Of a stretch of 62,156 nt of DNA, positions 1 to 62,156 are shown in pieces; positions within the stretch are counted from its first letter, which is position 1, and every line of letters begins with the position of its first letter. Origin of the DNA: Muribaculum sp. (lineage in GTDB: Bacteria > Bacillota > Clostridia > Lachnospirales > Lachnospiraceae). The DNA is taken from the NCBI GenBank assembly GCA_023663735.1, contig JAMPGV010000007.1:1-62156 (forward strand), read 5' to 3'. Both the position numbers and the translations under genes were made by a program. The notes under the pieces were generated by a model that was not told the origin of the DNA, made no database searches, and saw nothing but the letters and a program-made list of their open reading frames with translations.

Positions 1-2
1 CC

Positions 3-500
3 TATGTTGGGTATCCTTCTGAGATAAGACAAGGTTCCTGCATCCGTATGGGCGATATGGGTTTTGTCCTGTCCGCCAAAAGCAGCAATCTTGAAGGAGC
101 AAGCTCCCTTCAGGGATCAAGCTCCCTAAAGGGAGCTTGGGGGTTTGTAAGATATTTTCTCACAGCAGATTTCCAGAGGGACAGACTGTATGAGGCAGAG
201 GGGAACGGAATGCCCAGCAGGCGGGATATTTTTTATGAGAAAGCGCAGACGGCGTCTGCACAGGAAAGTTATTGTTTTATAAATGATGAGTACGTCCCGC
301 TGCCGCCTATGACACAGACACAAATTGACCAGGCAACTGACTTTATCGGGGGGCTGCGTAATGCGGCATTCGAGGATGAAGTAATCAGGAGCATTATTTG
401 TGAAGAGGCTGAAAGTTTTTTCCAGGGGCAAAAAACGGCGGAAGATGCGGCTAAGCTGATCCAGAACAGGGTGCAGCTTTATCTTAGTGAGGGGATGTAG
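3..500 (+). CDS. 3' end of an extracellular solute-binding protein (partial)
   Basis: The frame is open from the left edge (first full codon at base 3) to a TAG at 498-500, so this is the C-terminal part of a longer gene and the ATG at 48 is internal. The tail (AAKLIQNRVQLYLSE) and the block ending in GAWGFVRYFLT are typical of the last helices of Clostridia sugar-ABC substrate-binding proteins, where the aromatic GAW segment precedes the final helix bundle. Such lipoproteins sit outside the membrane and hand sugars to an ABC permease. The N-terminal lobe and signal peptide are off the window, so substrate cannot be inferred. A 12-residue in-frame expansion between NLEGA and GAWGF comes from a palindromic repeat (separate entry). 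A hairpin terminator follows the stop. Family assignment is from the C-terminus alone. Confidence 0.7.
   Translation, partial: YVGYPSEIRQGSCIRMGDMGFVLSAKSSNLEGASSLQGSSSLKGAWGFVRYFLTADFQRDRLYEAEGNGMPSRRDIFYEKAQTASAQESYCFINDEYVPLPPMTQTQIDQATDFIGGLRNAAFEDEVIRSIICEEAESFFQGQKTAEDAAKLIQNRVQLYLSEGM
99..140. repeat. 18-bp imperfect tandem palindromic repeat inside the coding frame
   Basis: CAAGCTCCCT occurs at 100-109 and again at 118-127, with period 18. The second copy is followed after AA by its inverse AGGGAGCTTG (130-139), giving a 10-bp stem. The expansion is a multiple of three and adds roughly SSLQGSSSLKGA to the host protein without shifting the frame. It resembles a small palindromic repeat that expanded in situ. 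Confidence 0.7.
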
Positions 501-536
501 TCTTAAACAGTGACAAAGGCATTTTATGAAAATTAA

Positions 537-584
537 GTTGCTGCTTTACGATTGATTTGATTGTTAAAGCGGCGGCTTTTTTAA
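537..584 (+). terminator. Rho-independent terminator after the solute-binding protein gene
   Basis: GCTGCTTTA (about 540-548) pairs with TAAAGCGGC (565-573, one G-U pair) around an AT-rich loop, followed by a T-rich run. It lies about 40 bases after the stop. Confidence 0.65.
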
Positions 585-602
585 TAAAATTAAGAGGTTA
601 AA

Positions 603-755
603 AAGAATATTGGTATCTGGAACAGCCAGAAAAACGCCCAAATATGGCGCAAGGATTTAGCCGATGCGATCAATGCCGCCAACGAGAAGCTGGGGCTTGC
701 GGTTCACTGGGAGCACCGCTCTTTTAACGAGCAGGGAGGAAGAAATTTAATTTAA
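603..755 (+). pseudogene. MobA/MobL-family relaxase fragment
   Basis: The frame starting at 606 reads NIGIWNSQKNAQIWRKDLAD, continues INAANEKLGLAVHWEHRSF and NEQGG, and stops at 753-755. The W..WR...AD..N...E..GL...HRS...QG pattern is the region of MobA/MobL relaxases just after the catalytic histidine motif. Relaxases nick oriT for conjugative mobilisation. About 50 residues remain, with no start codon, no catalytic Tyr region and no HxH motif, so this is a scrap of a decayed mobilisable element. The TnpW-like remnant at 1831 points to the same kind of element. Confidence 0.7.
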
Positions 756-761
756 ATTTTA

Positions 762-790
762 TTGTAAACACGAACATTTTTCTGTATAAT
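762..790 (+). promoter_or_regulatory. Sigma-A promoter for the Rpn-type gene
   Basis: TTGTAA at 762-767 and TATAAT at 785-790 are separated by exactly 17 bases, about 65 bases upstream of the GTG start at 856. Confidence 0.65.
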
Positions 791-855
791 TAAGGTATAG
801 TCGAAGTAATCTATATTTTATTCTGTCACAGATTTTAAGAAACCGAGGCGATAAG

Positions 856-1734
856 GTGCAGGACGACACAAAGCACGCAGTACCCGAGGAAGAAACAATA
901 GCTAAATATACTATCAAGGACAGTGTGTTTTCAGACTTATTCAAAATTAGGAAATATCTGTTGCAATTATACAAGGCACTCCACCCAGAGGATAAAACGG
1001 CCACAGAGGACGAATTGACAGATATTACGATTAAGAATGTTCTGACTGACGGAATTTATAATGATCTGGGATTCCTTTTAGGGGAAAATTTCATGATCCT
1101 GTTAGAAGCGCAGTCACTATGGACGTTGAATATTATTATTAGAGCGTTGCTGTATCTTGCACAGACATACCATGATTATTTTGAACGTACCAATCAAAAC
1201 CTATACAAGAGTAAGAAAGTAAAAATGCCAACACCTGAACTGTATGTGATATATACAGGCGACCGAAAAAATATTCCTGATACAATATCCTTATCAAAAG
1301 ATTTTTTTGACGGAGTTGATACTGCTATTGATGTAAAGGTTAAGGTGATTTGTGAGAGCGATACGGACAGCATAATCAATCAGTATATTATTTTCTGCAA
1401 AGTGTATAATGAACAGATGAAGCGATACGGCAGGACAAGGAAAACCGTTACGGAAACAATTCGTATCTGTAAAGATAAAAATGTGTTACGGGAGTATCTG
1501 CTTGACAGGGAAAAGGAGGTTGTTTCGATAATGATGAGTTTGTTTGACGAGGAAGAAGTGATAAGGTCTTATATCAAAAGTGAGCGTTATGAAGCCGAGC
1601 AGGATAAGGCAAAAAAGACAGCTATTCGTATGATTAAGGCAGGTAAAATGTCATTGGAGGATATAGCAGATTATACAGAATTATCGCTTGATTTAGTTAA
1701 GAATTTACAAAGTGAGGTTATGCAGTTAGTGTAG
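856..1734 (+). CDS. Rpn-family PD-(D/E)XK nuclease / putative transposase
   Basis: A 292-residue protein starting at GTG. It has the Rpn layout: an N-terminal 'DSVFSDLF' segment, a conserved Asp/Glu-x-Gln core (LLEAQSLW, about residues 82-89) matching the PD-(D/E)XK catalytic strand, and a charged helical C-terminus (ERYEAEQDKAKKTAIRM) ending in a short helix-turn-helix-like tail. Rpn proteins are nucleases implicated in recombination or phage defence and are common as single genes in gut Firmicutes. It has its own consensus promoter and is followed by a strong terminator, so it is a single-gene unit. It lies between relaxase and TnpW-like remnants, consistent with arrival on a mobile element. 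Family is fairly sure; activity is unknown. Confidence 0.8.
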   Translation: MQDDTKHAVPEEETIAKYTIKDSVFSDLFKIRKYLLQLYKALHPEDKTATEDELTDITIKNVLTDGIYNDLGFLLGENFMILLEAQSLWTLNIIIRALLYLAQTYHDYFERTNQNLYKSKKVKMPTPELYVIYTGDRKNIPDTISLSKDFFDGVDTAIDVKVKVICESDTDSIINQYIIFCKVYNEQMKRYGRTRKTVTETIRICKDKNVLREYLLDREKEVVSIMMSLFDEEEVIRSYIKSERYEAEQDKAKKTAIRMIKAGKMSLEDIADYTELSLDLVKNLQSEVMQLV

Positions 1735-1770
1735 CAAAAGAAACTATCAAATATCACAATAACAGCGCAA

Positions 1771-1812
1771 AAGCGCATGGAAACAGTTAAATGTAAACCG
1801 TGCGCTTTTTTT
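1771..1812 (+). terminator. Rho-independent terminator after the Rpn gene
   Basis: AAGCGCATGG (1771-1780) pairs with CCGTGCGCTT (1798-1807, one G-U pair) and runs into seven T residues. Confidence 0.8.
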
Positions 1813-1830
1813 GTGTCCAAAAGGAGGAGC

Positions 1831-1958
1831 ATGAACAACATCCAAACCAACACCACAGGGCGATTAACGCCCTGTTTGCAAAAAAGATTGATAAAACAAC
1901 CTACCTAGTCGAGGTACATTTCAATGACAAAAGTACCAAAGCGTGGAGGACAAATTAA
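1831..1958 (+). pseudogene. TnpW-like transposon protein remnant (frameshifted)
   Basis: After AGGAGGAGC an ATG at 1831 opens MNNIQTNTTGRLTPCLQK and stops early at TAG (about 1906). The overlapping frame encodes FAKKIDKTTYLVEVHF and ends at TAA 1956-1958. The 'IGxTTYxVxVHF' block is the hallmark of the small TnpW proteins carried by Tn4451-like and related Clostridia elements. A one-base shift near 1870-1880 separates the two halves, so the gene is broken. Family recognition is from memory of this short motif. Confidence 0.6.
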
Positions 1959-2052
1959 GGCGTGACATTCTCCATGACTTAAAGCATGGGAAACAGGCAG
2001 GACAGGAAAAAATAATGGTAAAATATAGTTGCAACAGGCTGATAAAAAGGGA

Positions 2053-2101
2053 TTGACATAGGTATTATACATTTGTATAATGAATTATACAAATGTATAA
2101 T
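2053..2101 (+). promoter_or_regulatory. Promoter with twin BlaI-type operator boxes
   Basis: TTGACA (2053-2058), a 17-base spacer and TATAAT (2076-2081) form a perfect consensus promoter. The -10 is inside ATTATACATTTGTATAAT (2064-2081). Two bases later ATTATACAAATGTATAAT (2084-2101) is its exact reverse complement. Each box holds a TACA-N2-TGTA core like BlaI/MecI operators. Repressor bound to the first box would cover the -10 and to the second the start site, giving tight autoregulation of the downstream pair. Confidence 0.85.
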
Positions 2102-2114
2102 GGAGGACAGGAAA

Positions 2115-2513
2115 ATGGGAAATTCGTTAAAAAAGCTGGGGGAAGCGGAATTGGAAATCATGCAGGTTCTTTGGAGCAGTTCGGCGCCTGTGGCATCGAA
2201 TTATATTTTGAAGGAACTGGAAGGGCGGAAGTGGCAGCTGTCCACGCTGATGACGTCCCTCGCAAGACTTTCCGACAAAGGCTATGTGGCCTGTGACCGC
2301 TCCACGGGAACCAATCTGTACACGCCCGTTGTCGCGGAAAACGATTATAAGGCAAAGGCGGGGAAACATTTTCTGGAGAAGCTTTATAATAATTCCATTC
2401 AAAATCTGGTCACGACGCTGTACGGAAATCAGGTGATCCGGGATTCGGACATCGAGGAGCTGAGAAAATTTCTGGATGAACTGGAAGCGGAACATTCGAG
2501 GGAGGAGGCGTGA
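2115..2513 (+). CDS. BlaI/MecI/CopY-type transcriptional repressor
   Basis: A 132-residue winged-helix repressor starting at the ATG at 2115, which has GGAGG eight bases upstream. A longer frame from 2073 would start inside the operator and is rejected. The family signature is clear: L(G)EAELEIMQVLW at the N-terminus, then recognition-helix text WQLSTLMTSLARLSDKGYV, then a C-terminal dimerisation helix. BlaI repressors bind TACA/TGTA palindromes as dimers and are cleaved when the partner M56 sensor is activated; exactly such boxes overlap this gene's promoter. The stop overlaps the start of the M56 gene by four bases, so the two are co-translated. Its target signal is unknown; nothing nearby is a beta-lactamase. 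Confidence 0.9.
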   Translation: MGNSLKKLGEAELEIMQVLWSSSAPVASNYILKELEGRKWQLSTLMTSLARLSDKGYVACDRSTGTNLYTPVVAENDYKAKAGKHFLEKLYNNSIQNLVTTLYGNQVIRDSDIEELRKFLDELEAEHSREEA

Positions 2514-4456
2514 CGGTGGCAAATCTGTTTCTTTCTGTTGTCGAAATTTCATTATCCACCGGGCTGATCGTCCTTGCGCTGATTTTTGCCGCACCTTTGT
2601 TGAACAAGCGGTATGCGGCCAAATGGAAGTACTGGCTCTGGATTTTTCTGGCGGTCCGCCTGCTGATTCCCGTGAGCGGGAGCGCCTTGTGGGCGGGAGC
2701 GGACGGGAGCGTAGGACGGGAGAGTACACAGGCGGGAGATCCCGGGCAGGAGGCGGCGCTTGGCGGGCAGGACGGCGGCGCGGTTCCACGGATCATTGTG
2801 GAGGTGCCGGAGGGCATGACGACGCCGATCGCCGCACAATCGAACGGAAGCGGCGGAGAGATCACCCTGCTGGATGCGGCGGCGTGGCTCTGGCTTGCGG
2901 GATGCGCAGTTTTCACCGCTTTTTACTGTTTTAGTTATGTGCATTACCGGAGGCGGGTCACACGGGAGGGAAAGCCGCTTGGGGATCCGGAGATTCTGGA
3001 ACTGGCGGCTGCGCTGTCGGCGGAGCTTGGGATCAAGAGAGAGATTCCTCTGTTGGTGTTGGAGGAGGCTTCAAGCCCCATGGTCATCGGGTTTGGGAAG
3101 CCCCTGCTGCTTCTCCCCGGAGAGCGTTACAGCCGGAAGGAATTGTATTTTATTCTCAAGCATGAGCTGGTGCATGTGAAACGCCGCGACGTGTATTTCA
3201 AACTACTGTTGACGGCGGCGGGCGCGCTTCATTGGTTCAATCCCGTGGTCTGGCTGATGCGGAGAGAGGCGGCGGTGGACATGGAGCTGTCCTGCGACGA
3301 GCGGGTAGTCCGGGGAGCGGAATATGACGTGCGCAGGGCGTATACGGAGATCCTGCTCTCAGCGCTTCACAAGAAATGCGCGGGCGGCACAGTGTTGTCC
3401 ATGCAGTTTTACGAGGGAAAGCAAGTGATGAAGAAACGATTTCGGAATATTTTATTAAAGGGCAGAAAGAAAAACGGTCTGGCTCTGGTGTTGTGCGCCG
3501 CCGTCTTGACCGTGACGCTGGGGACTTTCATCGGATGTTCCGCCGCGAAGAGCGAAGCGTCCTCTGAGGGGATCGTGGCGGACGGTGTGGAAGTTCCCGA
3601 TATCGTGCTGGAGGAAGCCCGAAAACTGGTTGCGGACTGGTATGCGGACGCAAAAGAGAATAACCCGGCGTATCATTACAGTAATTGGCGGATCGAATCG
3701 CTGGCGCAGTGTTATACCTATGAGGATTGGGGCGGCATGGCGCTTGTGCTGTACCGGCTCGATCATCGGTTTTTGTCCGATACGCCCGAAGAACTTGTTC
3801 TGGCGGGCGGCATGGATGTAACCGAGGACGGCTGGGTTACGCCGGATTACGCAGACTGCAGATATCTGGTGTTCCGGCAGGATCAGGGAACGCTTTCCTT
3901 CTTGACCATGCTGTTTGAAAACGACTGTTTCCCCGGGGATGAAACGTTTGACGAGGATCTGCGTCTGCAGCTGGGAGAGCTGGGCGTTCTGCCCTCCGAA
4001 ACGGACGATAGGCAGGTGGAAGAAAGCGCGGCGGAACGCTTCTGGGTGAATCTGGAGGGCGAACTGTTCGACAGCGGCACGGATACGGCGGGATTTTGGG
4101 AAAGCCTTGACACGTTTGTCTGGATGGCGCTTAGAGGCGGCGAGATCACGGAGGAGGAGCTTGCGGCGGAGGAGAATGCGTATATTGTCGAGAGCGCTCG
4201 GGCGCTGGAGGGATCCGCGGAGGTGGAGGACAGGATCTGGGTGAGGGTTGTGCAGGCTCCCGTGGCCGTGGAAGAAGGCACTTTGGGACAGACGGCGCAT
4301 AAGGACTATCTCTTTTACAGGCAGGAGGCGGACGCCTATGTGGGCATCCAGTCGGCGGAGGATGAGAATCTGTGGACGCTTGTGAGAATGGCGGATTACG
4401 GGGACTGGCTGGAGAAGCAGATCCGGATTTATATCCGGATGACGACAGGCCTGTAG
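2510..4456 (+). CDS. BlaR1/MecR1-like M56 membrane metalloprotease (signal transducer)
   Basis: A 648-residue membrane protein with GTG start overlapping blaI-like TGA (GTGA). The N-terminus has two TM segments (about 4-26 and 36-54), another at about 125-145, then the M56 zinc site HELVH at residues 218-222 with the downstream zinc ligand region SCDERVV near 265. A further TM follows at about 325-345 (ALVLCAAVLTVTLG), then a roughly 300-residue C-terminal domain with no recognised penicillin-binding SxxK/KTG fold. In the family, ligand binding outside activates the cytosolic metalloprotease, which destroys the BlaI repressor. Here the sensor domain is unlike BlaR1, so the inducer is probably not a beta-lactam. 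The C-terminal domain begins with a lipoprotein-like IGCSAAK stretch directly after its TM. Confidence 0.85.
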   Translation: MTVANLFLSVVEISLSTGLIVLALIFAAPLLNKRYAAKWKYWLWIFLAVRLLIPVSGSALWAGADGSVGRESTQAGDPGQEAALGGQDGGAVPRIIVEVPEGMTTPIAAQSNGSGGEITLLDAAAWLWLAGCAVFTAFYCFSYVHYRRRVTREGKPLGDPEILELAAALSAELGIKREIPLLVLEEASSPMVIGFGKPLLLLPGERYSRKELYFILKHELVHVKRRDVYFKLLLTAAGALHWFNPVVWLMRREAAVDMELSCDERVVRGAEYDVRRAYTEILLSALHKKCAGGTVLSMQFYEGKQVMKKRFRNILLKGRKKNGLALVLCAAVLTVTLGTFIGCSAAKSEASSEGIVADGVEVPDIVLEEARKLVADWYADAKENNPAYHYSNWRIESLAQCYTYEDWGGMALVLYRLDHRFLSDTPEELVLAGGMDVTEDGWVTPDYADCRYLVFRQDQGTLSFLTMLFENDCFPGDETFDEDLRLQLGELGVLPSETDDRQVEESAAERFWVNLEGELFDSGTDTAGFWESLDTFVWMALRGGEITEEELAAEENAYIVESARALEGSAEVEDRIWVRVVQAPVAVEEGTLGQTAHKDYLFYRQEADAYVGIQSAEDENLWTLVRMADYGDWLEKQIRIYIRMTTGL

Positions 4457-4536
4457 GAGAAGCCGCGGGATGGAAAGCCCTAAGTGGCAGCGCAGGACGC
4501 GGGAAAATTTTAGCTTGAATGAGGATGGCGGCCGGA

Positions 4537-4578
4537 AAAAGGCGTCCCGCATGTGATACAGCTTGCGGGACGCCTTTT
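4537..4578. terminator. Bidirectional terminator between M56 gene and uxaC
   Basis: AAAAGGCGTCCCGCA (4537-4551) and TGCGGGACGCCTTTT (4564-4578) form a perfect 15-bp stem with a 12-base loop, flanked by A and T runs on both strands. It lies between two convergent genes. Confidence 0.9.
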
Positions 4579-4621
4579 GAAATCTTGGATCCGGCTCTTT
4601 TTTGCCTGCCGGAATGTGTTC

Positions 4622-6034
4622 TTACTGAAGCGGGAACTGGAAGTATCTCTTGGCGTTGTGATAGGAGATATTTTCCACGATCTCGCCCAGAATCTCATAG
4701 TCTGCGGGGAACTCGCCGTTCTCCACCCATTTGCCGAGGAGGTTGCAGAGGATTCTGCGGAAATACTCGTGTCTGGTGTAGGACAAAAAGCTTCTGGAGT
4801 CGGTGAGCATTCCCACAAAGCCGGAGAGATTGCCCAGATTGGCCAGAGAGGTCATCTGTTCCTCCATGCCGGTCTTGTGGTCGTTGAACCACCATGCGCT
4901 GCCCTGCTGGATCTTGGCAACCGCCGTGGAATCCTGAAAACATCCGAGAATCGTGCCGATGGACTGGTTATCGTTGGGGTTCAGGCTGTAGAGGATGGTT
5001 CTGGGAAGCTCGTCGGTCACTACCAGAGCGTTCAAAAAGTCTGCCATCTGTGCGGAAGGCGCATAGTTGTTGATGCAGTCGTAACCGGTGTCGGGACCCA
5101 GTTTGGCGTACATCAAAGTATTGTTGTCGCGCTTGCAGCCGTAGTGGAGCTGCATCGCCCAGCCCAGCTTATGGTACTCTCTGCCGACAAAGAGCATGAA
5201 AGCGGTCTTAAATTTCATCTCGTCCTCGCGGCTGAGGGGAATCTTGTTCTGTCTCTTTAAGAAGATCTGTTCGATCTCCTCATCGTCTGCGGGACAGTAC
5301 ATCACATACTCCAGCGCGTGGTCGGAGACGGTACATCCCATGGAGGCGAAGAATTCCATGCGCTGCTTTAAGGCGGTCTTTAAGGCCTCGAAGGTGATGA
5401 TCTCATCCATGCCGCACACGGAAGCCAGCTTGCCCAGATAATCCAGATACTCGGATTTCTCGATATTCATCGCCTTGTCGGGTCTCCATGCGGGGCGCAC
5501 GATCACATCGAAGCTGTCGTCCTCCGCGATCTTCTTGTGCCATTCCAGAGAATCGATGGGATCGTCTGTGGTGCAGATCAAGGTCACATTGCTCTGCTTG
5601 ATGATGTTGCGCACGGACATGGAAGGCTCCTGCAGCTTGGCGTTGCAGAGATTCCAGACCTCGTCGGCGGTCTTGGCGTTCAGCACGCCGTTGTAGCCAA
5701 AGTATCTCTGAAGCTCCAGATGGCTCCAGTGGAAGAGGGGGTTGCCGACGGCTTTGCCGAGGCATTCCGCCCATTTGCAGAATTTGTCGTAATCGGAGGC
5801 GTCGCCGGTGATGTATTTCTCATCGACGCCGCAGGAGCGCATCAAGCGCCATTTGTAGTGGTCGCCGCCCAGCCATACCTGCGTGATATTTTCAAATTGA
5901 CGATCCTCCGCAATCTCCTTGGGATTGATGTGGCAGTGGTAGTCGAGGATCGGGGTCTTTTCCGCATAGTCGTGAAACAGCTTCTTGGCTGTCTCGGTCT
6001 CAAGCAGAAAATCTTTGTCCATAAATGCTTTCAT
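4622..6034 (-). CDS. uxaC: Glucuronate/galacturonate isomerase
   Basis: A 470-residue protein, the normal length of UxaC. It interconverts D-glucuronate and D-fructuronate, and D-galacturonate and D-tagaturonate, the first cytoplasmic step of hexuronate use. The sequence opens with the family text MKAFMDKDFLLETETAKKLF, has the amidohydrolase-like metal motif DYHCHINP near residue 30, and contains LGGDHYKWR and the late VGMLTDSRSFLSYTRHEYFRR block. The start at 6034 has AGGAGGT just upstream. It has its own promoter at 6135-6163 and stops at a bidirectional hairpin. The next pathway enzymes, UxaB and UxaA, are encoded divergently from 13.4 kb, separated by the AT-rich protease island. Confidence 0.95.
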   Translation of the reverse strand: MKAFMDKDFLLETETAKKLFHDYAEKTPILDYHCHINPKEIAEDRQFENITQVWLGGDHYKWRLMRSCGVDEKYITGDASDYDKFCKWAECLGKAVGNPLFHWSHLELQRYFGYNGVLNAKTADEVWNLCNAKLQEPSMSVRNIIKQSNVTLICTTDDPIDSLEWHKKIAEDDSFDVIVRPAWRPDKAMNIEKSEYLDYLGKLASVCGMDEIITFEALKTALKQRMEFFASMGCTVSDHALEYVMYCPADDEEIEQIFLKRQNKIPLSREDEMKFKTAFMLFVGREYHKLGWAMQLHYGCKRDNNTLMYAKLGPDTGYDCINNYAPSAQMADFLNALVVTDELPRTILYSLNPNDNQSIGTILGCFQDSTAVAKIQQGSAWWFNDHKTGMEEQMTSLANLGNLSGFVGMLTDSRSFLSYTRHEYFRRILCNLLGKWVENGEFPADYEILGEIVENISYHNAKRYFQFPLQ

Positions 6035-6134
6035 TTTAATACCTCCGTTTGATTGTGATTAAGATATCCGTATAGCCGCACCGTTTGCATCTATAAATCA
6101 GGTATGTCTGCACGGTTCCATAAAACTAATTCTG

Positions 6135-6163
6135 ATTATACCGAATGCCGCGGCTTTTTTCAA
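6135..6163 (-). promoter_or_regulatory. uxaC promoter
   Basis: On the minus strand TTGAAA (6163-6158) and TATAAT (6140-6135) are 17 bases apart, about 100 bases upstream of the uxaC start. The -35 lies only 15 bases from the protease-tail repeat beginning at 6178. Confidence 0.7.
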
Positions 6164-6177
6164 GATCAAAAGCAGGG

Positions 6178-6260
6178 AAATTGACAGTTGATTCGGATAA
6201 TCGTGTTGACATAGAGACGATTGACACATATTCGAATACCGTGTTATATTTTTCATAAGC
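6178..6260 (+). repeat. Solo copy of the M4 protease gene tail (72 bp) carrying a promoter-like sequence
   Basis: Bases 6178-6249 match the 3' end of the protease gene (10500-10571) with three mismatches over 72 bases. One mismatch turns TTGATA into TTGACA, so the copy contains TTGACA (6221-6226), an 18-base spacer and TATATT (6245-6250), a plausible promoter for the gene at 6372. The next bases, TTTTCATAAGC, match the sequence found downstream of the fourth small membrane gene (near 13187). The segment may therefore be a scar left when a tail-plus-gene unit was deleted. Confidence 0.7.
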
Positions 6261-6371
6261 GCAAGAAACGACTATGATGCAAATAGGATCCTGTAAAGGC
6301 CGTTGGGCGGATTGCGCAATCGGATTTTGGCAAATATTGGATGGATTTGTCTGGGAAGGGAGAAGTTTGAT

Positions 6372-6974
6372 ATGGGAAATGCGGACAATTTAGGAAGTGA
6401 GGCTAAGGGGGAGCGCGAGGACAATAGGGAGCAGACGGCCGGGAAACAGGAGCGTGTGAAACGCCGCGTCAACAATCTGAAAGGAATCCTTTTTTTCTTG
6501 TTTATAGCTTGTCTGTTGTCTGTGGCCGTCACAACCTTGATTCCGTTTAAGCGGGGGATCGCCGGGGAATATACGGCCGATGTGGTCAGTCTTTCCACAC
6601 ATGAGAAGACCGGGGAGGCGCAGATCCGTTTCTCGGGTACCTACACACAGTATTTGTTCAATATGATGTTTCGGGATCGCTTTGAGGGAGCGTTTTATGT
6701 GGAGGGGAATCCTTTGTCTGACAAATACGGCGGACATGCTTTTATTGATTTTGAAAAGGCGTTTTCCCCGGCCAAAACCGGTGTGGTGTGCTATTATAAC
6801 GAGGAGGATAACCGGCTGGAACCTATGGGAATGATTAATCAGAGAGCGCAGATGCAGTCGGGGTATCTGATTTTGAATACTGCCATGACGGAAGGAGAGG
6901 ATGATCTAGTACTGGTTTTCCCGCAGAACCATTCAGGAGTGCAGCTTGATTTGGAGAAGTACCTCGGGCTTTAG
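6372..6974 (+). CDS. Single-TM membrane protein of unknown function
   Basis: About 200 residues from the ATG at 6372, which has AAGGGAG upstream; an earlier in-frame start at 6303 has no ribosome site. A charged cytoplasmic N-terminus (about 37 residues, rich in E, K, R) is followed by one TM helix (about 39-58, GILFFLFIACLLSVAVTT) and a roughly 140-residue extracytoplasmic domain of predicted beta character. No cysteine pairs, lipobox or known motif were recognised. It is immediately downstream of the solo protease-tail repeat, whose promoter-like sequence could drive it, and upstream of the M4 protease. A role linked to the protease island is possible only by position. Confidence 0.75.
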   Translation: MGNADNLGSEAKGEREDNREQTAGKQERVKRRVNNLKGILFFLFIACLLSVAVTTLIPFKRGIAGEYTADVVSLSTHEKTGEAQIRFSGTYTQYLFNMMFRDRFEGAFYVEGNPLSDKYGGHAFIDFEKAFSPAKTGVVCYYNEEDNRLEPMGMINQRAQMQSGYLILNTAMTEGEDDLVLVFPQNHSGVQLDLEKYLGL

Positions 6975-7141
6975 GCGGCGCGTCGGAGTCTGTCGTTTAT
7001 TTTTTGTCAGGCGCGGCATAAAAAAGCGGGAAAATTGATTCTGGCAATTTGACGGACAAATTTATAATGCGGTTGATATAAAAACATTAAATATGATAGT
7101 ATAAAAATAATTTATTTTAGAATCACATCATTTCACAAATC

Positions 7142-7219
7142 GAGTTTCGCAAATACATAGACATGTTTAGGCGTTTGCGAAACTCTTATTTCAGCAAAGA
7201 GTCATTTGTGTAAACGCCT
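7142..7219. mobile_element. Internally deleted MITE-like element, short copy
   Basis: GAGTTTCGCAAA (7142-7153) and TTTGCGAAACTC (7174-7185) form a perfect 12-bp inverted repeat. A 51-bp unit, 7169-7219, starts AGGCGTTT and ends AAACGCCT. Read on the plus strand it matches the reverse complement of the right arm of the 199-bp element at 12563-12761 (the GCGAAACTCTTATTT, GCAAAG and GTCATT blocks). So both are copies of one family, this one reduced to its ends. Confidence 0.65.
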
Positions 7220-7307
7220 AGATATGTTAAATGCAGGGAGAAGTAAAAGATAATAGTGATTTGAGTCAAAATCATATGACAGGTACATCTATGGAAAGGA
7301 TATATAC

Positions 7308-7324
7308 GCAAAGCGATACTTTGC
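7308..7324 (+). promoter_or_regulatory. Inverted repeat upstream of the M4 protease gene
   Basis: GCAAAG-CGATA-CTTTGC, a 6-bp perfect inverted repeat about 40 bases before the protease start, could be an operator. The rest of the 6975-7361 gap is AT-rich and holds the short MITE copy; I see no convincing coding sequence in it. Confidence 0.35.
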
Positions 7325-7361
7325 TTAGTATATAAATATTGAGAAAAGAAGGATGAAACGA

Positions 7362-10300
7362 ATGATGAAAAGAAGAACCCCCAAAGGTATGACGAGAGCG
7401 CTTGCCGTTCTTTTATCAATCGGTATGCTTACCGGTGGTACAAATATTACGGCGTTTGCGGAAGATTACACCGCATCGCCTGAAGATGCACCAATCGTGT
7501 CAGTATCACCGGAGGGAGAGCCGGCACAAACAGACGATCTTTGGGACGGGATAACCATGGAGTCTATCTATGAGGGAGACGGATTTCAGGTCAAATTCCA
7601 ACTTGAGAGTTGTTGGAACGGGGGTTTTAATGCCAAAGTAGGAATCGATAACACGGGAGAACTTGAAATCAGAAACTGGTGTATTGCTTTTGATTATCAG
7701 GGAGTACTTACAAATGTATGGAATGCAGTCCTGACATCTTCAGATGCCGGAAATATTATCGTAAGAAATGCCGGTTGGAACAAGGATATTGCGGTAGGTC
7801 AAGGAGTGGAATTTGGAATCAGCTGTAATGAGAACTTTGCCGGATTCCCTGACAAGTATCAGATTTCAGGTGAATTTAACAGTCTGAATACGGAAGATTA
7901 CAGCATAGCGTATGAAGTGGTCAGCGAATGGGAAGATGGGTTTAACGGTAACATCTTAGTTACAAATCATACGGATGTTCCGATTGAAGAATGGTATTTG
8001 GAATTTGATTATAATGTGGAGATCAATAATCTTTGGAATGGTACAATTGTATCTAATGAAGATAGTCATTTTATCGTAAATAATTATGGCTTCAACGCTG
8101 CCATTCAGCCCGGTGAAACGATTACAATCGGATTTACCGGAAGACATTTAGATGATCAGAGTTGTCCGTCCAATAGTGTATTACATACGTTTGCCTATGA
8201 ACCAATCGAAAATCAGGATACCTATATTGTTACTTTTGATTGCTCCGCTGCGGAAGTGATGAATGCTCCTGCCGAGCAGACAGTGCTTGCCAATGATCTG
8301 GTGAAGGAACCGATTGCGCCCTCTCGTGTCGGTTACTTATTTGACGGATGGTACGCGGATGCGTTGTATACGATTAGATATGATTTTTCTGCTCCTGTGA
8401 CCGGTAGTCTGACCTTGTATGCGAAATGGCAGCAGATGAATGACAATTTAAATGATGATATTATTGATCGGGGAGATATAGAATACTTAAAAACGTTAGG
8501 ATTGCTTGAAGTAGGTTATAGCGCTTCCGGTGGTATATCGTATATTTATGGTGATTTTTGGAATAAAAAGGTTCATTCCGTTGAAGATGCGGCCGAGGTA
8601 TTGAATGCTTCCTCATCTTTGTGGGGCGACGGGTTCCATGCTTCGGCTGCTGAAATCGGTGTCAAGACAGTAGGAGAAGGCAGTGAATTAGTAAGCTATT
8701 ACACTTATACACCGGTGGTCAGAAATGTACCGGTTGTAGGCAGCCAGATTAAGTTGATGGTAGAGTCAACAGGCAGCATATATGCACTTTTTAACAGCTA
8801 TGATAAAAGAATTGTCAGAGTGAGTACGACTCCTGCAATCACACAAGAGCAGGCAGTAGAGATTGCATTTGACGCTCTGTTAGGAAGTGACAGAGTAGTA
8901 GAATTTGTCAATGATTCTATGGAGCAAATCACCGCGCTTTATGAAGAGGATGTAATGGACAGAGTCCGGATCCTTGAGCATATTAAGGGATCGGCAACAG
9001 TAAGTGCATCACTGAAGATTCAGTGTATGAATGAGGACGGTCCTAAGTTGGTATATGTGATACATCTGCGCAATTCATCAGCGGCAGACACAGATGAAGT
9101 TCCCGTTAGGCTTGCATACTCCGTAACATATCTCATTACAGCGAATGGCGATGCAGGTCAGATCATCAGAGAGGTTTCATCAAATAGCAATGCTTATTTG
9201 ACCGCTTCCGATGGCAAGGCGGACAGGCGCATTGAAGTTACAGAGGACGGAAATGACTATGTATTGATTGATGCATCAAGAAATATTTCGACATACAAAT
9301 CCACCTATACGAAATTCTTAATTTGGCCAGACTATAAGTTCCCGGGGGATTTGGTTAGAGTAAGCAAAGGTTCTGCTCCGGATGAAAGGGCTGTTACCGT
9401 TCATGCAAACATGGCGGAAGTTTTTGATTATTACAAGAATCAATTATCACGTAATTCTTATGATAATCAGGGTGCAGCGATCATCATCACATATGATTAT
9501 GAAGGAAGTAGGAATAACGCCTGTTGGGATCACAATTTGGAGCAGTTTGTCTTTGATAAGATAGGAGATCTGATAAAGGCGAAGGATGCGGTGGCACATG
9601 AGTTTACACACGCTGTATTTGAGAGTGTTGTTTATTCTATGGATACAAAGACTTATAATAGCAACTATTTTGGTGAAACAGGGGGATTAAATGAGGCCTA
9701 TGCAGATATTATGGGCAATCTCATAGAAGGGAAAACGGACGGCGGGCAATGGACCTATGCGGAGGATGTAGAGACAGGCAGAGATATGAAGGATCCTACT
9801 AAGTATAATCAAGTGGATCATTATTCCGATATTAAAAGTTATGTACATAGCCCTTATGACCGTGGCGGAGTTCATACTACAAGCGGAGTGATAAACAAAG
9901 CCGCTTATCTAATGATGACTGACGATCGCACTTCCGGAATCACTTCAACAACATGGGCTAAGATTTTTTATAGTTCGATGTATAATTTGACGGAAACTGC
10001 CACTTTCCTGCAAGCCCGGGAGTCCATTATTGCTGTGGCAAAGAAAAGGAACTTCAACAGTGAACAGCTGCAGGCAATAAAGGACGCCTTTGATGAAGTG
10101 GGAGTCATTGAACCGGATGCTATAGAAATAGTATTAACTTGGGGAGCATCACCAAAGGATTTAGATTCGCATTTGGTGGGACCTATTGCATCATCCGAAA
10201 ACCGATTCCATTTGTATTATGGAAAGAGAGATATTGGAGACGCAGGAACGGATTCCTGGCAGGCTGATTTAGATTATGATGACGGATCGTCATTTGGCCC

Positions 10301-10577
10301 GGAGGTAGTTACCATTCGACAGTTGGTGCCGGGAACATATTATTTCTATGTATATGATTTCTCTGACGGAGGACTTTCTGACTCATCTGCCCTTTCTAAC
10401 TCAGGCGCCAAGGTGCGGGTGTATAGGGGAAATGAGACAACGCCAATGAACGAGTTTACCGTTAGGCCAAATCAAGTCGGTACTTATTGGAATGTCTTTA
10501 AATTGACAGTTGATTCGGATCATCGTGTTGACATAGAAACGATTGATACATATTCGAATACCGTGTTATATCAGTAA
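7362..10577 (+). CDS. Secreted M4 (thermolysin-like) metallopeptidase with carbohydrate-binding-like modules
   Basis: About 1,071 residues. The start at 7362 is chosen because AGAAGG ends nine bases upstream; the ATG at 7353 abuts that site. In order: a signal peptide cleaved after AFA (about residue 33); two CBM2-like beta modules (about 70-160 and 182-268, each with WNGG/W-x-FDY and LWNGT-type aromatic patterns); an InlB-type repeat (about 285-355, GYLFDGWYAD); a thermolysin propeptide region (about 370-610); the M4 catalytic domain with zinc motif HEFTH (746-750), Glu ligand in GGLNEAYAD and catalytic His in GGVHTTSG; and a C-terminal DUF2135-like domain (about 925-1030, SPKDLDSHL, FGPEVVTI). 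All catalytic residues are present, so it should be an active extracellular protease, possibly retained on glycans. It is markedly AT-richer than its surroundings. Parts of its 3' end are copied four more times nearby. Confidence 0.9.
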   Translation: MMKRRTPKGMTRALAVLLSIGMLTGGTNITAFAEDYTASPEDAPIVSVSPEGEPAQTDDLWDGITMESIYEGDGFQVKFQLESCWNGGFNAKVGIDNTGELEIRNWCIAFDYQGVLTNVWNAVLTSSDAGNIIVRNAGWNKDIAVGQGVEFGISCNENFAGFPDKYQISGEFNSLNTEDYSIAYEVVSEWEDGFNGNILVTNHTDVPIEEWYLEFDYNVEINNLWNGTIVSNEDSHFIVNNYGFNAAIQPGETITIGFTGRHLDDQSCPSNSVLHTFAYEPIENQDTYIVTFDCSAAEVMNAPAEQTVLANDLVKEPIAPSRVGYLFDGWYADALYTIRYDFSAPVTGSLTLYAKWQQMNDNLNDDIIDRGDIEYLKTLGLLEVGYSASGGISYIYGDFWNKKVHSVEDAAEVLNASSSLWGDGFHASAAEIGVKTVGEGSELVSYYTYTPVVRNVPVVGSQIKLMVESTGSIYALFNSYDKRIVRVSTTPAITQEQAVEIAFDALLGSDRVVEFVNDSMEQITALYEEDVMDRVRILEHIKGSATVSASLKIQCMNEDGPKLVYVIHLRNSSAADTDEVPVRLAYSVTYLITANGDAGQIIREVSSNSNAYLTASDGKADRRIEVTEDGNDYVLIDASRNISTYKSTYTKFLIWPDYKFPGDLVRVSKGSAPDERAVTVHANMAEVFDYYKNQLSRNSYDNQGAAIIITYDYEGSRNNACWDHNLEQFVFDKIGDLIKAKDAVAHEFTHAVFESVVYSMDTKTYNSNYFGETGGLNEAYADIMGNLIEGKTDGGQWTYAEDVETGRDMKDPTKYNQVDHYSDIKSYVHSPYDRGGVHTTSGVINKAAYLMMTDDRTSGITSTTWAKIFYSSMYNLTETATFLQARESIIAVAKKRNFNSEQLQAIKDAFDEVGVIEPDAIEIVLTWGASPKDLDSHLVGPIASSENRFHLYYGKRDIGDAGTDSWQADLDYDDGSSFGPEVVTIRQLVPGTYYFYVYDFSDGGLSDSSALSNSGAKVRVYRGNETTPMNEFTVRPNQVGTYWNVFKLTVDSDHRVDIETIDTYSNTVLYQ

Positions 10578-10587
10578 GGAGTAGCCG

Positions 10588-10998
10588 ATGAGTAAGAGGA
10601 AGGAAATATTTATTATGAAGAAATATGTTATTGCTTATTCCGTTTTGTTTTTGATTCTTTTGGGATTGGGATTGACGCATGGAATACCGTTTGGTATTAC
10701 CATTTGGGAGAAGAATTGGAGCATGGCAACTTATCCTGAAACAATTCGGGAAATTGTGCTGATTTACAATATTATCATTATGTGGTTGTGCTTCGTGATT
10801 GCGGTTATTCTGACGAAGCAGAAACAAAATGTTTTAAAATGCAAGTGGCTGATCCCGGTTATCATGTTCATTTGTCTCGCATTCCTGCCGATGGGTATGT
10901 ATGAGTGCGTTATCTATGTTCCCTGGAAATATAAAAAGGAATTTTGGTCCTTCATTTCATTACTTACACATCAACATGACATAGGAATTTATCATTAA
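10588..10998 (+). CDS. Three-TM small membrane protein, paralogue 1
   Basis: 136 residues, starting at the ATG at 10588, which follows AAGGAG by seven bases and lies ten bases after the protease stop, so it is probably co-transcribed with the protease. An internal ATG at 10615 corresponds to the start used by the other paralogues. Three TM helices (about 12-32, 54-76, 84-104 from the first Met) flank an outside loop with the conserved D/NWS.A.YPE motif and a positively charged inside loop (KQKQN.LKCK). Topology is inferred from the positive-inside rule. No family is recognised. Being fixed directly behind a secreted protease and then amplified suggests a partner such as an immunity, export or regulatory protein, but this is inference. 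Confidence 0.8.
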   Translation: MSKRKEIFIMKKYVIAYSVLFLILLGLGLTHGIPFGITIWEKNWSMATYPETIREIVLIYNIIIMWLCFVIAVILTKQKQNVLKCKWLIPVIMFICLAFLPMGMYECVIYVPWKYKKEFWSFISLLTHQHDIGIYH

Positions 10999-11045
10999 GC
11001 ATAAACTTTCCATAAGCTTTTAGGATGGGGCTGTAGGCAAACAGA

Positions 11046-11200
11046 GATATTGGAGACGCAGGAACTGATTTCTGGCAGGCTGATTTAGATTATGATGATG
11101 GATCGTCATTTGGCCCGGAGGTAGTTACCATTCGACAGTTGATTCGGATTATCGTGTTGACATAGAAACGAGTGACACATATTCGAATACTGCATTACCT
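11046..11200 (+). pseudogene. Protease C-terminal fragment, array copy A
   Basis: Matches the M4 gene from its DUF2135-like domain (starting DIGDAGTD) to near its 3' end, but lacks 187 bp. The breakpoint is at GACAGTTG, an 8-bp sequence present at 10318-10325 and 10505-10512 in the intact gene, so deletion occurred between short direct repeats. The join shifts the frame and stops at TAG 11163-11165. There is no start codon, so it is not translated as a useful protein. Confidence 0.8.
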
Positions 11201-11269
11201 TTTAATAAGGACTATTTGTTTCATGAGGAATATCTGATGCATAAGATGAAAGAGAGAAGGGGCGTTTAT

Positions 11270-11653
11270 ATGAAGAAATATGTCATTGCTTATTCTGTTT
11301 TGTTTTTGATCCTTTTGGGACTGGGATTGACGCATGGAATACCGTTTGGTGTTACTGTTTACGAGTTGGATTGGAGCACGGCATTTTATCCTGAAGTAAT
11401 TCGGGAAATTTTGTTAATTTACAATATCATCATTATGTTGGCGTGTTTTGTGCTGGCGGTTATTCTGACAAAGCAGAAACAAAATGGTTTAAAATGTAAG
11501 TGGCTGATCCCGGTTATCATGTTCATTTGTCTCGCATTCCTACCGATGGGTATGTATGAGCGTGTTCAATATGTTCCCTGGGAATATGAAAAGGAATTTT
11601 GGTCTTTCATTTCATTAATTACACATAAGCATGACATAGGGATTTATCATTAA
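11270..11653 (+). CDS. Three-TM small membrane protein, paralogue 2
   Basis: 127 residues from the ATG at 11270 behind GAAGGGG; an upstream TTG at 11216 would add an 18-residue leader and is less likely. Same layout as paralogue 1: MKKYVIAY start, three TM helices, outside loop with VYELDWSTAFYPE, inside loop KQKQNGLKCK. From the second inside loop to the C-terminus it is identical to paralogue 3, while the loop between TM1 and TM2 differs. Preceded by a damaged protease tail whose TTGACA could supply a promoter. Function unknown. Confidence 0.75.
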   Translation: MKKYVIAYSVLFLILLGLGLTHGIPFGVTVYELDWSTAFYPEVIREILLIYNIIIMLACFVLAVILTKQKQNGLKCKWLIPVIMFICLAFLPMGMYERVQYVPWEYEKEFWSFISLITHKHDIGIYH

Positions 11654-11700
11654 GCATAGACTTTCCATAAGCTTTTAGGATGGGGCCGTAGGCAAACAGG

Positions 11701-11855
11701 GATATTGGAGACGCAGGAACTGATTTCTGGCAGGCTGATTTAGATTATGATGATGCATCAGCATTTGGTCCGGAAGTAGTTACCATTCGACAGTTGATTC
11801 GGATTATCGTGTTGGCATAGAAACGATTGACACATATTCGAATACTGCATTACAT
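11701..11855 (+). pseudogene. Protease C-terminal fragment, array copy B
   Basis: Second copy of the deleted protease tail, with the same GACAGTTG junction and frameshift to an early TAG. It carries TTGACA at 11827-11832 and TACATT at 11851-11856 with an 18-base spacer, a possible weak promoter for the next gene. Confidence 0.8.
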
Positions 11856-11924
11856 TTTAATAAGGACTATTTGTTTCATGAGGAATATCTGATGCATAAG
11901 ATGAAGGAGAGAAGGAGCGTTTAT

Positions 11925-12308
11925 ATGAAGAGGTATGTCATTGCTTATTCCGTTTTGTTTTTGATTCTTTTGGGACTGGGATTGACGCATGGAATACCGT
12001 TTGGTGTTACTGTTTCCGAGTTGGATTGGAGCATGGCAACTTATCCCGAAATAACTCGGGACCTTTTGTTGATTTACAATATCATCATTATGTTGGCGTG
12101 TTTTGTGATGGCGGTTATTCTGACGAAACAGAAACAAAATGGTTTAAAATGTAAGTGGCTGATCCCGGTTATCATGTTCATTTGTCTCGCATTCCTACCG
12201 ATGGGTATGTATGAGCGTGTTCAATATGTTCCCTGGGAATATGAAAAGGAATTTTGGTCTTTCATTTCATTAATTACACATAAGCATGACATAGGGATTT
12301 ATCATTAA
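11925..12308 (+). CDS. Three-TM small membrane protein, paralogue 3
   Basis: 127 residues from the ATG at 11925, preceded by a GAAGGAG-type site. Nearly identical to paralogue 2 at the ends, but with changes concentrated in residues about 28-58: VSELDWSMATYPE in place of VYELDWSTAFYPE, and R-D-L in place of R-E-I. The C-terminal half, including TM3 and the tail ending HKHDIGIYH, is unchanged. Function unknown. The clustering of differences in the predicted outside loop and TM2 is the notable feature. Confidence 0.75.
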   Translation: MKRYVIAYSVLFLILLGLGLTHGIPFGVTVSELDWSMATYPEITRDLLLIYNIIIMLACFVMAVILTKQKQNGLKCKWLIPVIMFICLAFLPMGMYERVQYVPWEYEKEFWSFISLITHKHDIGIYH

Positions 12309-12355
12309 GCATAGACTTTCCATAAGCTTTTAGGATGGGGCCGTAGGCAAACAGG

Positions 12356-12510
12356 GATATTGGAGACGCAGGAACTGATTTCTGGCAGGCTGATTTAGAT
12401 TATGATGATGCATCAGCATTTGGTCCGGAAGTAGTTACCATTCGACAGTTGATTCGGATTATCGTGTTGGCATAGAAACGATTGACACATATTCGAATAC
12501 TGCATTACAT
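12356..12510 (+). pseudogene. Protease C-terminal fragment, array copy C
   Basis: Third copy of the deleted protease tail, essentially identical to copy B (same DASAF variant, same TAG). It lies upstream of the MITE insertion that separates it from paralogue 4. Confidence 0.8.
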
Positions 12511-12562
12511 TTTAATAAGGACTATTTGTTTCATGAGGAATATCTGATGAATACGATTGAAT

Positions 12563-12761
12563 AGGCAATTGCGAAACTCCAATTTTCGTAATCCGAATTG
12601 TGCAGATTGTATACTCCATAAGCAGACCCTAGCGAACCGTCGGTACTTAGATGCCGTATTTTGGCATCTTACGTACCGTTACGGTGAAGGTGGGACGTCT
12701 GCGTTGGAATATACAATTTGCACAATGACCCTTTGCCAAAATAAGAGTTTCGCAAACGCCT
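12563..12761. mobile_element. 199-bp MITE-like palindromic element
   Basis: The unit starts AGGCAATTGCGAAACTC and ends GAGTTTCGCAAACGCCT, imperfect 17-bp terminal inverted repeats. Inside, further arms pair in order: ATTGTGCAGATTGTATA with TATACAATTTGCACAAT, then GCAGAC with GTCTGC, ACCGT with ACGGT, GGTAC with GTACC, and AGATGCC with GGCATCT around a GTATTTT loop. The whole element is therefore one long hairpin. It interrupts the leader of paralogue 4, adding 213 bases relative to the other units. It encodes no transposase; a 68-codon open frame across it is a by-product. A related 51-bp copy lies at 7169-7219. Confidence 0.8.
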
Positions 12762-12792
12762 GATAAGATGAAGGAGAGAAGGAGGCGTTTAC

Positions 12793-13176
12793 ATGAAGAA
12801 ATATGTCATTGCTTATTCTGTTTTGTTTTTGATCCTTTTGGGACTGGGATTGACGCATGGAATACCGCTTGGTATTACCATTTCTGAGCAGGATTGGAGC
12901 ATGGCAACTTATCCCGAAGTAATTCGGGACATTATGCTAATTTACAATATCGACATTATGTGGGCGTGCTTCGTGATTGCGGTTATTCTGACAAAGCAGA
13001 AAGAAAATGGTTTAAAATGCAAGTGGCTGATCCCGGTTATCATGTTCATTTGTCTCACATTCCTGCCGGTGGGTATGTATGAGCGTGTTCGCTATGTTCC
13101 TTGGGAATATGAAAAGGAATTTTGGTCCTTCATTTCATTACTTACACATAAACATTACATAACAATTTATCATTAA
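12793..13176 (+). CDS. Three-TM small membrane protein, paralogue 4
   Basis: 127 residues from the ATG at 12793 behind GAAGGAGG. Same three-TM layout. Most diverged of the array copies: ITISEQDWSMATYPEVIRD in the outside loop, a D in TM2 (NIDIMWACF), KQKENGLKCK inside, and a changed tail (HKHYITIYH). It is closest to paralogue 1 in TM2 (MW.CFVIAV). Its leader contains the 199-bp palindrome, whose hairpin may affect expression. It is the only array member followed by a complete terminator. Confidence 0.75.
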   Translation: MKKYVIAYSVLFLILLGLGLTHGIPLGITISEQDWSMATYPEVIRDIMLIYNIDIMWACFVIAVILTKQKENGLKCKWLIPVIMFICLTFLPVGMYERVRYVPWEYEKEFWSFISLLTHKHYITIYH

Positions 13177-13200
13177 GCATAGACTTTTCATAAGCTTTTA

Positions 13201-13258
13201 GGATGGGGCGTGAGCAATGGAGTTTCAAGTATTCTATTTTCGCAGCCCCATCCTTTTT
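13201..13258 (+). terminator. Terminator at the end of the small-membrane-gene array
   Basis: GGATGGGGC (13201-13209) pairs with GCCCCATCC (13245-13253), followed by TTTTT. Upstream copies 1-3 retain only the 5' arm (TTAGGATGGGGC) before the next protease-tail fragment, so only this one is complete. Confidence 0.8.
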
Positions 13259-13318
13259 CGGTATGACGGACATTTTTGTGTTGGCGGCATAATTGTAGTG
13301 GAAAATATTTGGAAAATA

Positions 13319-13327
13319 TGTTATAGT
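13319..13327 (+). promoter_or_regulatory. Extended -10 promoter element for uxaB-uxaA
   Basis: TGTTATAGT is a good extended -10 about 75 bases before the uxaB start. No strong -35 is visible, which suits an activator-dependent or regulated promoter. Confidence 0.45.
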
Positions 13328-13405
13328 AAGTTTATTAGAGCGGAGAAACCGGCAGCGGCCGGAAACTTAAGATGCGCAGGGCGCGCAGAATGGAGGATAT
13401 AGATC

Positions 13406-14866
13406 ATGGAAATCTTAAACAAGTCAATGACAGGCAGAAAAGAGAGACCGGTCAAGGTGGTTCAGTTCGGCGAGGGCAATTTCCTTCGCGCGTTCGTGGA
13501 CTACATGATTGATATCGCCAATGAGAAGGGAACCTTCGACGGAGATATCGTTCTGATCAAGCCCATCGAGTTCGGCAATCTGGACATGTTCCACAAGCAG
13601 GACTGCCAGTATACGGTGTCTTTGCGCGGCAATGTGGACGGCGAGGGCAAGATTATCAACCGCGTGGTGACCAGCGTGGCCGATGCGGTTGACACGTTCA
13701 ACGAGTATGAGAAATACATGAGCCTTGCTGAGATTGACACGCTTCGCTTTGTGGTATCCAACACCACCGAGGCGGGCATCGTGTTTGACGACACCGACAA
13801 GTTTGAGCTGAATCCTCCTAAGACTTTCCCCGGAAAGCTGACTAAGTTCCTGCACCACAGATTCGAGACCTTTCAGGGGGATCTGTCCAAAGGCCTTGTG
13901 ATGCTGCCCGTGGAGCTGATCGACGACAACGGCATCATGTTGAAGAAATGTGTGATGCAGCTGATTGATCTGTGGGGACTGTCCGCAGATTTCAAGAAAT
14001 GGGTGGAGGACGCCTGCATTTTCACCGCTACCTTGGTGGACCGCATTGTCACCGGATACCCCCGCGCCACCGAGCAGGAAGAGTGGGAGAAACTGGGCTA
14101 TGAGGATCACATCATGGTGACGGGCGAGCCGTTTGCCCTCTGGGTCATCGAGTCCGACAAGGATATCAGCAAAGAGTTCGATCTGCCCGGCGCAGGACTG
14201 CCCGTGGTATTTACCGACGATCATCACCCCTACAAACAGAGAAAAGTGCGTATCTTAAACGGCGCGCATACATCCTTCGTGCTGGCGTCCTGGCTGTGCG
14301 GCAACGATATCGTGAGACAGTCCATGGAGGACGATGATATCCGCAATTTCATGAACAAGACGATTTTTGATGAGGTTATTCCCACGCTGACGCTTCCTGA
14401 GGACGAACTGAAGGCGTTTGCCGGAGAGGTAGTAAACCGTTTCAACAATCCTTATGTGGATCATGCGCTGCTGGCCATCTCCTTGAACTCCGTGTCCAAG
14501 TGGAGGGCGAGATGTCTTCCCAGCCTGCTCGGCTATGTGGACAAATTCGGAAAGCTCCCCGCGCACATGACGTTCTCCATTGCGGCGCTGATGGCATTTT
14601 ACACCGGAACCGAGATCCGGGACGGCGCGCTGATCGGACACAGGGACGGTCAGGAGTACAGCGTGAAGGACGACATGCCTGTGCTGGAATTCTTCCGCGA
14701 CAACTGCACGAAAGAGACGAGGGCGTTTGTGACCGCTTATCTTGGCAGAGAGGACTTCCATGGTCAGGATCTGAACAAGGTTCCCGGACTCACCGACGCG
14801 GTTGTGGCTTATCTGGATGATATTAAGACAAATGGAATGAGGGCGGCATTATGCAGAATTTCTTAA
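13406..14866 (+). CDS. uxaB: Tagaturonate reductase (altronate oxidoreductase)
   Basis: 486 residues, start ATG 13406 behind GGAGG. It reduces D-tagaturonate to D-altronate with NADH, the second step of galacturonate breakdown. It belongs to the mannitol dehydrogenase-like polyol dehydrogenases: an N-terminal Rossmann segment (VKVVQFGEGNFLRAFVDYM, about residues 17-35), the family's VVSNTTEAGI block, and the C-terminal catalytic motif KxxxLNGAHT near KVRILNGAHTS (about 282-292). Its 3' end overlaps the uxaA start by 16 bases, so the two are one operon. UxaC is encoded divergently about 7.4 kb upstream. Confidence 0.95.
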   Translation: MEILNKSMTGRKERPVKVVQFGEGNFLRAFVDYMIDIANEKGTFDGDIVLIKPIEFGNLDMFHKQDCQYTVSLRGNVDGEGKIINRVVTSVADAVDTFNEYEKYMSLAEIDTLRFVVSNTTEAGIVFDDTDKFELNPPKTFPGKLTKFLHHRFETFQGDLSKGLVMLPVELIDDNGIMLKKCVMQLIDLWGLSADFKKWVEDACIFTATLVDRIVTGYPRATEQEEWEKLGYEDHIMVTGEPFALWVIESDKDISKEFDLPGAGLPVVFTDDHHPYKQRKVRILNGAHTSFVLASWLCGNDIVRQSMEDDDIRNFMNKTIFDEVIPTLTLPEDELKAFAGEVVNRFNNPYVDHALLAISLNSVSKWRARCLPSLLGYVDKFGKLPAHMTFSIAALMAFYTGTEIRDGALIGHRDGQEYSVKDDMPVLEFFRDNCTKETRAFVTAYLGREDFHGQDLNKVPGLTDAVVAYLDDIKTNGMRAALCRIS

Positions 14867-16362
14867 AAATCAATGAGAATGACAATGTGGTGGTGGCGTT
14901 GAACACCATCCCCGCGGGGGAGACGATCACCGTGGAGGCGGAGGGCGGGAGCAAATCCGTCACCGCGCTGGAGGAGATTCCCGCAGGCCACAAGATGGCG
15001 ATCTGTGATATCCCCGAGGGCGGCGAGGTCATCAAGTACGGCTACCGTATCGGCAATGCGAAGGAGACCATCAAGACCGGAAACTGGATCCATGTACACA
15101 ATGTGAAGACGGCGCTGGGGGATCTGCTGGAGTACAGCTACAATCCCGTTCCCGTGGAAGAAAAGAAGACCGAGGACGTGACCTTTATGGGCTTCAACCG
15201 TCAGGACGGCAAGGTGGGCGTGCGCAACGATATCTGGGTCATTCCCACCGTGGGCTGCGTGAACAATGTGGCGGGCGCGATCGTGAAGCGGGCAAACGAC
15301 TGGCTGAACGCCAACCGGAACGGTCTGGAGACGGTGGGCGAGGTGATTACCTTCCCTCATCCTTACGGCTGTTCTCAGATGGGAGACGATCAGGAACACA
15401 CCAGAGCCATTCTGGCGGATCTGATCAATCATCCCAACGCAGGCGGCGTGCTGGTGCTGGGGCTTGGCTGTGAGAACAGCAACATTGACGTGTTAAAGCC
15501 CTACATCGGGGAGTATGACGAGAAGCGGGTGAAATTTCTGGTGTCTCAGGAACATGACGATGAGATCGAGGACTCCGTGGAACTGATCAAAGAGCTGGCC
15601 GCTTATGCGGGAAGCTTCAAGCGCGAGCCGATCAGTGTGAGCAAACTGGTGATCGGCATGAAGTGCGGCGGAAGTGACGGACTCTCCGGCATCACCGCCA
15701 ATCCTCTGGTGGGACGTTTCTCCGACCTGCTGATTTCCAAGGGAGGCACCACGATTCTGACGGAGGTGCCTGAGATGTTCGGTGCGGAGACCATCCTCAT
15801 GAACCGCTGCGCCAACGAGGAGCTGTTTGAGAAGACCGTGGATCTGATCAATGATTTCAAGAATTATTTCAAGAGCCACAACCAGACCATCTATGAGAAT
15901 CCTTCTCCGGGCAACAAGAAGGGCGGCATCTCCACGCTGGAGGACAAATCTCTGGGATGTACCCAGAAATCCGGCAGCGCGCTGGTGAAGGGCGTGCTGG
16001 CCTACGGCGAGACCGTGAAGACGCCGGGCTTGAATCTCTTGAGCGCACCCGGGAACGATCTGGTGGCCGCTACCGCGCTGGCGGCGGCGGGTGCGCATAT
16101 CGTACTCTTCACCACGGGCAGAGGAACGCCGTTTGCTTCCCCTGTGCCTACGATGAAAATCGCCACCAACTCCAGACTGGCGAACAAGAAGTCCAACTGG
16201 ATTGATTTCAATGCCGGCGTGTTGGTGGAGGAGAGCAACATGAACGACGAGACACAGAGACTCTTTGATCTGGTGGTGGAGACCGCAAGCGGCAGGCAGG
16301 TGTGCAGCGAGGCGGCAGGGTTCCATGACATGGCCATCTTTAAGCAGGGCGTGACGCTGTAA
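14851..16362 (+). CDS. uxaA: Altronate dehydratase
   Basis: 503 residues from the ATG at 14851 (inside the uxaB 3' end). It dehydrates D-altronate to 2-keto-3-deoxygluconate, the third step. The N-terminal SAF domain (about 1-95) is followed by the catalytic domain with FNRQDGKVGVRNDIWVIPTV, HPYGCSQMGDD, LGLGCEN and MKCGGSDGLSGITANP motifs that carry the conserved Cys and His of the iron-dependent D-galactarate/altronate dehydratase family. Length is normal for a fused SAF-catalytic UxaA. A hairpin at 16426-16458 closes the unit. No kdgK or kdgA is visible in this window. Confidence 0.95.
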   Translation: MQNFLKINENDNVVVALNTIPAGETITVEAEGGSKSVTALEEIPAGHKMAICDIPEGGEVIKYGYRIGNAKETIKTGNWIHVHNVKTALGDLLEYSYNPVPVEEKKTEDVTFMGFNRQDGKVGVRNDIWVIPTVGCVNNVAGAIVKRANDWLNANRNGLETVGEVITFPHPYGCSQMGDDQEHTRAILADLINHPNAGGVLVLGLGCENSNIDVLKPYIGEYDEKRVKFLVSQEHDDEIEDSVELIKELAAYAGSFKREPISVSKLVIGMKCGGSDGLSGITANPLVGRFSDLLISKGGTTILTEVPEMFGAETILMNRCANEELFEKTVDLINDFKNYFKSHNQTIYENPSPGNKKGGISTLEDKSLGCTQKSGSALVKGVLAYGETVKTPGLNLLSAPGNDLVAATALAAAGAHIVLFTTGRGTPFASPVPTMKIATNSRLANKKSNWIDFNAGVLVEESNMNDETQRLFDLVVETASGRQVCSEAAGFHDMAIFKQGVTL

Positions 16363-16425
16363 AGGCGTGGAGGCCTAAAAGAGAAAAAGTAATTGATAGA
16401 ATTGGCGGAATTGACAGCGGCCTTG

Positions 16426-16458
16426 TAGGGAGGAGGAATCCTCCTTATGAGGCCGTTT
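16426..16458 (+). terminator. Terminator-like hairpin after uxaA
   Basis: CGGCCT (16428-16433) pairs with AGGCCG (16450-16455) around an inner GGAGGA/TCCTCC pairing, then TTT. Between it and the next promoter (about 16460-16540) I see only a short open stretch ending KLVGKCGHC and a stop, with no start; I cannot assign it. Confidence 0.5.
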
Positions 16459-16544
16459 CCAAAAGGAAGCTTACAAGCTTGAACTCGACTTTGAAGACGA
16501 TAAGTTGGTCGGTAAATGCGGACATTGTTAGGTGGAGAAGGAAT

Positions 16545-16573
16545 TTGACAAAACAAAGGTAACGAGGTATACT
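16545..16573 (+). promoter_or_regulatory. Consensus promoter for the HMA-ZIP genes
   Basis: TTGACA (16545-16550), 17 bases, TATACT (16568-16573). Transcription would start near 16580, giving a leader of about 98 bases. Confidence 0.8.
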
Positions 16574-16579
16574 TTACAA

Positions 16580-16677
16580 TAAGTTAGCGGCCTCTAACCA
16601 AAGAGTGCAGGAGGCCGCTCTCCTTATCCTGATGGGTTAGCAAAACCGAACCAACATGCGGAGAAACGGAGGGTCTT
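16580..16677 (+). ncRNA. Structured 5' leader of the HMA-ZIP transcript (candidate cis-regulatory RNA)
   Basis: AGCGGCCTC (16586-16594) pairs with GAGGCCGCT (16611-16619), a perfect 9-bp stem. CTAACC at its loop edge (16594-16599) can pair either with GTTAG (16583-16587) or with GGTTAG (16635-16640), the latter making a pseudoknot. GGAGGG lies just before the ATG at 16678. Mutually exclusive pairings ahead of metal-handling genes suggest regulation, but I do not recognise a known riboswitch class. Confidence 0.4.
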
Positions 16678-16935
16678 ATGGTTCAGATCATAATGGATGT
16701 AGAAGGAATGGCCTGCGGGATGTGCGAGGCGCATATTAACGAGTCCATTCGGAATGCGTTTCCGGTAAAAAAGGTGACAAGTTCACACACCAAAAAGCAA
16801 ACGGTCATCATTGCCGAACAGGAGATTGCGGAGCAGCAGTTGAAAGACGTAGTGGCCAAGGCCGGTTATGATGTCGTGTCTGTGGCCTGCGCGCCTTATG
16901 AGAAAAAGGGTTTGTTGTCCATATTCGGGAGGTGA
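16678..16935 (+). CDS. Heavy-metal-associated (HMA) domain protein
   Basis: 85 residues, a free-standing HMA fold with the metal motif GMACGMC (CxxC, about residues 11-17) and the usual beta-alpha-beta-beta-alpha-beta length. The extension after the fold (CAPYEKKGLLSIFGR) is basic. HMA proteins carry soft metals such as Cu(I), or Zn, as chaperones. It sits four bases before a ZIP transporter in one transcript, so it probably delivers or buffers the metal that transporter moves. Whether the metal is Zn, Cu or another cannot be read from the sequence. Confidence 0.85.
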   Translation: MVQIIMDVEGMACGMCEAHINESIRNAFPVKKVTSSHTKKQTVIIAEQEIAEQQLKDVVAKAGYDVVSVACAPYEKKGLLSIFGR

Positions 16936-16939
16936 CGCC

Positions 16940-17764
16940 ATGCAAGCGCAGTTTTTTGCCGGCATGGGGGCGTATACTGCACCCAGCGCATTTCTAGGCT
17001 ACGGCCTCATGATACCGTTTTTGGGGACGGCGCTGGGATCCGCCTGTGTGTTGTTTCTAAGGAACAGGCTGAATCCTCTGGTGCAAAGGGCATTGACCGG
17101 ATTTGCCGCAGGGGTCATGGTGGCGGCTTCCGTCTGGAGTCTGCTGCTGCCGGCTATGGAGCAGTCGCAAGGCATGGGACAATGGGCGTTTGTGCCTGCG
17201 GCGGCAGGGTTCTGGATCGGGATCCTGTTTCTGCTGGTTTTGGATCGGACGGTTCCCCATCTCCACATGAACAGCAGCAAAGCGGAAGGGCCGGAGAGCA
17301 GTTTGCAGAGGACGACCATGCTGGTGCTTGCAGTGACGCTTCACAATCTGCCTGAGGGCATGGCGGTGGGCGTGGTTTATGCAGGGTGGCTTTCCGGGGA
17401 TTCCGGGATTACCGCCATGGGAGCGCTGGCGCTTTCTCTGGGGATTGCCATACAGAACTTCCCGGAAGGAGCGATTATTTCCATGCCGCTGCGGGCGGAG
17501 GGGATGAGCAAGCGGAAATCCTTTTTTTACGGTGCGCTTTCCGGGGCGGTGGAGCCTGTCGGGGCGGCGTTTACCATTCTTGCGGCGGGATTTGCGGTTC
17601 CGCTTTTGCCGTATCTTTTAAGTTTTGCTGCGGGTGCAATGGTCTATGTCGTGGTGGAAGAGCTGATACCGGAGATGTCGGAGGGGAAACACTCCAATGT
17701 GGGTACCGTTTTGTTCGCCGCGGGATTTACGGTCATGATGGCGCTGGATGTGGCGCTGGGATAA
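16940..17764 (+). CDS. ZIP-family metal transporter (GufA/ZupT-like)
   Basis: 274 residues from the ATG at 16940 behind GGGAGGTGA; a longer frame overlaps the HMA gene and is rejected. About eight TM helices. The ZIP signature in TM4 and TM5 is intact: HNLPEGMAVG and QNFPEGAI, the H-N-x-P-E-G and N-x-P-E-G metal sites, plus VEELIPE in TM7. A short hydrophilic loop with HLHMNS (about residue 112) may bind metal. ZIPs move divalent metals into the cytoplasm. It is co-transcribed with the HMA protein. Confidence 0.9.
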   Translation: MQAQFFAGMGAYTAPSAFLGYGLMIPFLGTALGSACVLFLRNRLNPLVQRALTGFAAGVMVAASVWSLLLPAMEQSQGMGQWAFVPAAAGFWIGILFLLVLDRTVPHLHMNSSKAEGPESSLQRTTMLVLAVTLHNLPEGMAVGVVYAGWLSGDSGITAMGALALSLGIAIQNFPEGAIISMPLRAEGMSKRKSFFYGALSGAVEPVGAAFTILAAGFAVPLLPYLLSFAAGAMVYVVVEELIPEMSEGKHSNVGTVLFAAGFTVMMALDVALG

Positions 17765-17808
17765 AAGGATCAATAGAGAATCAAATCAATAGGAGAAAAA
17801 GAAAAACC

Positions 17809-17837
17809 TTGACTTTTGGATAAAAATCGAATATCAT
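17809..17837 (+). promoter_or_regulatory. Promoter of the T-box-aspS-gatCAB transcript
   Basis: TTGACT (17809-17814), 17-base spacer, TATCAT (17832-17837). The start site would be near 17844. Confidence 0.7.
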
Positions 17838-17844
17838 GGAAAAA

Positions 17845-18115
17845 GTATAAATGCGGTGAAGGAGACTCTGGTCAGGGAACATGACAGGAATACGGCGCCG
17901 CCGACTGAGAGCGCCGTTTATGGGAATGACACAGGGAACACTCCGGAGCAGATTGTCCGAACCGGGAGAATGGGCGCAGGCCTTTTGCCGCTAGGGGAAT
18001 CCGTCCCACGCGTTAAGTGGAAAAGGTGGATGAACAAAGGGGTTCGTCAATGCGGGTGGTACCGCGGATATTGAGATTATCCGTCCCGGGATGCGTATGC
18101 ATTCCGGGACTTTTT
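17845..18115 (+). ncRNA. T-box riboswitch, probably sensing tRNA-Asp
   Basis: The diagnostic T-box sequence GGGTGGTACCGCG is at 18054-18066. It is followed by terminator stem GTCCCGGGATGC (18083-18094) / GCATTCCGGGAC (18099-18110) and TTTTT. The 5' half (from about 17850) forms the long stem I. In the likely specifier loop, GGGAAT-GAC-ACAGG puts GAC (17928-17930), an Asp codon, in specifier position. Uncharged tRNA would pair at GAC and with the UGGN bulge, favouring the antiterminator, so the operon is induced by shortage of charged tRNA. The exact specifier is inferred; the T-box itself is certain. Confidence 0.9.
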
Positions 18116-18145
18116 GCGTATGCGGTGGAAAGAGGAGGAGCGAAT

Positions 18146-19882
18146 ATGTACAGAGACTTGACGACGAAGGAGATCGGGGAACGACAGATCGGGCAGACGC
18201 TGCAGATGGCGGGCTGGGTGGAGAATATCAGGGATCACGGGGGCGTGTCATTTATCGATCTGCGGGATATGTACGGCGTGCTGCAGGTAGTCATCCGCAG
18301 GGCGGAGCTTTTGAAGGGGATTGCCCGGGAGATGTGTATCTCCGTTACCGGTCTGGTGGAAAAGCGGGACGAGGATACTTACAATCCCAAGATTCCTACC
18401 GGGACCATTGAGCTGGAGGCACAGGTGATCGAAGTGCTGGGCGGCGTGTACCGCCAGCTTCCGTTCGAGGTGATGACTTCCAAAGAGACCAGAGAGGAGG
18501 TGCGGTTGGTTTACCGTTATCTGGATCTGCGGAACGCCAAGGTGAGGGACAATATTATTTTCCGGGCGCAGGTCATCGCATTCCTGCGTCAGAAAATGAC
18601 GGAGTTAGGCTTTCTGGAGATTCAGACGCCGATTCTCTGCGCATCCTCCCCTGAGGGCGCAAGGGATTATATCGTGCCTTCCAGAAAATATAAGGGAAAG
18701 TTTTATGCCCTGCCGCAGGCTCCCCAGCAGTACAAGCAGCTTTTGATGGTGTCGGGATTTGACAAATATTTCCAGATTGCGCCCTGTTTCCGGGATGAGG
18801 ACGCAAGAGCGGACCGCTCTCCCGGAGAGTTCTATCAGCTGGATTTCGAGATGAGTTTCGCCACGCAGGAGGATGTATTCCGGGTGGGCGAGGAAGTGCT
18901 TTCCGCTGCTTTTGAGAAATTTGCACCCGAAGGGTATGAGGTGACGAAGGCTCCGTATCCCGTGATCTCCTACAGGCAGGCGATGCTGGAGTTTGGCACC
19001 GACAAGCCGGATCTGCGCAATCCCCTGCGCATTATTGACGTGACGGAATTTTTCTCAAAATGTACGTTCAAACCTTTCTTGGGGAGAACCGTGCGCGCCC
19101 TCAAGGTACATGCGGATCTGTCCAAAGGCTTCCATGAGAAACTGCTGAAATTCGCCACCGATATGGGAATGGGCGGACTCGGCTATCTGGAGGTGGCGGA
19201 GGATCTGTCTTATAAAGGCCCCATCGACAAATTTATTCCGGAGGAGCTGAAAGGGACGCTCCGGGAACTGGCGGATTTGGCTGCGGGCGACACCATCTTC
19301 TTTATCGCCGATAAGGAGGAGCGGGCCAATTATTATGCGGGGCGGCTTCGGAATGAATTGGGCGACAAGCTGGGACTGACGGAGAAACAGGCCTATCGGT
19401 TCTGCTATGTCAACGATTTCCCCATGTTTGAAAAGGATCCCGACACCAAGCAGATCGGGTTTACCCACAATCCTTTCTCCATGCCGCAGGGCGGTCTGGA
19501 GGCGCTTGAGAACAAGGATCCGCTGGATATTCTGGCGTATCAGTATGATATCGTGTGCAACGGCGTGGAGCTTTCTTCCGGCGCGGTACGCAATCACGAT
19601 ATGAAGATTATGGAGAAAGCGTTCGAGATTGCCGGATATGACAAGAAGACGCTGGAGAATAAATTCGGCGCACTGTATCAGGCGTTCCAGTTCGGCGCGC
19701 CCCCTCATGCGGGGATGGCGCCGGGGGTGGACAGAATGCTGATGCTTCTGCGCAACGAGGAGAACATCCGGGAGGTGATCGCCTTCCCCATGAGCGGTTC
19801 GGCACAGGATCTGATGTGCGGCGCGCCGGGCGAGGTGACGGAACAGCAGCTTCGGGAAGTGCATATCAAGGTGCGCGATTAG
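18146..19882 (+). CDS. aspS: Aspartyl-tRNA synthetase (possibly non-discriminating)
   Basis: 579 residues from the ATG at 18146 behind GAGGAGG; a frame starting at 18017 runs through the T-box and is rejected. Bacterial-type class II AspRS: N-terminal OB anticodon domain (about 1-105), motif 2 with FRDEDARADRSPGEFYQLD (about 215-235), a GAD insertion domain (about 290-415), and motif 3 GMAPGVDRMLM (about 525-535). The anticodon domain has RDHGG with His at residue 31, the residue associated with relaxed (Asp/Asn) tRNA recognition in Pseudomonas and Thermus-type enzymes, rather than the RDLGS of E. coli. With gatCAB directly downstream this suggests it also makes Asp-tRNA(Asn). Specificity is inference. 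Confidence 0.95.
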   Translation: MYRDLTTKEIGERQIGQTLQMAGWVENIRDHGGVSFIDLRDMYGVLQVVIRRAELLKGIAREMCISVTGLVEKRDEDTYNPKIPTGTIELEAQVIEVLGGVYRQLPFEVMTSKETREEVRLVYRYLDLRNAKVRDNIIFRAQVIAFLRQKMTELGFLEIQTPILCASSPEGARDYIVPSRKYKGKFYALPQAPQQYKQLLMVSGFDKYFQIAPCFRDEDARADRSPGEFYQLDFEMSFATQEDVFRVGEEVLSAAFEKFAPEGYEVTKAPYPVISYRQAMLEFGTDKPDLRNPLRIIDVTEFFSKCTFKPFLGRTVRALKVHADLSKGFHEKLLKFATDMGMGGLGYLEVAEDLSYKGPIDKFIPEELKGTLRELADLAAGDTIFFIADKEERANYYAGRLRNELGDKLGLTEKQAYRFCYVNDFPMFEKDPDTKQIGFTHNPFSMPQGGLEALENKDPLDILAYQYDIVCNGVELSSGAVRNHDMKIMEKAFEIAGYDKKTLENKFGALYQAFQFGAPPHAGMAPGVDRMLMLLRNEENIREVIAFPMSGSAQDLMCGAPGEVTEQQLREVHIKVRD

Positions 19883-19956
19883 GGAAACGCTGATGAAAAC
19901 GCTCCTTAGAGGAGTGGAATACGGGCGGTCAAGCCCATGAGAACAAGGAGGGTGTT

Positions 19957-20253
19957 ATGGCGAATGTGATAGATGACGAAACCATTGAATATGTGGGCAT
20001 TCTGGCAAAGCTGGAACTCTCCGGCGAGGAGCGGGAGCGCGCCAAGAAAGATATGGCGGATATGCTGGATTACATCGACAAGCTGGATGAGCTGGACACG
20101 TCGGGCGTAGAGCCGATGTCCCATGTTTTTCCGGTGCAGAATGTGTTCCGCGAAGACGTGGTGACAAACGGAGATGAGCGGGAGCAGACGCTTGCCAATG
20201 CACCCGAGGAGAAGGACGGCATGTTCGTGGTGCCGCAGACTTTTGAAGGATGA
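19957..20253 (+). CDS. gatC: Asp-tRNA(Asn)/Glu-tRNA(Gln) amidotransferase subunit C
   Basis: 98 residues, start ATG 19957 behind AAGGAGGG, 74 bases after aspS. Typical GatC: an N-terminal helical pair ([17 protein letters not shown]), then the conserved [22 protein letters not shown] and a C-terminal FVVPQTFEG wrap. GatC stabilises GatA and bridges it to GatB. It is the first gene of gatCAB and is part of the T-box-controlled transcript. Confidence 0.95.
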
Positions 20254-20290
20254 GAGTGGATGCCGTTTGTGCGGCAGATTGTGAGGAAGT

Positions 20291-21739
20291 ATGGATATTT
20301 TGAAGCTTACGGCCACGGAGTTGGCGGAGAAGATCAAAGAGGGCAGATGCAAAGTGGCGGAGGCGGCGGAAGCCGTTCTGGCACAGATCGACGAGACGGA
20401 AGAGGAACTGCATTGTTATGTCACGTTGCGGGAGCGCGGGGAGGTGCTGGAGCGTGCGGCCCGGGTGCAGGAGCGGATCGATGCGGGAGAGCTTGCGGGA
20501 CCTTTGGCGGGCGTACCGTTTGCCGTCAAGGATAATCTGTGTACCGAGGGGATGCGGACGACCTGTTCCTCCAAGATTTTGGAGAATTTCATACCCACAT
20601 TCAGCGCCGAGGCGGTCAAAAAGCTGGAGGAGGCGGGGGCGGTGATCATCGGCAAGACCAATATGGACGAGTTTGCCATGGGCAGCACCACGGAGACCTC
20701 TTATTATGGCGTGACCAGAAATCCCCGCAACACAGCGCATGTGCCGGGCGGTTCTTCGGGCGGCTCCGCGGCGGCGGTGGCGTCGGGAGAATGTTTTGCG
20801 GCGCTGGGATCCGATACGGGCGGCTCCATCCGCCAGCCGGCGTCCTACTGCGGCGTGGTGGGGATGAAGCCCACTTACGGAACGGTGTCCCGGTACGGGT
20901 TGATCGCCTACGGTTCCTCGCTGGATCAGATCGGGCCGTTGACAAAAGATGTGCGGGACTGCGCCGCCGTTCTGGAGGCCATCTCCGCCCATGACCCGAA
21001 AGATTCCACCTCGATAAAGCGGGAGGATACGAATTTTACCGCGGCGCTGCAGGAGGACGTCCGGGGAATGCGCATCGGCATACCGAGAGACTACTTCGGC
21101 GGGGGATTGGATCCGCAGGTGAAAGATGTGGTACTTGCCGCCGCGGAGGTGTTTCGGGAGAAGGGCGCCGTGGTGGAGGAGTTTGATTTGAGTCTGGTGG
21201 AATATGCGATTCCTGCCTATTACACCATTGCGTCCGCAGAGGCCAGTTCCAATTTGGAGCGGTTCGACGGCATCAAATACGGGTACCGCGCGCCGGAGGC
21301 GGAGGAACTTCATGCCATGTACAAAAAGACTCGCTCTCAAGGGTTCGGAGCCGAGGTGAAACGGCGCATTATGCTGGGATCCTTTGTGTTGAGTTCCGGT
21401 TATTATGACGCGTATTATCTGAAGGCGCTGCGGGTGAAGGCGCTGATTAAAAAAGCGTTCGACGAGGCGTTTGCCCGCTACGATATGATTCTGGGGCCGG
21501 TGGCGCCCACCACGGCGCCCAAGCTTGGAGAGAGCCTTGCGGATCCCATGAAAATGTATCTGAGCGATATTTATACCATATCCGTGAATCTGGCCGGGCT
21601 GCCCGGTATCAGCCTTCCCTGCGGGAAGGACGCTGCGGGTCTGCCTGTCGGTCTGCAGCTGATCGGAGACTGCTTTCAGGAAAAGACGCTGCTTCGGGCG
21701 GCTTACACCTATGAGCGGGCGAGGGGTGTTTTCGCCTGA
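20291..21739 (+). CDS. gatA: Asp-tRNA(Asn)/Glu-tRNA(Gln) amidotransferase subunit A
   Basis: 482 residues, start ATG 20291. GatA is the glutaminase: it releases ammonia from Gln for GatB. The amidase-signature catalytic triad is present: Lys in PFAVKDNL (about residue 79), the cis-Ser in GGSSGGSAAAV (about 155), and the nucleophile Ser in GSDTGGSIRQPA (about 178). Length is normal for bacterial GatA. It is 37 bases after gatC and 81 bases before gatB. Confidence 0.96.
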   Translation: MDILKLTATELAEKIKEGRCKVAEAAEAVLAQIDETEEELHCYVTLRERGEVLERAARVQERIDAGELAGPLAGVPFAVKDNLCTEGMRTTCSSKILENFIPTFSAEAVKKLEEAGAVIIGKTNMDEFAMGSTTETSYYGVTRNPRNTAHVPGGSSGGSAAAVASGECFAALGSDTGGSIRQPASYCGVVGMKPTYGTVSRYGLIAYGSSLDQIGPLTKDVRDCAAVLEAISAHDPKDSTSIKREDTNFTAALQEDVRGMRIGIPRDYFGGGLDPQVKDVVLAAAEVFREKGAVVEEFDLSLVEYAIPAYYTIASAEASSNLERFDGIKYGYRAPEAEELHAMYKKTRSQGFGAEVKRRIMLGSFVLSSGYYDAYYLKALRVKALIKKAFDEAFARYDMILGPVAPTTAPKLGESLADPMKMYLSDIYTISVNLAGLPGISLPCGKDAAGLPVGLQLIGDCFQEKTLLRAAYTYERARGVFA

Positions 21740-21820
21740 CGGGCGATTGGCGGAGCGCGGTGATGTGGAAGGATGTGTGCCGGCGTCCTCGTTGGGACTG
21801 CGGCGAGAAGGGAGATTCGT

Positions 21821-23275
21821 ATGGAAAAACAGTATGAGACGGTCATCGGTTTGGAGGTACATGTGGAGCTGGCGACCAAGACTAAGATATTCTGCGGCTG
21901 TTCCACAGCTTTCGGCGGCGCGCCGAACACCCATACCTGTCCCGTCTGCACGGGAATGCCCGGATCCCTGCCAGTATTGAATAAGCAGGTGGTGGAATAT
22001 GCGGTGGGCGTGGGACTTGCCACGAACTGTACCATCACCAGATATTGCAAATTTGACAGGAAAAACTATTTTTATCCGGATAATCCCCAGAATTATCAGA
22101 TTTCCCAGCTCTATCTGCCCATCTGCAGGGACGGGTATGTGGAGATCGAGACGCCGGGAGACGGGGCGGACGGCTCCGATGTTTCCGTGAAGCGGATTGG
22201 CATTCATGAGATCCATATGGAGGAGGATGCGGGAAAGCTGGTACACGACGATTGGGAAGGCTGTTCTTACGTGGACTACAACCGCTCCGGTGTGCCGCTG
22301 ATCGAGATCGTGTCCGAGCCGGACATGCGCAGCGCCGACGAGGTCATTGCGTATCTGGAAAAACTTCGGACGCTGATTCAATATCTGGGGGCTTCCGACT
22401 GCAAGCTTCAGGAGGGTTCCATGCGTGCGGACGTGAACCTCTCCGTGCGGGAAGTGGGTGCGGAGGTGTTCGGTACCCGGACGGAGATGAAGAACTTGAA
22501 TTCTTTCCGTGCTATTGCCCGTGCGATCGAGGGGGAGCGGACGCGTCAGATCGACTTGATTGAATCGGGGGAAGCGGTGGTACAGGAGACCAGACGGTGG
22601 GACGACGGGAAAGAGACGTCTTACGCCATGCGCTCTAAGGAGGACGCGCAGGATTATCGGTATTTTCCGGATCCGGATCTGGTGCCTGTCTCCGTGGACG
22701 AGGAGTGGCTAGAGCGGATCCGGGCGTCTCTGCCGGAGTTTCGGGAGGAGAAGCGCAGGCGTTACCGCGAAAGTTACGATATTCCGGACTACGATATCGA
22801 CCTGATCACGGACTCCAAGCATCTGGCGGATCTGTTCGAGGCGACGGTGGCGCTGGGGGCGCAGCCGAAGAAAGTGTCCAACTGGCTGATGGTGGAGACA
22901 CTGCGGATTTTGAAAGAGCGGGAGCTGGATCCTGAGGACATTTCGTTTTCCCCGGAACATCTGGCCGCGCTGATCGACTTGGCGGAGCGGAAGGTAATCA
23001 ATTCTACCGTGGCAAAGGAAGTGTTTGAGGTGATGTTCGCCGAGGATGTGGATCCGGCGGCCTACGTGGAGGAGAAGGGGTTGAAGACCGTGACCGACGA
23101 GGGGGCGCTCAGGGAGACCGTGGAGCGGGTGATTGCCGAGAATCCTCAATCGGTGGAAGATTATCACAACGGAAAGGAACGAGCCATCGGATTTCTGGTG
23201 GGACAGACCATGAAAGCCATGCGGGGCAAGGCGGATCCCGCGGCGGTCAACAGCCTGTTGAAAGAACTGCTCTAA
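21821..23275 (+). CDS. gatB: Asp-tRNA(Asn)/Glu-tRNA(Gln) amidotransferase subunit B
   Basis: 484 residues from the ATG at 21821 (GAAGGGAG upstream). An in-frame ATG at 21773 would add 16 residues without a family match. GatB phosphorylates the misacylated Asp/Glu on tRNA and transfers ammonia. Signatures: YETVIGLEVHVEL at the N-terminus, the zinc-site cysteines in FCGCSTAFGGAPNTHTCPVC, the kinase-site GSMRADVNLS, and the tail YatB-like C-terminal domain ending NSLLKELL. It ends the operon; a minus-strand gene converges on it. Confidence 0.96.
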   Translation: MEKQYETVIGLEVHVELATKTKIFCGCSTAFGGAPNTHTCPVCTGMPGSLPVLNKQVVEYAVGVGLATNCTITRYCKFDRKNYFYPDNPQNYQISQLYLPICRDGYVEIETPGDGADGSDVSVKRIGIHEIHMEEDAGKLVHDDWEGCSYVDYNRSGVPLIEIVSEPDMRSADEVIAYLEKLRTLIQYLGASDCKLQEGSMRADVNLSVREVGAEVFGTRTEMKNLNSFRAIARAIEGERTRQIDLIESGEAVVQETRRWDDGKETSYAMRSKEDAQDYRYFPDPDLVPVSVDEEWLERIRASLPEFREEKRRRYRESYDIPDYDIDLITDSKHLADLFEATVALGAQPKKVSNWLMVETLRILKERELDPEDISFSPEHLAALIDLAERKVINSTVAKEVFEVMFAEDVDPAAYVEEKGLKTVTDEGALRETVERVIAENPQSVEDYHNGKERAIGFLVGQTMKAMRGKADPAAVNSLLKELL

Positions 23276-23300
23276 AGAACCGCCTGACAGACGGATGGGA

Positions 23301-24059
23301 CTAGGGCGTCCCTTCCGCTGCCAACAAAAAGTCGATAAATGCAAGCGTGTTGTCAAGATGGGAGGAGTTGGCATAAATGCCGACGGCAATCCCATCTTCT
23401 GCATTTTTGAAGTAATAGGCTTTGTTCAGCCGTTCGCTGTCCTCCACATACAGAGCCACAGGGATGGGATCCTTCATGCCGTCGGGATCTCTCGGATCGT
23501 GGAAGACGGAATCGGCGGGGCCGTCCTGTACATCCAGATTCCTGTCCATCAACGCGCCGTCCACATAATAAAAATAGGCTTGGTAGAGTTCCTGCTGTTC
23601 GGGCGTCAGCGTCTGGCGCAGATCCAGAAAGAGAGCGCTGTTGGCAAAATGTGCGAACTCATCTCCCCCGCCCATCATCACATTGATCTGCCCTGCGCCC
23701 GCATAGGTGGTCAGCTTCTGGGCGGCGATGTAGGTATCCTCGTCGTAGGAATTGAGCTTGTAGTAGATGGCGGAGTCCAAAATCACGGTATTTTTGTCCA
23801 AGTCGATGCCCGCGGCCTGCGCATATTCTTCCGTGAACCATTCGTTATCCTGATAGGCGGAACAGTTTAACAGAGCCGCATAGAAGGCGGAATCCTTCTT
23901 GGTCACGAACTGGTAGACCAGAGCGCCCACGAAGAGAAGCGCCAGTATGGTGATGAGGAGCGGCATCCGGTAATAGTCTTTAAAATACTGATATTTCTGT
24001 TTGAATGTTCCATGTTTAATTGCTTCCCGCTCTTCGCGGAACTCGTCCATAACCGGCAT
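23301..24059 (-). CDS. Membrane-anchored protein of unknown function
   Basis: 252 residues, start at 24059 with GAGGG six bases upstream. A cytoplasmic N-terminus (about 32 residues, with EFREEREAIKHGTFKQKYQYFKDYY as two short blocks) leads into one TM helix (about 33-52), then an extracytoplasmic domain of about 195 residues. The outside domain has the feel of the C-terminal lobe of solute-binding proteins (acidic, aromatic, with 'SALFLDLRQTLTPEQQ' and a final FIDFLLAAEG), but I cannot place it in a family. The N-terminal KYQYFKDYY..P text recurs in Lachnospiraceae membrane proteins that I recall only as hypothetical. It converges on gatB and is divergent from the gene at 24279. Confidence 0.8.
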   Translation of the reverse strand: MPVMDEFREEREAIKHGTFKQKYQYFKDYYRMPLLITILALLFVGALVYQFVTKKDSAFYAALLNCSAYQDNEWFTEEYAQAAGIDLDKNTVILDSAIYYKLNSYDEDTYIAAQKLTTYAGAGQINVMMGGGDEFAHFANSALFLDLRQTLTPEQQELYQAYFYYVDGALMDRNLDVQDGPADSVFHDPRDPDGMKDPIPVALYVEDSERLNKAYYFKNAEDGIAVGIYANSSHLDNTLAFIDFLLAAEGTP

Positions 24060-24278
24060 AGGAATCCCTCTTTCTCTTTATCTTAATAGTATTTCAAATA
24101 ATATAAATAATATAATGATTTTCGGCGCGTAAGTCAATGCGGCGGGCGAAAAACAGAATCTAAAAAAAGAATAAAGCGGCGGAGTGCGGGAAATTGCCTG
24201 AAATCGCCGGGGCTGTCTTGCAACTTTTGCGGAGATGGTATATCATAAATAAAAACGACGGAAGGAAAGGGTAATGAG

Positions 24279-24773
24279 ATGAGCGATACCTATGTGGAAT
24301 GTCTGGTTCCAGCGAAACAGTCCGGTGCGGCGAAGGCGGCGACCGTACTCCTGATCGGCTTGACGGTGGTCTTGGGTCTGGCCATGTTTGTGTTCCCCGT
24401 GGCGTTGATCCTTGCGGTTCTGACGGGGGGCGCGGCTTATTTTGTGAATCTGTATACCAATGTGGAATATGAATATTTGTATCTGGATAAGGAATTGACG
24501 GTGGATAAGATTCTGGCCCGGTCGAAGAGAAAGCGGGCGGCAGTCTACAGCTTAGAGCGCATGGAGGTCTTTGCGCCGATCAACTCCCATCATCTGGACA
24601 ACTACAGGAAGCGCAACGTGAAATCCGCGGACTACAGCATCGGGCAGACGCTCACGCCGGACGAGCGCTATGTGATGTATTATGAGGGGGACGCCAAGGT
24701 GATCCTGAGTCCCTCGGCGGAGCTGGTGAAGGTGTTAAAAACGGTTGCGCCCAGAAAAGTATTCAGCGAATAA
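24279..24773 (+). CDS. Two-TM small membrane protein, possibly DUF6106 family
   Basis: 164 residues, start ATG 24279 with GGAAAGGG upstream. Two adjacent TM helices (about 20-38 and 42-58) are followed by a cytosolic domain containing NVEYEYLYLDKELTVDKI and LTPDERYVMYYEGDAKVILSPS, a PH-like beta pattern seen in YdbT/DUF304-type membrane proteins. I associate it with DUF6106 from memory, unverified. A promoter (TTGCAA, 17 bases, TATCAT, about 24219-24247) precedes it. Function unknown; it is separated from guaB by that gene's own promoter. Confidence 0.75.
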   Translation: MSDTYVECLVPAKQSGAAKAATVLLIGLTVVLGLAMFVFPVALILAVLTGGAAYFVNLYTNVEYEYLYLDKELTVDKILARSKRKRAAVYSLERMEVFAPINSHHLDNYRKRNVKSADYSIGQTLTPDERYVMYYEGDAKVILSPSAELVKVLKTVAPRKVFSE

Positions 24774-24780
24774 ATTCGGC

Positions 24781-26338
<1,558 letters not shown>

Positions 26339-26345
26339 TATTTGA

Positions 26346-26370
26346 GAGAGCCTTCGCGGCTCTCTTTTCT
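26346..26370 (+). terminator. guaB terminator
   Basis: GAGAGCC (26346-26352) TTCGC GGCTCTC (26358-26364), then TTTTCTTT, eight bases after the guaB stop. Confidence 0.9.
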
Positions 26371-26565
26371 TTAACATAAGGATGTCTGGCGGAGCCTGAC
26401 ATCCGTTGTTTGCAGACTTCCCAGCTGTTTTTGAGGATTTTTCTGAAAATTTTTCTACAATCTTTCTGCATTACGATTGTACAACCGGAAATAAATGTGT
26501 TAAGATATAACTAATAGCGTCTGGATTTCGTCTTGATCGGAGATTGTATAATTTGGAGGCAGATC

Positions 26566-29160
26566 GTGCAGAAGAGTTCATTACAGGAATTGATTAATCG
26601 GGAAGAATTGCAGCATCTGCAAAATCAATTTTGCAGGGTGGCGGGAGTGTATGCCTGTTGCGTCAATGACAGGAAAGAGGCTTTGACCGAGCTTTCCAGC
26701 ACCGGTTCCGGGGTGTTCGAGGGACTCTCCCGCGACGAGGTGTATGCGCTGAAGGGATCTCCCTATACGCAGAGAGCCATGGAGCGGGTGGAGCCGGGAT
26801 CCTTGGAGGATGTGGCCGTAGAGCCTTTTCCGGGCGGACGGGTGGCAGTGCTTGCCGTCTCTTTGGAGGGGGAGTTCCTGTTTTATTGGCTTTTGTTTGA
26901 CTGTTCCAACCGGGAATCCGGGAAATTCGCACAGGTTTTAGATCTGGTGCGGGACGCCAGCCTGTTTTTTTACCGGAATAAGCTGGACGGGCTGAACGCC
27001 CGCATGGAGAGCAGCAGAAGCCTTTCCGCGCAGCAGGAGATGCGCCGGGATCTGCGGCAGATAGAGGCAACGACCAGCATTGTGCAGCTTTTGGACAGCG
27101 ACGATCAGCTGGAGGTTGTGATGGACAGATGGCTGTGTGCGGTGGGGGAACATTTACAGACGGAATCTGCGGAGATTTTCCGCTTAAACGCCGGCGAGCG
27201 CACGATGGATTTGCTGGGCGCATGGTGCAACAAAGGGATTATCTCTCCCTTTGACCGGACGGGCGGCCTGAATGCCTGTACCCTGTTTCAGACGGATAAG
27301 CCGCTGGTGTTCTCCACGGGAGCCATTCCCGGGGAACATATGTGGGAGGCGGATTATTACGGGTGGTCCGCAATCATGGTATTTCCGATTGTGCTGCGGG
27401 GGCAGGAGGACGGCATGGTATTCACGGTGGAATACCGGGCAGGGTACCACAACTGGACTTCCTCGGAAATCAAGTTTGCCTCGGATGCGGTGAAACTTTT
27501 GCAGAGTATCCTGACCAGACGGATTCAGAACGATTCGCTGGCGGGTTCTTATGCGGCCTTGGAGGCCGTTTTGGAGAATGTGGGCTGTGCCGTCTATGTG
27601 GCGGACAGACAGACGGGCAATATGCTGTTTGCCAATCGGAGGCTGCGCAATACCTTTGCCTCGGAGCTGCAGGACAACCGCTTTATCGAATTGGTGGAGC
27701 AGAAGTCGCCTAAGAACCGCGAGGGCGGCATGGCGGAGATCTTCCATGAGGGCAAAGGCCGCTGGTATGAGATGATCTACAAAGAGATCTCCTGGGTGGA
27801 CGGCAAAAAAGAAATTTTGTATTCGCTCTATGATATTACGGATCGGAAGCTTTATCAGCGCAAGATCGAACAGCAGGCCAGCACGGATTTCCTCACGGGA
27901 CTCTATAACCGCATGTGCTGTGAGCGGGATTTGGCCAGACAGATCGACGCCGCCAGAAAACAGGGGGAGACCGGCGCAATCCTGTATCTGGACTTGGATG
28001 ATTTTAAACATATCAACGACGGGCTGGGACATCAGTACGGCGACGTGCTGCTCAAGGCGATCTCCCATTCCCTGCAGCGGATAGAGGGGCTGGCCGGCTG
28101 CTGTTACCGCATGGGCGGCGACGAGTTTGTGGTGGTGGTTTCCCCGGAGGCGTACCGCAGGATCGACGGGATTCTGGAGGACGTCAGGGATGTTTTCAGC
28201 AAGCCGTGGTATCTGAAAGACGCGGATTATTACTGCACCGCCAGCATGGGACTGGTCACGTTCCCGGATGCGGGAGATTCCGTGGCCGATCTGATTCAGA
28301 AGGCGGACATCGCCATGTACGAGGCCAAGAAGGGCGGCAAGAACCGTCTGGCCAGATACAGCGAGAGTATGCATTCCGAGTCGGGCAGACGGCTTGATAT
28401 GGAGAAAAATATGCGGGACGCGGCGGCTGGCGGATGCGAGGAGTTTGAAGTCTATTTCCAGCCGATTATGGATATTCAGCAGGATGCGCCCGTGTGCGAG
28501 GGCGCGGAGGCGCTGCTTCGCTGGAACAGTTCCAGACAGGACTTTATGGCTCCGGCGGAATTTATTCCGCTGGCGGAGTATCTCGGGCTGATCAATCCCA
28601 TCGGAAACCATGTGCTTCTGGAGGCCTGCCGGTGCTGTAAAAAATGGAATGAGGACGGCCATCCGGACTTGAAGGTGAGCGTGAACCTGTCCGTGGTACA
28701 GCTTTTGCAGAACAATATTGTGGAGTGTGTGCAGGATGCGCTCAGGGAAACGGGATTGAAACCGTCGAATCTGACGCTGGAGGTCACGGAGAGTCTGGCG
28801 ATCAATGACATGGAGCGCATGAAAGAGATTTTAAGTCGGATCAAGGCATTGGGCGTCAAGATCGCTTTGGACGATTTCGGAACGGGGTATTCTTCCCTGA
28901 ACCATATCCGCGAGATTCCGCTGGATATGATTAAGGTGGATCAAAGCTTTGTCAAGGAACTGGCGGAGGACGCGTATTCGCAGTCCTTTATCAAGATGGT
29001 GGCGGAGCTGGGGGAGACCATCGGCGTGAGCATCTGTGTGGAAGGCATCGAAGGACCTGCTCAGTACAAAGTCCTGCAGGGAATGAAGGTAAAATATGTG
29101 CAGGGGTATTATTTTGACAGGCCGATGCCGCGGGAAGAGTTTGAGGAAAAGTATCTGTGA
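26566..29160 (+). CDS. PocR-GAF-PAS-GGDEF-EAL cyclic-di-GMP signalling protein
   Basis: About 864 residues from a GTG at 26566 (GGAGG six bases upstream); an ATG at 26533 lacks a site. Order: PocR-like sensory domain (about 3-125, SLQELINREELQHLQNQF), coiled linker, GAF-like domain (about 180-325), PAS-like segment (about 335-430), GGDEF domain with intact GGDEF (about 517-521), then EAL domain with intact GAEALLRW (about 646), VNLS, EVTES, DDFGTGYSS, IKVDQSF and the final VEG glutamate. Both active sites look intact, so it may make and degrade c-di-GMP. No RxxD inhibitory site sits before GGDEF. No TM helix, so it is a cytosolic sensor. A promoter (TTGTAC at 26477, TAAGAT at 26501) lies upstream. 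Confidence 0.92.
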   Translation: MQKSSLQELINREELQHLQNQFCRVAGVYACCVNDRKEALTELSSTGSGVFEGLSRDEVYALKGSPYTQRAMERVEPGSLEDVAVEPFPGGRVAVLAVSLEGEFLFYWLLFDCSNRESGKFAQVLDLVRDASLFFYRNKLDGLNARMESSRSLSAQQEMRRDLRQIEATTSIVQLLDSDDQLEVVMDRWLCAVGEHLQTESAEIFRLNAGERTMDLLGAWCNKGIISPFDRTGGLNACTLFQTDKPLVFSTGAIPGEHMWEADYYGWSAIMVFPIVLRGQEDGMVFTVEYRAGYHNWTSSEIKFASDAVKLLQSILTRRIQNDSLAGSYAALEAVLENVGCAVYVADRQTGNMLFANRRLRNTFASELQDNRFIELVEQKSPKNREGGMAEIFHEGKGRWYEMIYKEISWVDGKKEILYSLYDITDRKLYQRKIEQQASTDFLTGLYNRMCCERDLARQIDAARKQGETGAILYLDLDDFKHINDGLGHQYGDVLLKAISHSLQRIEGLAGCCYRMGGDEFVVVVSPEAYRRIDGILEDVRDVFSKPWYLKDADYYCTASMGLVTFPDAGDSVADLIQKADIAMYEAKKGGKNRLARYSESMHSESGRRLDMEKNMRDAAAGGCEEFEVYFQPIMDIQQDAPVCEGAEALLRWNSSRQDFMAPAEFIPLAEYLGLINPIGNHVLLEACRCCKKWNEDGHPDLKVSVNLSVVQLLQNNIVECVQDALRETGLKPSNLTLEVTESLAINDMERMKEILSRIKALGVKIALDDFGTGYSSLNHIREIPLDMIKVDQSFVKELAEDAYSQSFIKMVAELGETIGVSICVEGIEGPAQYKVLQGMKVKYVQGYYFDRPMPREEFEEKYL

Positions 29161-29177
29161 TAGAAGGAGGAAACATT

Positions 29178-29885
29178 ATGTTGTCATTGGAGCAGGAGTT
29201 GAAAGGAAACGCGTATCCCGGCAGGGGAATCGTCATCGGGCGTTCGCCGGACGGGAAATATGCGGTGGCGGCGTATTTTATCATGGGCAGAAGCGTCAAC
29301 AGCCGGAACCGCGTGTTTGTGGCGGAAGGCGAGGGAATCCGGACGCAGGCCTACGATCCCTCCAAATTGGAAGACCCAAGCCTGATTATCTATGCGCCGG
29401 TGCGTGTGCTGGGAAATGATACCATCGTGACGAACGGCGATCAGACGGACACGGTCTACGACGGGCTGCAGGCGGGGAAAACTTTCGAGCAGTCCCTGCG
29501 GACGCGGGAATTTGAGCCGGACGAGCCGAACTATACGCCTCGGATTTCCGGGATCCTGCACGTGGAAAACGGCGGATTCTCCTATGCCCTGTCGATTTTA
29601 AAGAGCAATCACGGTGATCCCGGCTGTTGTAACCGCTATACTTATACTTATGACCAACCCGCGGCGGGAGAGGGACGGTTCCTTCATACTTATCTGCATG
29701 ACGGCAGTCCGCTGCCCAGCTTTTACGGGGAACCGAAGGAAGTGGAGATAAGCGATGACATGGACGCTTTTACCTGGATGCTTTGGAACAGCCTGAACGA
29801 GGAAAATAAGGTCTCCCTTTTTGTGCGTTATATCGACATCGCTACGGGGGAATACCGCACGGAGATCCGAAATAAAAATGTGTAG
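29178..29885 (+). CDS. IMP cyclohydrolase, PurO type
   Basis: 235 residues from the ATG at 29178 (GGAGG upstream), just after the GGDEF-EAL stop. It has the PurO fold text: GRGIVIGRSPDGKYAVAAYF near the N-terminus, SVNSRNRVF, NDTIVTNGDQTDT, and DEPNYTPRISG. PurO, first known in archaea, closes FAICAR to IMP, the last step of purine synthesis. In most bacteria this activity is the N-terminal domain of PurH; here it is an unrelated stand-alone enzyme, followed 42 bases later by a stand-alone AICAR formyltransferase. The pair replaces PurH. Confidence 0.85.
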   Translation: MLSLEQELKGNAYPGRGIVIGRSPDGKYAVAAYFIMGRSVNSRNRVFVAEGEGIRTQAYDPSKLEDPSLIIYAPVRVLGNDTIVTNGDQTDTVYDGLQAGKTFEQSLRTREFEPDEPNYTPRISGILHVENGGFSYALSILKSNHGDPGCCNRYTYTYDQPAAGEGRFLHTYLHDGSPLPSFYGEPKEVEISDDMDAFTWMLWNSLNEENKVSLFVRYIDIATGEYRTEIRNKNV

Positions 29886-29927
29886 TGGTGAGTACGCCGC
29901 TGCGATATCATGCAAGGAGAGAAAATC

Positions 29928-31106
29928 ATGAACGAAATGGAACTAAAATACGGATGTAATCCCAATCAGAAGCCTTCCCGTATTTATATGGAAGACGGCG
30001 GCGAGCTTCCCGTGGACGTCTTAAACGGAAAGCCCGGGTATATCAATTTTCTGGACGCTTTCAACGGGTGGCAGCTGGTGAAGGAGCTGAAGGCGGCCAC
30101 GGGACTTCCCGCCGCCACTTCCTTCAAACATGTGTCGCCTGCGGGTGCGGCGGTGGGACTTCCGTTGGACGAAACGCTGGCCAGAATTTATTGGGTGGAA
30201 GATCTGGGCGAACTTTCTCCATTGGCGTGCGCTTATGCCAGAGCCAGAGGGGCGGACAGAATGTCTTCCTTCGGTGATTTTATCGCCCTGTCCGACGTCT
30301 GCGATGTGGACACGGCCAGACTGATTAAGCGGGAGGTGTCCGACGGAGTGATCGCCCCCGGCTACACGGACGAAGCGCTGGCCATTTTGAAAGAGAAGAA
30401 AAAGGGCGGCTACAATGTGATTCGGATAGACGCTTCCTATGCACCCGCCCCGGTGGAGCGCAAACAGGTCTACGGCGTCACGTTTGAACAGGGAAGAAAC
30501 GAGCTGGATATCGACGGCGGCCTGCTCTCGAACATTGTCACTGCCAACAGAGAAGTTCCCGAGTCCGCATTGATTGATATGAAGGTCGCGCTGATTACCT
30601 TGAAATATACACAGTCGAACTCCGTATGCTATGTCAAGGGCGGTCAGGCCATCGGTATCGGCGCGGGGCAGCAGTCCCGCATCCACTGTACCAGACTGGC
30701 GGGACAGAAAGCGGACAACTGGTTCCTGCGCCAGTCTCCGCAAGTGCTGGGACTTCAGTTTGTGGACGGCCTTGGCAGGGCGGACAGGGACAACGCCATC
30801 GACGTCTATATGGGCGACGAGTACATGGATGTGCTGGCGGACGGCGCATGGGAGAAAATTTTCAAGGTAAAGCCCGAGGTGTTTACCCGGGAGGAAAAGC
30901 GGGCATGGCTGGATCGGATGCAGGATGTGACGCTGGGATCCGACGCCTTTTTCCCCTTTTCCGACAATATCGAGCGGGCGCATAAGAGCGGCGTGAAATA
31001 TATTGCCCAGCCCGGCGGCTCCGTGCGGGACGACGCCGTGATCAACTGCTGCGACAAATACGGGATGGTGATGGCCTTTACGGGGATTCGGCTGTTCCAT
31101 CACTGA
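29928..31106 (+). CDS. AICAR formyltransferase (stand-alone, PurH C-terminal type)
   Basis: 392 residues from the ATG at 29928 (AAGGAG eight bases before). It transfers formyl from 10-formyl-THF to AICAR, making FAICAR. It matches the AICARFT half of PurH: ELKYGCNPNQKPS at the start, the catalytic Lys-His in SFKHVSPAGAA (about residue 66, corresponding to the KHxNPCG of PurH), the YTQSNSVCYVKGGQAIGIGAGQQSR block, and the closing QPGGSVRDDAVI...GMVMAFTGIRLFHH. It lacks the cyclohydrolase N-terminal domain of PurH, supplied instead by the PurO-type gene before it. It is likely transcribed with PurO and possibly glnS. Confidence 0.93.
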   Translation: MNEMELKYGCNPNQKPSRIYMEDGGELPVDVLNGKPGYINFLDAFNGWQLVKELKAATGLPAATSFKHVSPAGAAVGLPLDETLARIYWVEDLGELSPLACAYARARGADRMSSFGDFIALSDVCDVDTARLIKREVSDGVIAPGYTDEALAILKEKKKGGYNVIRIDASYAPAPVERKQVYGVTFEQGRNELDIDGGLLSNIVTANREVPESALIDMKVALITLKYTQSNSVCYVKGGQAIGIGAGQQSRIHCTRLAGQKADNWFLRQSPQVLGLQFVDGLGRADRDNAIDVYMGDEYMDVLADGAWEKIFKVKPEVFTREEKRAWLDRMQDVTLGSDAFFPFSDNIERAHKSGVKYIAQPGGSVRDDAVINCCDKYGMVMAFTGIRLFHH

Positions 31107-31139
31107 GGATCAAAAGAATGCAGGAAAGGATAGGAAATT

Positions 31140-32831
31140 ATGAGTGACAACATGGAAGAAAAGCCGGAGCGGGAGAGCCGGAATTTTATAGAGCAGGAGA
31201 TCGACAAAGATCTCGCCGAGGGCGTGTATGACGAGGTACACACCCGCTTTCCCCCCGAACCCAACGGCTATCTGCACATCGGACATGCCAAGAGCATATT
31301 GCTGAACTATGGTCTGGCGCAGAAGTATCACGGCCGCTTCAACATGCGGTTTGACGACACCAATCCCACCAAGGAGGACGAGGAGTTTGTGGAGTCCATC
31401 AAGGCGGATGTGGCGTGGCTGGGCGCGGACTGGGAGGATCGCCTGTTTTTCGCCTCCGATTATTTCGGACAGATGTATGAGGCGGCGGTGAAGCTCATCC
31501 GGAAAGGCAAGGCCTATGTGTCGGATCTGACGGCGGAAGAGATCAAGGAATACCGCGGCACCTTCGAGACGCCCGGGCGGGACGATCCCTCCTGCGGCCG
31601 CAGCGTGGAAGAAAACTTAAAGCTGTTTGAGGAGATGAAGGAGGGAAAATACGGAGACGGGGAGAAAGTGCTGCGCGCCCGTATCGATATGGCTTCCCCC
31701 AACATCAATCTGCGGGATCCGGTCATTTACCGGGTGGCTCATATCAGACACCACAACACCGGGGATGCATGGTGCATTTATCCCATGTATGATTTTGCGC
31801 ATCCGGTGGAGGACGCCATCGAGGGGATTACCCACTCCATCTGTACGCTGGAGTTCGAGGATCACAGACCGCTCTACGACTGGGTGGTGCGGGAACTGGA
31901 GTATCCTAACCCGCCCAGACAGATCGAGTTTGCGAAGCTCTATCTCACCAATGTGGTGACGGGCAAACGCTATATCAAGAAACTGGTGACGGATGGGATT
32001 GTGGACGGCTGGGACGACCCCAGGCTGGTGTCCATCGCGGCGCTCAGGAGAAGAGGCTTTACGCCGGATTCCCTCCGCATGTTCGTGGATCTGTGCGGAA
32101 TTTCCAAGAGTCAGTCCTCCGTGGATTACGCCATGCTGGAATATTGTATCCGGGAGGATTTGAAGCCCAAGGCGCCCCGCTATATGGCGGTGCTGGATCC
32201 GGTGAAGCTCATCATCGACAATTATCCCGAGGAACAGACGGAGATGATGGAGGCGGCGAACAATCCGGAGAACGAGGCGCTGGGGAGCAGGCAGGTTCCC
32301 TTCGGGCGGGAACTTTATATTGAGCGGGAGGACTTCATGGAGGAGCCGCCCAAGAAATATTTCCGCATGTTCCCGGGCAACGAGGTGCGCCTCATGAACG
32401 CCTATTTTGTAAAGTGTACCGGGTGCGTAAAAGACGAAAACGGCAGAGTGGCGGAAGTACACTGCACATACGATCCCGCTTCGAGAGGCGGCAACAGCCC
32501 CGACGGGCGCAAAGTGAAAGGCACGATCCACTGGGTGGCGGCGGCACAGGCGCTTCCCGCCAAGGTGCGGCTGTATGAAAATCTGATCGACGAGGAAAAG
32601 GGAGTGTATAACGAGGACGGAAGCCTGAATTTGAATCCCAATTCGCTCACCGTTTTAGAGAACTGCTATCTGGAACCCGCCTTTGCAGGGGCGAAAGCCT
32701 ACGACCGTTTTCAATTTGTGAGGCAGGGATTTTTCAATGTGGACGCAAAGGATTCCAAAGAGGACGCCTTAGTGTTTAATCGAATCGTTTCATTAAAGAG
32801 TTCTTATATATTGCCAAAACAGGAGGGATAA
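31140..32831 (+). CDS. glnS: Glutaminyl-tRNA synthetase
   Basis: 563 residues, start ATG 31140 behind GGAAAGGA. Class I GlnRS: the HIGH motif is in [15 protein letters not shown] (about residue 45), followed by NMRFDDTNP, the tRNA-binding IDMASPN and [10 protein letters not shown] blocks. The usual MSK loop before RKL is replaced by [11 protein letters not shown] (about 277). Two C-terminal beta-barrel anticodon domains end at [14 protein letters not shown]. Having its own GlnRS means the genome does not need GatCAB for Gln-tRNA. It is two bases from the DUF2225 gene, so they are co-transcribed. Confidence 0.95.
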
Positions 32832-32832
32832 T

Positions 32833-33669
32833 ATGGCTGGATTGTTATCAGGATTAGGACTGGATGAGTTGGAGGGAGTCGATATTTATGCGGATCCCGG
32901 CAAGAAACAGAAGGAGGAACAGGAGGCCGTCAAGAACACGGTGGAAGAAAAGGATCTGATCTATGAGAAAGCCTTTGTCTGCCCGGTGTGTGATGCGAAG
33001 TTCACCAACAAGATCATGAAGACCGGAAAGGCGAGACTTCTGGGAATGGACAGAGATCTGCGCCCGATTCATGAGGGAGTGGATACACAGAAATACGACG
33101 TGCTGCTCTGCCCCAAGTGCGGTTATGCGGCGATCAGCAGATTTTTCACGCAGGTGACGTCCACACAGGCGAAGTTCATCAAAGAGCATATCAGCCAGAA
33201 AGTACAGCTGCGCGAATACAAGGGGGAGACTTACAGCTACGAGGAGGCGATAGAGCGCTATAAGCTGGCGCTTGCCAACGCGGTGGTAAAGCGCGCCAAG
33301 AACAGCGAGAAGGCGTATATCTGCCTGAAGAGCGCATGGATTTTCCGGGGATATGCCAAGTTTCTGGAAGAGTCCGGCGGCAGCGCCGACAAGATTCAGG
33401 AGGCGCGCGATATGGAAGCGGCGCATATGGAGAACGCCTATAAAGGGTTCACGGACGCCTGCCAGACGGAGAGCTTTCCCATGTGCGGCATGGACGAGAT
33501 GACCATTGATTATCTGATAGCCGTGATGGCGTTCCGCTTTAAAGAGTACGATATCGCCAGCAAGATGGTGGCGACGATCATCACATCCCCCGTGGCCAAC
33601 AACCGCACCAAGGATAAGGCCAGAGATTTGAAGGATGAGATTTTGGCGGAGATGAAAAAGGGGAAATAA
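32833..33669 (+). CDS. DUF2225 family protein
   Basis: 278 residues, start ATG 32833 directly after glnS. The conserved zinc-ribbon-like pairs are present: CPVCDAKF (about residue 51) and CPKCGYAAI (about 95). A long helical, TPR-like part follows (residues about 130-270: YKLALANAVVK, AYICLKSAWIF, MENAYKGF). The family is widespread in Firmicutes with no established function; the fold suggests a zinc-stabilised protein-protein adaptor. The acidic N-terminus (LLSGLGLDELEGVDIY) is typical of Lachnospiraceae members. Its coupling to glnS gives no functional hint by itself. Confidence 0.88.
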   Translation: MAGLLSGLGLDELEGVDIYADPGKKQKEEQEAVKNTVEEKDLIYEKAFVCPVCDAKFTNKIMKTGKARLLGMDRDLRPIHEGVDTQKYDVLLCPKCGYAAISRFFTQVTSTQAKFIKEHISQKVQLREYKGETYSYEEAIERYKLALANAVVKRAKNSEKAYICLKSAWIFRGYAKFLEESGGSADKIQEARDMEAAHMENAYKGFTDACQTESFPMCGMDEMTIDYLIAVMAFRFKEYDIASKMVATIITSPVANNRTKDKARDLKDEILAEMKKGK

Positions 33670-33704
33670 CGGATGTAATGTTCCGGCGGGGAGGGGATAC
33701 CCTG

Positions 33705-35132
33705 ATGTATGACATGACCATAAGATTACAGACCAATCATGACAAATGCCTGTATGAACAGATTTATGAGCATATCCGGCAGGAGATCTGGGAGGGGAGG
33801 CTGCTCGCCGGAGAGCGTCTCCCCTCCACCCGTTCTCTGGCGGAGTATCTTCAGGTGGCCAGAAGTACCGTGGACTACGCCTATGACCAGCTACAGAGCG
33901 AAGGGTATATCGAGGCAAGACCTTACCGGGGATATTTTGTGTGTCCCATCGAGGAGCTGCTGGGGGTTGCGCCGGGATCGGAAAACTCTCCGGATGCATC
34001 AGGAGCCGCAAAGTCCTGCCAAGTCTGTGCGGGAGAAGCGGACGCGGGTGGGGAACGCTATGATTTTTCTCCCCATGGAATCGATATGTCGGGGTTTCCG
34101 TTCAGCGTGTGGAAGCGTATTCATAAAAATATTTTCAATGACGGAAACAGCGAACTCTTTGCCCGCGGGGAGCCGCAGGGAGATTATGACCTGCGGCTGA
34201 CGATCAGCCGGTATCTGCATTCGTCCAGAGGGGTGAACTGCGCGCCGGAACAGATTATCGTGGGGGCGGGAAACGATTATCTGCTGATGCTTTTGGAGAA
34301 GATTCTGGGGCGGAATGTGGGAATCGCCATGGAGAATCCCACCTATATGCGGACATGGAGAATTTTTGACTCTTTTGCCTATCGGGTGGCCGCGGTACCC
34401 ATGGACGAGAACGGGATGCGGGTGGACAAGCTGGAACGGACGCGGGCGAGGGTGGCCTATGTCATGCCCTCCCATCAGTTTCCCACGGGGACGGTGATGC
34501 CCATCGGGAGAAGGACGGAGCTGTTAAAGTGGGCGGACGGGGCGGAGGACCGCTATCTGATCGAGGACGATTACGACAGCGAATTCCGTTACCGGGGGAA
34601 ACCCATACCGTCGCTGCAGTCCTCGGACGAACACGGGAAGGTAATCTATGTCGGCACATTTTCCAAGGCTATCGCCCCGGCGATCCGCGTCAGTTACATG
34701 GTGCTGCCCAAGACGCTGTTGGAAGTCTACCGCAGGAACTGTTATTTTTATTCCTGCACGGTGTCCCGAATCGACCAGCGGGTGCTGAACGAGTTCATCC
34801 GGGACGGCTATTTCGAGAGGCATCTGAATAAGATGCGCAAAATTTACCGCGCAAAACATGATCTGCTGCTCGGGGAGCTTGCGGCCTTTGCGGGGCGGTT
34901 TGCCGTCTCCGGGGAACATGCGGGACTCCATCTGCTGCTTGCGGCGAAAGGAGAGTGTACCGAGCGGGACCTGCTGCAGCGGGCGGCGGAGCGGGACGTG
35001 AAAGTCTACGGGCTTTCCGAAAGCTGTGTGGAGGCCGTGGACGGACGGGCGACTGTGCTTCTGGGATTTGGCGCCATGGGGGAGGAAGCCATCAGAGAGG
35101 GAATCGCGAGATTAAAAGAAGCGTGGCTGTGA
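33705..35132 (+). CDS. MocR/PdxR-type GntR regulator with aminotransferase domain
   Basis: About 475 residues from the ATG at 33705 (GGAGGGG upstream); a start at 33678 adds nine residues with a poorer site. The N-terminal GntR winged helix (about 8-75: LYEQIYEHIRQEI, LPSTRSLAEYLQVARSTV) is fused to a fold-type I PLP aminotransferase domain (about 110-470). The PLP lysine lies in VGTFSKAIAPAIRVSY, with the Asp in EDDYDSEF. MocR proteins use PLP or an amino-compound adduct as effector, often controlling PLP synthesis (PdxR) or amino acid metabolism. No pdxST is next to it, so its regulon cannot be read here. A hairpin shared with the facing gene overlaps its stop. Confidence 0.9.
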   Translation: MYDMTIRLQTNHDKCLYEQIYEHIRQEIWEGRLLAGERLPSTRSLAEYLQVARSTVDYAYDQLQSEGYIEARPYRGYFVCPIEELLGVAPGSENSPDASGAAKSCQVCAGEADAGGERYDFSPHGIDMSGFPFSVWKRIHKNIFNDGNSELFARGEPQGDYDLRLTISRYLHSSRGVNCAPEQIIVGAGNDYLLMLLEKILGRNVGIAMENPTYMRTWRIFDSFAYRVAAVPMDENGMRVDKLERTRARVAYVMPSHQFPTGTVMPIGRRTELLKWADGAEDRYLIEDDYDSEFRYRGKPIPSLQSSDEHGKVIYVGTFSKAIAPAIRVSYMVLPKTLLEVYRRNCYFYSCTVSRIDQRVLNEFIRDGYFERHLNKMRKIYRAKHDLLLGELAAFAGRFAVSGEHAGLHLLLAAKGECTERDLLQRAAERDVKVYGLSESCVEAVDGRATVLLGFGAMGEEAIREGIARLKEAWL

Positions 35133-35141
35133 CCACGCTTC
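35118..35141. terminator. Hairpin at the end of the MocR gene; terminator for the minus-strand gene
   Basis: GAAGCGTGG (35118-35126) and CCACGCTTC (35133-35141). On the minus strand it is followed by TTTT, so it best terminates the 35570-35178 gene; the stem includes the MocR gene's last codons. Confidence 0.7.
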
Positions 35142-35177
35142 CGGAATGGAGCCTCTTAATTTGAACTTTGATAACCG

Positions 35178-35570
35178 TTATTTTTTGTCCGCGTCATCGT
35201 CGTCGAAAAACTCTTCGGAGGATTCCTCTTCGGCGGGAGCGTCTTCGTCAAAGAAGTCCTCGACGGCCTCTTTCACCTCGTTGGCCGCGGTCTGTGCGGT
35301 CTGGGCAATTTGCTCGGAGAGAGGCGTGAAAGAACTGTCGTCCCCGGACTGCGCCTGCCCGGACGTCTCTTCGGCGGGTGCGCCCTCATGGTTCAAAGGC
35401 ACATAAGTACGGGAATTGTCATCCTCCACATCCTCGCTGAAATCGTCGTAATCGTCATCTGATTCGTCCATCAGTTCAGAATCCTTTTTCTGCATATAAT
35501 AGTAGGCGGCAGCACCGGCAGCTCCGATCGCTGCGGTGAATAACAGGAATTTACCAAATTTTTTTGCCAT
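35178..35570 (-). CDS. Small single-TM acidic protein of unknown function
   Basis: 130 residues starting MAKKFGKF at 35570, which has GGAG six bases upstream; the ATG six bases earlier abuts that site. A basic N-terminus and one TM helix (about 7-26, FLLFTAAIGAAGAAAYYY) are followed by a strongly acidic, low-complexity tail (DESDDDYDDFSEDVEDD; EDFFDEDAPAEEESSEEFFD) with an Ala/Gln-rich helix between. This layout resembles the YtxH-like and other small stress-type membrane proteins of Firmicutes, but no motif secures a family. It stands alone between two regulators. Confidence 0.75.
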   Translation of the reverse strand: MAKKFGKFLLFTAAIGAAGAAAYYYMQKKDSELMDESDDDYDDFSEDVEDDNSRTYVPLNHEGAPAEETSGQAQSGDDSSFTPLSEQIAQTAQTAANEVKEAVEDFFDEDAPAEEESSEEFFDDDDADKK

Positions 35571-35691
35571 GTGCATCTCCTTTCCAATGAATTCCAGATT
35601 GATATCTCTATATTAATACTATTTTGTGAAATTGAAAAGAGAATATGTGTAAATTTTTAAAAATTTCATTTTTGAGACGGAGGATTTGCGG

Positions 35692-35720
35692 TTGAAAGCT
35701 GTCTCCGAGTATGATACACT
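35692..35720 (+). promoter_or_regulatory. Promoter of the TetR gene
   Basis: TTGAAA (35692-35697), 17 bases, TACACT (35715-35720), about 45 bases before the ATG at 35764. Confidence 0.6.
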
Positions 35721-35763
35721 AGAAAGGCGCGGCGGAAATCCCGTGAGAACGGAGTACAGACAG

Positions 35764-36363
35764 ATGAACGGCAAGTTTTTCGACTTAAAGAAAGAAAAAC
35801 AGGATAGAATGATCAATGCGGCCTTGAAGCTGTTTGCGCTGCACGGCTACCGCCATGCGAGTACGGACGACATTGTCCGGGAGGCCGGCATCAGCAAGGG
35901 GCTGTTGTTCCATTATTTTGAGAGCAAGCTGGGAACCTATACGTTTGTCTATGACTACAGTGTGCGCTATATGATTCTGGAGCTGGGAAATATTCCCGCG
36001 GAGGAGACGGATCTGTTCGAGATCGTCAAACAGATCGAGGCGGCGCAGATGCGCGCTATGAAGGGATATCCCTATATGCAGCAGTTTTTAAACCGCTCCA
36101 TGTCGGAAGATGTGAGCGAGGCGCTGATCGCCATTGAGGAGAAGCGCAATCTCCTGCTTGACGCCTACGACGCCCTCTACAGCCGGGCGGATTACACGAG
36201 CCTGCCTGCGGATGTGCCGGGCGAGAAACTGCGTCAGGTGATGGAATACATCGTCAAGGGACTGATGACGGAACGTTTTCAAGACGCCTCTTTCCAGCCC
36301 GATATGCTGTACCGGGAGATCTGCGATTATCTGGAAATGATGCGCAGACTGGTCTGTCGGTAG
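35764..36363 (+). CDS. TetR/AcrR-family transcriptional regulator
   Basis: 199 residues from the ATG at 35764 (GGAG about ten bases upstream); the longer frame from 35686 overlaps the promoter. The TetR DNA-binding domain is clear (about 12-58): KQDRMINAALKLFALHGY, STDDIVREAGISKGLLFHYF. The C-terminal helical ligand domain has no recognisable specificity. An inverted repeat at 37280-37301, near the promoter of the MBOAT gene, is a candidate TetR-type operator, but a link to this protein is only positional. It converges on the DUF6062-like gene. Confidence 0.9.
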   Translation: MNGKFFDLKKEKQDRMINAALKLFALHGYRHASTDDIVREAGISKGLLFHYFESKLGTYTFVYDYSVRYMILELGNIPAEETDLFEIVKQIEAAQMRAMKGYPYMQQFLNRSMSEDVSEALIAIEEKRNLLLDAYDALYSRADYTSLPADVPGEKLRQVMEYIVKGLMTERFQDASFQPDMLYREICDYLEMMRRLVCR

Positions 36364-36374
36364 CGTTTTCGCTT

Positions 36375-37136
36375 TTATTTCTGCATTTTATAGTCGGGGT
36401 CGGCGGGATAGCCACCCTTTAATTTCTGCATCCCGCGCTGGATGGCGTCTTTAGAATTTTTCCAGTCGGCGTCCTTGTTGCGGTAGTCGAATTTTTCCAC
36501 CATCCATGCCACGTCTTCCGCCACGCGGCTCATATTTTCCTCCATCAGCGCAAACACCATCCGGTAAAAGGGTTCTTTTTCCTTGTCGGAAAGTTTCCTG
36601 TCCGCCGCATCGCACAGGTCGCCGAAATGGGGCAGGCAGAACCCTTTGCTCTTTTGGATTTTTTCCCGGAATTCCCCGTCGTTTTTGTAGAGATAGAAAA
36701 AGGTGTCCATATAACGCTCATAAGTCTCGGCGTAATGGCTGCAGATATAGCAGGACGCCTCCTTTTCGCGCACCCACATGCTGACCGCGTTGGACTCGCC
36801 GGGGGATTTCATCAGCTTATTCTTGAGGGAAGACCTGCCGGGTTTGAAGTCTGCAAATTTCCCCTTCATTTCCGCGATCATGCGCATATAGTGCGTCTTT
36901 AAAATCCAGGCGTTTCCCAGCGTGTTCCCGTAGTCGAACATTTTCCGGAAATGGTTCCGGCAAAAGCCCGCCCGGTCGGTCATGTCCCGGATATCCGCCT
37001 CCATATAAGAGGAGCCGCTGCCCAGCACAAAATCCAGAAGATCCTGCTCAATGCTGCGCTCGATAAAACAGAAAGGGCATTCCTCCTGCGCATTCACGGC
37101 GTCGTTTAAGGGAATGGTGTAAAGCTGTTCTTTCAT
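36375..37136 (-). CDS. Cys-rich DUF6062-like protein
   Basis: 253 residues, start MKEQLYTIP at 37136 with GGAAAGGA upstream; a longer frame to 37220 has no family-like extension. Two repeats of a Cys/His pattern are visible: CPFC (about residue 20) with CRNHF (about 56), and CYIC (about 130) with CLPHF (about 168). This CxxC plus CxxH arrangement looks like two zinc or Fe-S sites. I associate it with DUF6062, common in Clostridia, from memory. No function is established. It is transcribed away from the MBOAT gene. Confidence 0.8.
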   Translation of the reverse strand: MKEQLYTIPLNDAVNAQEECPFCFIERSIEQDLLDFVLGSGSSYMEADIRDMTDRAGFCRNHFRKMFDYGNTLGNAWILKTHYMRMIAEMKGKFADFKPGRSSLKNKLMKSPGESNAVSMWVREKEASCYICSHYAETYERYMDTFFYLYKNDGEFREKIQKSKGFCLPHFGDLCDAADRKLSDKEKEPFYRMVFALMEENMSRVAEDVAWMVEKFDYRNKDADWKNSKDAIQRGMQKLKGGYPADPDYKMQK

Positions 37137-37279
37137 CTGGGATCCTTTCCGGCTTCCGCCTTGTCCGTGTGGTCTTTGTCTGACTCTTATTTTACTGCAA
37201 AACATAAATCTTGGCAACATTACATAAATATTACAGGTTTGTAACGATTTGTATTATAAAATTAAGAAAAATTTTGTTG

Positions 37280-37308
37280 TATCTTGTCGAAATACAAGAT
37301 AGTATAAT
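37280..37308 (+). promoter_or_regulatory. Inverted-repeat operator and -10 of the MBOAT-SGNH genes
   Basis: TATCTTGT (37280-37287), six bases, ACAAGATA (37294-37301): a perfect 8-bp inverted repeat ending one base before TATAAT (37303-37308). It covers the spacer and likely -35 position, as a repressor site would. Confidence 0.6.
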
Positions 37309-37340
37309 AGGCAGAGACAAAAAGAAAGATGTGATTATTC

Positions 37341-38771
37341 TTGGTATTCAGCAGCGTGGAATTTCTGCTCTATTTCCTCCCGCTCTTCTTCATTTTGTAT
37401 GGCCTGACTCCTGACAGATGCAAAAATTTTACGCTTCTTGTGGGAAGCCTTGTTTTCTATACGCTGGGCGAACCGCGGTATCTGGCGCTTTTGCTGGGAT
37501 CCGTTCTGGTAAATTATGGGATCGGCAGGCTGCTCGGGAAGCGGGCGGGATATCGAGAGCAGTATAAAAATAGAAACAGTAAAAAGAATAGGGCAAGATA
37601 CAAAAATTATATCGGATGGCTCAAGGTGTTGATGATTCTGGCGGTGGCGGGGAACGTGGGCGTCCTGCTGGTCTTTAAGACGGCCGGGGAAGGAGAGACG
37701 CTGCCGCTGGGCGTGAGTTTTTACACGTTTCAGATCTTGTCGTATCTGCTGGACGTCTATCGGGGAGAGATTCCGGCGGAGCATTCCCTGATCAAAACGG
37801 CGACTTATGTGGTCATGTTTCCACAGCTGGTCTCCGGGCCGATCATAAAGTATGGGGAAGTGGAGGCGGCGCTGTCCAAACGGCGGATGACTTGGCGCAG
37901 CCTCCAGAGCGGACTGAAGCTGTTCACGCTGGGGCTTGCGGCGAAAGTGCTTTTGGCGGACCGGATAGGGCTTTTGTGGAACGATGTGCAGGTGCGCGGT
38001 TTCGAGAGCATTTCCACCCCGCTGGCGTGGCTGGGCGCTCTGGCCTATTCGATGAAAATTTATTTTGATTTTGCCGGATATTCCCTTATGGCCATGGGGC
38101 TGGGAGCCATGATGGGCTTTTCCCTGCCCGAGAATTTCAAGACGCCCTACATGGCGAAGTCCGTGCGGGATTTCTACCGCAGATGGCATGTGACGCTGGG
38201 ACGGTGGTTCCGCAATTATGTCTACATTCCGTTGGGCGGAAACCGCAGAGGAGAGCTGTGTACGGTGCGGAATCTCCTGATCGTCTGGGCGCTGACCGGA
38301 CTGTGGCATGGAGGCCGGGGCAATTTTCTGATCTGGGGGATTCTGCTTTGGGGGATCATTGTGCTGGAACGGCAGATAGAACGGTTTCTGGAGAACCGTT
38401 CCACCGGCGGAAAAAAAGTGTGGAAACGGATGCGGATTCTGCCCCGTCTTTATCTGTGGGCGGTGATTCCGGTGACTTGGATGTGTTTTGCCATCACGGA
38501 TGTGCCGGAGCTTTTCGTCTATCTGGGGAGGATGTTCGGAGCGGCGCCCGGGGCGGTCGTTCTGCGGAATGACTGGCTTGCCGCGCTGCAAAGCTACGGA
38601 GCGCTCTTTGCGGTCTGCTTCGCCGCCTGTACGCCTTTGGTGAAAAGAATTTTCCGCAGATGGAAGGACAGCATGGCGGGAAATGTGATTCTGGCGGCTC
38701 TGTTCTGGATCTGTGTGTGGCGCGTTTTGGTGGAGGGGAACAACCCGTTTATGTACTATTCTAGTTTTTAA
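37341..38771 (+). CDS. MBOAT-family O-acyltransferase (AlgI/DltB-like)
   Basis: 476 residues starting at a TTG at 37341; no ATG in frame gives a full family N-terminus (VFSSVEFLLYFLPLFFILYGL). About ten TM helices. AlgI-type signatures: LPLGVSFYTFQILSYLLDVYRGEI, FPQLVSGPIIKY, and the catalytic His in ALTGLWHGG (about residue 316), preceded by DFYRRWHVTLGRWFRNYVYIPLGG. These enzymes pass acetyl groups across the membrane to an extracellular SGNH partner that acetylates polysaccharide, and such a partner is the next gene (18 bases on). The target polymer is not indicated. Confidence 0.93.
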   Translation: MVFSSVEFLLYFLPLFFILYGLTPDRCKNFTLLVGSLVFYTLGEPRYLALLLGSVLVNYGIGRLLGKRAGYREQYKNRNSKKNRARYKNYIGWLKVLMILAVAGNVGVLLVFKTAGEGETLPLGVSFYTFQILSYLLDVYRGEIPAEHSLIKTATYVVMFPQLVSGPIIKYGEVEAALSKRRMTWRSLQSGLKLFTLGLAAKVLLADRIGLLWNDVQVRGFESISTPLAWLGALAYSMKIYFDFAGYSLMAMGLGAMMGFSLPENFKTPYMAKSVRDFYRRWHVTLGRWFRNYVYIPLGGNRRGELCTVRNLLIVWALTGLWHGGRGNFLIWGILLWGIIVLERQIERFLENRSTGGKKVWKRMRILPRLYLWAVIPVTWMCFAITDVPELFVYLGRMFGAAPGAVVLRNDWLAALQSYGALFAVCFAACTPLVKRIFRRWKDSMAGNVILAALFWICVWRVLVEGNNPFMYYSSF

Positions 38772-38789
38772 GGAAAGTTTTGCGGCGAA

Positions 38790-39818
38790 GTGTTTGGAGG
38801 GATTGTCACGGATACGGGATTGATACAAAATAGAATCAGTAGAATCAATAGAATCAGCGGACGGTACCGGGTGGGAAGCTACCCGGTTCTTCTGGCGGTG
38901 TTCGGCTGCGTCTGCCTGACGGCCACAGGCAGCTGGCAGGTTTATACGGAACCGATTGAGCGCGGCGCGGCGAAGATTTGGCAGCTGGCGGTGGAAGGAT
39001 GGGAACTGCCGCCTGAAAGCGGAGGCTTGGCCGCGGAGGAAGGAACTCAGATAAAAGATCAGATGAGCGGTCAAAATCCGATAGAGATTTCCGGGCAGAC
39101 GCCCGAAAATGCGGTCGGAGCCTCAGACGGCGCAGGCCGGGAAGAGAGCGCGCCGGAAGGCGGAAACGGCGGTGGAGAGGCCGGGGAGGATCCGCAGACG
39201 TACCCGCGGGAGCCGGTTTATTATGAAGTGGAGGACAGTTATTTTGCCGACGCGGTTTTTATCGGGGATTCCCGCACAGTGGGGCTGTATGAGTACGGCG
39301 GCCTTGAGGAGATCAGCGACTTTTACGCTTCCACGGGGCTGACCGTGTATAAATTGTTTACGGATAAAATTGTGGCGGCGCCGGGGCAGAAGAAAAAGAT
39401 CACGGTGGAGGAAGCGCTGACACAGCGGCAGTTTGCCAAGATCTATCTTATGATCGGCATCAACGAGATGGGAACCGGCACGGTGGAGAGTTTTCTGGCA
39501 AAATATGCGGAGTGCGTGGAGCAGCTTAGGGAACTGCAGCCGGACGCGGTGATCTGTCTGCAGAGCATTATGCGGGTGACGCAAGAGCGCTCCGAACAGG
39601 GCGACTATATCACCAATGAGGGAATTGACGCGCGCAACGAAGGGATCGCGGCCATGGCAGACAATGAACATGTCTTTTATCTGGACGTCAATCAGGCGGT
39701 GTGCGACGAGACGGATGCGCTGACGGCGGATTATACCCACGACGGCGTCCATCTGAAAGCGCAGTATATCGCGCTCTGGAAAGCGTATTTGGAGAGCCAT
39801 GCGGTGACGCCGGAGTAG
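38790..39818 (+). CDS. Membrane-anchored SGNH/GDSL-type hydrolase, partner of the MBOAT protein
   Basis: 342 residues from a GTG at 38790 (AAGGAAAG upstream). One TM helix (about 32-50, VLLAVFGCVCLTATGSW) anchors it. A long Gly/Glu/Pro-rich linker (about 75-140) leads to an SGNH domain: block I FIGDSRTVGLYE (about 157, Ser nucleophile), the block III-like MIGINEMGTG, and the terminal Asp-x-x-His in THDGVHL (about 317). Such proteins take acetyl from the MBOAT partner and place it on extracellular glycans. The catalytic Ser, Asp and His are all visible. Co-transcription with the MBOAT gene is likely. Confidence 0.85.
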   Translation: MFGGIVTDTGLIQNRISRINRISGRYRVGSYPVLLAVFGCVCLTATGSWQVYTEPIERGAAKIWQLAVEGWELPPESGGLAAEEGTQIKDQMSGQNPIEISGQTPENAVGASDGAGREESAPEGGNGGGEAGEDPQTYPREPVYYEVEDSYFADAVFIGDSRTVGLYEYGGLEEISDFYASTGLTVYKLFTDKIVAAPGQKKKITVEEALTQRQFAKIYLMIGINEMGTGTVESFLAKYAECVEQLRELQPDAVICLQSIMRVTQERSEQGDYITNEGIDARNEGIAAMADNEHVFYLDVNQAVCDETDALTADYTHDGVHLKAQYIALWKAYLESHAVTPE

Positions 39819-39878
39819 GGAGCGGTTGAGAAGGAATCGTTTTTCACAAGGACTCTTTATCAAAGATTTGGAAAACTA

Positions 39879-39907
39879 TTGCCTGTCATCCGCAAAATCG
39901 GTATAAT
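39879..39907 (+). promoter_or_regulatory. Promoter of the pectin cluster
   Basis: TTGCCT (39879-39884), 17 bases, TATAAT (39902-39907), about 75 bases before the ATG at 39983. Confidence 0.7.
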
Positions 39908-39982
39908 GTCTATAGAAGAAAATGCGGGAAGGTGATGGCGTTTCGCAGACGCCCAAAAACAAAAAAGAGTGAGGTATGAGCG

Positions 39983-40504
39983 ATGGAGCTGAAGGAGAAA
40001 CTGCAAAAGGCTTTAGAGGCCGTGGAAAACGGCGATGCTGCAGCGGCGGGGGAGGCTGTGGCAGATTTGAAGGCGTTGCCCAGAACGGCGGAGGGGATTT
40101 TTGACCTGACGTGCGTGGACGGGGACATATGGAGCGCGGCGGGGCTTGCCTATCCGGTGTATGTGGCGTATGAGACGCTCTGTAACAAGAAAGAGGGGTA
40201 TCCCGACCTGATCGCGCAGATGCGCGTGTGGAACGGGATGCTGCAGGCGGACTATTCTTTTGGACATGCGGCCAAGGCGGCGGATCTGTGGATCCATACG
40301 CTGCAGTACATGAGTCCCGAGATCTACGAGTATTACAGGGAGCTGATGGATCTTTTCAAGGCCAATGTGCGGGAGACGCTGGCGAAGTTTTACGATACGA
40401 ATGCCGCCAAAGACGCTGCGGACGCCGAGTTGTTCAAGGCGGCGGTGCTGCAGGCCTGCGCGGCGGACATTCTGCTGGCCGAAAAATACGAGAAGAGAGT
40501 GTAA
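39983..40504 (+). CDS. Unassigned protein at the head of the pectin cluster (weak GH88/GH105 resemblance)
   Basis: 173 residues, start ATG 39983 (GAGGTATGAG upstream). Soluble and helical, without signal peptide. The stretch 'AGLAYPVYVAYETLCNKK' with 'GYPDLIAQMRVW' recalls the active-site helix of GH88/GH105 unsaturated uronyl hydrolases, where a catalytic Asp precedes a Q/xPF-YxxYE block. However, the protein is only half that family's length and the toroid is incomplete. It is 24 bases before the GH28 gene in one operon, so a role in uronide handling is likely by context. It may be a shrunken GH105-like protein or simply a different family. Confidence 0.6.
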   Translation: MELKEKLQKALEAVENGDAAAAGEAVADLKALPRTAEGIFDLTCVDGDIWSAAGLAYPVYVAYETLCNKKEGYPDLIAQMRVWNGMLQADYSFGHAAKAADLWIHTLQYMSPEIYEYYRELMDLFKANVRETLAKFYDTNAAKDAADAELFKAAVLQACAADILLAEKYEKRV

Positions 40505-40527
40505 AAATAGAATAGGAGACGGAGCAT

Positions 40528-42108
40528 ATGGAGATCAAGCAGATTATGAGCACCGCCCGAAGCGCGACCATCGAGATTGCAGACGGCGGCAGACATTTTA
40601 CGAAAAAACCTTATGTGGTGTATGTAAACGGTGAGAGCCACGGTGTAACCGACAGGACGATCACCTCTTTATTTGATTTGGTTCCCGATACCAAGCAGGT
40701 GGTGGAGGTATTCTCCTGTGCGGACGAAGCCGCAGGCACAAAGGGAGAGAAGCTGGGGGAACTCTGTTTCAAGACCGCATATGAGTTCGTCACGTTGAAT
40801 GTGAGGAAATTCGGCGCAAAAGGCGACGGAGAGCATGACGACACGCATTTTATTCAGTCGGCGATCATGGCATGTCCCGAGAACAGCAGAGTGTATGTTC
40901 CTGCGGGGACCTATCGGATCACCAGTCTGTTCTTAAAGAGCCATATCAGGCTGGAGCTGGCGGAAGGGGCGGAGCTTCTGGCGTTCACGGATCGCACCAA
41001 GTTCCCCACGTTCCCCGCTATGATCGAGAGCTACGACGAGACGGACGAGTACAATCTGGGTACCTGGGAGGGAAATCCGCTTCCCATGTTTTCCGGCATC
41101 ATCTGCGGAATCGGCGTGGAGGATGTGGTGATTTACGGGCGGGGTACCATCAACGGAAACGCGTCGAAGGAGAACTGGTGGCACAATCCCAAAGTGATGA
41201 ACATTGCGTTCAGGCCGCGTCTGTTCTTCATCAGCGGCTGTCGGGATATCACGTTGCAGGGTGTGAAATTCTGTAATTCCCCCTCTTGGACGCTGCATCC
41301 GTATTTCAGCGACAATCTGCGTTTTATCGGCCTTACGGTGCAGAATCCTTCCGACTCGCCCAACACCGACGGACTGGATCCCGAGTCCTGCAAAAACGTG
41401 GAGATCACGGGTGTGCGGTTTTCGCTGGGCGACGACTGTATCGCCGTCAAGAGCGGGAAAATTTATATGGGCAGAAAGCACAAGACGCCCTCCGAGAACA
41501 TCCGGATCCGCCAGTGCCTCATGGAGAACGGACACGGCGCGGTGACGTTAGGGAGCGAGATGGCGGGCGGCGTGGTGAATCTGACCGTGGAGGATTGCAT
41601 TTTCCGCCACACGGACAGGGGACTGCGGATCAAGACCCGCAGAGGCCGGGGAAAAGATGCGATTTTGAGCAATATTACGTTCCGCAATCTGACGCTGGAT
41701 CATGTGATGACGCCCCTCGTGGTGAATGCGTTCTATTTCTGTGATCCGGACGGAAAGACCCGGTATGTCCAGTCCAGAGAGCCGTATCCCGTGGACGACC
41801 GCACGCCGGCGATCAAGAAGATGGTGTTTGAAAATATGGAATGCACCAACTGCCATGTGGCGGCAGGGTACTTCGACGGTCTGCCCGAGGCGAAGATCGA
41901 GGAGATCTATATGAAAAATATCTCCATCAGCTATGCGGAGGACGCCAAGTGCGATGTACCCGCCATGTCCGAAGGGGTGGAGAAGAGCAGCAAACGCGGA
42001 CTTTTCGCCAGAAACGTGTCCAGACTGACGCTGGACAATGTAAAGATTACCGGACAGACAGGAGAGGCCTATGAATTCGAGGGCGTGGACGATCTGGAAC
42101 AACTATAA
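40528..42108 (+). CDS. GH28 polygalacturonase, cytoplasmic exo-type
   Basis: 526 residues, start ATG 40528 behind GGAGACGGAGC. An N-terminal beta domain (about 1-90) precedes the right-handed beta-helix, which opens with NVRKFGAKGDGEHDDT. All GH28 catalytic motifs are there: NTDGLD (about residue 289), GDDC (about 311), GHGAVTLGSEMAGG (about 337) and RIKTRRGRG (about 369). The N-terminal domain and the GHGxxxGSE pattern fit exo-acting members. There is no signal peptide or TM, so it should act in the cytoplasm on imported (oligo)galacturonides, releasing galacturonate for UxaC. Confidence 0.93.
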   Translation: MEIKQIMSTARSATIEIADGGRHFTKKPYVVYVNGESHGVTDRTITSLFDLVPDTKQVVEVFSCADEAAGTKGEKLGELCFKTAYEFVTLNVRKFGAKGDGEHDDTHFIQSAIMACPENSRVYVPAGTYRITSLFLKSHIRLELAEGAELLAFTDRTKFPTFPAMIESYDETDEYNLGTWEGNPLPMFSGIICGIGVEDVVIYGRGTINGNASKENWWHNPKVMNIAFRPRLFFISGCRDITLQGVKFCNSPSWTLHPYFSDNLRFIGLTVQNPSDSPNTDGLDPESCKNVEITGVRFSLGDDCIAVKSGKIYMGRKHKTPSENIRIRQCLMENGHGAVTLGSEMAGGVVNLTVEDCIFRHTDRGLRIKTRRGRGKDAILSNITFRNLTLDHVMTPLVVNAFYFCDPDGKTRYVQSREPYPVDDRTPAIKKMVFENMECTNCHVAAGYFDGLPEAKIEEIYMKNISISYAEDAKCDVPAMSEGVEKSSKRGLFARNVSRLTLDNVKITGQTGEAYEFEGVDDLEQL

Positions 42109-42220
42109 AATCAGCGTGGAATTTGCCGCCGATTGAGACGGCGCAACCGGAAGGTTGGATAAAAATGCGTATTCAACCGTAGATATGAAGGCGCGCCGCA
42201 GCGCGCAGATAGGAATTCAT

Positions 42221-43057
42221 ATGCAGTTAGGAATCCGATTACATGACACGAAGAAGCTCCCCTTTGAGGAGCGCATCGCAGATGTGAGCCAGCTCGGTTT
42301 TCGGTGCGGACATCTGGCGCTGGCGAAGGTCATAGACGAGTTTCCCACCACGGACGAGGCTTTGACGCCGGGGCTTGCCATGTATCTGAAAAATGTGTTC
42401 GCCAAGAATCAGGTGGATATCGCGGTGCTTGGGTGCTATTTGAATCTGGCCAATCCCAATCCGGAGAAGCTAAAGCAGATCACGCACCGCTATATGGCGC
42501 ATATCCGTTTCGCATCGTGGCTTGGCTGCGGTGTGGTGGGAACGGAGACGGGAGCGCCCAACGAGAGCTACACCCATGTGCCGGAGTGCCATGGGGAGGA
42601 GGCGCTTCAGACCTTTATCAAAAATCTCCGCCCCGTGGTGCGGTATGCGGAGCAGATGGGCGTGGTGATGGCCATCGAGCCTGTGTGGAAGCATATCGTG
42701 TGCAATCCCACGAGGGCAAGGCGGGTGCTGGATGAGATCGGCTCCCCCAATCTACAGATTATTTTGGATCCCGTGAATCTGCTGGATATCTGTAACTACA
42801 AGGATCAGGTGGCTATTGTGGACGAGGCTGTCGAGGTTTTGGGCGGGGATGTGGCCATGGTGCATCTGAAGGATTTTGTGGTGGAGGAGAATAAGCTGGT
42901 ATCCGTGGGAGCGGGGCTGGGACAGATGGACTATACGTCCGTCATGAAGTTCATGAAGACCAGAAAACCGTTTATCCACGCTACGCTGGAAAATACTACG
43001 CCGGAGAATAATCTTCAGGTGAAAGCGTTTGTGCAGGATCTGTATGACAAGGCATGA
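42221..43057 (+). CDS. Sugar phosphate isomerase/epimerase-like TIM barrel
   Basis: About 278 residues from the ATG at 42221 (AGGA six bases upstream); a frame from 42155 adds 22 residues of poor match. AP-endonuclease-2-type TIM barrel (xylose isomerase-like): metal-site carboxylates are expected at MAIEPVWKH (Glu), QIILDPVNLL (Asp), MVHLKDF (His) and HATLEN (Glu), and all are present. Such enzymes isomerise or epimerise sugars or dehydrated uronate products. Following GH28 in a pectin cluster, the substrate is probably a uronate or its breakdown product, which I cannot specify. Confidence 0.85.
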   Translation: MQLGIRLHDTKKLPFEERIADVSQLGFRCGHLALAKVIDEFPTTDEALTPGLAMYLKNVFAKNQVDIAVLGCYLNLANPNPEKLKQITHRYMAHIRFASWLGCGVVGTETGAPNESYTHVPECHGEEALQTFIKNLRPVVRYAEQMGVVMAIEPVWKHIVCNPTRARRVLDEIGSPNLQIILDPVNLLDICNYKDQVAIVDEAVEVLGGDVAMVHLKDFVVEENKLVSVGAGLGQMDYTSVMKFMKTRKPFIHATLENTTPENNLQVKAFVQDLYDKA

Positions 43058-43125
43058 GATAAAAGCGGATTGGTAAACGAGGGGGATCGACGAGAACTAT
43101 CGATGAGAATAGGGGACTGAGCGCT

Positions 43126-43788
43126 ATGAAGAGATTACGGAGCCGGAGAGGCCGGCTGGTCTTGTGGCTGGCGATGCTGGCGCTGTTGCTGAATACGGGC
43201 TGCGGCGTTTGGACCACGGGCGGCGAAGCACAGCAGGAGACAATGGATCGGGCAATCTCTGCGGCAGCCTCGCCGGCCGCAGAATCTTCGAAACCGATGG
43301 AATCCGTATCCGGGGCGGAGTTGTCTGAGCCGGAAGCGTCTGCTCCCGGGGAGAAACCATCGAAACCGGTGGAATCCGTATCCGGGGCGGAGTCGTCTGA
43401 GCCGGAAGCGTCTGCTCCTGTAGAGGAATCCTTGGAACCGGAGTTGTTGGACGAGGACGGCAGTTACACCAGCTGTGAGGACGTGGCGCTGTATCTGGAG
43501 ACTTATGAGCGGCTGCCGGGTAACTTCATCACGAAGAAGGAGGCGCAGGCGCTGGGATGGACGGGCGGTTCTCTGGAACCTTATGCGCCGGGAAAGTGTA
43601 TCGGCGGCGATCGTTTCGGAAATTATGAGAAGCTTTTGCCGGAGGCGGAAGGCCGCAGCTATAGGGAATGCGATATCGACACGCTGGGGGCGGACAGCCG
43701 CGGGGCGAAACGCATCGTCTACTCCGACGACGGGCTGATTTATTACACGGAGGATCACTATGCCAGCTTTACCCTGCTGTATGACTGA
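43126..43788 (+). CDS. Barnase-family ribonuclease, predicted lipoprotein
   Basis: 220 residues, start ATG 43126. A signal peptide ends in LLLNTGC, giving a lipid-anchor Cys at 26 (lipobox slightly atypical). A disordered linker (about 30-110) holds a 24-residue tandem repeat. The C-terminal domain (about 113-219) is barnase: YLETYERLPGNFITKKEAQ, GGDRFGNYE, YRECDID, KRIVYSDDGLIYYTEDHY. Catalytic residues align with barnase Lys27, Glu73, Arg83, Arg87 and His102 as Lys137, Glu181, Arg192, Arg196 and His211. It should be an active RNase displayed on the cell surface. Its inhibitor barstar is encoded next (62 bases on). Confidence 0.92.
   Translation: MKRLRSRRGRLVLWLAMLALLLNTGCGVWTTGGEAQQETMDRAISAAASPAAESSKPMESVSGAELSEPEASAPGEKPSKPVESVSGAESSEPEASAPVEESLEPELLDEDGSYTSCEDVALYLETYERLPGNFITKKEAQALGWTGGSLEPYAPGKCIGGDRFGNYEKLLPEAEGRSYRECDIDTLGADSRGAKRIVYSDDGLIYYTEDHYASFTLLYD
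43282..43429 (+). repeat. 72-bp in-frame tandem duplication in the barnase linker
   Basis: GGAATCCGTATCCGGGGCGG occurs at 43299 and 43371. The two units encode PVESVSGAESSEPEASAP-type text (24 residues) and differ at a few bases. This lengthens the linker between lipid anchor and RNase domain. Confidence 0.85.
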
Positions 43789-43849
43789 CGGTTCAGGAGA
43801 TCCGGCGTCAAGCGGCGGCTGCGGCAGGAGAGGCATAGGGAGGAATTGT

Positions 43850-44128
43850 ATGAGATATGAGATTGATCTGCGGAATGTCCGGACCAGAGAGGCGTTTCAT
43901 GACCGGATTGAGCAGACGGTTCCCTGTCCTGTCTATTACGGCAGAAATTTGGACGCATTCTATGATGTTTTGACGGAGCGCGGCGGGATCGGGGAATTGG
44001 TTTTTCGCCACATGGAGGAGTTTAGGCGGGAGATGCCCGCTTATGGGGCGGCGCTTCAGGCGCTCTGCGCGGAGGCCGTGGAGCAGTGTCCGGGGCTTCG
44101 GATCAGCTATGCGGAGGAATCTGATTAG
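43850..44128 (+). CDS. Barstar-family ribonuclease inhibitor
   Basis: 92 residues from the ATG at 43850 (GGGAGGAATTG upstream); an earlier frame start at 43760 overlaps the barnase gene. The barstar binding helix is present: YYGRNLDAFYDVL, with Asp35 and Asp39 at the same residue numbers as in barstar. These two plug the barnase active site. Located directly after the barnase gene, it protects the cytoplasm before export. Length is normal. Confidence 0.92.
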   Translation: MRYEIDLRNVRTREAFHDRIEQTVPCPVYYGRNLDAFYDVLTERGGIGELVFRHMEEFRREMPAYGAALQALCAEAVEQCPGLRISYAEESD

Positions 44129-44216
44129 CTGCAGCGTGCGGAAGGGCTGGAATTCCCAAGGGTTAGAATTTCCAGAAAGAAATTTGCGCCGCAGGGCGCA
44201 GAAATGAGGATGAGGA

Positions 44217-45782
44217 ATGTATACAGACGGACAGATTTATATGGGACTGGCTGACGGACAGCGTGTGAATATGCAGCTTTCCATGGCGAACCGCCACGGG
44301 CTGATAGCGGGCGCAAGCGGTACCGGCAAGACGATTACCATGAAGGCGATGGCGGAGTCGTTCTCAGATGCGGGCGTCCCCGTGTTTTTGTGCGATGTAA
44401 AGGGGGATGTGTCGGGGCTTGCGGAACCCGGCGTCTCTTCCGAGAGCATGGAGAAGCGCATCGACAAATTCGGAATCCGGGAAGCGTTCTCCTATAAAGC
44501 ATATCCGGTGTGTTTCTGGGATATCTATCAGGAGAACGGACATCCCGTGCGCGCCACTATCTCCGATATCGGGCCGGATATTTTGTCCAGAATTCTGGGA
44601 CTCACGCCCACGCAGGAGGGCGTGCTGAATATTATTTTCAAAATTGCAGATGACAGGGGGCTGCTGCTCATCGACTTGAAGGATCTGCGCACCACCATCA
44701 ATTATGTGGCGGAACACAGGGATGAGTATACGCTTTCCTACGGCAACATGTCCACGCAGTCGCTGGGGAGTATCGTGCGGGCGCTGCTGCCGCTGGAGAC
44801 GCAGGGGGGCGATCTGTTTTTCGGCGAGCCGGATCTGGACATCTTCGACTGGATCCGCACGGATGTGTACGGAAAGGGAATGGTGAATATTCTGGACTGT
44901 GTGAAATTGGTGCAGAATCCCACGCTCTATGCCAGCTTCCTGCTCTGGATGATGGCGGAACTGTTTGAGAAACTGCCCGAGGCGGGCGATTTGGAGAAGC
45001 CCAAGCTGGTATTTTTCTTTGACGAGGCGCATATGCTCTTCTCCGACGCGCCCAAGGTGCTGGTGCAGAAGATTGAGCAGGTGGTAAAGCTGGTGCGTTC
45101 CAAAGGGGTGGGGATCTATTTTGTGACCCAGAGTCCCGGCGATATTCCCGACTCGGTGCTGGCGCAGCTCTCCAACCGGGTACAACATGCGCTGCGGGCT
45201 TATACGCCATCCGAGCAGAAAGCGGTGAAGGTGGCGGCGCAGTCGTTCCGCGTGAATCCGGCGTTCAAGGCGGAGGACGTGATTATGGAGCTGGGCGTGG
45301 GCGAGGCTCTGACCTCTTTTCTGGATGCGGAAGGGGTACCCGGCATGGCGCAGCGCACTTCGATCATTTGTCCGCAGAGCCTGATGGGGCCTGTGGAGGA
45401 AGCGGCCAGACGGGGACTGATGGCAAGGGACGGCATGAACAAGTACGATCAGGCTTATGACGGCAACTCAGCCTATGAGGTACTCACGGGGCAGATGGAG
45501 CAGGAGGCCACACAGGAACAGCTGGCGGCAGAGCGGGCGCAGCTTGAGAAGGATCAGAAAGCATTCGAGGCGCGGAAAGCCAAAGAGGAAGCCGCAGCTC
45601 AGAAGCAAAAGGAGAAGGCCGAGGAGGACGCCCGGAAAAAGAAGGAGAAAGAGGAGGCCGCCGCACAGAAGAAGCGGGAACAGGCAAACGAGAGGAGAAA
45701 GAACCAGATCGAGCGTCAGCTCATCAACACGGGAATGCAGGTGTTCAAGCGGGGAGTCCTCAACACTTTGTTCAAGAAATAG
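44217..45782 (+). CDS. HerA/DUF853-type P-loop ATPase
   Basis: 521 residues; the ATG start lies at 44217 (GAGGATGAGG upstream). It is a DUF853 (YjgR-like) HerA-superfamily ATPase: Walker A GASGTGKT (about residues 33-40), FLCDVKGDVSGLA, Walker B LVFFFDEAHMLF (about 265-276), a VTQSPGDIPDSVLAQL sensor and arginine-finger region, and NRVQHALRAYTPSEQKAV. Family function is unsettled (DNA or peptide translocation has been suggested). The C-terminus (about 425-500) is a highly charged coiled coil (EEAAAQKQKEKAEEDARKK), typical of the family. It stands apart from the barnase pair and the envelope operon. Confidence 0.9.
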   Translation: MYTDGQIYMGLADGQRVNMQLSMANRHGLIAGASGTGKTITMKAMAESFSDAGVPVFLCDVKGDVSGLAEPGVSSESMEKRIDKFGIREAFSYKAYPVCFWDIYQENGHPVRATISDIGPDILSRILGLTPTQEGVLNIIFKIADDRGLLLIDLKDLRTTINYVAEHRDEYTLSYGNMSTQSLGSIVRALLPLETQGGDLFFGEPDLDIFDWIRTDVYGKGMVNILDCVKLVQNPTLYASFLLWMMAELFEKLPEAGDLEKPKLVFFFDEAHMLFSDAPKVLVQKIEQVVKLVRSKGVGIYFVTQSPGDIPDSVLAQLSNRVQHALRAYTPSEQKAVKVAAQSFRVNPAFKAEDVIMELGVGEALTSFLDAEGVPGMAQRTSIICPQSLMGPVEEAARRGLMARDGMNKYDQAYDGNSAYEVLTGQMEQEATQEQLAAERAQLEKDQKAFEARKAKEEAAAQKQKEKAEEDARKKKEKEEAAAQKKREQANERRKNQIERQLINTGMQVFKRGVLNTLFKK

Positions 45783-45970
45783 GGAAGACGTAAATTTGCT
45801 CCGTCATCGGGCGGTATCCGGCCATGGGCAGGACCTTCGATGGTGGGGCAGATTTGTCTTTAGGCGGGGGTGGGAATCTGAAGATACACTTAAGATTTCC
45901 TTAAATATGATAGTTTATCATTGTGTCGTTCACCAAATTCTGTTATGGTATATTCTGTAGAATTTTGTTC

Positions 45971-46076
45971 GGCAAAGTTCTGAGTGGCGGGTTTTGATCG
46001 GCAAGGTTTTGTTTGGCAAAGTTCTGAGTGGCAGGGTTCTGATTGGTATCGTTTGGATTGATGAATTTTGATTTGC
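45971..46076 (+). repeat. 15-bp degenerate tandem repeat (about seven units) upstream of the envelope operon
   Basis: Successive units GGCAAAGTTCTGAGT, GGCGGGTTTTGATC, GGCAAGGTTTTGTTT, GGCAAAGTTCTGAGT, GGCAGGGTTCTGATT, GGTATCGTTTGGATT, GATGAATTTTGATTT follow one another. The stretch is free of stops in one plus frame (RVLIGKVLFGKVLSG-like) but has no ATG. It lies in the 45783-46121 gap and probably in the 5' leader. The rest of that gap holds a possible promoter (TTGTGT, 17 bases, TATGGT, about 45920-45949) and nothing else I can assign. Confidence 0.75.
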
Positions 46077-46121
46077 GCTTTCGGTGGGAAGCGTTTGGGA
46101 GACAGGCAAGTGGAAGGAATG

Positions 46122-48164
46122 ATGAGGAAAATGGCAAATACACAAAATAAACGCCCGGCGCGCGGCAGGATTCGGAGGTTTCTGGCGTTTTGCATTCTGT
46201 TGACGGGACTGTGCGCCGTCTGCGCGGAGGAGAAGGTCTATGCCGAGGGCGCTGCTACAGGAAAGCTGGAGGATGTACTCTCCGGACATTTGATCTCCAT
46301 CGAGGCGGAGATGATTCGGTCGGGCAGGGATACCTGCGATATCCGCGTCACGGTTGAGAATCCGGGAGAAAATTGGGAGGGAACCGCGCGTCTGCTGGTC
46401 GAACCGGGCCGGTACAGGCCGGTGACGGCCTATGACACGGTGCTGTCCCTGCCGCAGGGCAGTACGAAGCAGTTTGTCGTGCGGGTGCCGCAGGAGAGTC
46501 TGGAGGACATGTCCGGGACGGTACGGGTCGTTCTGTTGGACAAAAAATCCAACAAGAGTGCGGAGAGAGAGTTTACGCGCCTTTTGCAGCAAGACGCCAG
46601 CGCGCTTTCCATGGGGATTTTAAGCGACGCCTATTCGGATCTCACCTATCTGGATATGGGAGGAGAGACATTTTATTTTCAGTGCGCCGAATATCCGATC
46701 AGATTGGTGGAGCTTAAGCAGGAGAATCTGACGGAACTGCTGGATACGCTGACGTTTGTGGTGATTGACCAGTACAATACCGACGTGCTGGCCGAGGAGC
46801 AGACGGCGGCCATCGAGCGCTGGGTCGGCAACGGCGGCGTGCTTCTTGTGGGAACCGGGCGCTATGCGGAGGATACGCTTGGAGGATTTGATAATCTGGG
46901 AATCCGGTGTGTGGATGTACACGAGCCGGAGGAGAGTCAGCAGGGCGCGGTATATTTTTCTGCGGGCTTTCCGGAGCTTGCGATGGCGGAGCTGGAGGAT
47001 GTGGCCGGGCAGTATAGTATAGGGACAAGTTATCTGGCCTATGTGCGTGATCTGGGGGACGGCGCTGTGGGCGTTCTGCCGTATGCGTTTACGGAATTGG
47101 GCAGATTGCACTCCGATTATGTGGAGGCGATCGGTCAGGAAGAGCTGGTCATGATGATTTTGAGCGAAGCGAGTTCGTCAGCCGCTTCGCGCTATAGCAG
47201 CTACAGTTCCGGCCATGACAGCGAAACTAACCGGTACCGCCTTTTGGGGCTTCTGGGCAATGCCTCTAATCAACTGCACTTCGGGGCGTTGAAAGCAATT
47301 GTGGTTTTGTATGTGTTCTTCGCCGGGCCGATTCTCTATCTGATTCTGCGCGCAGCCAAGAAGCGGGAGCTTTATTGGGTTATGGCGCCTCTGACTGCGC
47401 TTGTGGGGATTTTTCTGGTTTTTCTGGCAGGAAGAGGCTTCGAGGTGGCGAGTACCAGAGTTTACTCCGTGGCGGTGGAGAATCTGGACAAACAAGGGAA
47501 TGGGCAGACATATCTGCACTGTTATGATGCGAATCACAGGGAATGGGATCTGCGTCTGGCCGAGGGACATGAATATGCGGGTCCTGTGGCGAAGGGCGGC
47601 GGTTACAACTACAGCGAGGACGAGCGCTATTATCACCATATCCGGAAGGAGGGCGACGCGCTGTACTTCGGGATCAATCCCTCATCCAATTTTGAGGACG
47701 GTTATTTCTGTGTGGGCGGCGCCGGGGGCGGGATCAGCGGAGATCTGGTGTGCGACGATATCCTGACCGGCTGGTCGAGCATTGGCGGGACAATCCGCAA
47801 TGAGACGGACCGGGATTTCTGCTATTATGCGGTCGTTCTGGGCGATACCCTGTATGTGTTTGAAAACCTGCCCGCGGGAGAGACCAGAAGCTTGAGCGTC
47901 TCGGATGCGGTTTACACCAACAGCAATAGCTGGAGGGACGCGCCTTGGAGCGCCTATCTGTATGACTATATAGATGATATTTACGATGGCAAGAGGAAAG
48001 CGGATCTGGACGCCGTGGCGGCGCTGGGCGTGGGCGGCTGTACCGTGTCCGCGCAGAACACTTCGGCGGCGGGCATGGTCATCGGCGTGACGAAGAATTG
48101 GGAAAAGGCGGTGGACGACACTTGCAGCGAAGGGTCTTACGCATGTTTCTACAAAGTTTGGTAG
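46122..48164 (+). CDS. Secreted/membrane protein with GATase-like domain, first gene of the VWA-MoxR operon
   Basis: About 680 residues. Starts at 46119, 46122 and 46131 are all near GGAAGG; 46122 is chosen, with uncertainty. A signal peptide (about 19-40, RFLAFCILLTGLCAVCAEE) is followed by a beta-sandwich region, then a class I glutamine-amidotransferase-like fold (about 185-310: FVVIDQYNTDVLAEEQTAA, GGVLLVGTG) as in DUF4350-type proteins. A TM helix (about 396-416) and a second (about 424-442) follow, then an extracytoplasmic C-terminal domain. Such proteins accompany ABC transporters and MoxR/VWA genes in Firmicutes; their biochemical role is not known. Ten bases separate it from the ABC ATPase. 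Confidence 0.8.
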   Translation: MRKMANTQNKRPARGRIRRFLAFCILLTGLCAVCAEEKVYAEGAATGKLEDVLSGHLISIEAEMIRSGRDTCDIRVTVENPGENWEGTARLLVEPGRYRPVTAYDTVLSLPQGSTKQFVVRVPQESLEDMSGTVRVVLLDKKSNKSAEREFTRLLQQDASALSMGILSDAYSDLTYLDMGGETFYFQCAEYPIRLVELKQENLTELLDTLTFVVIDQYNTDVLAEEQTAAIERWVGNGGVLLVGTGRYAEDTLGGFDNLGIRCVDVHEPEESQQGAVYFSAGFPELAMAELEDVAGQYSIGTSYLAYVRDLGDGAVGVLPYAFTELGRLHSDYVEAIGQEELVMMILSEASSSAASRYSSYSSGHDSETNRYRLLGLLGNASNQLHFGALKAIVVLYVFFAGPILYLILRAAKKRELYWVMAPLTALVGIFLVFLAGRGFEVASTRVYSVAVENLDKQGNGQTYLHCYDANHREWDLRLAEGHEYAGPVAKGGGYNYSEDERYYHHIRKEGDALYFGINPSSNFEDGYFCVGGAGGGISGDLVCDDILTGWSSIGGTIRNETDRDFCYYAVVLGDTLYVFENLPAGETRSLSVSDAVYTNSNSWRDAPWSAYLYDYIDDIYDGKRKADLDAVAALGVGGCTVSAQNTSAAGMVIGVTKNWEKAVDDTCSEGSYACFYKVW

Positions 48165-48173
48165 GGGGACGAT

Positions 48174-49100
48174 ATGCTGTATATTAACAATTTGACGAAA
48201 CATTACGGCTCCTTTACGGCGGTCAATCATCTGACCCTGCATATTCCCGAGGGAGATCTGTTCGGGTTTGTGGGACCTAACGGAGCGGGGAAGACTACGA
48301 CGATCAGGATTGTCTGCGGCCTGTTGAAAGCGAGCGGCGGCACCGTGAGAATCGGAGGAACCACCGCGGCCGTGGGCAGTCGGGAGATGAAGCGCCTGAT
48401 CGGGTATGTGCCGGATTTCTTTGGCGTGTATGATAATTTAAAAGTGCGGGAATATATGGATTTGTACGGCTCCATGTACGGGATGTACTCCCGGGATATC
48501 GCAAGGCTTGCGGACGATCTGCTGGAGCTTGTGAATCTCTCGGACAAGAAGGAATTTTATGTGGACACCCTCTCCCGGGGCATGAAGCAGCGGCTCTGCG
48601 TGGCGCGGGCGCTGCTGCACAATCCGAAACTGCTGATTCTGGACGAGCCTAGCTCCGGATTGGATCCCAGAGCCAGAGTGGAGATGAAGGAACTTCTGAA
48701 AAATCTGCATTCCATGGGCAAAACCATTGTCATCAGTTCCCATATTTTGTCGGAACTTTCCGAGATGTGCAACAGCATCGGCATCATGAACCGGGGGCAG
48801 CTTGTGACGGCGGGGCGGATCGAGGACATCATGCGGCAGCTTGCGGCGGGAACCCACATTCATATTCGGATTGCTTCCAATATGGAGGCGGCTGTGCGGA
48901 TGATGAAAGAACAGGCGGGAGTCACGGTGGAATCCGTCCGAGAGAATGAGATGGTCATTTCCTACGGGGGATCGGACGAGGAGGTCTGCGCGCTCATCGG
49001 CGGGCTGATTCAGAACCAAGTGATTCTGACGGATTTCCACAGGGAAGAGGGCAGTCTGGAATCCTTGTTCATGCAGTTGACAGGAGGTGGCGTACAGTGA
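48174..49100 (+). CDS. ABC transporter ATP-binding protein
   Basis: 308 residues, start ATG 48174. All nucleotide-binding motifs are intact: Walker A GPNGAGKTT (about 37-45), Q-loop region at GYVPDFFGVYDN, signature LSRGMKQRL (about 136), Walker B LLILDEPSSGLD (about 156) and the switch His in ISSHILSE. The C-terminal extension (about 215-308) is typical of ABC-2 export ATPases. Partner permease overlaps it by four bases. Substrate unknown; the operon suggests envelope assembly or peptide/gliding-type export. Confidence 0.93.
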   Translation: MLYINNLTKHYGSFTAVNHLTLHIPEGDLFGFVGPNGAGKTTTIRIVCGLLKASGGTVRIGGTTAAVGSREMKRLIGYVPDFFGVYDNLKVREYMDLYGSMYGMYSRDIARLADDLLELVNLSDKKEFYVDTLSRGMKQRLCVARALLHNPKLLILDEPSSGLDPRARVEMKELLKNLHSMGKTIVISSHILSELSEMCNSIGIMNRGQLVTAGRIEDIMRQLAAGTHIHIRIASNMEAAVRMMKEQAGVTVESVRENEMVISYGGSDEEVCALIGGLIQNQVILTDFHREEGSLESLFMQLTGGGVQ

Positions 49101-49993
49101 AGATACGGTTGAATCCCATTGTGAAGAAAGATTTGCAGGTGGCGGCCCGCAGTATGCGCTTAAGCTGGGGGCTGTTTGCCTATGAGGCGGTGTTGACCTT
49201 GATGTTCCTGCTGGCGCTGGCCATGATACAGGCGTCGTCCAACAATATTTACAGCGGCGGGAATATCTACAGTTCGCTGGTGGTTCTCTTTCCGGTACTG
49301 GCGGTAGCGCAGGTGGGTATCGTGGGATTGACGGTGCCGATTCTCACGGCCTCCTCCATATCGGGGGAGAAGGAGCGGCAGACCTTTGACATTATGCTGA
49401 CTACCTGCATGTCCCCGTTTTCCATTGTATTGGGGAAAGTGTTTTCTGCGGTGCTGCGCATTTTATTCTTTGTGGCGGCAAGCACGCCGATCATGGCTCT
49501 GGCCTTTGTGGTGGGCGGCTTAAGTTGGATGTATTTGTTTTATTTCCTGCTGACGATTATTCTGCTGTCGGTTCTTTCGGGAAGCATCGGAATCTTTTGT
49601 TCTTCCGTGTGCCGGAAGTCCATAACGGCGGTGATTCTGTCCTTTACGGTCTATTTTATCATCACGGTTCTGTCCTTTGTGCCGTTGATCTTGAGAATGG
49701 CGTTGGGCTGGGCAAGCGCGGGGGAATCCATGCTGGTTCTGCTGTTCAATCCCATTATCTTTTTTGAAGAGTTCTTTATGCAGATCATGACCGGAGAGTC
49801 CCTGTTCGGGGGAGATGTTTTCACGCGCAGAAACGTTGGGTTTGTGACGTATCATCTGGCGCAGGGGAAGGTCTGGATGTTTACCTCTGCGGCCTGTATG
49901 CTGCTGTTGTCCCTGTTGTTCATGCTTGCGGCCGCATGGAAGGTCAATCCCATGCATTCTCCCTCCGGCCGGAGACGGGGCAGAAAGAGGTAA
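49097..49993 (+). CDS. ABC-2-type transporter permease
   Basis: 298 residues, GTG start overlapping the ATPase stop (GTGA). Six TM helices (about 22-44, 55-78, 107-130, 143-165, 175-196, 250-275). The block 'LTASSISGEKERQTFDIMLTT' is the coupling-helix region of Gld/ABC-2 permeases, preceding ...GKVFSAVLRILFFV. It forms the membrane part of the transporter with the preceding ATPase. A basic C-terminus (GRRRGRKR) ends inside. Confidence 0.92.
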   Translation: MKIRLNPIVKKDLQVAARSMRLSWGLFAYEAVLTLMFLLALAMIQASSNNIYSGGNIYSSLVVLFPVLAVAQVGIVGLTVPILTASSISGEKERQTFDIMLTTCMSPFSIVLGKVFSAVLRILFFVAASTPIMALAFVVGGLSWMYLFYFLLTIILLSVLSGSIGIFCSSVCRKSITAVILSFTVYFIITVLSFVPLILRMALGWASAGESMLVLLFNPIIFFEEFFMQIMTGESLFGGDVFTRRNVGFVTYHLAQGKVWMFTSAACMLLLSLLFMLAAAWKVNPMHSPSGRRRGRKR

Positions 49994-50121
49994 GGGCAGA
50001 CGGCGGATTGGCGTGCGTTGCCGGAGACGGGGCAGGAAGCCTTCGGGAAACCCGGAGAGCATCCGCAAGAAATGGAAAGCAGATCGGGAAGAAATCGGGA
50101 ACAGATCGGGATGGAATTGGA

Positions 50122-51564
50122 ATGGATGGGATGGAAATGGAACGGCGAGAATTGATCGAGTCCATAAGAGCCTGCAGACGCAGGATGAATCTGGCGGGGC
50201 TGCTTTGCAAGCTCCTGTTTGCGCTGGGCGTGGGCGCAGGCGCGGGCGTCCTGTTTCAGGCGGCGGCGCTGTTTGTACCATTTTACGCGGCGAATCTCTA
50301 CACGGCGGCGGCTTTGCTGCTCGCCGTGGCGGCGGGGAGTGCGGCGGCTTTCCGAAAGCGCGCCGCCATGGCGGAGGCTGCGCTTGTGATGGACGGATTC
50401 GGCTTTCAAGAGCGGATCGTCACGGCTTATGAGCATCTGGAGGAAGAGGATCCTTTGATTGTGCTGCAGCGGGAAGACGCGGTGAGACAGCTGCGGGCGC
50501 ACGGCAGCCGGATCCGGATTCCGGTGTGGCCATCATGGAGACAGACGGCGCTGGTTCTGGCGTTGGTGGCGCTGATGACAGGCTTGGCGGCGCTGCCTTC
50601 CGCGGCGAAGAGCCGCGCGGGGGAGCTTCACAGGATTCAGGAGGAAGTCCGGGGAACAGAACAAGAGATCGAGGAGATTGTAAACGAACTGGAGGAGCTT
50701 GCGCAGGAGGAGCTGACGCCTGAACAACAGGCGGCGCTGCAGGAGATGATGGAGAGCCTGCAGTCCTCGCTGGCGGAGCATCAGCAGGCGGATTCTATGG
50801 AAGCGCTGGCGGCGGCCGGGGAAAAGCTCGACTATAAATATGAAGAGATGAGCAGCCGGCTGTCCGAGATTGCCCAGAGTCTGCAAAACGGCGCGGCGTC
50901 GCCCGTGACGGCAGAATCCATGCAGGCCATGGCCGATCAGATGCGGGAGAGGAGCGGACGGGAACCTTCCGGCGGCCCCAGCCTCGCATCCAATCAGAAA
51001 GGAAACGACCAGAGCAATCAAAACGGGCAAAACGGCCAGAGCAATCAAAACGGCCAGAGCGGCCAGAGCAGCCAAAACGGCCAGAGCGGTCAAAACAGTC
51101 AAAACGGCCAAAATAGTCAAAACGGAAACAATCAAGACGGTCAAGGGGACGAGAACGGTGGGAGCGCACAGGGCGGTCAAAGCGGAAACGGCCAAGGCAG
51201 CGCCGGGGAGAACGCTCAGGGCGGCAGCGGCGGTGGAAACGGTCAAGGCGGCGCGGACGGACAGGACGGTCAGGGCGACGGTTCCGGCAGCGGCCGGGGA
51301 ACCGGAAGCAGCAATGCTCTTCACGATTATGTCAGCGTCCCCAACGCCATTGCCGACAGCGGCAATCTGCATGGGAATGCGGTCAACCATGAGTTCTCCG
51401 AGTATTTCCGCACCCAGAACGGCCTAAGCTGGGAGGGAACCCATGTGTCCCACGAGGCGGTCATCGGAAGCTATGAGCGGAACGCCTATGAGGGCATTGC
51501 CGCAGGGCGTTATCCCAGCGGTATGGAAGACGTGATCAAGAATTATTTTGCCAGCTTTAATTGA
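50122..51564 (+). CDS. Coiled-coil membrane protein with Asn/Gln/Gly/Ser-rich tail
   Basis: About 480 residues. ATG 50122 is preferred; 50131 and 50137 are alternatives, and a frame from 49936 overlaps the permease. Two TM helices (about 18-40, 46-66) and a third (about 132-152) precede a long acidic coiled coil (about 160-265). A low-complexity linker (about 290-400) consists of NQNGQ, SQNGQ and GGxG repeats, followed by a conserved-looking C-terminal segment (SVPNAIADSGNLHGN, HEVIGSYERNAYEGI-type) of about 80 residues. The layout fits DUF4175-like proteins found between ABC genes and MoxR. No enzymatic motif is seen. Confidence 0.8.
   Translation: MDGMEMERRELIESIRACRRRMNLAGLLCKLLFALGVGAGAGVLFQAAALFVPFYAANLYTAAALLLAVAAGSAAAFRKRAAMAEAALVMDGFGFQERIVTAYEHLEEEDPLIVLQREDAVRQLRAHGSRIRIPVWPSWRQTALVLALVALMTGLAALPSAAKSRAGELHRIQEEVRGTEQEIEEIVNELEELAQEELTPEQQAALQEMMESLQSSLAEHQQADSMEALAAAGEKLDYKYEEMSSRLSEIAQSLQNGAASPVTAESMQAMADQMRERSGREPSGGPSLASNQKGNDQSNQNGQNGQSNQNGQSGQSSQNGQSGQNSQNGQNSQNGNNQDGQGDENGGSAQGGQSGNGQGSAGENAQGGSGGGNGQGGADGQDGQGDGSGSGRGTGSSNALHDYVSVPNAIADSGNLHGNAVNHEFSEYFRTQNGLSWEGTHVSHEAVIGSYERNAYEGIAAGRYPSGMEDVIKNYFASFN
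51000..51310 (+). repeat. Low-complexity coding repeat (CAAAACGGCCAGAGC-like units)
   Basis: Units such as CAAAACGGCCAGAGC recur about every 15-18 bases from 51015 to about 51130, then grade into GGT/GGC-rich codons. They encode the N/Q/G/S linker of the coiled-coil protein and are a likely site of length variation. Confidence 0.8.
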
Positions 51565-51597
51565 GAGCGGCAGGAGAGACAGGGAGGAGAAGGAGAG

Positions 51598-52566
51598 ATG
51601 AGCGGGTTGGACAGAGACAGACTGCAGGATCCGTCCTACATGGCGCAGCAGATTGCGGCCTGTGAGGCAGAGGTTCAAAAGGGGATCATCGGACAGCGCG
51701 AAATTATCCGGCAGGTCATTCTGGCCATGCTCACGGGGGGTAATGTGCTGTTGGAGGGAATGCCGGGGCTGGGGAAGACCCGGCTGGTCAGCACCATAGG
51801 ACGGGTTTTCGATCTGTCTTTTAAGAGAATACAGTTCACCCCGGATCTGATGCCCAGCGATGTGACGGGGACGAATATCATTGTGAGAAATGAGCAGGGC
51901 AGCAGCTTTTCGTTTGAGAGAGGGCCGATTTTTGCGAATCTGGTGCTGGCGGACGAGATCAACCGCGCCACGCCGAAGACCCAGTCGGCGCTGCTGGAGG
52001 CCATGCAGGAACATACGGTGACGGTGGGAAATGACAGCCACAAGCTGGAGGAGCCGTTTCTGGTGCTGGCTACTCAGAATCCCATCGAGAACGAGGGGAC
52101 TTACCCGCTGCCGGAGGCGCAGCTGGATCGTTTTATGTTCAAGATTCTGGTGCAGTTCCCGTCCAAGGAGGAGCTGAAGGGGATTGTGGGGCTGACCGAG
52201 GGAAGTCAGGCAAACGAGATCGAGAAACGGATGGACGGGGAGGGACTTCTGGCCGCGCGCGCTTTGGTGAACCGGATTCCCATTGCCGATGCGGTGATGG
52301 AGTATCTGCTGGATCTTGTCATGGAGACCCACGCGCCCAACCCCTATATCAAGGAGGGCGCAAGCCCCAGAGCGGCGCAGGCGCTGATTAGAGCCGCAAG
52401 GGCGAAAGCTTTTCTGGAGGGACGTTTGAACGTGGCGTTTCAAGATGTGGAGCAGGTGGCGTATCCCGTGCTGCGCCACCGGATCATCCCCAGCTTCGAC
52501 GCCGTCAGCGAGGGCGTTACGGAGGATGCGATCATTCGGAAGATTCTGGAGGCGAAGAAGCCTTAA
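51598..52566 (+). CDS. MoxR-family AAA+ ATPase
   Basis: 322 residues, start ATG 51598 behind GGAGGAGAAGGAG. MoxR/AAA_3: Walker A EGMPGLGKT (about 55-63), Walker B LVLADEINRA (about 116-125), sensor 1 LATQNPIENEGTYPLPEAQLDRF split over about 158-180, and the C-terminal lid. MoxR ATPases act as chaperones that insert metals or fold partners together with VWA proteins; the DUF58 and VWA genes follow immediately, the usual arrangement. Confidence 0.95.
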   Translation: MSGLDRDRLQDPSYMAQQIAACEAEVQKGIIGQREIIRQVILAMLTGGNVLLEGMPGLGKTRLVSTIGRVFDLSFKRIQFTPDLMPSDVTGTNIIVRNEQGSSFSFERGPIFANLVLADEINRATPKTQSALLEAMQEHTVTVGNDSHKLEEPFLVLATQNPIENEGTYPLPEAQLDRFMFKILVQFPSKEELKGIVGLTEGSQANEIEKRMDGEGLLAARALVNRIPIADAVMEYLLDLVMETHAPNPYIKEGASPRAAQALIRAARAKAFLEGRLNVAFQDVEQVAYPVLRHRIIPSFDAVSEGVTEDAIIRKILEAKKP

Positions 52567-52650
52567 ATTTGTGGGAGAAGTCCGCTACTTGTAAGAAAGC
52601 CCGCTGCAGGCGGGCGGAGGGGAGAGACCCGCGGCAGACGGGCAGAGAAG

Positions 52651-53532
52651 ATGAAATTTGACGCTGCGTTTTTTGAATCCTTATCCCGGCTCCGGCTGGC
52701 CATGGGATACCGCTCTTCCATGAATCTGGCGGGAAACCGCAAGTCCATGAGGAAGGGAGCCTCCACGGAATTCTCGGATTTTCGGGAGTATATGCCCGGG
52801 GACGACATCCGCCGCATCGACTGGAATGCCTATGGGCGGCTGGACAGACTGTACGTAAAAGAATACATGGAGGAGAAGGAGGCGGTGGTCTCGATCCTTT
52901 TGGACAGCAGCGCTTCCATGGATTACGGCGCCAACAGGAAGCGGGATCTGGCCTGTATGCTGGCGGCGGCGACCGCCTATCTGGGGTTAAACAATATGGA
53001 TCGGGTGATGCTCTATGATATGGGGAAAATGCAGCAGCCCTTTGTGGCCGGAGGAGGCCGGAAAGCGCTTCCCCGGCTGACGGACTGGCTGGAGCAGCGC
53101 GTCTTTGAGGGACAGGTGGATATCGGAGCGGCCATATCCCGCCTTCCGGCGAAGGGGCCGGGGGTTACGGTGATTATCAGCGATTTTCTGCAGGAATCTT
53201 TTGTGGAGGACGAGCAGGAAGCGGTGGGGAAGCTTCTGCGGTTTCTGGATTACCGGAGGCAGAAAGCCGCTTTCCTGCATGTGCTTGCGGGAGAGGAGCT
53301 TTCCATGGGACTCACGGGTACCCGGAACCTGATTGATATGGAGGGGGGAAACACGCTGCGGCTCACGCTGGATGCGGGGAGTATCCGGATGTATGAGGCG
53401 GCTCTGCAGAAGTACCTGTCCGGACTTCGGCGGGAATGCGCGAGGACGGGGGCTTTTTATGCGGTATGTAACACGGAGGCGGATTTCCATCAACTGATGT
53501 TTCAGGATTTAAGGATGCTATATGATATTTGA
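52651..53532 (+). CDS. DUF58 protein, MoxR partner
   Basis: 293 residues, start ATG 52651, 84 bases after moxR. The DUF58 hallmark is clear: GNRKSMRKGASTEFSDF followed by REYMPGDDIRRIDWNAYGRL (about 30-65), then a VWA-like domain with LDSSASMDYG (about residue 89, D-x-S-x-S) and VIISDFLQE. No TM helix. It is thought to bridge MoxR and membrane VWA proteins. It overlaps the VWA gene by 11 bases, giving translational coupling. Confidence 0.94.
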   Translation: MKFDAAFFESLSRLRLAMGYRSSMNLAGNRKSMRKGASTEFSDFREYMPGDDIRRIDWNAYGRLDRLYVKEYMEEKEAVVSILLDSSASMDYGANRKRDLACMLAAATAYLGLNNMDRVMLYDMGKMQQPFVAGGGRKALPRLTDWLEQRVFEGQVDIGAAISRLPAKGPGVTVIISDFLQESFVEDEQEAVGKLLRFLDYRRQKAAFLHVLAGEELSMGLTGTRNLIDMEGGNTLRLTLDAGSIRMYEAALQKYLSGLRRECARTGAFYAVCNTEADFHQLMFQDLRMLYDI

Positions 53533-56500
53533 GAATTTATGGCCGCTATTTTTTCTGGCTGCGGTTCCCGTGATTATAATTTTATACCTGTTGAAGCCCA
53601 AGGGGGTGGATTACCGGATTTCCTCCACGCTGCTCTGGAAAAGACGGTTAAAAAACGAGCAGTCGCGGACGTTTTTCGAGAAGTTTGTACACAATATTCT
53701 CATGTATGTGCAGATCTTGACGGTGGGGCTTCTGGTGGTCGCTTTGATGTCCCCGTTTGTCAGGGCGGACGGCAGCGGCGGAAGGAAAATTTTGCTCTTT
53801 GACACCAGCGGCAGTATGCAGCATGTGGGAGCGTCGGGCAAAAGCCGTCTGGAGGAGGCGGTGGAAGAGGCCTGCGAGTATGTGCGGAGCGCGCAGGGGA
53901 CTCAGTTTTCGATTGTGACGGCGGACGTCACGGGGGTAAATCTTCTGGCTGTGGACAGTTCGGATGCGGAAAGCCTGACGGAGATTCTGCGGAATCTGGA
54001 GTGCAGCGACGGCGGGGGAAGCCTTGCGCTGGCGCAGAGTACGCTGGATACGCTGGCAGGGGACACGACGGGAGAAAATCATACGGCGGGTCTGATCGTG
54101 TACACGGACGGCGCGGGCGCGGCTTGGTTCGGGGAACTGCATGGCGCCGCCCAAAAGGAGCTGCGCGTGATGGGCGGGGCGGTCTCCAACGTGGCGAACG
54201 AGTACACGGTTTTTGCGGAGCGGGAAGACGGCCTCTACGACGTGATGGTGAGTATGGCCAATTACGGCGACGGAGAGGCTTCTTTTGACGTGGGTCTGTA
54301 CGACGAAGGGGAGAAGCTGATTGCGCTGTCCCAGATGCGTCTTGCGCCATCGGAGAGCCGGGTCTGCCTGTTTGAGGGAATTGACTGGCCGGGAGAGGCG
54401 CTTTCCTCCCGGTTGAGCGGTATCTCGTTTTCCACGGGCGGAAGCGACAGTCTGGCGCAGGACAATGTCTCTTGGGCGGTGAAGAACCGGCAAAACAGGA
54501 TTCACGGCCTGTTGGTCGGAGACGGCAATACATTTATCGAAAAAGCGTATCAGGCCGTGACGGGGGAGAGCATTGCCAAATCCCGGACGGACGACGCCGC
54601 GGAGTCGGAGGACGCCTACAATGTGGTGATTTATGACGCGGGGCAGACGCCGCAGGCCGAGGCGGGCAACCGGCTGATCTTCGGGAATGTCCGGGGGGAA
54701 GCGTCGGAGCAGCTGGAAAATGTGGTGCTGGACATGTCGGACTGCGACCTGACGGCGGGTTTGGGCGGGTTCACCGTGGGGGTGAATACCGCATATTGTT
54801 TCGTGCCGCCGGAGGGGACGGAGGCTTTTCTGGAATACGACGGCAAGTGTGTGGGGTATTACGGGGAAGTGGACGGCCATAAGGAGATTGTGGCGGGATT
54901 TGACATCCGGGAGTCGGATTTTGCGCTGCGGGCGGAATTTCCGGTATTTCTGGCCAATGCCATGATCTATCTCTCGGACACTTCCTGGCTGGCGGCAAAC
55001 GTCTACTATGCGGGGGAGGAGATCGCCCTGCAGCCGTGGGCGGAGCCGGATTTGAGCCGGTTTGAGAGCCGCGCCCGCAAGGCGGGGCTTTATCGGATTG
55101 GAAACGAGGAATATGAGGAGTCTTATGTGGTGCGCTTTCAGACCGCCACAGAATCGGACGGACGCGCGGAGGCGGAGTCCGTAAGCGGCGGTCAGGATTT
55201 GCAGAGACAGAAGGTGAGGCGGACGCTCCGGAATCTTTTTATGATACTGGCGCTGATCCTTCTGGCGGCGGAGTGGCTGATCTATGTGCGGCAGATGCGT
55301 TACCGCGGCAAGTTCTATCTGGCCGTGCGGGGGGCGGTAGTGCTGTGTGTGCTGCTGGCGTTGTTCGGTCTCAGGATTCGTCTGGGAAGCGGCAGGACGG
55401 CCACGGTCTTCGTGGTGGATCTCTCCAACAGCAACGAGGAGCATCTGGAGGAGGTGCAGGAGTATCTGCAGGAGACGGTGGGCAAGATGCCGGCCGGCAA
55501 TTCCTACGGAATTGTCACGTTTGGGAAAAACACGCTGGTGGAACAGTTTTTGACGTCGGAGAAGTATTATGGCGGCCTAATGACGCTGCCGGAAAAGACG
55601 GCGACCAATTTTGAGGACGCGGTGTCCAAAGCGCTCACGCTGATCCCGGGGGACTGCGGGGGAAGGTTGGTGGTGCTTACGGACGGGCGGCAGACCCGCG
55701 GAAACATCGACAATACGGCTCGGGCGCTGACAAGCGGGGGCGTGGAGTTTGTGACGCTGCTCTATGAGAACGAGGAGAAGCCCGACGCATATATTGATAA
55801 CGTGACGCTCCCGGCGTATCTGCATCCCGGGGATAAGTATTCCGTCACCGTTTTGGTGGAGAGCAATTACGATACGGATGCGGTCATTGCGCTCTACGAC
55901 GGGAGTGTGCGGACGGCGGCCAATCAGGTGCATCTAAACAAGGGGAGCAATCGGTTTGTGTTCGGCGCGCAGGTGGACGAGGATGCGGGAAGCGGGTCGA
56001 TGGAGAATCTGCGGGTGCAGGTGCAGGCGGAGGGCGATACCTGTTCCGCGAACGATCTGTTCAGCGCTTATTCCGTGGTGGAGTCGCCGCCCAGAGTGTT
56101 GGTGATTTCGGGGTTTGATACCAGCGTGTCAGGTTTTACCGCCGTGCTGCAGGCGGCGGGCTGCGATTATAGCGTCGTCTCTGCGCTGAATGCGCCGGGG
56201 GATATCAATGCCATGCTGGAATACAAAGCGATCATTCTGGCGGACACTTATATCGACGATCTGCCGGACGGATTTCTGGATCATCTGGAGACCTATGTGA
56301 AAGATTACGGATGCGGTTTTATCTGCTGCGGCGGTGAGAACAGCTTTGCGCTGGGCGGTTACCGGGATACAGTGCTGGAGACCGTGCTTCCGGTGGAGAT
56401 GCAGCTGCGCGGCGTGGATGAGATTCCTTCCATGGCGATGGTGATGGTCGTCGATCATTCCGGCAGTATGGTAGGAATGGCGGATGAATCCGGTATGGAC

Positions 56501-58030
56501 AATCTGGACATTGCCATCCGGGCCGCCACGGTGGCGGTAGATAATCTGCGGGATTCGGATTATGTGGGCGTGCTGACTTTCGACGACCGGTATGACTGGC
56601 AGGTGGAACTGCAAAAAGCCGACGATAAGAGGGAAATCAAGGAACAGATCGGGCGGATTGCCGAGGGAGGCGGGACAACCATCAAGCCTGCGCTGCTGGA
56701 AGCCTATGAAGCGCTTTCCAAAAACGAGGCATCCGTCAAGCATGTGGTGCTGCTCACGGACGGCATGGGGGAGACTTCCGATTTCGCGGATGTGATAGAG
56801 GCTTATGCGGGCAGCGGGATTACGCTCTCCACCGTGGCGGTGGGATCCGGTTCTGATACGCAGCTTCTGGAGCGTCTGGCGGACAACTGCGGCGGCAGAT
56901 ACTATTATTCCGATATCTCCAGCGATATTCCCAGAATTTTTGCGCAGGAGGTCTTCTTGGGAGGCGACAGCTATATTCAAAACGGAGTGTTCGGTCTGTC
57001 CGTACAGAGGGGACATGAGCTGACGGCCAATCTGTTTGCCGACGGCTGGCCCGCGCTTTACGGGTATGTCGCCGCCACGCCCAAGACCGCTTCCAGCCCG
57101 GTGATCCGAACTGGGGAGAAGGAGGATCCGATCTTGACGGTATGGCAGTACGGCTTGGGCAGGACTGCCGCATGGAACAGCGACATCACCGGAGAGTGGA
57201 GCGGCGCTTTTGCAGGACAGGAGGACTATGTGCAGCTGTGGAAACGAATCGTGGACTATTCCACCGGAAACGCCAATATGGGCGGGGACAGCGTAAATGT
57301 GGTGACGGCGGGAGAGTTGACCGAGGTGGTCTATCAGACGGAGGACTACAGCGGCGGGACAACGATTCAGGTGACGGTCATCGACCCGCAGGGGGAGAGC
57401 AGCGAGGAGACGCTGTACGCCACGGCTCCGGGCAGATACAAGGCGGAGCTTTCCACACCGCAGACAGGGCTGTATCACTTTAATATACGCCGCACCGAGG
57501 GCGGAGAAATTCAAAATTATATGACCACGGCCGCCGCGGTGCAATTTTCGGACGAGTACAAATTCAATGTGGGGACGGCGGCGTATCTGAGTTTTGTGGA
57601 GCGGTACGGACGCGTGATCACGGCGGAGGATTCTGTCTGGACGCCCGTCCGCACGAAAGCGGGGGAGAGCCGTTCTCTCACAGACTGGCTGCTGGGCCTC
57701 GCCATCTGTCTGTTTCTGGCGGACGTAGCCATGCGGCGGTTCCAGTATGTGCCGAAGTGGAAGCCTGTGCGGGGCAGGCGGGGAAGAGTGAATGACCAAT
57801 CCGGTCAAGAGATGCGGACGGATGCGGCAGGCGCAGGGGGGACTGCGGGTGCGGAGAGCGGAAGCGGACAGGCCGGAGGGGATGAAACGGATGCGGGGAC
57901 TGCGGGAGAAGTGAAAAACGATCCCGGCCGAGGAAAGAAGGCGGTGAAGCGCACCAAACAATCCAAGCAGACGAGTCAGACATTGGACACGTCTCAATTA
58001 CTCAAAAAGAAGGACGAAAGGAATCTCTGA
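53522..58030 (+). CDS. Giant membrane protein with three VWA domains (BatA-like fusion)
   Basis: 1502 residues, start ATG 53522 inside the DUF58 3' end. N-terminus is BatA-like: TM (about 5-23), FEKFVHNILMYVQILTVGLL TM (about 55-75), then VWA1 with DTSGSM at about 94. TM helices at about 562-582 and 597-615 are followed by VWA2 with VDLSNSN (about 632) and a GATase-like domain (about 855-960, CCGGENSFALGGY). VWA3 with DHSGSM (about 978) and LLTDGMGE follows, then a beta-rich region, a TM (about 1382-1400) and a basic, low-complexity tail. VWA domains bind partners through Mg. VWA1 and VWA3 have full D-x-S-x-S sites; VWA2 also fits. It reads as two proteins usually separate, fused at about residue 590. 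Confidence 0.9.
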   Translation: MIFENLWPLFFLAAVPVIIILYLLKPKGVDYRISSTLLWKRRLKNEQSRTFFEKFVHNILMYVQILTVGLLVVALMSPFVRADGSGGRKILLFDTSGSMQHVGASGKSRLEEAVEEACEYVRSAQGTQFSIVTADVTGVNLLAVDSSDAESLTEILRNLECSDGGGSLALAQSTLDTLAGDTTGENHTAGLIVYTDGAGAAWFGELHGAAQKELRVMGGAVSNVANEYTVFAEREDGLYDVMVSMANYGDGEASFDVGLYDEGEKLIALSQMRLAPSESRVCLFEGIDWPGEALSSRLSGISFSTGGSDSLAQDNVSWAVKNRQNRIHGLLVGDGNTFIEKAYQAVTGESIAKSRTDDAAESEDAYNVVIYDAGQTPQAEAGNRLIFGNVRGEASEQLENVVLDMSDCDLTAGLGGFTVGVNTAYCFVPPEGTEAFLEYDGKCVGYYGEVDGHKEIVAGFDIRESDFALRAEFPVFLANAMIYLSDTSWLAANVYYAGEEIALQPWAEPDLSRFESRARKAGLYRIGNEEYEESYVVRFQTATESDGRAEAESVSGGQDLQRQKVRRTLRNLFMILALILLAAEWLIYVRQMRYRGKFYLAVRGAVVLCVLLALFGLRIRLGSGRTATVFVVDLSNSNEEHLEEVQEYLQETVGKMPAGNSYGIVTFGKNTLVEQFLTSEKYYGGLMTLPEKTATNFEDAVSKALTLIPGDCGGRLVVLTDGRQTRGNIDNTARALTSGGVEFVTLLYENEEKPDAYIDNVTLPAYLHPGDKYSVTVLVESNYDTDAVIALYDGSVRTAANQVHLNKGSNRFVFGAQVDEDAGSGSMENLRVQVQAEGDTCSANDLFSAYSVVESPPRVLVISGFDTSVSGFTAVLQAAGCDYSVVSALNAPGDINAMLEYKAIILADTYIDDLPDGFLDHLETYVKDYGCGFICCGGENSFALGGYRDTVLETVLPVEMQLRGVDEIPSMAMVMVVDHSGSMVGMADESGMDNLDIAIRAATVAVDNLRDSDYVGVLTFDDRYDWQVELQKADDKREIKEQIGRIAEGGGTTIKPALLEAYEALSKNEASVKHVVLLTDGMGETSDFADVIEAYAGSGITLSTVAVGSGSDTQLLERLADNCGGRYYYSDISSDIPRIFAQEVFLGGDSYIQNGVFGLSVQRGHELTANLFADGWPALYGYVAATPKTASSPVIRTGEKEDPILTVWQYGLGRTAAWNSDITGEWSGAFAGQEDYVQLWKRIVDYSTGNANMGGDSVNVVTAGELTEVVYQTEDYSGGTTIQVTVIDPQGESSEETLYATAPGRYKAELSTPQTGLYHFNIRRTEGGEIQNYMTTAAAVQFSDEYKFNVGTAAYLSFVERYGRVITAEDSVWTPVRTKAGESRSLTDWLLGLAICLFLADVAMRRFQYVPKWKPVRGRRGRVNDQSGQEMRTDAAGAGGTAGAESGSGQAGGDETDAGTAGEVKNDPGRGKKAVKRTKQSKQTSQTLDTSQLLKKKDERNL

Positions 58031-58040
58031 GGGCTGAACG

Positions 58041-59627
58041 ATGAAAAGGATCAGACGCGATCATCAAAGAAGAAAAAAACGGCTGCGGGGCGTTCTGGCA
58101 CTGTTTATGGTTCCGCTTCTATTATTCGCAGGGTGCGCAGACACGGAAAAGGCGGCGGACAAGGAAATGATATCCGGCGGGACGGTACCGGACAAGGAAA
58201 TGGTATCCGACGGAGGAACCGTACCGGACAAGGAAAGTCTGTCCCAAAGCGTATCAAGCGCCGTCCGGCGCGGCACGCCGGTATTATCGGTGCAGACAAT
58301 CACCCGGACGCGCTATTACGGAGGAGAGGCGCTAAATATAAAATACGATGAGATTTCCCTGTCGGGGGATGGGTTTGAAACGGCAGCGCAGGCTGTCTCC
58401 GAATGGAATCGGCGGGATATTCAACAAATAGAGAATCTGCAGGATTGTATGGGAGATACGCACGAACTTAGTTCAACGGTGGAATGTGTCCGCATGGATA
58501 GCAGCGTGATCAGTTTTACGCAGCGGTGGCATGAAGCGGATGGATTAACCGATTACAGAGGAATTAATTTTGATGTGGAGAGCGGCAAGCAGCTGCTTCT
58601 TGCCGATATCCTCACAGATGAAGAGGGATTTGCCGCGAGAGCCGCGGAGATTGCGGTTGAAAAATTGCGGGAAAGATCGGAGGCGGGGCAGCTGCCTTCC
58701 GGATACGAGAACGATGTAATCTATGAGTTTGCAAACGGAATTGTAGATGCGGAAAACAACTGGTATTTGGACGCCTGCGGGATTGTTTACGGTTACAATC
58801 ATCTTACGGCGACAATCCCTTACGGGGATGTGGCTGAATATATGAAGGCGGCATATTGCGGTATACAGGGGGCAGGTGTAGCCCGTTTTTCCGTCAATGA
58901 GGCTGTGTGCGTGAATCTTTCTGATCAGCGAATGACCGAGAGCGCATTCCGGGAAGAGTCCGCCGGTGATCGTCTTGCCCTATGGGATATGCTCATGGTT
59001 ACAACGGCGGAAGGGAATGCGGAAGGAGAGTGGAAACAGGTATGCATTACGATCAATGAGCGGACAGAGACGTTTGAAACCGAAGCGGCGATGCAGGACG
59101 CTTATCTGTTATGTCAGGAAAATGGTTCAACCTATCTGCTGTTTGACACTGCGCTTGCGGACCACGATTTTACCACTTATTTATATGATATTACAGACGG
59201 TGGGATCACGAAAAAGGAAGAGCTGGAATTTACTTGGCTCATGCAGCCCATCAATGTAAATGCCATCAAATTGCTGGATATCATAGATGTTTTTGGCACT
59301 TACTTTGGGTATGCCACTTACAGAATCAATGAATCTACGGGGAAGCTGGAGGCTCCTGAACTGCATTATACAGACGCTGAGAATAGCGATACCACCCTTA
59401 CGCTGGTCGAGGATCTGCCCGTCATCATGCATGGGGAGGAAACGGTTCTGCCGCCCGGGACGCCGATTCAGATTACTGCGGTAAGCGATAGTGGAACGGC
59501 CAGATTCTGTGAACTCGTTTATGGTGAGGAGGGCGAATTCTATTATGCGATAGATGAAAACGGGACGATCCGCGTTGACGGTCTGGAGGAGTCTTTCTAT
59601 TTTGAGTCTCTGCCGTACAGCGGCTGA
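58041..59627 (+). CDS. Lipoprotein with DUF3298-like domain
   Basis: 528 residues, start ATG 58041, ten bases after the VWA gene. Basic N-terminus, hydrophobic segment (about 17-30) and lipobox LLLFAGC give a lipid-anchored Cys at about 32. A small repeat follows (ISGGTVPDKE, VSDGGTVPDKE). Residues about 80-265 match the DUF4163/DUF3298 pair found in RsiV-like proteins: QTITRTRYYGGEALNIKY, INFDVESGKQLLLADILTD, and ACGIVYGYNHLTATIPYGDVA. The remaining C-terminal half is beta-rich and unassigned. It may belong to the envelope operon or be a separate sensor; the family binds lysozyme or wall fragments in some cases. Confidence 0.82.
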   Translation: MKRIRRDHQRRKKRLRGVLALFMVPLLLFAGCADTEKAADKEMISGGTVPDKEMVSDGGTVPDKESLSQSVSSAVRRGTPVLSVQTITRTRYYGGEALNIKYDEISLSGDGFETAAQAVSEWNRRDIQQIENLQDCMGDTHELSSTVECVRMDSSVISFTQRWHEADGLTDYRGINFDVESGKQLLLADILTDEEGFAARAAEIAVEKLRERSEAGQLPSGYENDVIYEFANGIVDAENNWYLDACGIVYGYNHLTATIPYGDVAEYMKAAYCGIQGAGVARFSVNEAVCVNLSDQRMTESAFREESAGDRLALWDMLMVTTAEGNAEGEWKQVCITINERTETFETEAAMQDAYLLCQENGSTYLLFDTALADHDFTTYLYDITDGGITKKEELEFTWLMQPINVNAIKLLDIIDVFGTYFGYATYRINESTGKLEAPELHYTDAENSDTTLTLVEDLPVIMHGEETVLPPGTPIQITAVSDSGTARFCELVYGEEGEFYYAIDENGTIRVDGLEESFYFESLPYSG

Positions 59628-59654
59628 AATACTTGCTATTTGGCTCTTCTTACG

Positions 59655-59698
59655 AAATGACAGAGTATCCGACATTCATGTCAAATACTCTGTCATTT
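59655..59698. terminator. Bidirectional terminator between the lipoprotein gene and the pectinesterase gene
   Basis: AAATGACAGAGTAT (59655-59668) and ATACTCTGTCATTT (59685-59698), a perfect 14-bp stem. The loop contains the small palindrome GACATTCATGTC. Genes on either side converge. Confidence 0.85.
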
Positions 59699-59746
59699 GT
59701 TGTTTTTCCCGTCCTGTCCCTGACTCCCTGCGCGATGGTGCTGAAA

Positions 59747-60871
59747 TCAGGAGGAGGCCGGCGCCTTTCCTGTCTGTCCGGCGCAGGGCTTCCAGCCGCC
59801 CAGCACCTTGTCCATGGTGTATTCCGCAGCCTGCGCTTCCGTGAGCTGATGGGAGAAATCCGCTCTTTGGTCAGGCGCCGCGCCGGGGCCTGTGGAGTCA
59901 TACTCCGCATAGAAGAAATGACCGTGCGGTTTATTCCAGTCCTTCCAGCCCAGCGGGTGGATGTGCGCGCCCAGTTCGCAGGAGAGGAAGACCGTCTTGG
60001 CAAATTCTCTCCAAGGCCTTCCCAGATAGACCGTGCGGGGCGGGCAGTCGCCGGTAAGGCGGCAGTTGTGGAACACGTAGCCGTAGGGGACTTCTTCAAA
60101 AGTGGAGGCGGCGGTCACATAGCCGTAGACCGTCTCCGCATCGGGATTTTGGGGCGGTTCGCGATCCTCGGGCATTTTGGAATAGATCTCACAGCCCTCA
60201 AACCATGCGGAAGCGCTGCCGAAGATAAAGTCCACGTCGCCCTGAATAAAGCAGTTTTGATACAGATGACGTCCCATCACCCGGGGCTTGTGTTCGCCGG
60301 GGCCCCGGAATCCGCCGGGTTTGGCCTCCTTGAGCGGAAGCGGAGCCGTGAACAGGGTGTCCTGACTGCCGATCAGGCGGCAGTTCTCAAAATAGCAGCG
60401 GTCGCCGTCCACATAGAGGGCAAGCGCCTGTCCCACCGTATGGCCAAAGCCCGCGTCGTTTTGGAAAGTTATGTTCCGAGCCGTAAAGTCGGGGGCGTCA
60501 ATCTGTACGGAGGCTGTGCGGAAGGTTCCGCGCTTTTCCCCGTTCTCCAGCTCTTCAAAGGCTCCCTGTCCGTAGACGAGAACCGTCTCCCGGCCGGGGG
60601 TTGTCTCGCCGATCATAGTCACTTTGGGTCTTGTCACGGCCAGTTTTTCCCGATAGACGCCCGCGCCGATGTAGAGCGTGACGGGCGTCACGTCAAAATC
60701 CGGCGCAGGGAACGTCTTGTCCCCGGCCAGAGCCTGAGCGGTCTGCGGGGGCATCGGAGCCAGTTCCTCCATCGCCGCAAGCGCTTCCGAGACGGTGGAA
60801 AAGCAGGGAGCGTCCGCAGGGCTTTCGGGGTAATTGACATAGAGATTTAAAATGCGGGTTTCTTCAGGCAT
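59747..60871 (-). CDS. Pectinesterase (CE8), cytoplasmic
   Basis: 374 residues, start ATG 60871 (GAAAGGA upstream). CE8 beta-helix with all active-site motifs: GQALALYVDGDRCYFENC, GSQDTLF (Gln and first Asp, about residue 167), QGDVDFIFG (nucleophile Asp, about 213) and YLGRPWR (Arg, about 285). It removes methyl groups from pectin. No signal peptide or TM is seen, so it should act inside the cell on imported methylated oligogalacturonides, matching the cytoplasmic GH28. It is transcribed with, or just after, the HD-GYP gene. Confidence 0.92.
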   Translation of the reverse strand: MPEETRILNLYVNYPESPADAPCFSTVSEALAAMEELAPMPPQTAQALAGDKTFPAPDFDVTPVTLYIGAGVYREKLAVTRPKVTMIGETTPGRETVLVYGQGAFEELENGEKRGTFRTASVQIDAPDFTARNITFQNDAGFGHTVGQALALYVDGDRCYFENCRLIGSQDTLFTAPLPLKEAKPGGFRGPGEHKPRVMGRHLYQNCFIQGDVDFIFGSASAWFEGCEIYSKMPEDREPPQNPDAETVYGYVTAASTFEEVPYGYVFHNCRLTGDCPPRTVYLGRPWREFAKTVFLSCELGAHIHPLGWKDWNKPHGHFFYAEYDSTGPGAAPDQRADFSHQLTEAQAAEYTMDKVLGGWKPCAGQTGKAPASS

Positions 60872-60920
60872 AGCGTGGTGTCCTTTCTGAAATGTAATGT
60901 TGTGATGTCCTTCTGCGTCC

Positions 60921-62006
60921 CTACAACAGTTCCTCGATGGTCAGCTCCGGATACTCCGCCAAATTCAGATACGCATCCTTGCACCGCACGACGGGGCGCG
61001 AAAACTTCTCTTTGTTCACGAAGACGATCTCCGCCTCCCGCCCGTCGCTTAGGCGGCAGCGGGTGCGGATGTAGGTGTTGACCACGTTTTCCAAGAAATT
61101 TAGAATATAGGCCGTATCATATTTCTGAAAACCTTCCTGCTCAAAGATCTCGATGACGCGGAACGGGCAGAGAGGACCCCGATACACCCTTGCCGCCGTC
61201 ATGGCGTCATAGACGTCCGCAATGGCCACGATACGGGCATAGGGATCAATCTGGCCGCCCGAGAGCCGCATGGGATAGCCGCCGCCGTCGCTCCGCTCAT
61301 GGTGCATCAAGGCGGCGTTGCGGATGTGGTCATCCACGTTCTGGGCCTGCAGCATCTGATAACCGATGATGGGATGTTTCTGGATCTGGGCGTATTCCGC
61401 GGCGTCGAGCTTGCCCGGCTTGGTGATGATGGCGTGGGGAATCATCAGTTTGCCGATATCGTGGAACAGGCCGCAGGCCGTCGCCATCTCGACCTGTGCG
61501 TCGTCGAGCTTCAGCCATCTCGCCATCACATTGCAGATCAGCCCCACATTCATGCAGTGGGTAAAGGTGGAATCGTCGTATTCGCGCATATTCTGCAGCA
61601 TATCCAGAATGCAGATCTGGCCTTTTCCGGCCGCGATCATATCCAGCGTACTCTTGAGGATCGTCTTCACGTCCAGCTCAATATTGCGCTCGACCACATT
61701 GTTCAGGGCGCTCCGGAAGAAATCCACATTGAGATCGTAGTCCGCCTTAAAGCGTTTGAAAACAGGGGAATGCTGAATCCTTGCATAGTAAGAAGGAGCC
61801 TGACCCTCGGTGTAATCCGACTCGCCGAGTCCGGCGCTCTCATCTTCCACAAAGACCGTGAGGAGACCGTATAGATCTAATTTGGTAATCAGATTGTCCG
61901 TGAGTACGGTTCCTTTAGACATGACCAGCTTGCGGTCAAAACTCAGTACGTTCTCCGCTACAATCATGCCGGGAAGCAGCTGCAGTGTGGAAAGTCTTTT
62001 CATCAT
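60921..62006 (-). CDS. HD-GYP domain protein (c-di-GMP phosphodiesterase-like)
   Basis: 361 residues from the ATG at 62006 (GAGGTC upstream); the longer frame to 62057 reaches the promoter -10 and is rejected. An N-terminal domain (about 1-110, MMKRLSTLQLLPGMIVAENV) typical of Clostridia HD-GYP proteins precedes the HD-GYP domain: HCMNVGLICNVMA, the HD pair in FHDIGKLMIPHAII (about 189), KHPIIGYQML, MHHERSDGGGYP (the GYP motif, about 243) and IVAIADVYDAMTA. Metal ligands are present, so it probably degrades c-di-GMP, the opposite activity to the GGDEF half of the protein at 26.6 kb. A C-terminal PilZ-like beta segment (about 305-361) may sense the nucleotide. Confidence 0.92.
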   Translation of the reverse strand: MMKRLSTLQLLPGMIVAENVLSFDRKLVMSKGTVLTDNLITKLDLYGLLTVFVEDESAGLGESDYTEGQAPSYYARIQHSPVFKRFKADYDLNVDFFRSALNNVVERNIELDVKTILKSTLDMIAAGKGQICILDMLQNMREYDDSTFTHCMNVGLICNVMARWLKLDDAQVEMATACGLFHDIGKLMIPHAIITKPGKLDAAEYAQIQKHPIIGYQMLQAQNVDDHIRNAALMHHERSDGGGYPMRLSGGQIDPYARIVAIADVYDAMTAARVYRGPLCPFRVIEIFEQEGFQKYDTAYILNFLENVVNTYIRTRCRLSDGREAEIVFVNKEKFSRPVVRCKDAYLNLAEYPELTIEELL

Positions 62007-62055
62007 AACAGACCTCGCTTTGGCGCATGTTGGAATGTTTACAGTCGTTAAGTAC

Positions 62056-62085
62056 ATTATACGTTTTAGGGGGATGGTAAGTCAA
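62056..62085 (-). promoter_or_regulatory. Promoter of the HD-GYP gene
   Basis: On the minus strand TTGACT (62085-62080), 18 bases, TATAAT (62061-62056), about 50 bases before the ATG at 62006. Confidence 0.75.
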
Positions 62086-62156
62086 TTTCCATTTGCTTTT
62101 GCGGTAGTGTAAACTTATTGTAGGAATCAAACAGACAGAAAGTCCCTGAGATGTGT

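Follow-up and report, generated by a model that had tools for sequence, protein, structure and literature searches.

A secreted-looking M4 protease followed by small membrane-protein genes and copies of its own damaged 3' end: a candidate locus of the polymorphic-toxin type

Why would a secreted-looking protease be followed by four related membrane-protein genes, three of them preceded by a damaged copy of the protease's own 3' end? We addressed this question in the window, that is, the whole stretch of 62,156 nucleotides analysed here. The answer we favour, with a probability of roughly 0.6, is a protease-armed locus of the polymorphic-toxin type with a diversified array of membrane immunity-like genes, its export, co-transcription, membrane topology, immunity function and antibacterial target all being putative.

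Layout of the protease gene and its downstream array

The locus consists of one intact M4 protease ORF and four related genes for 127-aa proteins with three predicted transmembrane segments (TMs), all on the plus strand. The protease gene (7353..10577, 1074 aa) encodes a secreted-looking protein in which a hydrophobic segment was called at the N-terminus, followed by two CBM2 domains (profile region 7566-8192). Pfam recognised CBM_2 twice, Flg_new (a Flg_new/InlB-type repeat), Peptidase_M4 and Peptidase_M4_C, the M4 assignment being given by PF01447 (3.4e-21) and PF02868 (1.3e-31). The HExxH motif reads HEFTH (residue 749), and thermolysin/bacillolysin chains match the protein with a best E of 9e-32. 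The original prediction also named a DUF2135 domain, which found no Pfam match even at E<=10; the C-terminal domain was assigned to no Pfam family, and no Pfam match to an LXG or WXG N-terminal domain was seen.

The first small gene (10588..10998; 136 aa from 10588, 127 aa from 10615) lies directly behind the protease gene. Genes 2 (11270..11653), 3 (11925..12308) and 4 (12793..13176) are each preceded by a copy of the protease 3' end with the same 187-bp deletion (11043..11200, 11698..11855 and 12353..12510, all on the plus strand), so the array of protease tails joined to small genes that had been proposed is present. As proposed, the deletion lies between direct repeats of GACAGTTG at 10318 and 10505. 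Out of frame and interrupted by a stop, the tails encode nothing recognisable. Their clear homology begins at 11043, 11698 and 12353 (register starts 11034, 11689 and 12344), so that the exact 655-bp period claimed earlier is true of the tails. It does not extend to the third unit: the small-gene starts are spaced by 655, 655 and 868 bp, the last because 213 bp were inserted. The insert carries a dispersed palindromic repeat (12557..12764), whose 197-bp core was found in at least 41 places of the genome at E<=1e-28, its own included, a lower bound based on scoring 40 of 136 candidates. Furthermore, 11474-11894 is identical over 421 bp to the stretch 655 bp downstream, which points to a recent duplication or conversion within the array.

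A complete terminator hairpin is present only once in the array, at its end (13200..13262, plus strand; MFE -31.7, z -5.98). The junctions behind genes 1 to 3 (z -0.34, 0.72 and 0.72) retain the 5' arm of this terminator alone. With the 3' arm missing at each of them, the array would be transcribed by read-through as a single unit that stops near 13262. An Rfam scan of 6900-13450 gave no element at E<=1. Promoter-like sequences within the tails (TTGACA-18-TACATT at 11827 and 12482) support no claim, as 15 sites were found against 20.3 expected by shuffling.

Double-CBM2 proteins carry varied warheads and close downstream neighbours

In relatives, the double CBM2 region heads large secreted-looking proteins with varied warheads. 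Two CBM_2 stretches were present in 25/25 family proteins scanned whole with Pfam, which speaks for consistency only, because these proteins were found by their CBM2 region. The warhead is an M4 protease in the window, L128 and L137, an S8 protease in L123, L129, L136, L138, L155 and L158, a class 3 lipase (Lipase_3) in L163 and L165, a CDI-type endonuclease (CDI_toxin_EC869_like) in L127 and an AHH nuclease in L132 and L134. Directly behind both AHH proteins lies Imm11, which is listed together with Tox-AHH in PMC3482391. As in polymorphic toxins, a conserved N-terminal region is thus combined, at the family level, with varied C-terminal toxin domains. Several members of the M4/S8 branch have their last domain in common, so that the classic pattern, a constant stalk with an exchanged C-terminus, is seen most clearly in the TSP3/VWA branch. 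The window genome has a second CBM2 match, on contig 3, in a truncated ORF with no toxin-like context.

We then compared what lies downstream of these proteins and of control ORFs. From 49 regions plus the window, 31 loci (window included) passed the rule of a closed ORF of at least 600 aa with at least 1 kb downstream; the controls were 49 ORFs of at least 600 aa with at least 1.5 kb downstream. Among 38 CBM2 places, those at contig edges, broken or weak were left out (G008:C4, G073:C83 (two), G123:C162, G034:C5 (two), G137:C33 and G068:C3), and from a second listing 20 places in other genomes at E<=2.4e-42 were taken, while weaker places, in most cases with a single CBM2 span, were omitted. 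A same-strand next gene within 200 bp was found at 28/31 loci and 30/49 controls (p 0.004), a comparison to be read with the related loci not being independent of each other, one locus being partly masked and L142 being cut at its 5' end. The exceptions are L138, L142 and L166; L203, from a single-contig genome, likewise has no such neighbour. When the next gene had also to encode at most 260 aa, the counts were 21/31 and 10/49 (p 3e-5). By eye, the next gene in L136 and L163 resembles a metabolic gene.

Tandem paralogues occur downstream at nine of the 31 loci and one of the 49 controls (p 0.0006), or at 8/30 with the window omitted (p 0.0015) and 6/28 when the partly masked locus and a 26%-identity case are also removed (p 0.008). 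The toxin 3' tail recurs downstream at 6/31 loci against 1/49 controls (p 0.012; 5/30 without the window, p 0.027). Both features characterise a minority of the loci, paralogues being absent at 22/31 and tails at 25/31. In L124, an [immunity][toxin 3' tail] unit is repeated four times with a small-gene family unrelated to that of the window; folding gave a terminator-like hairpin at the end of that array (z -3.75) but none at the three inner junctions covered. The likeness to polymorphic-toxin loci with orphan modules, suggested from the window alone, was borne out, since the layout recurs with unrelated warheads and small genes and two members pair AHH with Imm11. The family thus shows an immunity gene directly downstream (Imm11 and, as candidates, the close neighbours at most loci, that of the window being a putative immunity gene) as well as orphan immunity or toxin-tail/immunity modules, represented by the tails, the paralogues and seven orphan loci described below.

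The small proteins might instead be private partners that hold the protease inactive or guard the membrane or export machinery, with no competition between cells; staphostatins and the SpeB/Spi pair provide a model for such a private protease inhibitor. Self-protection alone would also need membrane or lipoprotein partners, and these (called by script, accepted by eye) accompany 9/10 proteases and lipases but 1/4 nucleases (p 0.04). Warhead type is thus only weakly linked to where the partner is located, and we treat this as a lead: the p value of 0.04 applies to chosen rows, and the counts become 10/12 against 1/4 with all rows kept, L136 and L163 included (p 0.06), and 9/12 if L163 is counted as having no partner (p 0.12); without the sub-cut-off L135, p is 0.11. 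We consider this alternative unlikely, because tandem diverged copies, orphan homologues in genomes lacking this protease and family members with nucleases and Imm11 point to a weapon-type system.

Homologues of the small gene and divergence within the array

Where else does the small gene occur? Homologous loci were found in seven other places, 0/7 beside a secreted protease (neighbours judged by eye) and none adjoining a CBM2 protein, an outcome that the original prediction had named as refuting it; a dedicated, conserved protease-partner pair is therefore not supported. Orphan immunity genes would likewise sit away from a secreted protease. These seven loci also fit a hitch-hiking scenario, in which an unrelated accessory membrane gene came to lie downstream of the protease gene and unequal recombination multiplied it, with the tails as passengers and no functional link; so does the orthologue L005, which is present singly and has a terminator-like hairpin of its own. 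We regard this as rather improbable: tandem small genes are far commoner behind double-CBM2 proteins than behind control ORFs, and toxin tails recur behind such proteins with unrelated gene families. A CBM2-profile match was present in 4/6 genomes with a small-gene homologue against 19/138 overall (p 0.003), or in 3/5 with the window omitted (p 0.016).

Several other candidates were rejected. Searches of phages, plasmids and viral contigs gave no match to the small gene that would indicate such an origin, and the small protein shows no homology to the products of the 127-aa genes of L125. We attribute 27 weak family-level matches (E 1.9e-7 to 9.7e-4) to chance resemblance of membrane helices; they cover profile residues of about 14-98 in open frames of 435-986 aa, and one was inspected by eye. 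A match in G021, with an internal stop and, by eye, a Cas9 neighbourhood, was also set aside as a chance match.

Scans of copies 1, 2 and 4 of the small protein gave no match above cut-off to any family of Pfam or NCBIfam; as regards DUF443, the TsaI family, copy 4 has no Pfam match and copies 1 and 2 have sub-cut-off matches to other families. The fold model was poor (pLDDT 49.7) and unfit for structure search. Copies 1 to 3 share 84-85% identity with the fourth, and the 5' halves of the copies differ from one another. Variable sites are concentrated in the predicted outside segments (24/50 against 17/75 elsewhere, p 0.003, with a partition picked after the data were seen). The loop 29-48 has a pN/pS of 1.22, the remaining segments 0.15-0.45, and dN/dS over the whole gene is 0.29-0.60.

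Control of dosage through copy number, as originally proposed, would agree with four intact copies and no complete terminator between them, but is very improbable given that the copies have diverged, mainly in the predicted outside segments; judged from sequence, this pattern fits better with a repertoire than with a dose. We dismiss an assembly artefact, which the draft state of the genome (73 contigs, 87% complete) and the 421-bp exact repeat at a 655-bp offset might suggest, since the four genes are mutually different, with 5' halves that a duplication of one gene in assembly would not give, and a like array exists in another genome (L124); further collapsed copies are possible in such a draft.

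A model for the locus and its relation to known systems

Our model for the protease-armed, polymorphic-toxin-type locus suggests that it belongs to a group of exported double-CBM2 exoproteins with exchangeable enzymatic warheads, here of the M4 (thermolysin) type. The 127-aa proteins would be membrane-embedded immunity proteins, shielding the producing cell (and perhaps kin cells) against its own and related proteases. A 187-bp deletion between the GACAGTTG repeats would first have shortened the tail in one unit. The unit of toxin 3' end, immunity gene and terminator 5' arm may then have been duplicated in tandem, and the gene copies would later have diverged mainly in the predicted outside segments and swapped sequence.

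At even odds, an estimate lowered slightly for the weak link between warhead and partner location, the family is an undescribed polymorphic-toxin class of putatively Lachnospiraceae-type gut bacteria, made up of double-CBM2 exoproteins with two warhead/immunity types. One type would comprise cell-entering nucleases with soluble immunity proteins. In the other, entire extracellular enzymes, either proteases or lipases (M4, S8, zincin, class 3 lipase), would be matched by immunity proteins that are membrane proteins or lipoproteins, and strains would keep diversified arrays of these as shields against rival proteases. If this is true, bacteria use a secreted protease of the thermolysin type, fitted with cellulose-binding domains, as a weapon against one another and a row of orphan membrane genes as the shield, and Gram-positive gut bacteria have a class of weapon that does not depend on type VII secretion. 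Various small lipoproteins and membrane proteins that still lack a name would also be explained, and a single gene would suffice to test a membrane-embedded mechanism of immunity against a protease.

One close likeness is to TspA/TsaI of Staphylococcus aureus (PMC9484751): behind a polymorphic type VII toxin lies a cluster of polytopic membrane immunity genes that are not identical to each other, and two of them have a toxin 3'-end fragment between them. However, TspA is a type VII substrate with a membrane-depolarising domain and TsaI (DUF443) has five predicted TMs, whereas the window has a CBM2-headed M4 protease and a three-TM family unrelated to TsaI, with tails preceding three of the four genes. 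Orphan toxin/immunity modules occur in CDI systems (PMC3150448), and in the Rhs case of Salmonella partial toxin copies, each with an immunity gene behind it, lie downstream of the main toxin gene (as related in PMC9484751). Classical polymorphic toxins likewise include AHH with Imm11, metallopeptidase warheads and some carbohydrate-binding adhesion domains; Tox-MPTase1-5 are typically Rhs-linked and immunity proteins are cytoplasmic in all but few cases, and the available part of this survey makes no mention of 'CBM', 'cellulose' or 'thermolysin' (PMC3482391). CDI and Rhs differ from the window in their delivery proteins, and the remnants in the window are short, frameshifted and non-coding. 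In the S8-PTS of Gram-positive bacteria, a subtilase, a secreted toxin and an immunity protein occur together, with the S8 peptidase as a separate gene. In contrast, the S8 or M4 domain of the window family lies inside the double-CBM2 protein itself.

Structure of the protease array

We conclude that the locus in the window is a protease-armed locus of the polymorphic-toxin type, carrying a diversified array of membrane, immunity-like genes. The immunity function is an inference from the gene layout. As originally predicted, the single intact protease gene (7353-10577) is followed by four small genes, whose 127-aa products each have three hydrophobic segments, and each of the three gaps between these genes contains a copy of the protease 3' end (a tail). 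All three tails lack the identical 187 bp, a deletion bounded by GACAGTTG at 10318 and 10505, and they are frameshifted and run into a stop. The predicted 655-bp period holds for the first two units and fails for the third, to which an inserted dispersed palindromic repeat adds 213 bp. An exact 421-bp repeat at a 655-bp offset within the array indicates that part of it was recently copied or converted. All four small ORFs are open, and dN/dS was 0.29-0.60 when they were compared with one another and with the single orthologue L005 (77% identity).

A strong hairpin with a T-run lies 3' of the last small gene (z -5.98, folding against shuffles), and L005 has its own hairpin directly 3' of the gene (z -5.32). 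The three inner junctions keep only the 5' arm of the terminator hairpin, and their folding was not clearly above shuffles (z -0.34, 0.72 and 0.72). This pattern indicates that the duplicated unit comprised the protease 3' end and the small gene, and extended into the terminator. We infer that the array would be read through as one transcription unit.

Following the positive-inside rule, we take residues 29-48 and 96-125 of the window small protein to be outside. Under this split, which was set after the alignment had been viewed, 24 of 50 putative outside positions are variable versus 17 of 75 elsewhere; among the four window copies alone, the counts are 19/50 and 11/75. The loop at residues 29-48 has a pN/pS of 1.22.

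Homologues of the small protein

The original prediction was of a protease-partner pair with dosage set by copy number. The small protein, considered alone, argues against this. Its profile, built from a seven-row alignment, matched 6 of 138 genus genomes (E<=0.001), window genome included, and 29 of 397 family-sample genomes, among which only the window genome and G165 were accepted. None of the seven loci inspected outside the window (L005 and those in genomes G002, G004, G137, G153, G134 and G165) placed the gene beside an M4, CBM2 or other secreted protease, the neighbours being called by eye from ORF lists; the G153 homologue is a fragment and that of G004 is close to a contig end. Cytosolic-looking peptidases, named by eye, lie 3.4-5.1 kb from the homologue at three of the seven loci (a dipeptidase at L005 and L009, a YgjP-like protein at L094). 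The window gene gave no profile match (copies 1, 2 and 4 scanned), and the fold model of its product was poor. At L009:10113-15457, small lipoprotein and membrane genes adjoin an orphan small-gene homologue in a run that looks like an immunity island; seven of its genes were scanned, with no Pfam match at cut-off.

Double-CBM2 proteins and their downstream genes

The N-terminus of the protease changes how the locus is interpreted. Its double CBM2 region also starts other large proteins in the genus. Any part of the protease was matched in 25 of 138 genus genomes (E<=1e-15) and the CBM2 profile in 19 of 138 (E<=1e-10). The CBM2 region was matched in 26 of 397 family-sample genomes, the weaker matches being mostly single CBM2 spans, and in 4 of 291 class-sample genomes (E<=1e-20), window genome counted. 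Two CBM_2 stretches were present in 25/25 proteins scanned whole, which had been found by that region. Of 44 ORFs, 41 have a called hydrophobic N-terminal segment and the other three are truncated at the 5' end.

C-terminal to CBM2, these proteins carry M4 or S8 or else a TSP3/VWA stalk whose C-terminus varies. The warheads at such C-termini include AHH (L132, 3.4e-16; L134, 2.5e-15), CDI_toxin_EC869_like (L127, 7.9e-7) and Lipase_3 (L163, L165), and other C-termini are DUF3289 (L152, L153) and DUF4474 (L162). Matches under cut-off were to Tox-REase-9 (L135) and to M6, the latter with HExxH motifs near the C-terminus (L125, L161). L150 gave no Pfam toxin match at cut-off; its C-terminal sequence presumably resembles known Rhs/CDI toxin ends. 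Alignments between stalk-type proteins begin at the N-terminus and extend to roughly residue 900, beyond which the sequences diverge (L131 vs L132 or L141, for example). In the M4/S8 branch the last domain is common to several members, so the partner varies more than the C-terminus there. The C-terminal domain of the window protease (residues 919-1074) has 35-50% identity to regions of L043, L044, L112 and L139 in the genus and matched no Pfam family.

The genes downstream fit an immunity role. Imm11 lies <=25 bp 3' of both AHH proteins (1.5e-8 and 3.5e-10, above cut-off), a pairing listed in PMC3482391. We compared 31 loci (CBM2 profile span >=150 in a closed ORF of >=600 aa that is followed by >=1 kb of sequence), those of one genus not being independent, with 49 control ORFs of equal size class (>=1.5 kb downstream). 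The next gene lay <=200 bp away on the same strand at 28/31 loci versus 30/49 controls, and was also <=260 aa at 21/31 versus 10/49. Tandem paralogues followed at 9/31 loci versus 1/49 controls (5/302 controls of >=250 aa), and the protein gene's own 3' end recurred downstream at 6/31 versus 1/49 (7/302); both differences persist without the window and without doubtful loci.

At L124, four genes alternate with four tails, gene first, ending in a terminator-like hairpin (z -3.75; inner junctions 0.42, -0.19 and 0.21); the first tail is a 98% copy of the protein gene's last 108 nt. A tail lies immediately 5' of a paralogue in L133, L125 and L135, the last fusing the protein gene's first 125 nt to its last 44 nt. 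L162 has a tail and no paralogue was found downstream. No same-strand neighbour lies within 200 bp at L138, L142 and L166, nor at L203, and the next gene looks metabolic by eye at L136 and L163. These exceptions weigh against the polymorphic-toxin reading, as do the last domain shared in the M4/S8 branch, the lack of a profile match and the poor fold model for the window small gene, and the non-independence of loci from one genus. Downstream of the L126 protein, L126:5258-6341 holds several fragments of it, one of which (36% identity over 262 residues) may be a displaced older toxin end.

The closest arrangement we found in print is TspA/TsaI, where a toxin 3'-end fragment lies inside a string of membrane immunity genes (PMC9484751). 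A double-CBM2 toxin class was not named in the titles and abstract openings surveyed, nor in passages of PMC3482391 and PMC9484751, a weak negative as most subscription papers and preprints fell outside coverage.

Partner location and genomic setting

That partner location tracks warhead type is only a lead. At loci where the partner was accepted by eye, protease/lipase partners were membrane proteins or lipoproteins in 9/10 by script (10/10 with a later L137 start), and nuclease partners in 1/4 (0/4 if a borderline L127 segment is dismissed), giving p 0.04, or 0.001 under the alternative calls. With L136 and L163 retained, the comparison becomes 10/12 vs 1/4 (p 0.06) or 9/12 (p 0.12); without the sub-cut-off L135 it is 9/10 vs 1/3 (p 0.11).

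The repeat in the third unit (12557-12764) is about 200 bp long and MITE-like, with termini of GAGTTTCGCAAACGCC type, and occurs in at least 41 places of the window genome (E<=1e-28). Termini of this kind of repeat were seen by eye at 7140-7215, just 5' of the protease gene. The locus lies inside a hexuronate gene neighbourhood, as it is flanked by glucuronate isomerase on one side and tagaturonate reductase on the other (4622-6034 and 13406-16362), the latter beside a galactarate dehydratase-like gene whose match is under its cut-off.

Follow-up and report, generated by a model that had tools for sequence, protein, structure and literature searches.

Protease tails as probable passengers in a tandem array of small membrane genes with a possible immunity-like role

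It is ordinary for bacterial DNA to be duplicated in tandem and amplified between short repeats, and for unequal exchange to follow. Two described kinds of locus offer a further comparison for arrays of the type reported here. The T7SS immunity genes esaG, tipC and tsaI of Staphylococcus and Streptococcus form strings of non-identical paralogues; they are tied to T7SS-exported toxins, and orphan immunity genes exist too (PMC9484751). TsaI and TipC are membrane-bound, and the tsaI cluster holds a pseudogene resembling part of the toxin (PMC9484751). Recombination between paralogues is reported for esaG and tipC, with no clear case for tsaI (PMC9484751). The second kind is the orphan cdiA-CT/cdiI module, where a full large gene is followed by 3′ gene fragments interspersed with small genes; the CDI ends tested, in the excerpt relied on here, are functional toxins that differ from one another (PMC3150448).

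In this work, we describe an array in which three damaged protease 3′ ends alternate with small three-helix membrane genes downstream of the intact protease. It lies in a window of 62,156 nucleotides, the whole stretch of DNA that was analysed. The best overall explanation, to which we give a probability of roughly 0.55, is that the damaged ends would be passengers of a chance duplication and that the small genes would be kept to protect the cell against something other than the protease. The features of the array are as follows.

7353..10577, + strand: M4 metalloprotease, full-length ORF with two CBM2, one Flg_new, and M4 catalytic and C-terminal domains
10318..10504, + strand: 187-bp segment absent from all three damaged tails, between GACAGTTG repeats at 10318 and 10505
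10615..10998, + strand: small membrane gene 1, ORF, 127 aa
11042..11200, + strand: damaged tail copy 1
11270..11653, + strand: small membrane gene 2, ORF, 127 aa
11697..11855, + strand: damaged tail copy 2
11925..12308, + strand: small membrane gene 3, ORF, 127 aa
12352..12510, + strand: damaged tail copy 3, equal to copy 2 in both compared pieces (97 and 67 nt)
12562..12761, + strand: MITE-like palindromic repeat, an insert after tail copy 3 and before gene 4
12793..13176, + strand: small membrane gene 4, ORF, 127 aa
13200..13259, + strand: hairpin resembling a terminator, with T run, downstream of gene 4 (-31.3 kcal/mol, z -6.5)

The first-pass annotation saw three units with an exact 655-bp period. 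This period holds for the tails and for small genes 1-3, but the small genes number four and are spaced by 655, 655 and 868 bp, the last interval being longer because the MITE-like insert precedes gene 4. The insert is, as the term MITE implies, a short palindromic repeat in many copies: it is found in at least 41 places in its own genome, itself included, each at no less than 123 bits, and its DNA fold has a z of -9.7. The repeat copies match their reference copies without gaps at 88-94% identity over 67-300 nt, far beyond chance.

The damage to the tails is common to all of them. The protease piece 10218-10325 is repeated at 11034, 11689 and 12344 (offsets 816, 655 and 655), and the piece 10505-10571 at 11134, 11789 and 12444 (offsets 629, 655 and 655). 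Since 816 minus 629 is 187, the same 187 bp are absent from all three copies. The direct repeat GACAGTTG stands twice in the intact gene, at 10318 and 10505, and once in each damaged copy. The earlier observation of a common deletion between direct repeats therefore holds for 3/3 tails, and its identity in every copy supports the proposal that a single damaged tail-plus-gene unit came first and was later amplified. As 187 is not divisible by three, the deletion shifts the frame.

These tails bear on the idea that the locus consists of orphan toxin-end/immunity modules of the CDI or Rhs type, where each tail would serve as a reserve effector end, paired with an immunity gene of its own. The arrangement, which had been likened to polymorphic toxin loci, is indeed alike, with a full gene, then 3′ fragments each with a small gene, and mobile repeats nearby. 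However, the differing toxin ends of such loci are not seen here. The orphan ends treated in the excerpt of PMC3150448 are mutually unrelated, whereas the three tails are one sequence with one common frame-shifting deletion. The only Pfam match in the last 160 residues of the protease is to PF04151, below its cut-off (E 0.0055), with no toxin domain, although such an absence is no proof that the C-terminal end lacks one; the DUF2135 domain named earlier was not confirmed by this search. The small genes also occur in other genomes without an M4_C match. We find this idea scarcely credible.

The right-hand end of the array differs from the other units. Copy 4 has the full terminator hairpin, while the corresponding stretch of each other unit gives -10.7 to -12.3 kcal/mol; copies 1-3 retain the hairpin's 5′ arm only and run from it into protease-tail DNA. 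The hairpin at 13200 was not listed by a terminator scan because its loop exceeds the limit of that scan. The accompanying promoter scan gave 5 sites, compared with 12.7 expected in shuffles, and so does not support promoters within the array. Two loci elsewhere (L012 and L013) are likewise a gene plus hairpin, and have DNA in common from 23 bp before the start codon to the hairpin. We propose that a small membrane gene, equipped with a terminator, once lay directly behind the protease, inside an island. A tandem duplication by chance, running from the protease 3′ end to a point inside the terminator, would have created a tail-gene unit. One tail would then have lost 187 bp between the 8-bp repeats, and unequal exchange afterwards would have multiplied the damaged unit. 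Read from the sequence in this way, a chance origin with the tails as passengers seems likely. By eye, ATGGA near both breakpoints might be taken as microhomology, and is too short to weigh.

The array and the protease sit in an island of about 7 kb. The genes flanking it are 259-2195 bp apart in 8/8 relatives examined, and between them neither the protease nor the small gene is present in any of the eight. The gene names uxaC and uxaB are presumptive. Two features lie at the left edge of the island.

6181..6249, + strand: extra protease 3′-end fragment (6183-6252 is a 90% match to the damaged tail)
6250..6260, + strand: TTTTCATAAGC, which recurs unchanged at 13185 in the DNA 3′ of small gene 4

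The fragment at 6181-6249 had been missed by the first-pass annotation, and would fit an older, more complex history than a single duplication. The stretch TTTTCATAAGC has two occurrences in the window against about 0.03 expected on both strands; it is possibly the remnant of a unit whose small gene would have been deleted.

An array of this kind might also be a product of assembly, made from the variants of several strains or from a misjoined repeat in a draft. The order and number of the copies rest on one contig of a genome in 73 contigs that is 87% complete, and the array holds a 421-bp exact repeat at offset 655. However, the four genes differ pairwise, genes 2 and 3 within their first 204 nt, which means that no fewer than four gene variants went into the assembly, and the outer junctions with the intact protease and the terminator are single. 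An assembly product is, in our judgement, improbable. Exchange between units is visible, as genes 2 and 3 are mosaic: their 17 differences all fall within the first 204 of 384 nt (p = 1.5e-5), and the next 421 bases are identical.

The original interpretation was of a protease-partner system, with small proteins that would give protection against the M4 protease, export it or tune it, and with a dosage that would rise with copy number. A search for small-protein homologues near M4 proteases had been put forward as its check. Some local evidence is favourable. Small gene 1 starts 37 bp past the protease stop codon, or 10 bp if an alternative upstream ATG at 10588 is used, the loss of the terminator hairpin in copies 1-3 makes read-through possible, and all four small-gene frames are open (4/4). 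A single transcript could span the protease and genes 1-4 in this genome, which leaves room for a functional link at this locus.

Against this, the two genes do not travel together. Whole-protease matches in the genus are mostly in the first 400 residues (the CBM2 part), therefore Peptidase_M4_C was searched instead. Among 138 genomes of the genus, 6 were found to have the small gene (counting a remnant in G491 and a distant relative in G522) and 3 to have Peptidase_M4_C, and the two coincide only in this genome. Peptidase_M4_C had no match at E <= 1e-5 in 7/7 further genomes that carry the small gene or a relative, of which five are at least 90% complete, G491 has a remnant only, and G004 and G522 have distant relatives (about 28-31% identity). 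The protease itself gave no tblastn match at E <= 1 in 8 loci from these 7 genomes. The two other genomes of the genus with M4_C lack the small gene, and none of its relatives was seen by eye beside their M4 genes. The check thus went against the partner system, which we now consider very unlikely.

Two further observations concern these searches. In G406, the M4 gene is followed on the same strand by an ORF of 192 aa, different from the small gene, that has a single hydrophobic stretch at its N-terminus. The family matches were 4/397, and two were kept, in this genome and G004; L007 and L008 were dropped as weak matches inside ORFs of 442 and 454 aa, which we take to be FtsW/RodA-type proteins.

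The small proteins each contain three hydrophobic stretches, in line with their earlier description as three-TM proteins. Their structure model is weak (pLDDT 65.6), as were the structure searches, and the predicted topology suggests a conserved three-helix membrane core with variable outer segments. With segment borders drawn from the model and hydropathy after the sequences had been seen, the predicted outer segments vary at 19/52 residues, compared with 11/75 elsewhere (Fisher p 0.006). On the same borders, pooled pN/pS is 1.16 for the first outer loop, 0.39 for the C-terminal segment and 0.24 for the membrane plus cytoplasmic parts, and mean entropy in a 41-row alignment is 1.36 and 1.25 bits in the outer segments versus 0.49-0.74 elsewhere. 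Loops of membrane proteins often vary more than helices for trivial reasons.

The damaged tails can serve as a yardstick for constraint. Between units 2 and 3 the tails differ at 9/164 positions (0.055), compared with a dN of 0.034 and a dS of 0.094 for the genes; between units 1 and 3 the values are 16/164 (0.098), 0.087 and 0.26, and between units 1 and 2 the tails differ at 11/164 (0.067) and the genes have a dN of 0.091. If the tails are taken as neutral, the small genes look less constrained. The array and its genes may be a neutral duplication of no present use, to be lost in time. The small gene is sporadic and decaying elsewhere, with a TGA-interrupted copy in G398 besides the remnant in G491, its dN in the array is near the tail divergence, and dN/dS reaches 0.61 in one pair. 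However, all four frames are open, NG86 dN/dS is 0.29-0.61 across the 6 small-gene pairs, the low pN/pS of the membrane and cytoplasmic core points to constraint, and a purine-rich, ribosome-binding-like stretch is retained by eye before genes 2-4. We regard a purely neutral array as unlikely, though worth keeping in mind.

Searches with the small proteins returned little by way of function. None of the four matches a Pfam entry under E 0.3, nothing convincing came from Pfam, NCBIfam, PADLOC or PHROGs, and protein searches gave 42 and 67 matches with no functional name, 'hypothetical protein' being the only name shown. Ten of the 42 have a longest contig of 500-800 bp, which fits collapsed arrays, but small contigs are common. 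Among the literature matches listed, for a protein without a name to search by, neither the small-protein family nor an M4 protease with such a partner is described.

Returning to the protection of the cell, we offer tentatively, and at less than even odds, that the non-identical paralogues are kept for an immunity-like or bacteriocin-resistance-like purpose directed at something other than the protease. By analogy, an immunity-like role for the small proteins is plausible. A bolder form, which we hold as doubtful speculation, is that they belong to an undescribed three-helix family of gut Lachnospiraceae, and that these membrane proteins, which have two variable outer segments, would shield the cell from antibacterial agents, whether secreted or delivered by contact. 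The recombining set of four would then be a repertoire that changes specificities by exchange. If the family is protective, it would add an immunity-like repertoire in one group of gut bacteria, in which such systems are, to our knowledge, little known. More generally, a tandem array can mimic a toxin/immunity or protease-partner locus although its repeated gene ends are duplication passengers, and a linkage check in relatives tells passenger tails from a true partner locus.

Compared with the described systems, the array is like the T7SS immunity strings in being made of tandem non-identical paralogues with recombination, as the mosaic of genes 2 and 3 indicates on a single contig, with the assembly caveat that this carries. 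The likeness to EsaG, TipC and TsaI (DUF443) is one of layout, the small proteins having been compared through Pfam profiles and weak structure searches only, and no shared family is shown. In contrast to those strings, LXG proteins were unmatched at E <= 0.001 in 8/8 genomes (this one being 87% complete), and no toxin was recognised by eye beside the small gene. Unlike CDI loci, the array repeats a single tail sequence, which carries a frame-shifting deletion and has no recognised toxin domain, and its small gene shows no tie to the protease gene across the genomes searched. With ordinary tandem amplification it shares a fixed period, common breakpoints and mosaic copies, and from this process it shows no difference in kind.

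The array of protease 3′ ends and small membrane genes described in the first-pass annotation is real. The four ORFs downstream of the M4 protease each encode 127 aa and have three hydrophobic stretches, and the protease 3′ end is present as three further copies (tails), all without the same 187 bp. The exact 655-bp period that had been reported holds for the tails and genes 1-3; it does not extend to gene 4, whose spacing is 868 bp because a palindromic repeat has been inserted before it. The genome holding the window (as contig C71) comprises 2.65 Mb in 73 contigs, is 87% complete, and is taken to be metagenome-assembled.

Features of the island and its borders, by position in the window
6034-13406: gap between the divergent genes taken to be uxaC and uxaB (counterparts in relatives, L102-L109)
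6183-6252: tail fragment
6303-6974: 223-aa ORF in the same island, no convincing Pfam match (best DUF2721, E 0.036)
7353-10577: M4 protease ORF; two CBM2 stretches, one Flg_new and both M4 domains, all over cut-offs
10615-10998, 11270-11653, 11925-12308, 12793-13176: small genes 1-4
11042-11200, 11697-11855, 12352-12510: damaged tails
12562-12761: palindromic MITE-like repeat, about 200 bp, multicopy in the genome

The earlier claim that the deletion lies between direct repeats and is common to all copies is borne out: GACAGTTG borders the 187-bp segment at 10318 and 10505, and a single GACAGTTG remains in each damaged copy. A strong terminator-like hairpin lies 3′ of gene 4 (-31.3 kcal/mol, z -6.5), and one of the same kind ends two homologues elsewhere (L012 and L013). 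In the other three units only its 5′ arm is kept, followed by protease-tail DNA with no notable fold. The units would have arisen by a tandem duplication whose breakpoints lay in the protease 3′ end and within the terminator. Between genes 2 and 3 there are 17 differences, none of them beyond nt 204 of 384 (p = 1.5e-5), and the 421 bases that follow are identical, a pattern that points to continued exchange between units, unless it is a product of assembly.

Compared with its own genome, the damaged tail matches another piece at the left edge of the island (90% identical), whose start coincides with the end of similarity to the nearest relative (about 6184). Directly 3′ of it lies TTTTCATAAGC, an 11-mer whose only other occurrence in the window is at 13185, behind gene 4. 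We infer that a further tail-gene unit once stood here and has since lost its gene, which suggests a history older than a single duplication. The duplication history of the array is plausible, and the array remains a well-preserved case of gene-tail hitchhiking.

As single-stranded DNA, the repeat region (12560-12770) folds at -53.6 kcal/mol (z -9.7). An own-genome search gave 75 matches, with at least 41 places (itself included) at 123 bits or more, a lower bound from 40 scored candidates out of 137. Pieces were also seen by eye upstream of the protease, at about 7140-7222. Two copies (L048 and L050) are flanked at both ends by similar sequences of about 12 bp, resembling a target-site duplication.

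The genes bordering the island, which we take to be uxaC and uxaB, are separated by 7371 bp in the window versus 259-2195 bp in 8/8 relatives, the genus genomes ranking next in matches to the downstream gene (itself matched in 97 of 138). Searched at E <= 1e-3, that gap gave no match to the protease or the small gene in any of the eight, and the 223-aa ORF is unmatched in their stretches; in one relative, G480, the small gene lies on a different contig. Three gaps have a regulator-like ORF in common, one has no 50-aa ORF and the rest hold differing ORFs; the site is therefore variable.

A search with a 41-row alignment found the small gene in 6 of the 138 genus genomes. It was also found in 4/397 genomes of the family sample (two discounted) and at two loci in a genome-contig database, labelled uncultured Lachnospiraceae, of which L013 is the same stretch as in G480. 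One homologue, P0043, is attributed to Acetatifactor sp. Peptidase_M4_C was found in 3/138 genus genomes, coinciding with the small gene only in the window's genome. The proposed protease-partner system thus fails on linkage in the genomes searched: the seven others that carry the small gene or a related one gave no Peptidase_M4_C match, and their eight loci no protease tblastn hit at E <= 1. Single absences are weak, because these genomes include a remnant (G491), distant relatives only (G004 and G522), a locus near a contig end (G400) and some incomplete assemblies, but across all genomes together the absence is not weak.

Outside the window's genome the small gene is single-copy, its neighbours vary between loci when judged by eye, and decayed forms occur (a TGA in the G398 copy, a mere remnant in G491). 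Ten of 42 homologues have a longest contig of 500-800 bp, near the 655-bp unit; these are possibly arrays collapsed in short-read assemblies. In G398 (L020:8113-13457) small ORFs resembling lipoproteins or membrane proteins, three of them with no Pfam match, run 3′ of the small gene in a manner that recalls an immunity island. In G004 (L067:9129-11230) a distant relative stands among five small hydrophobic ORFs in a row, the other four with no Pfam match over cut-off.

None of the libraries searched names a family for the small protein. Its AlphaFold2 model, of low confidence (pLDDT 65.6), has helices at 2-21, 50-69, 79-90 and, shorter, 113-118, and strands at 28-35, 42-49, 92-100 and 105-112. 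If the charged stretch 69-77 lies inside, as is probable, the outward-facing parts would be residues 26-46 and 97-127. These predicted outer segments hold 19 of the 30 sites variable among the four paralogues (19/52 versus 11/75 residues, p = 0.006). The first outer loop has a pooled pN/pS of 1.16, compared with 0.39 for the C-terminal segment and 0.24 for the remainder; in the 41-row alignment, column entropy averages 1.36 and 1.25 bits versus 0.49-0.74. Whole-gene dN/dS is 0.29-0.61, yet these sequences do not firmly establish constraint over the gene as a whole, because small-gene dN comes near the tail divergence. That closeness is what a neutral history of the array and small genes would give; we regard such a history as rather unlikely.

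In the account of Garrett and colleagues, the esaG and tipC immunity genes have a conserved core, variable parts and a string of recombining paralogues (PMC9484751), and the small genes appear similar in all three. Since LXG had no match in 8/8 genomes and no toxin was recognised beside the small gene, the likeness would be one of working only, and membership is not claimed. The small proteins remain an uncharacterised family of membrane proteins whose variation follows an immunity-like pattern.
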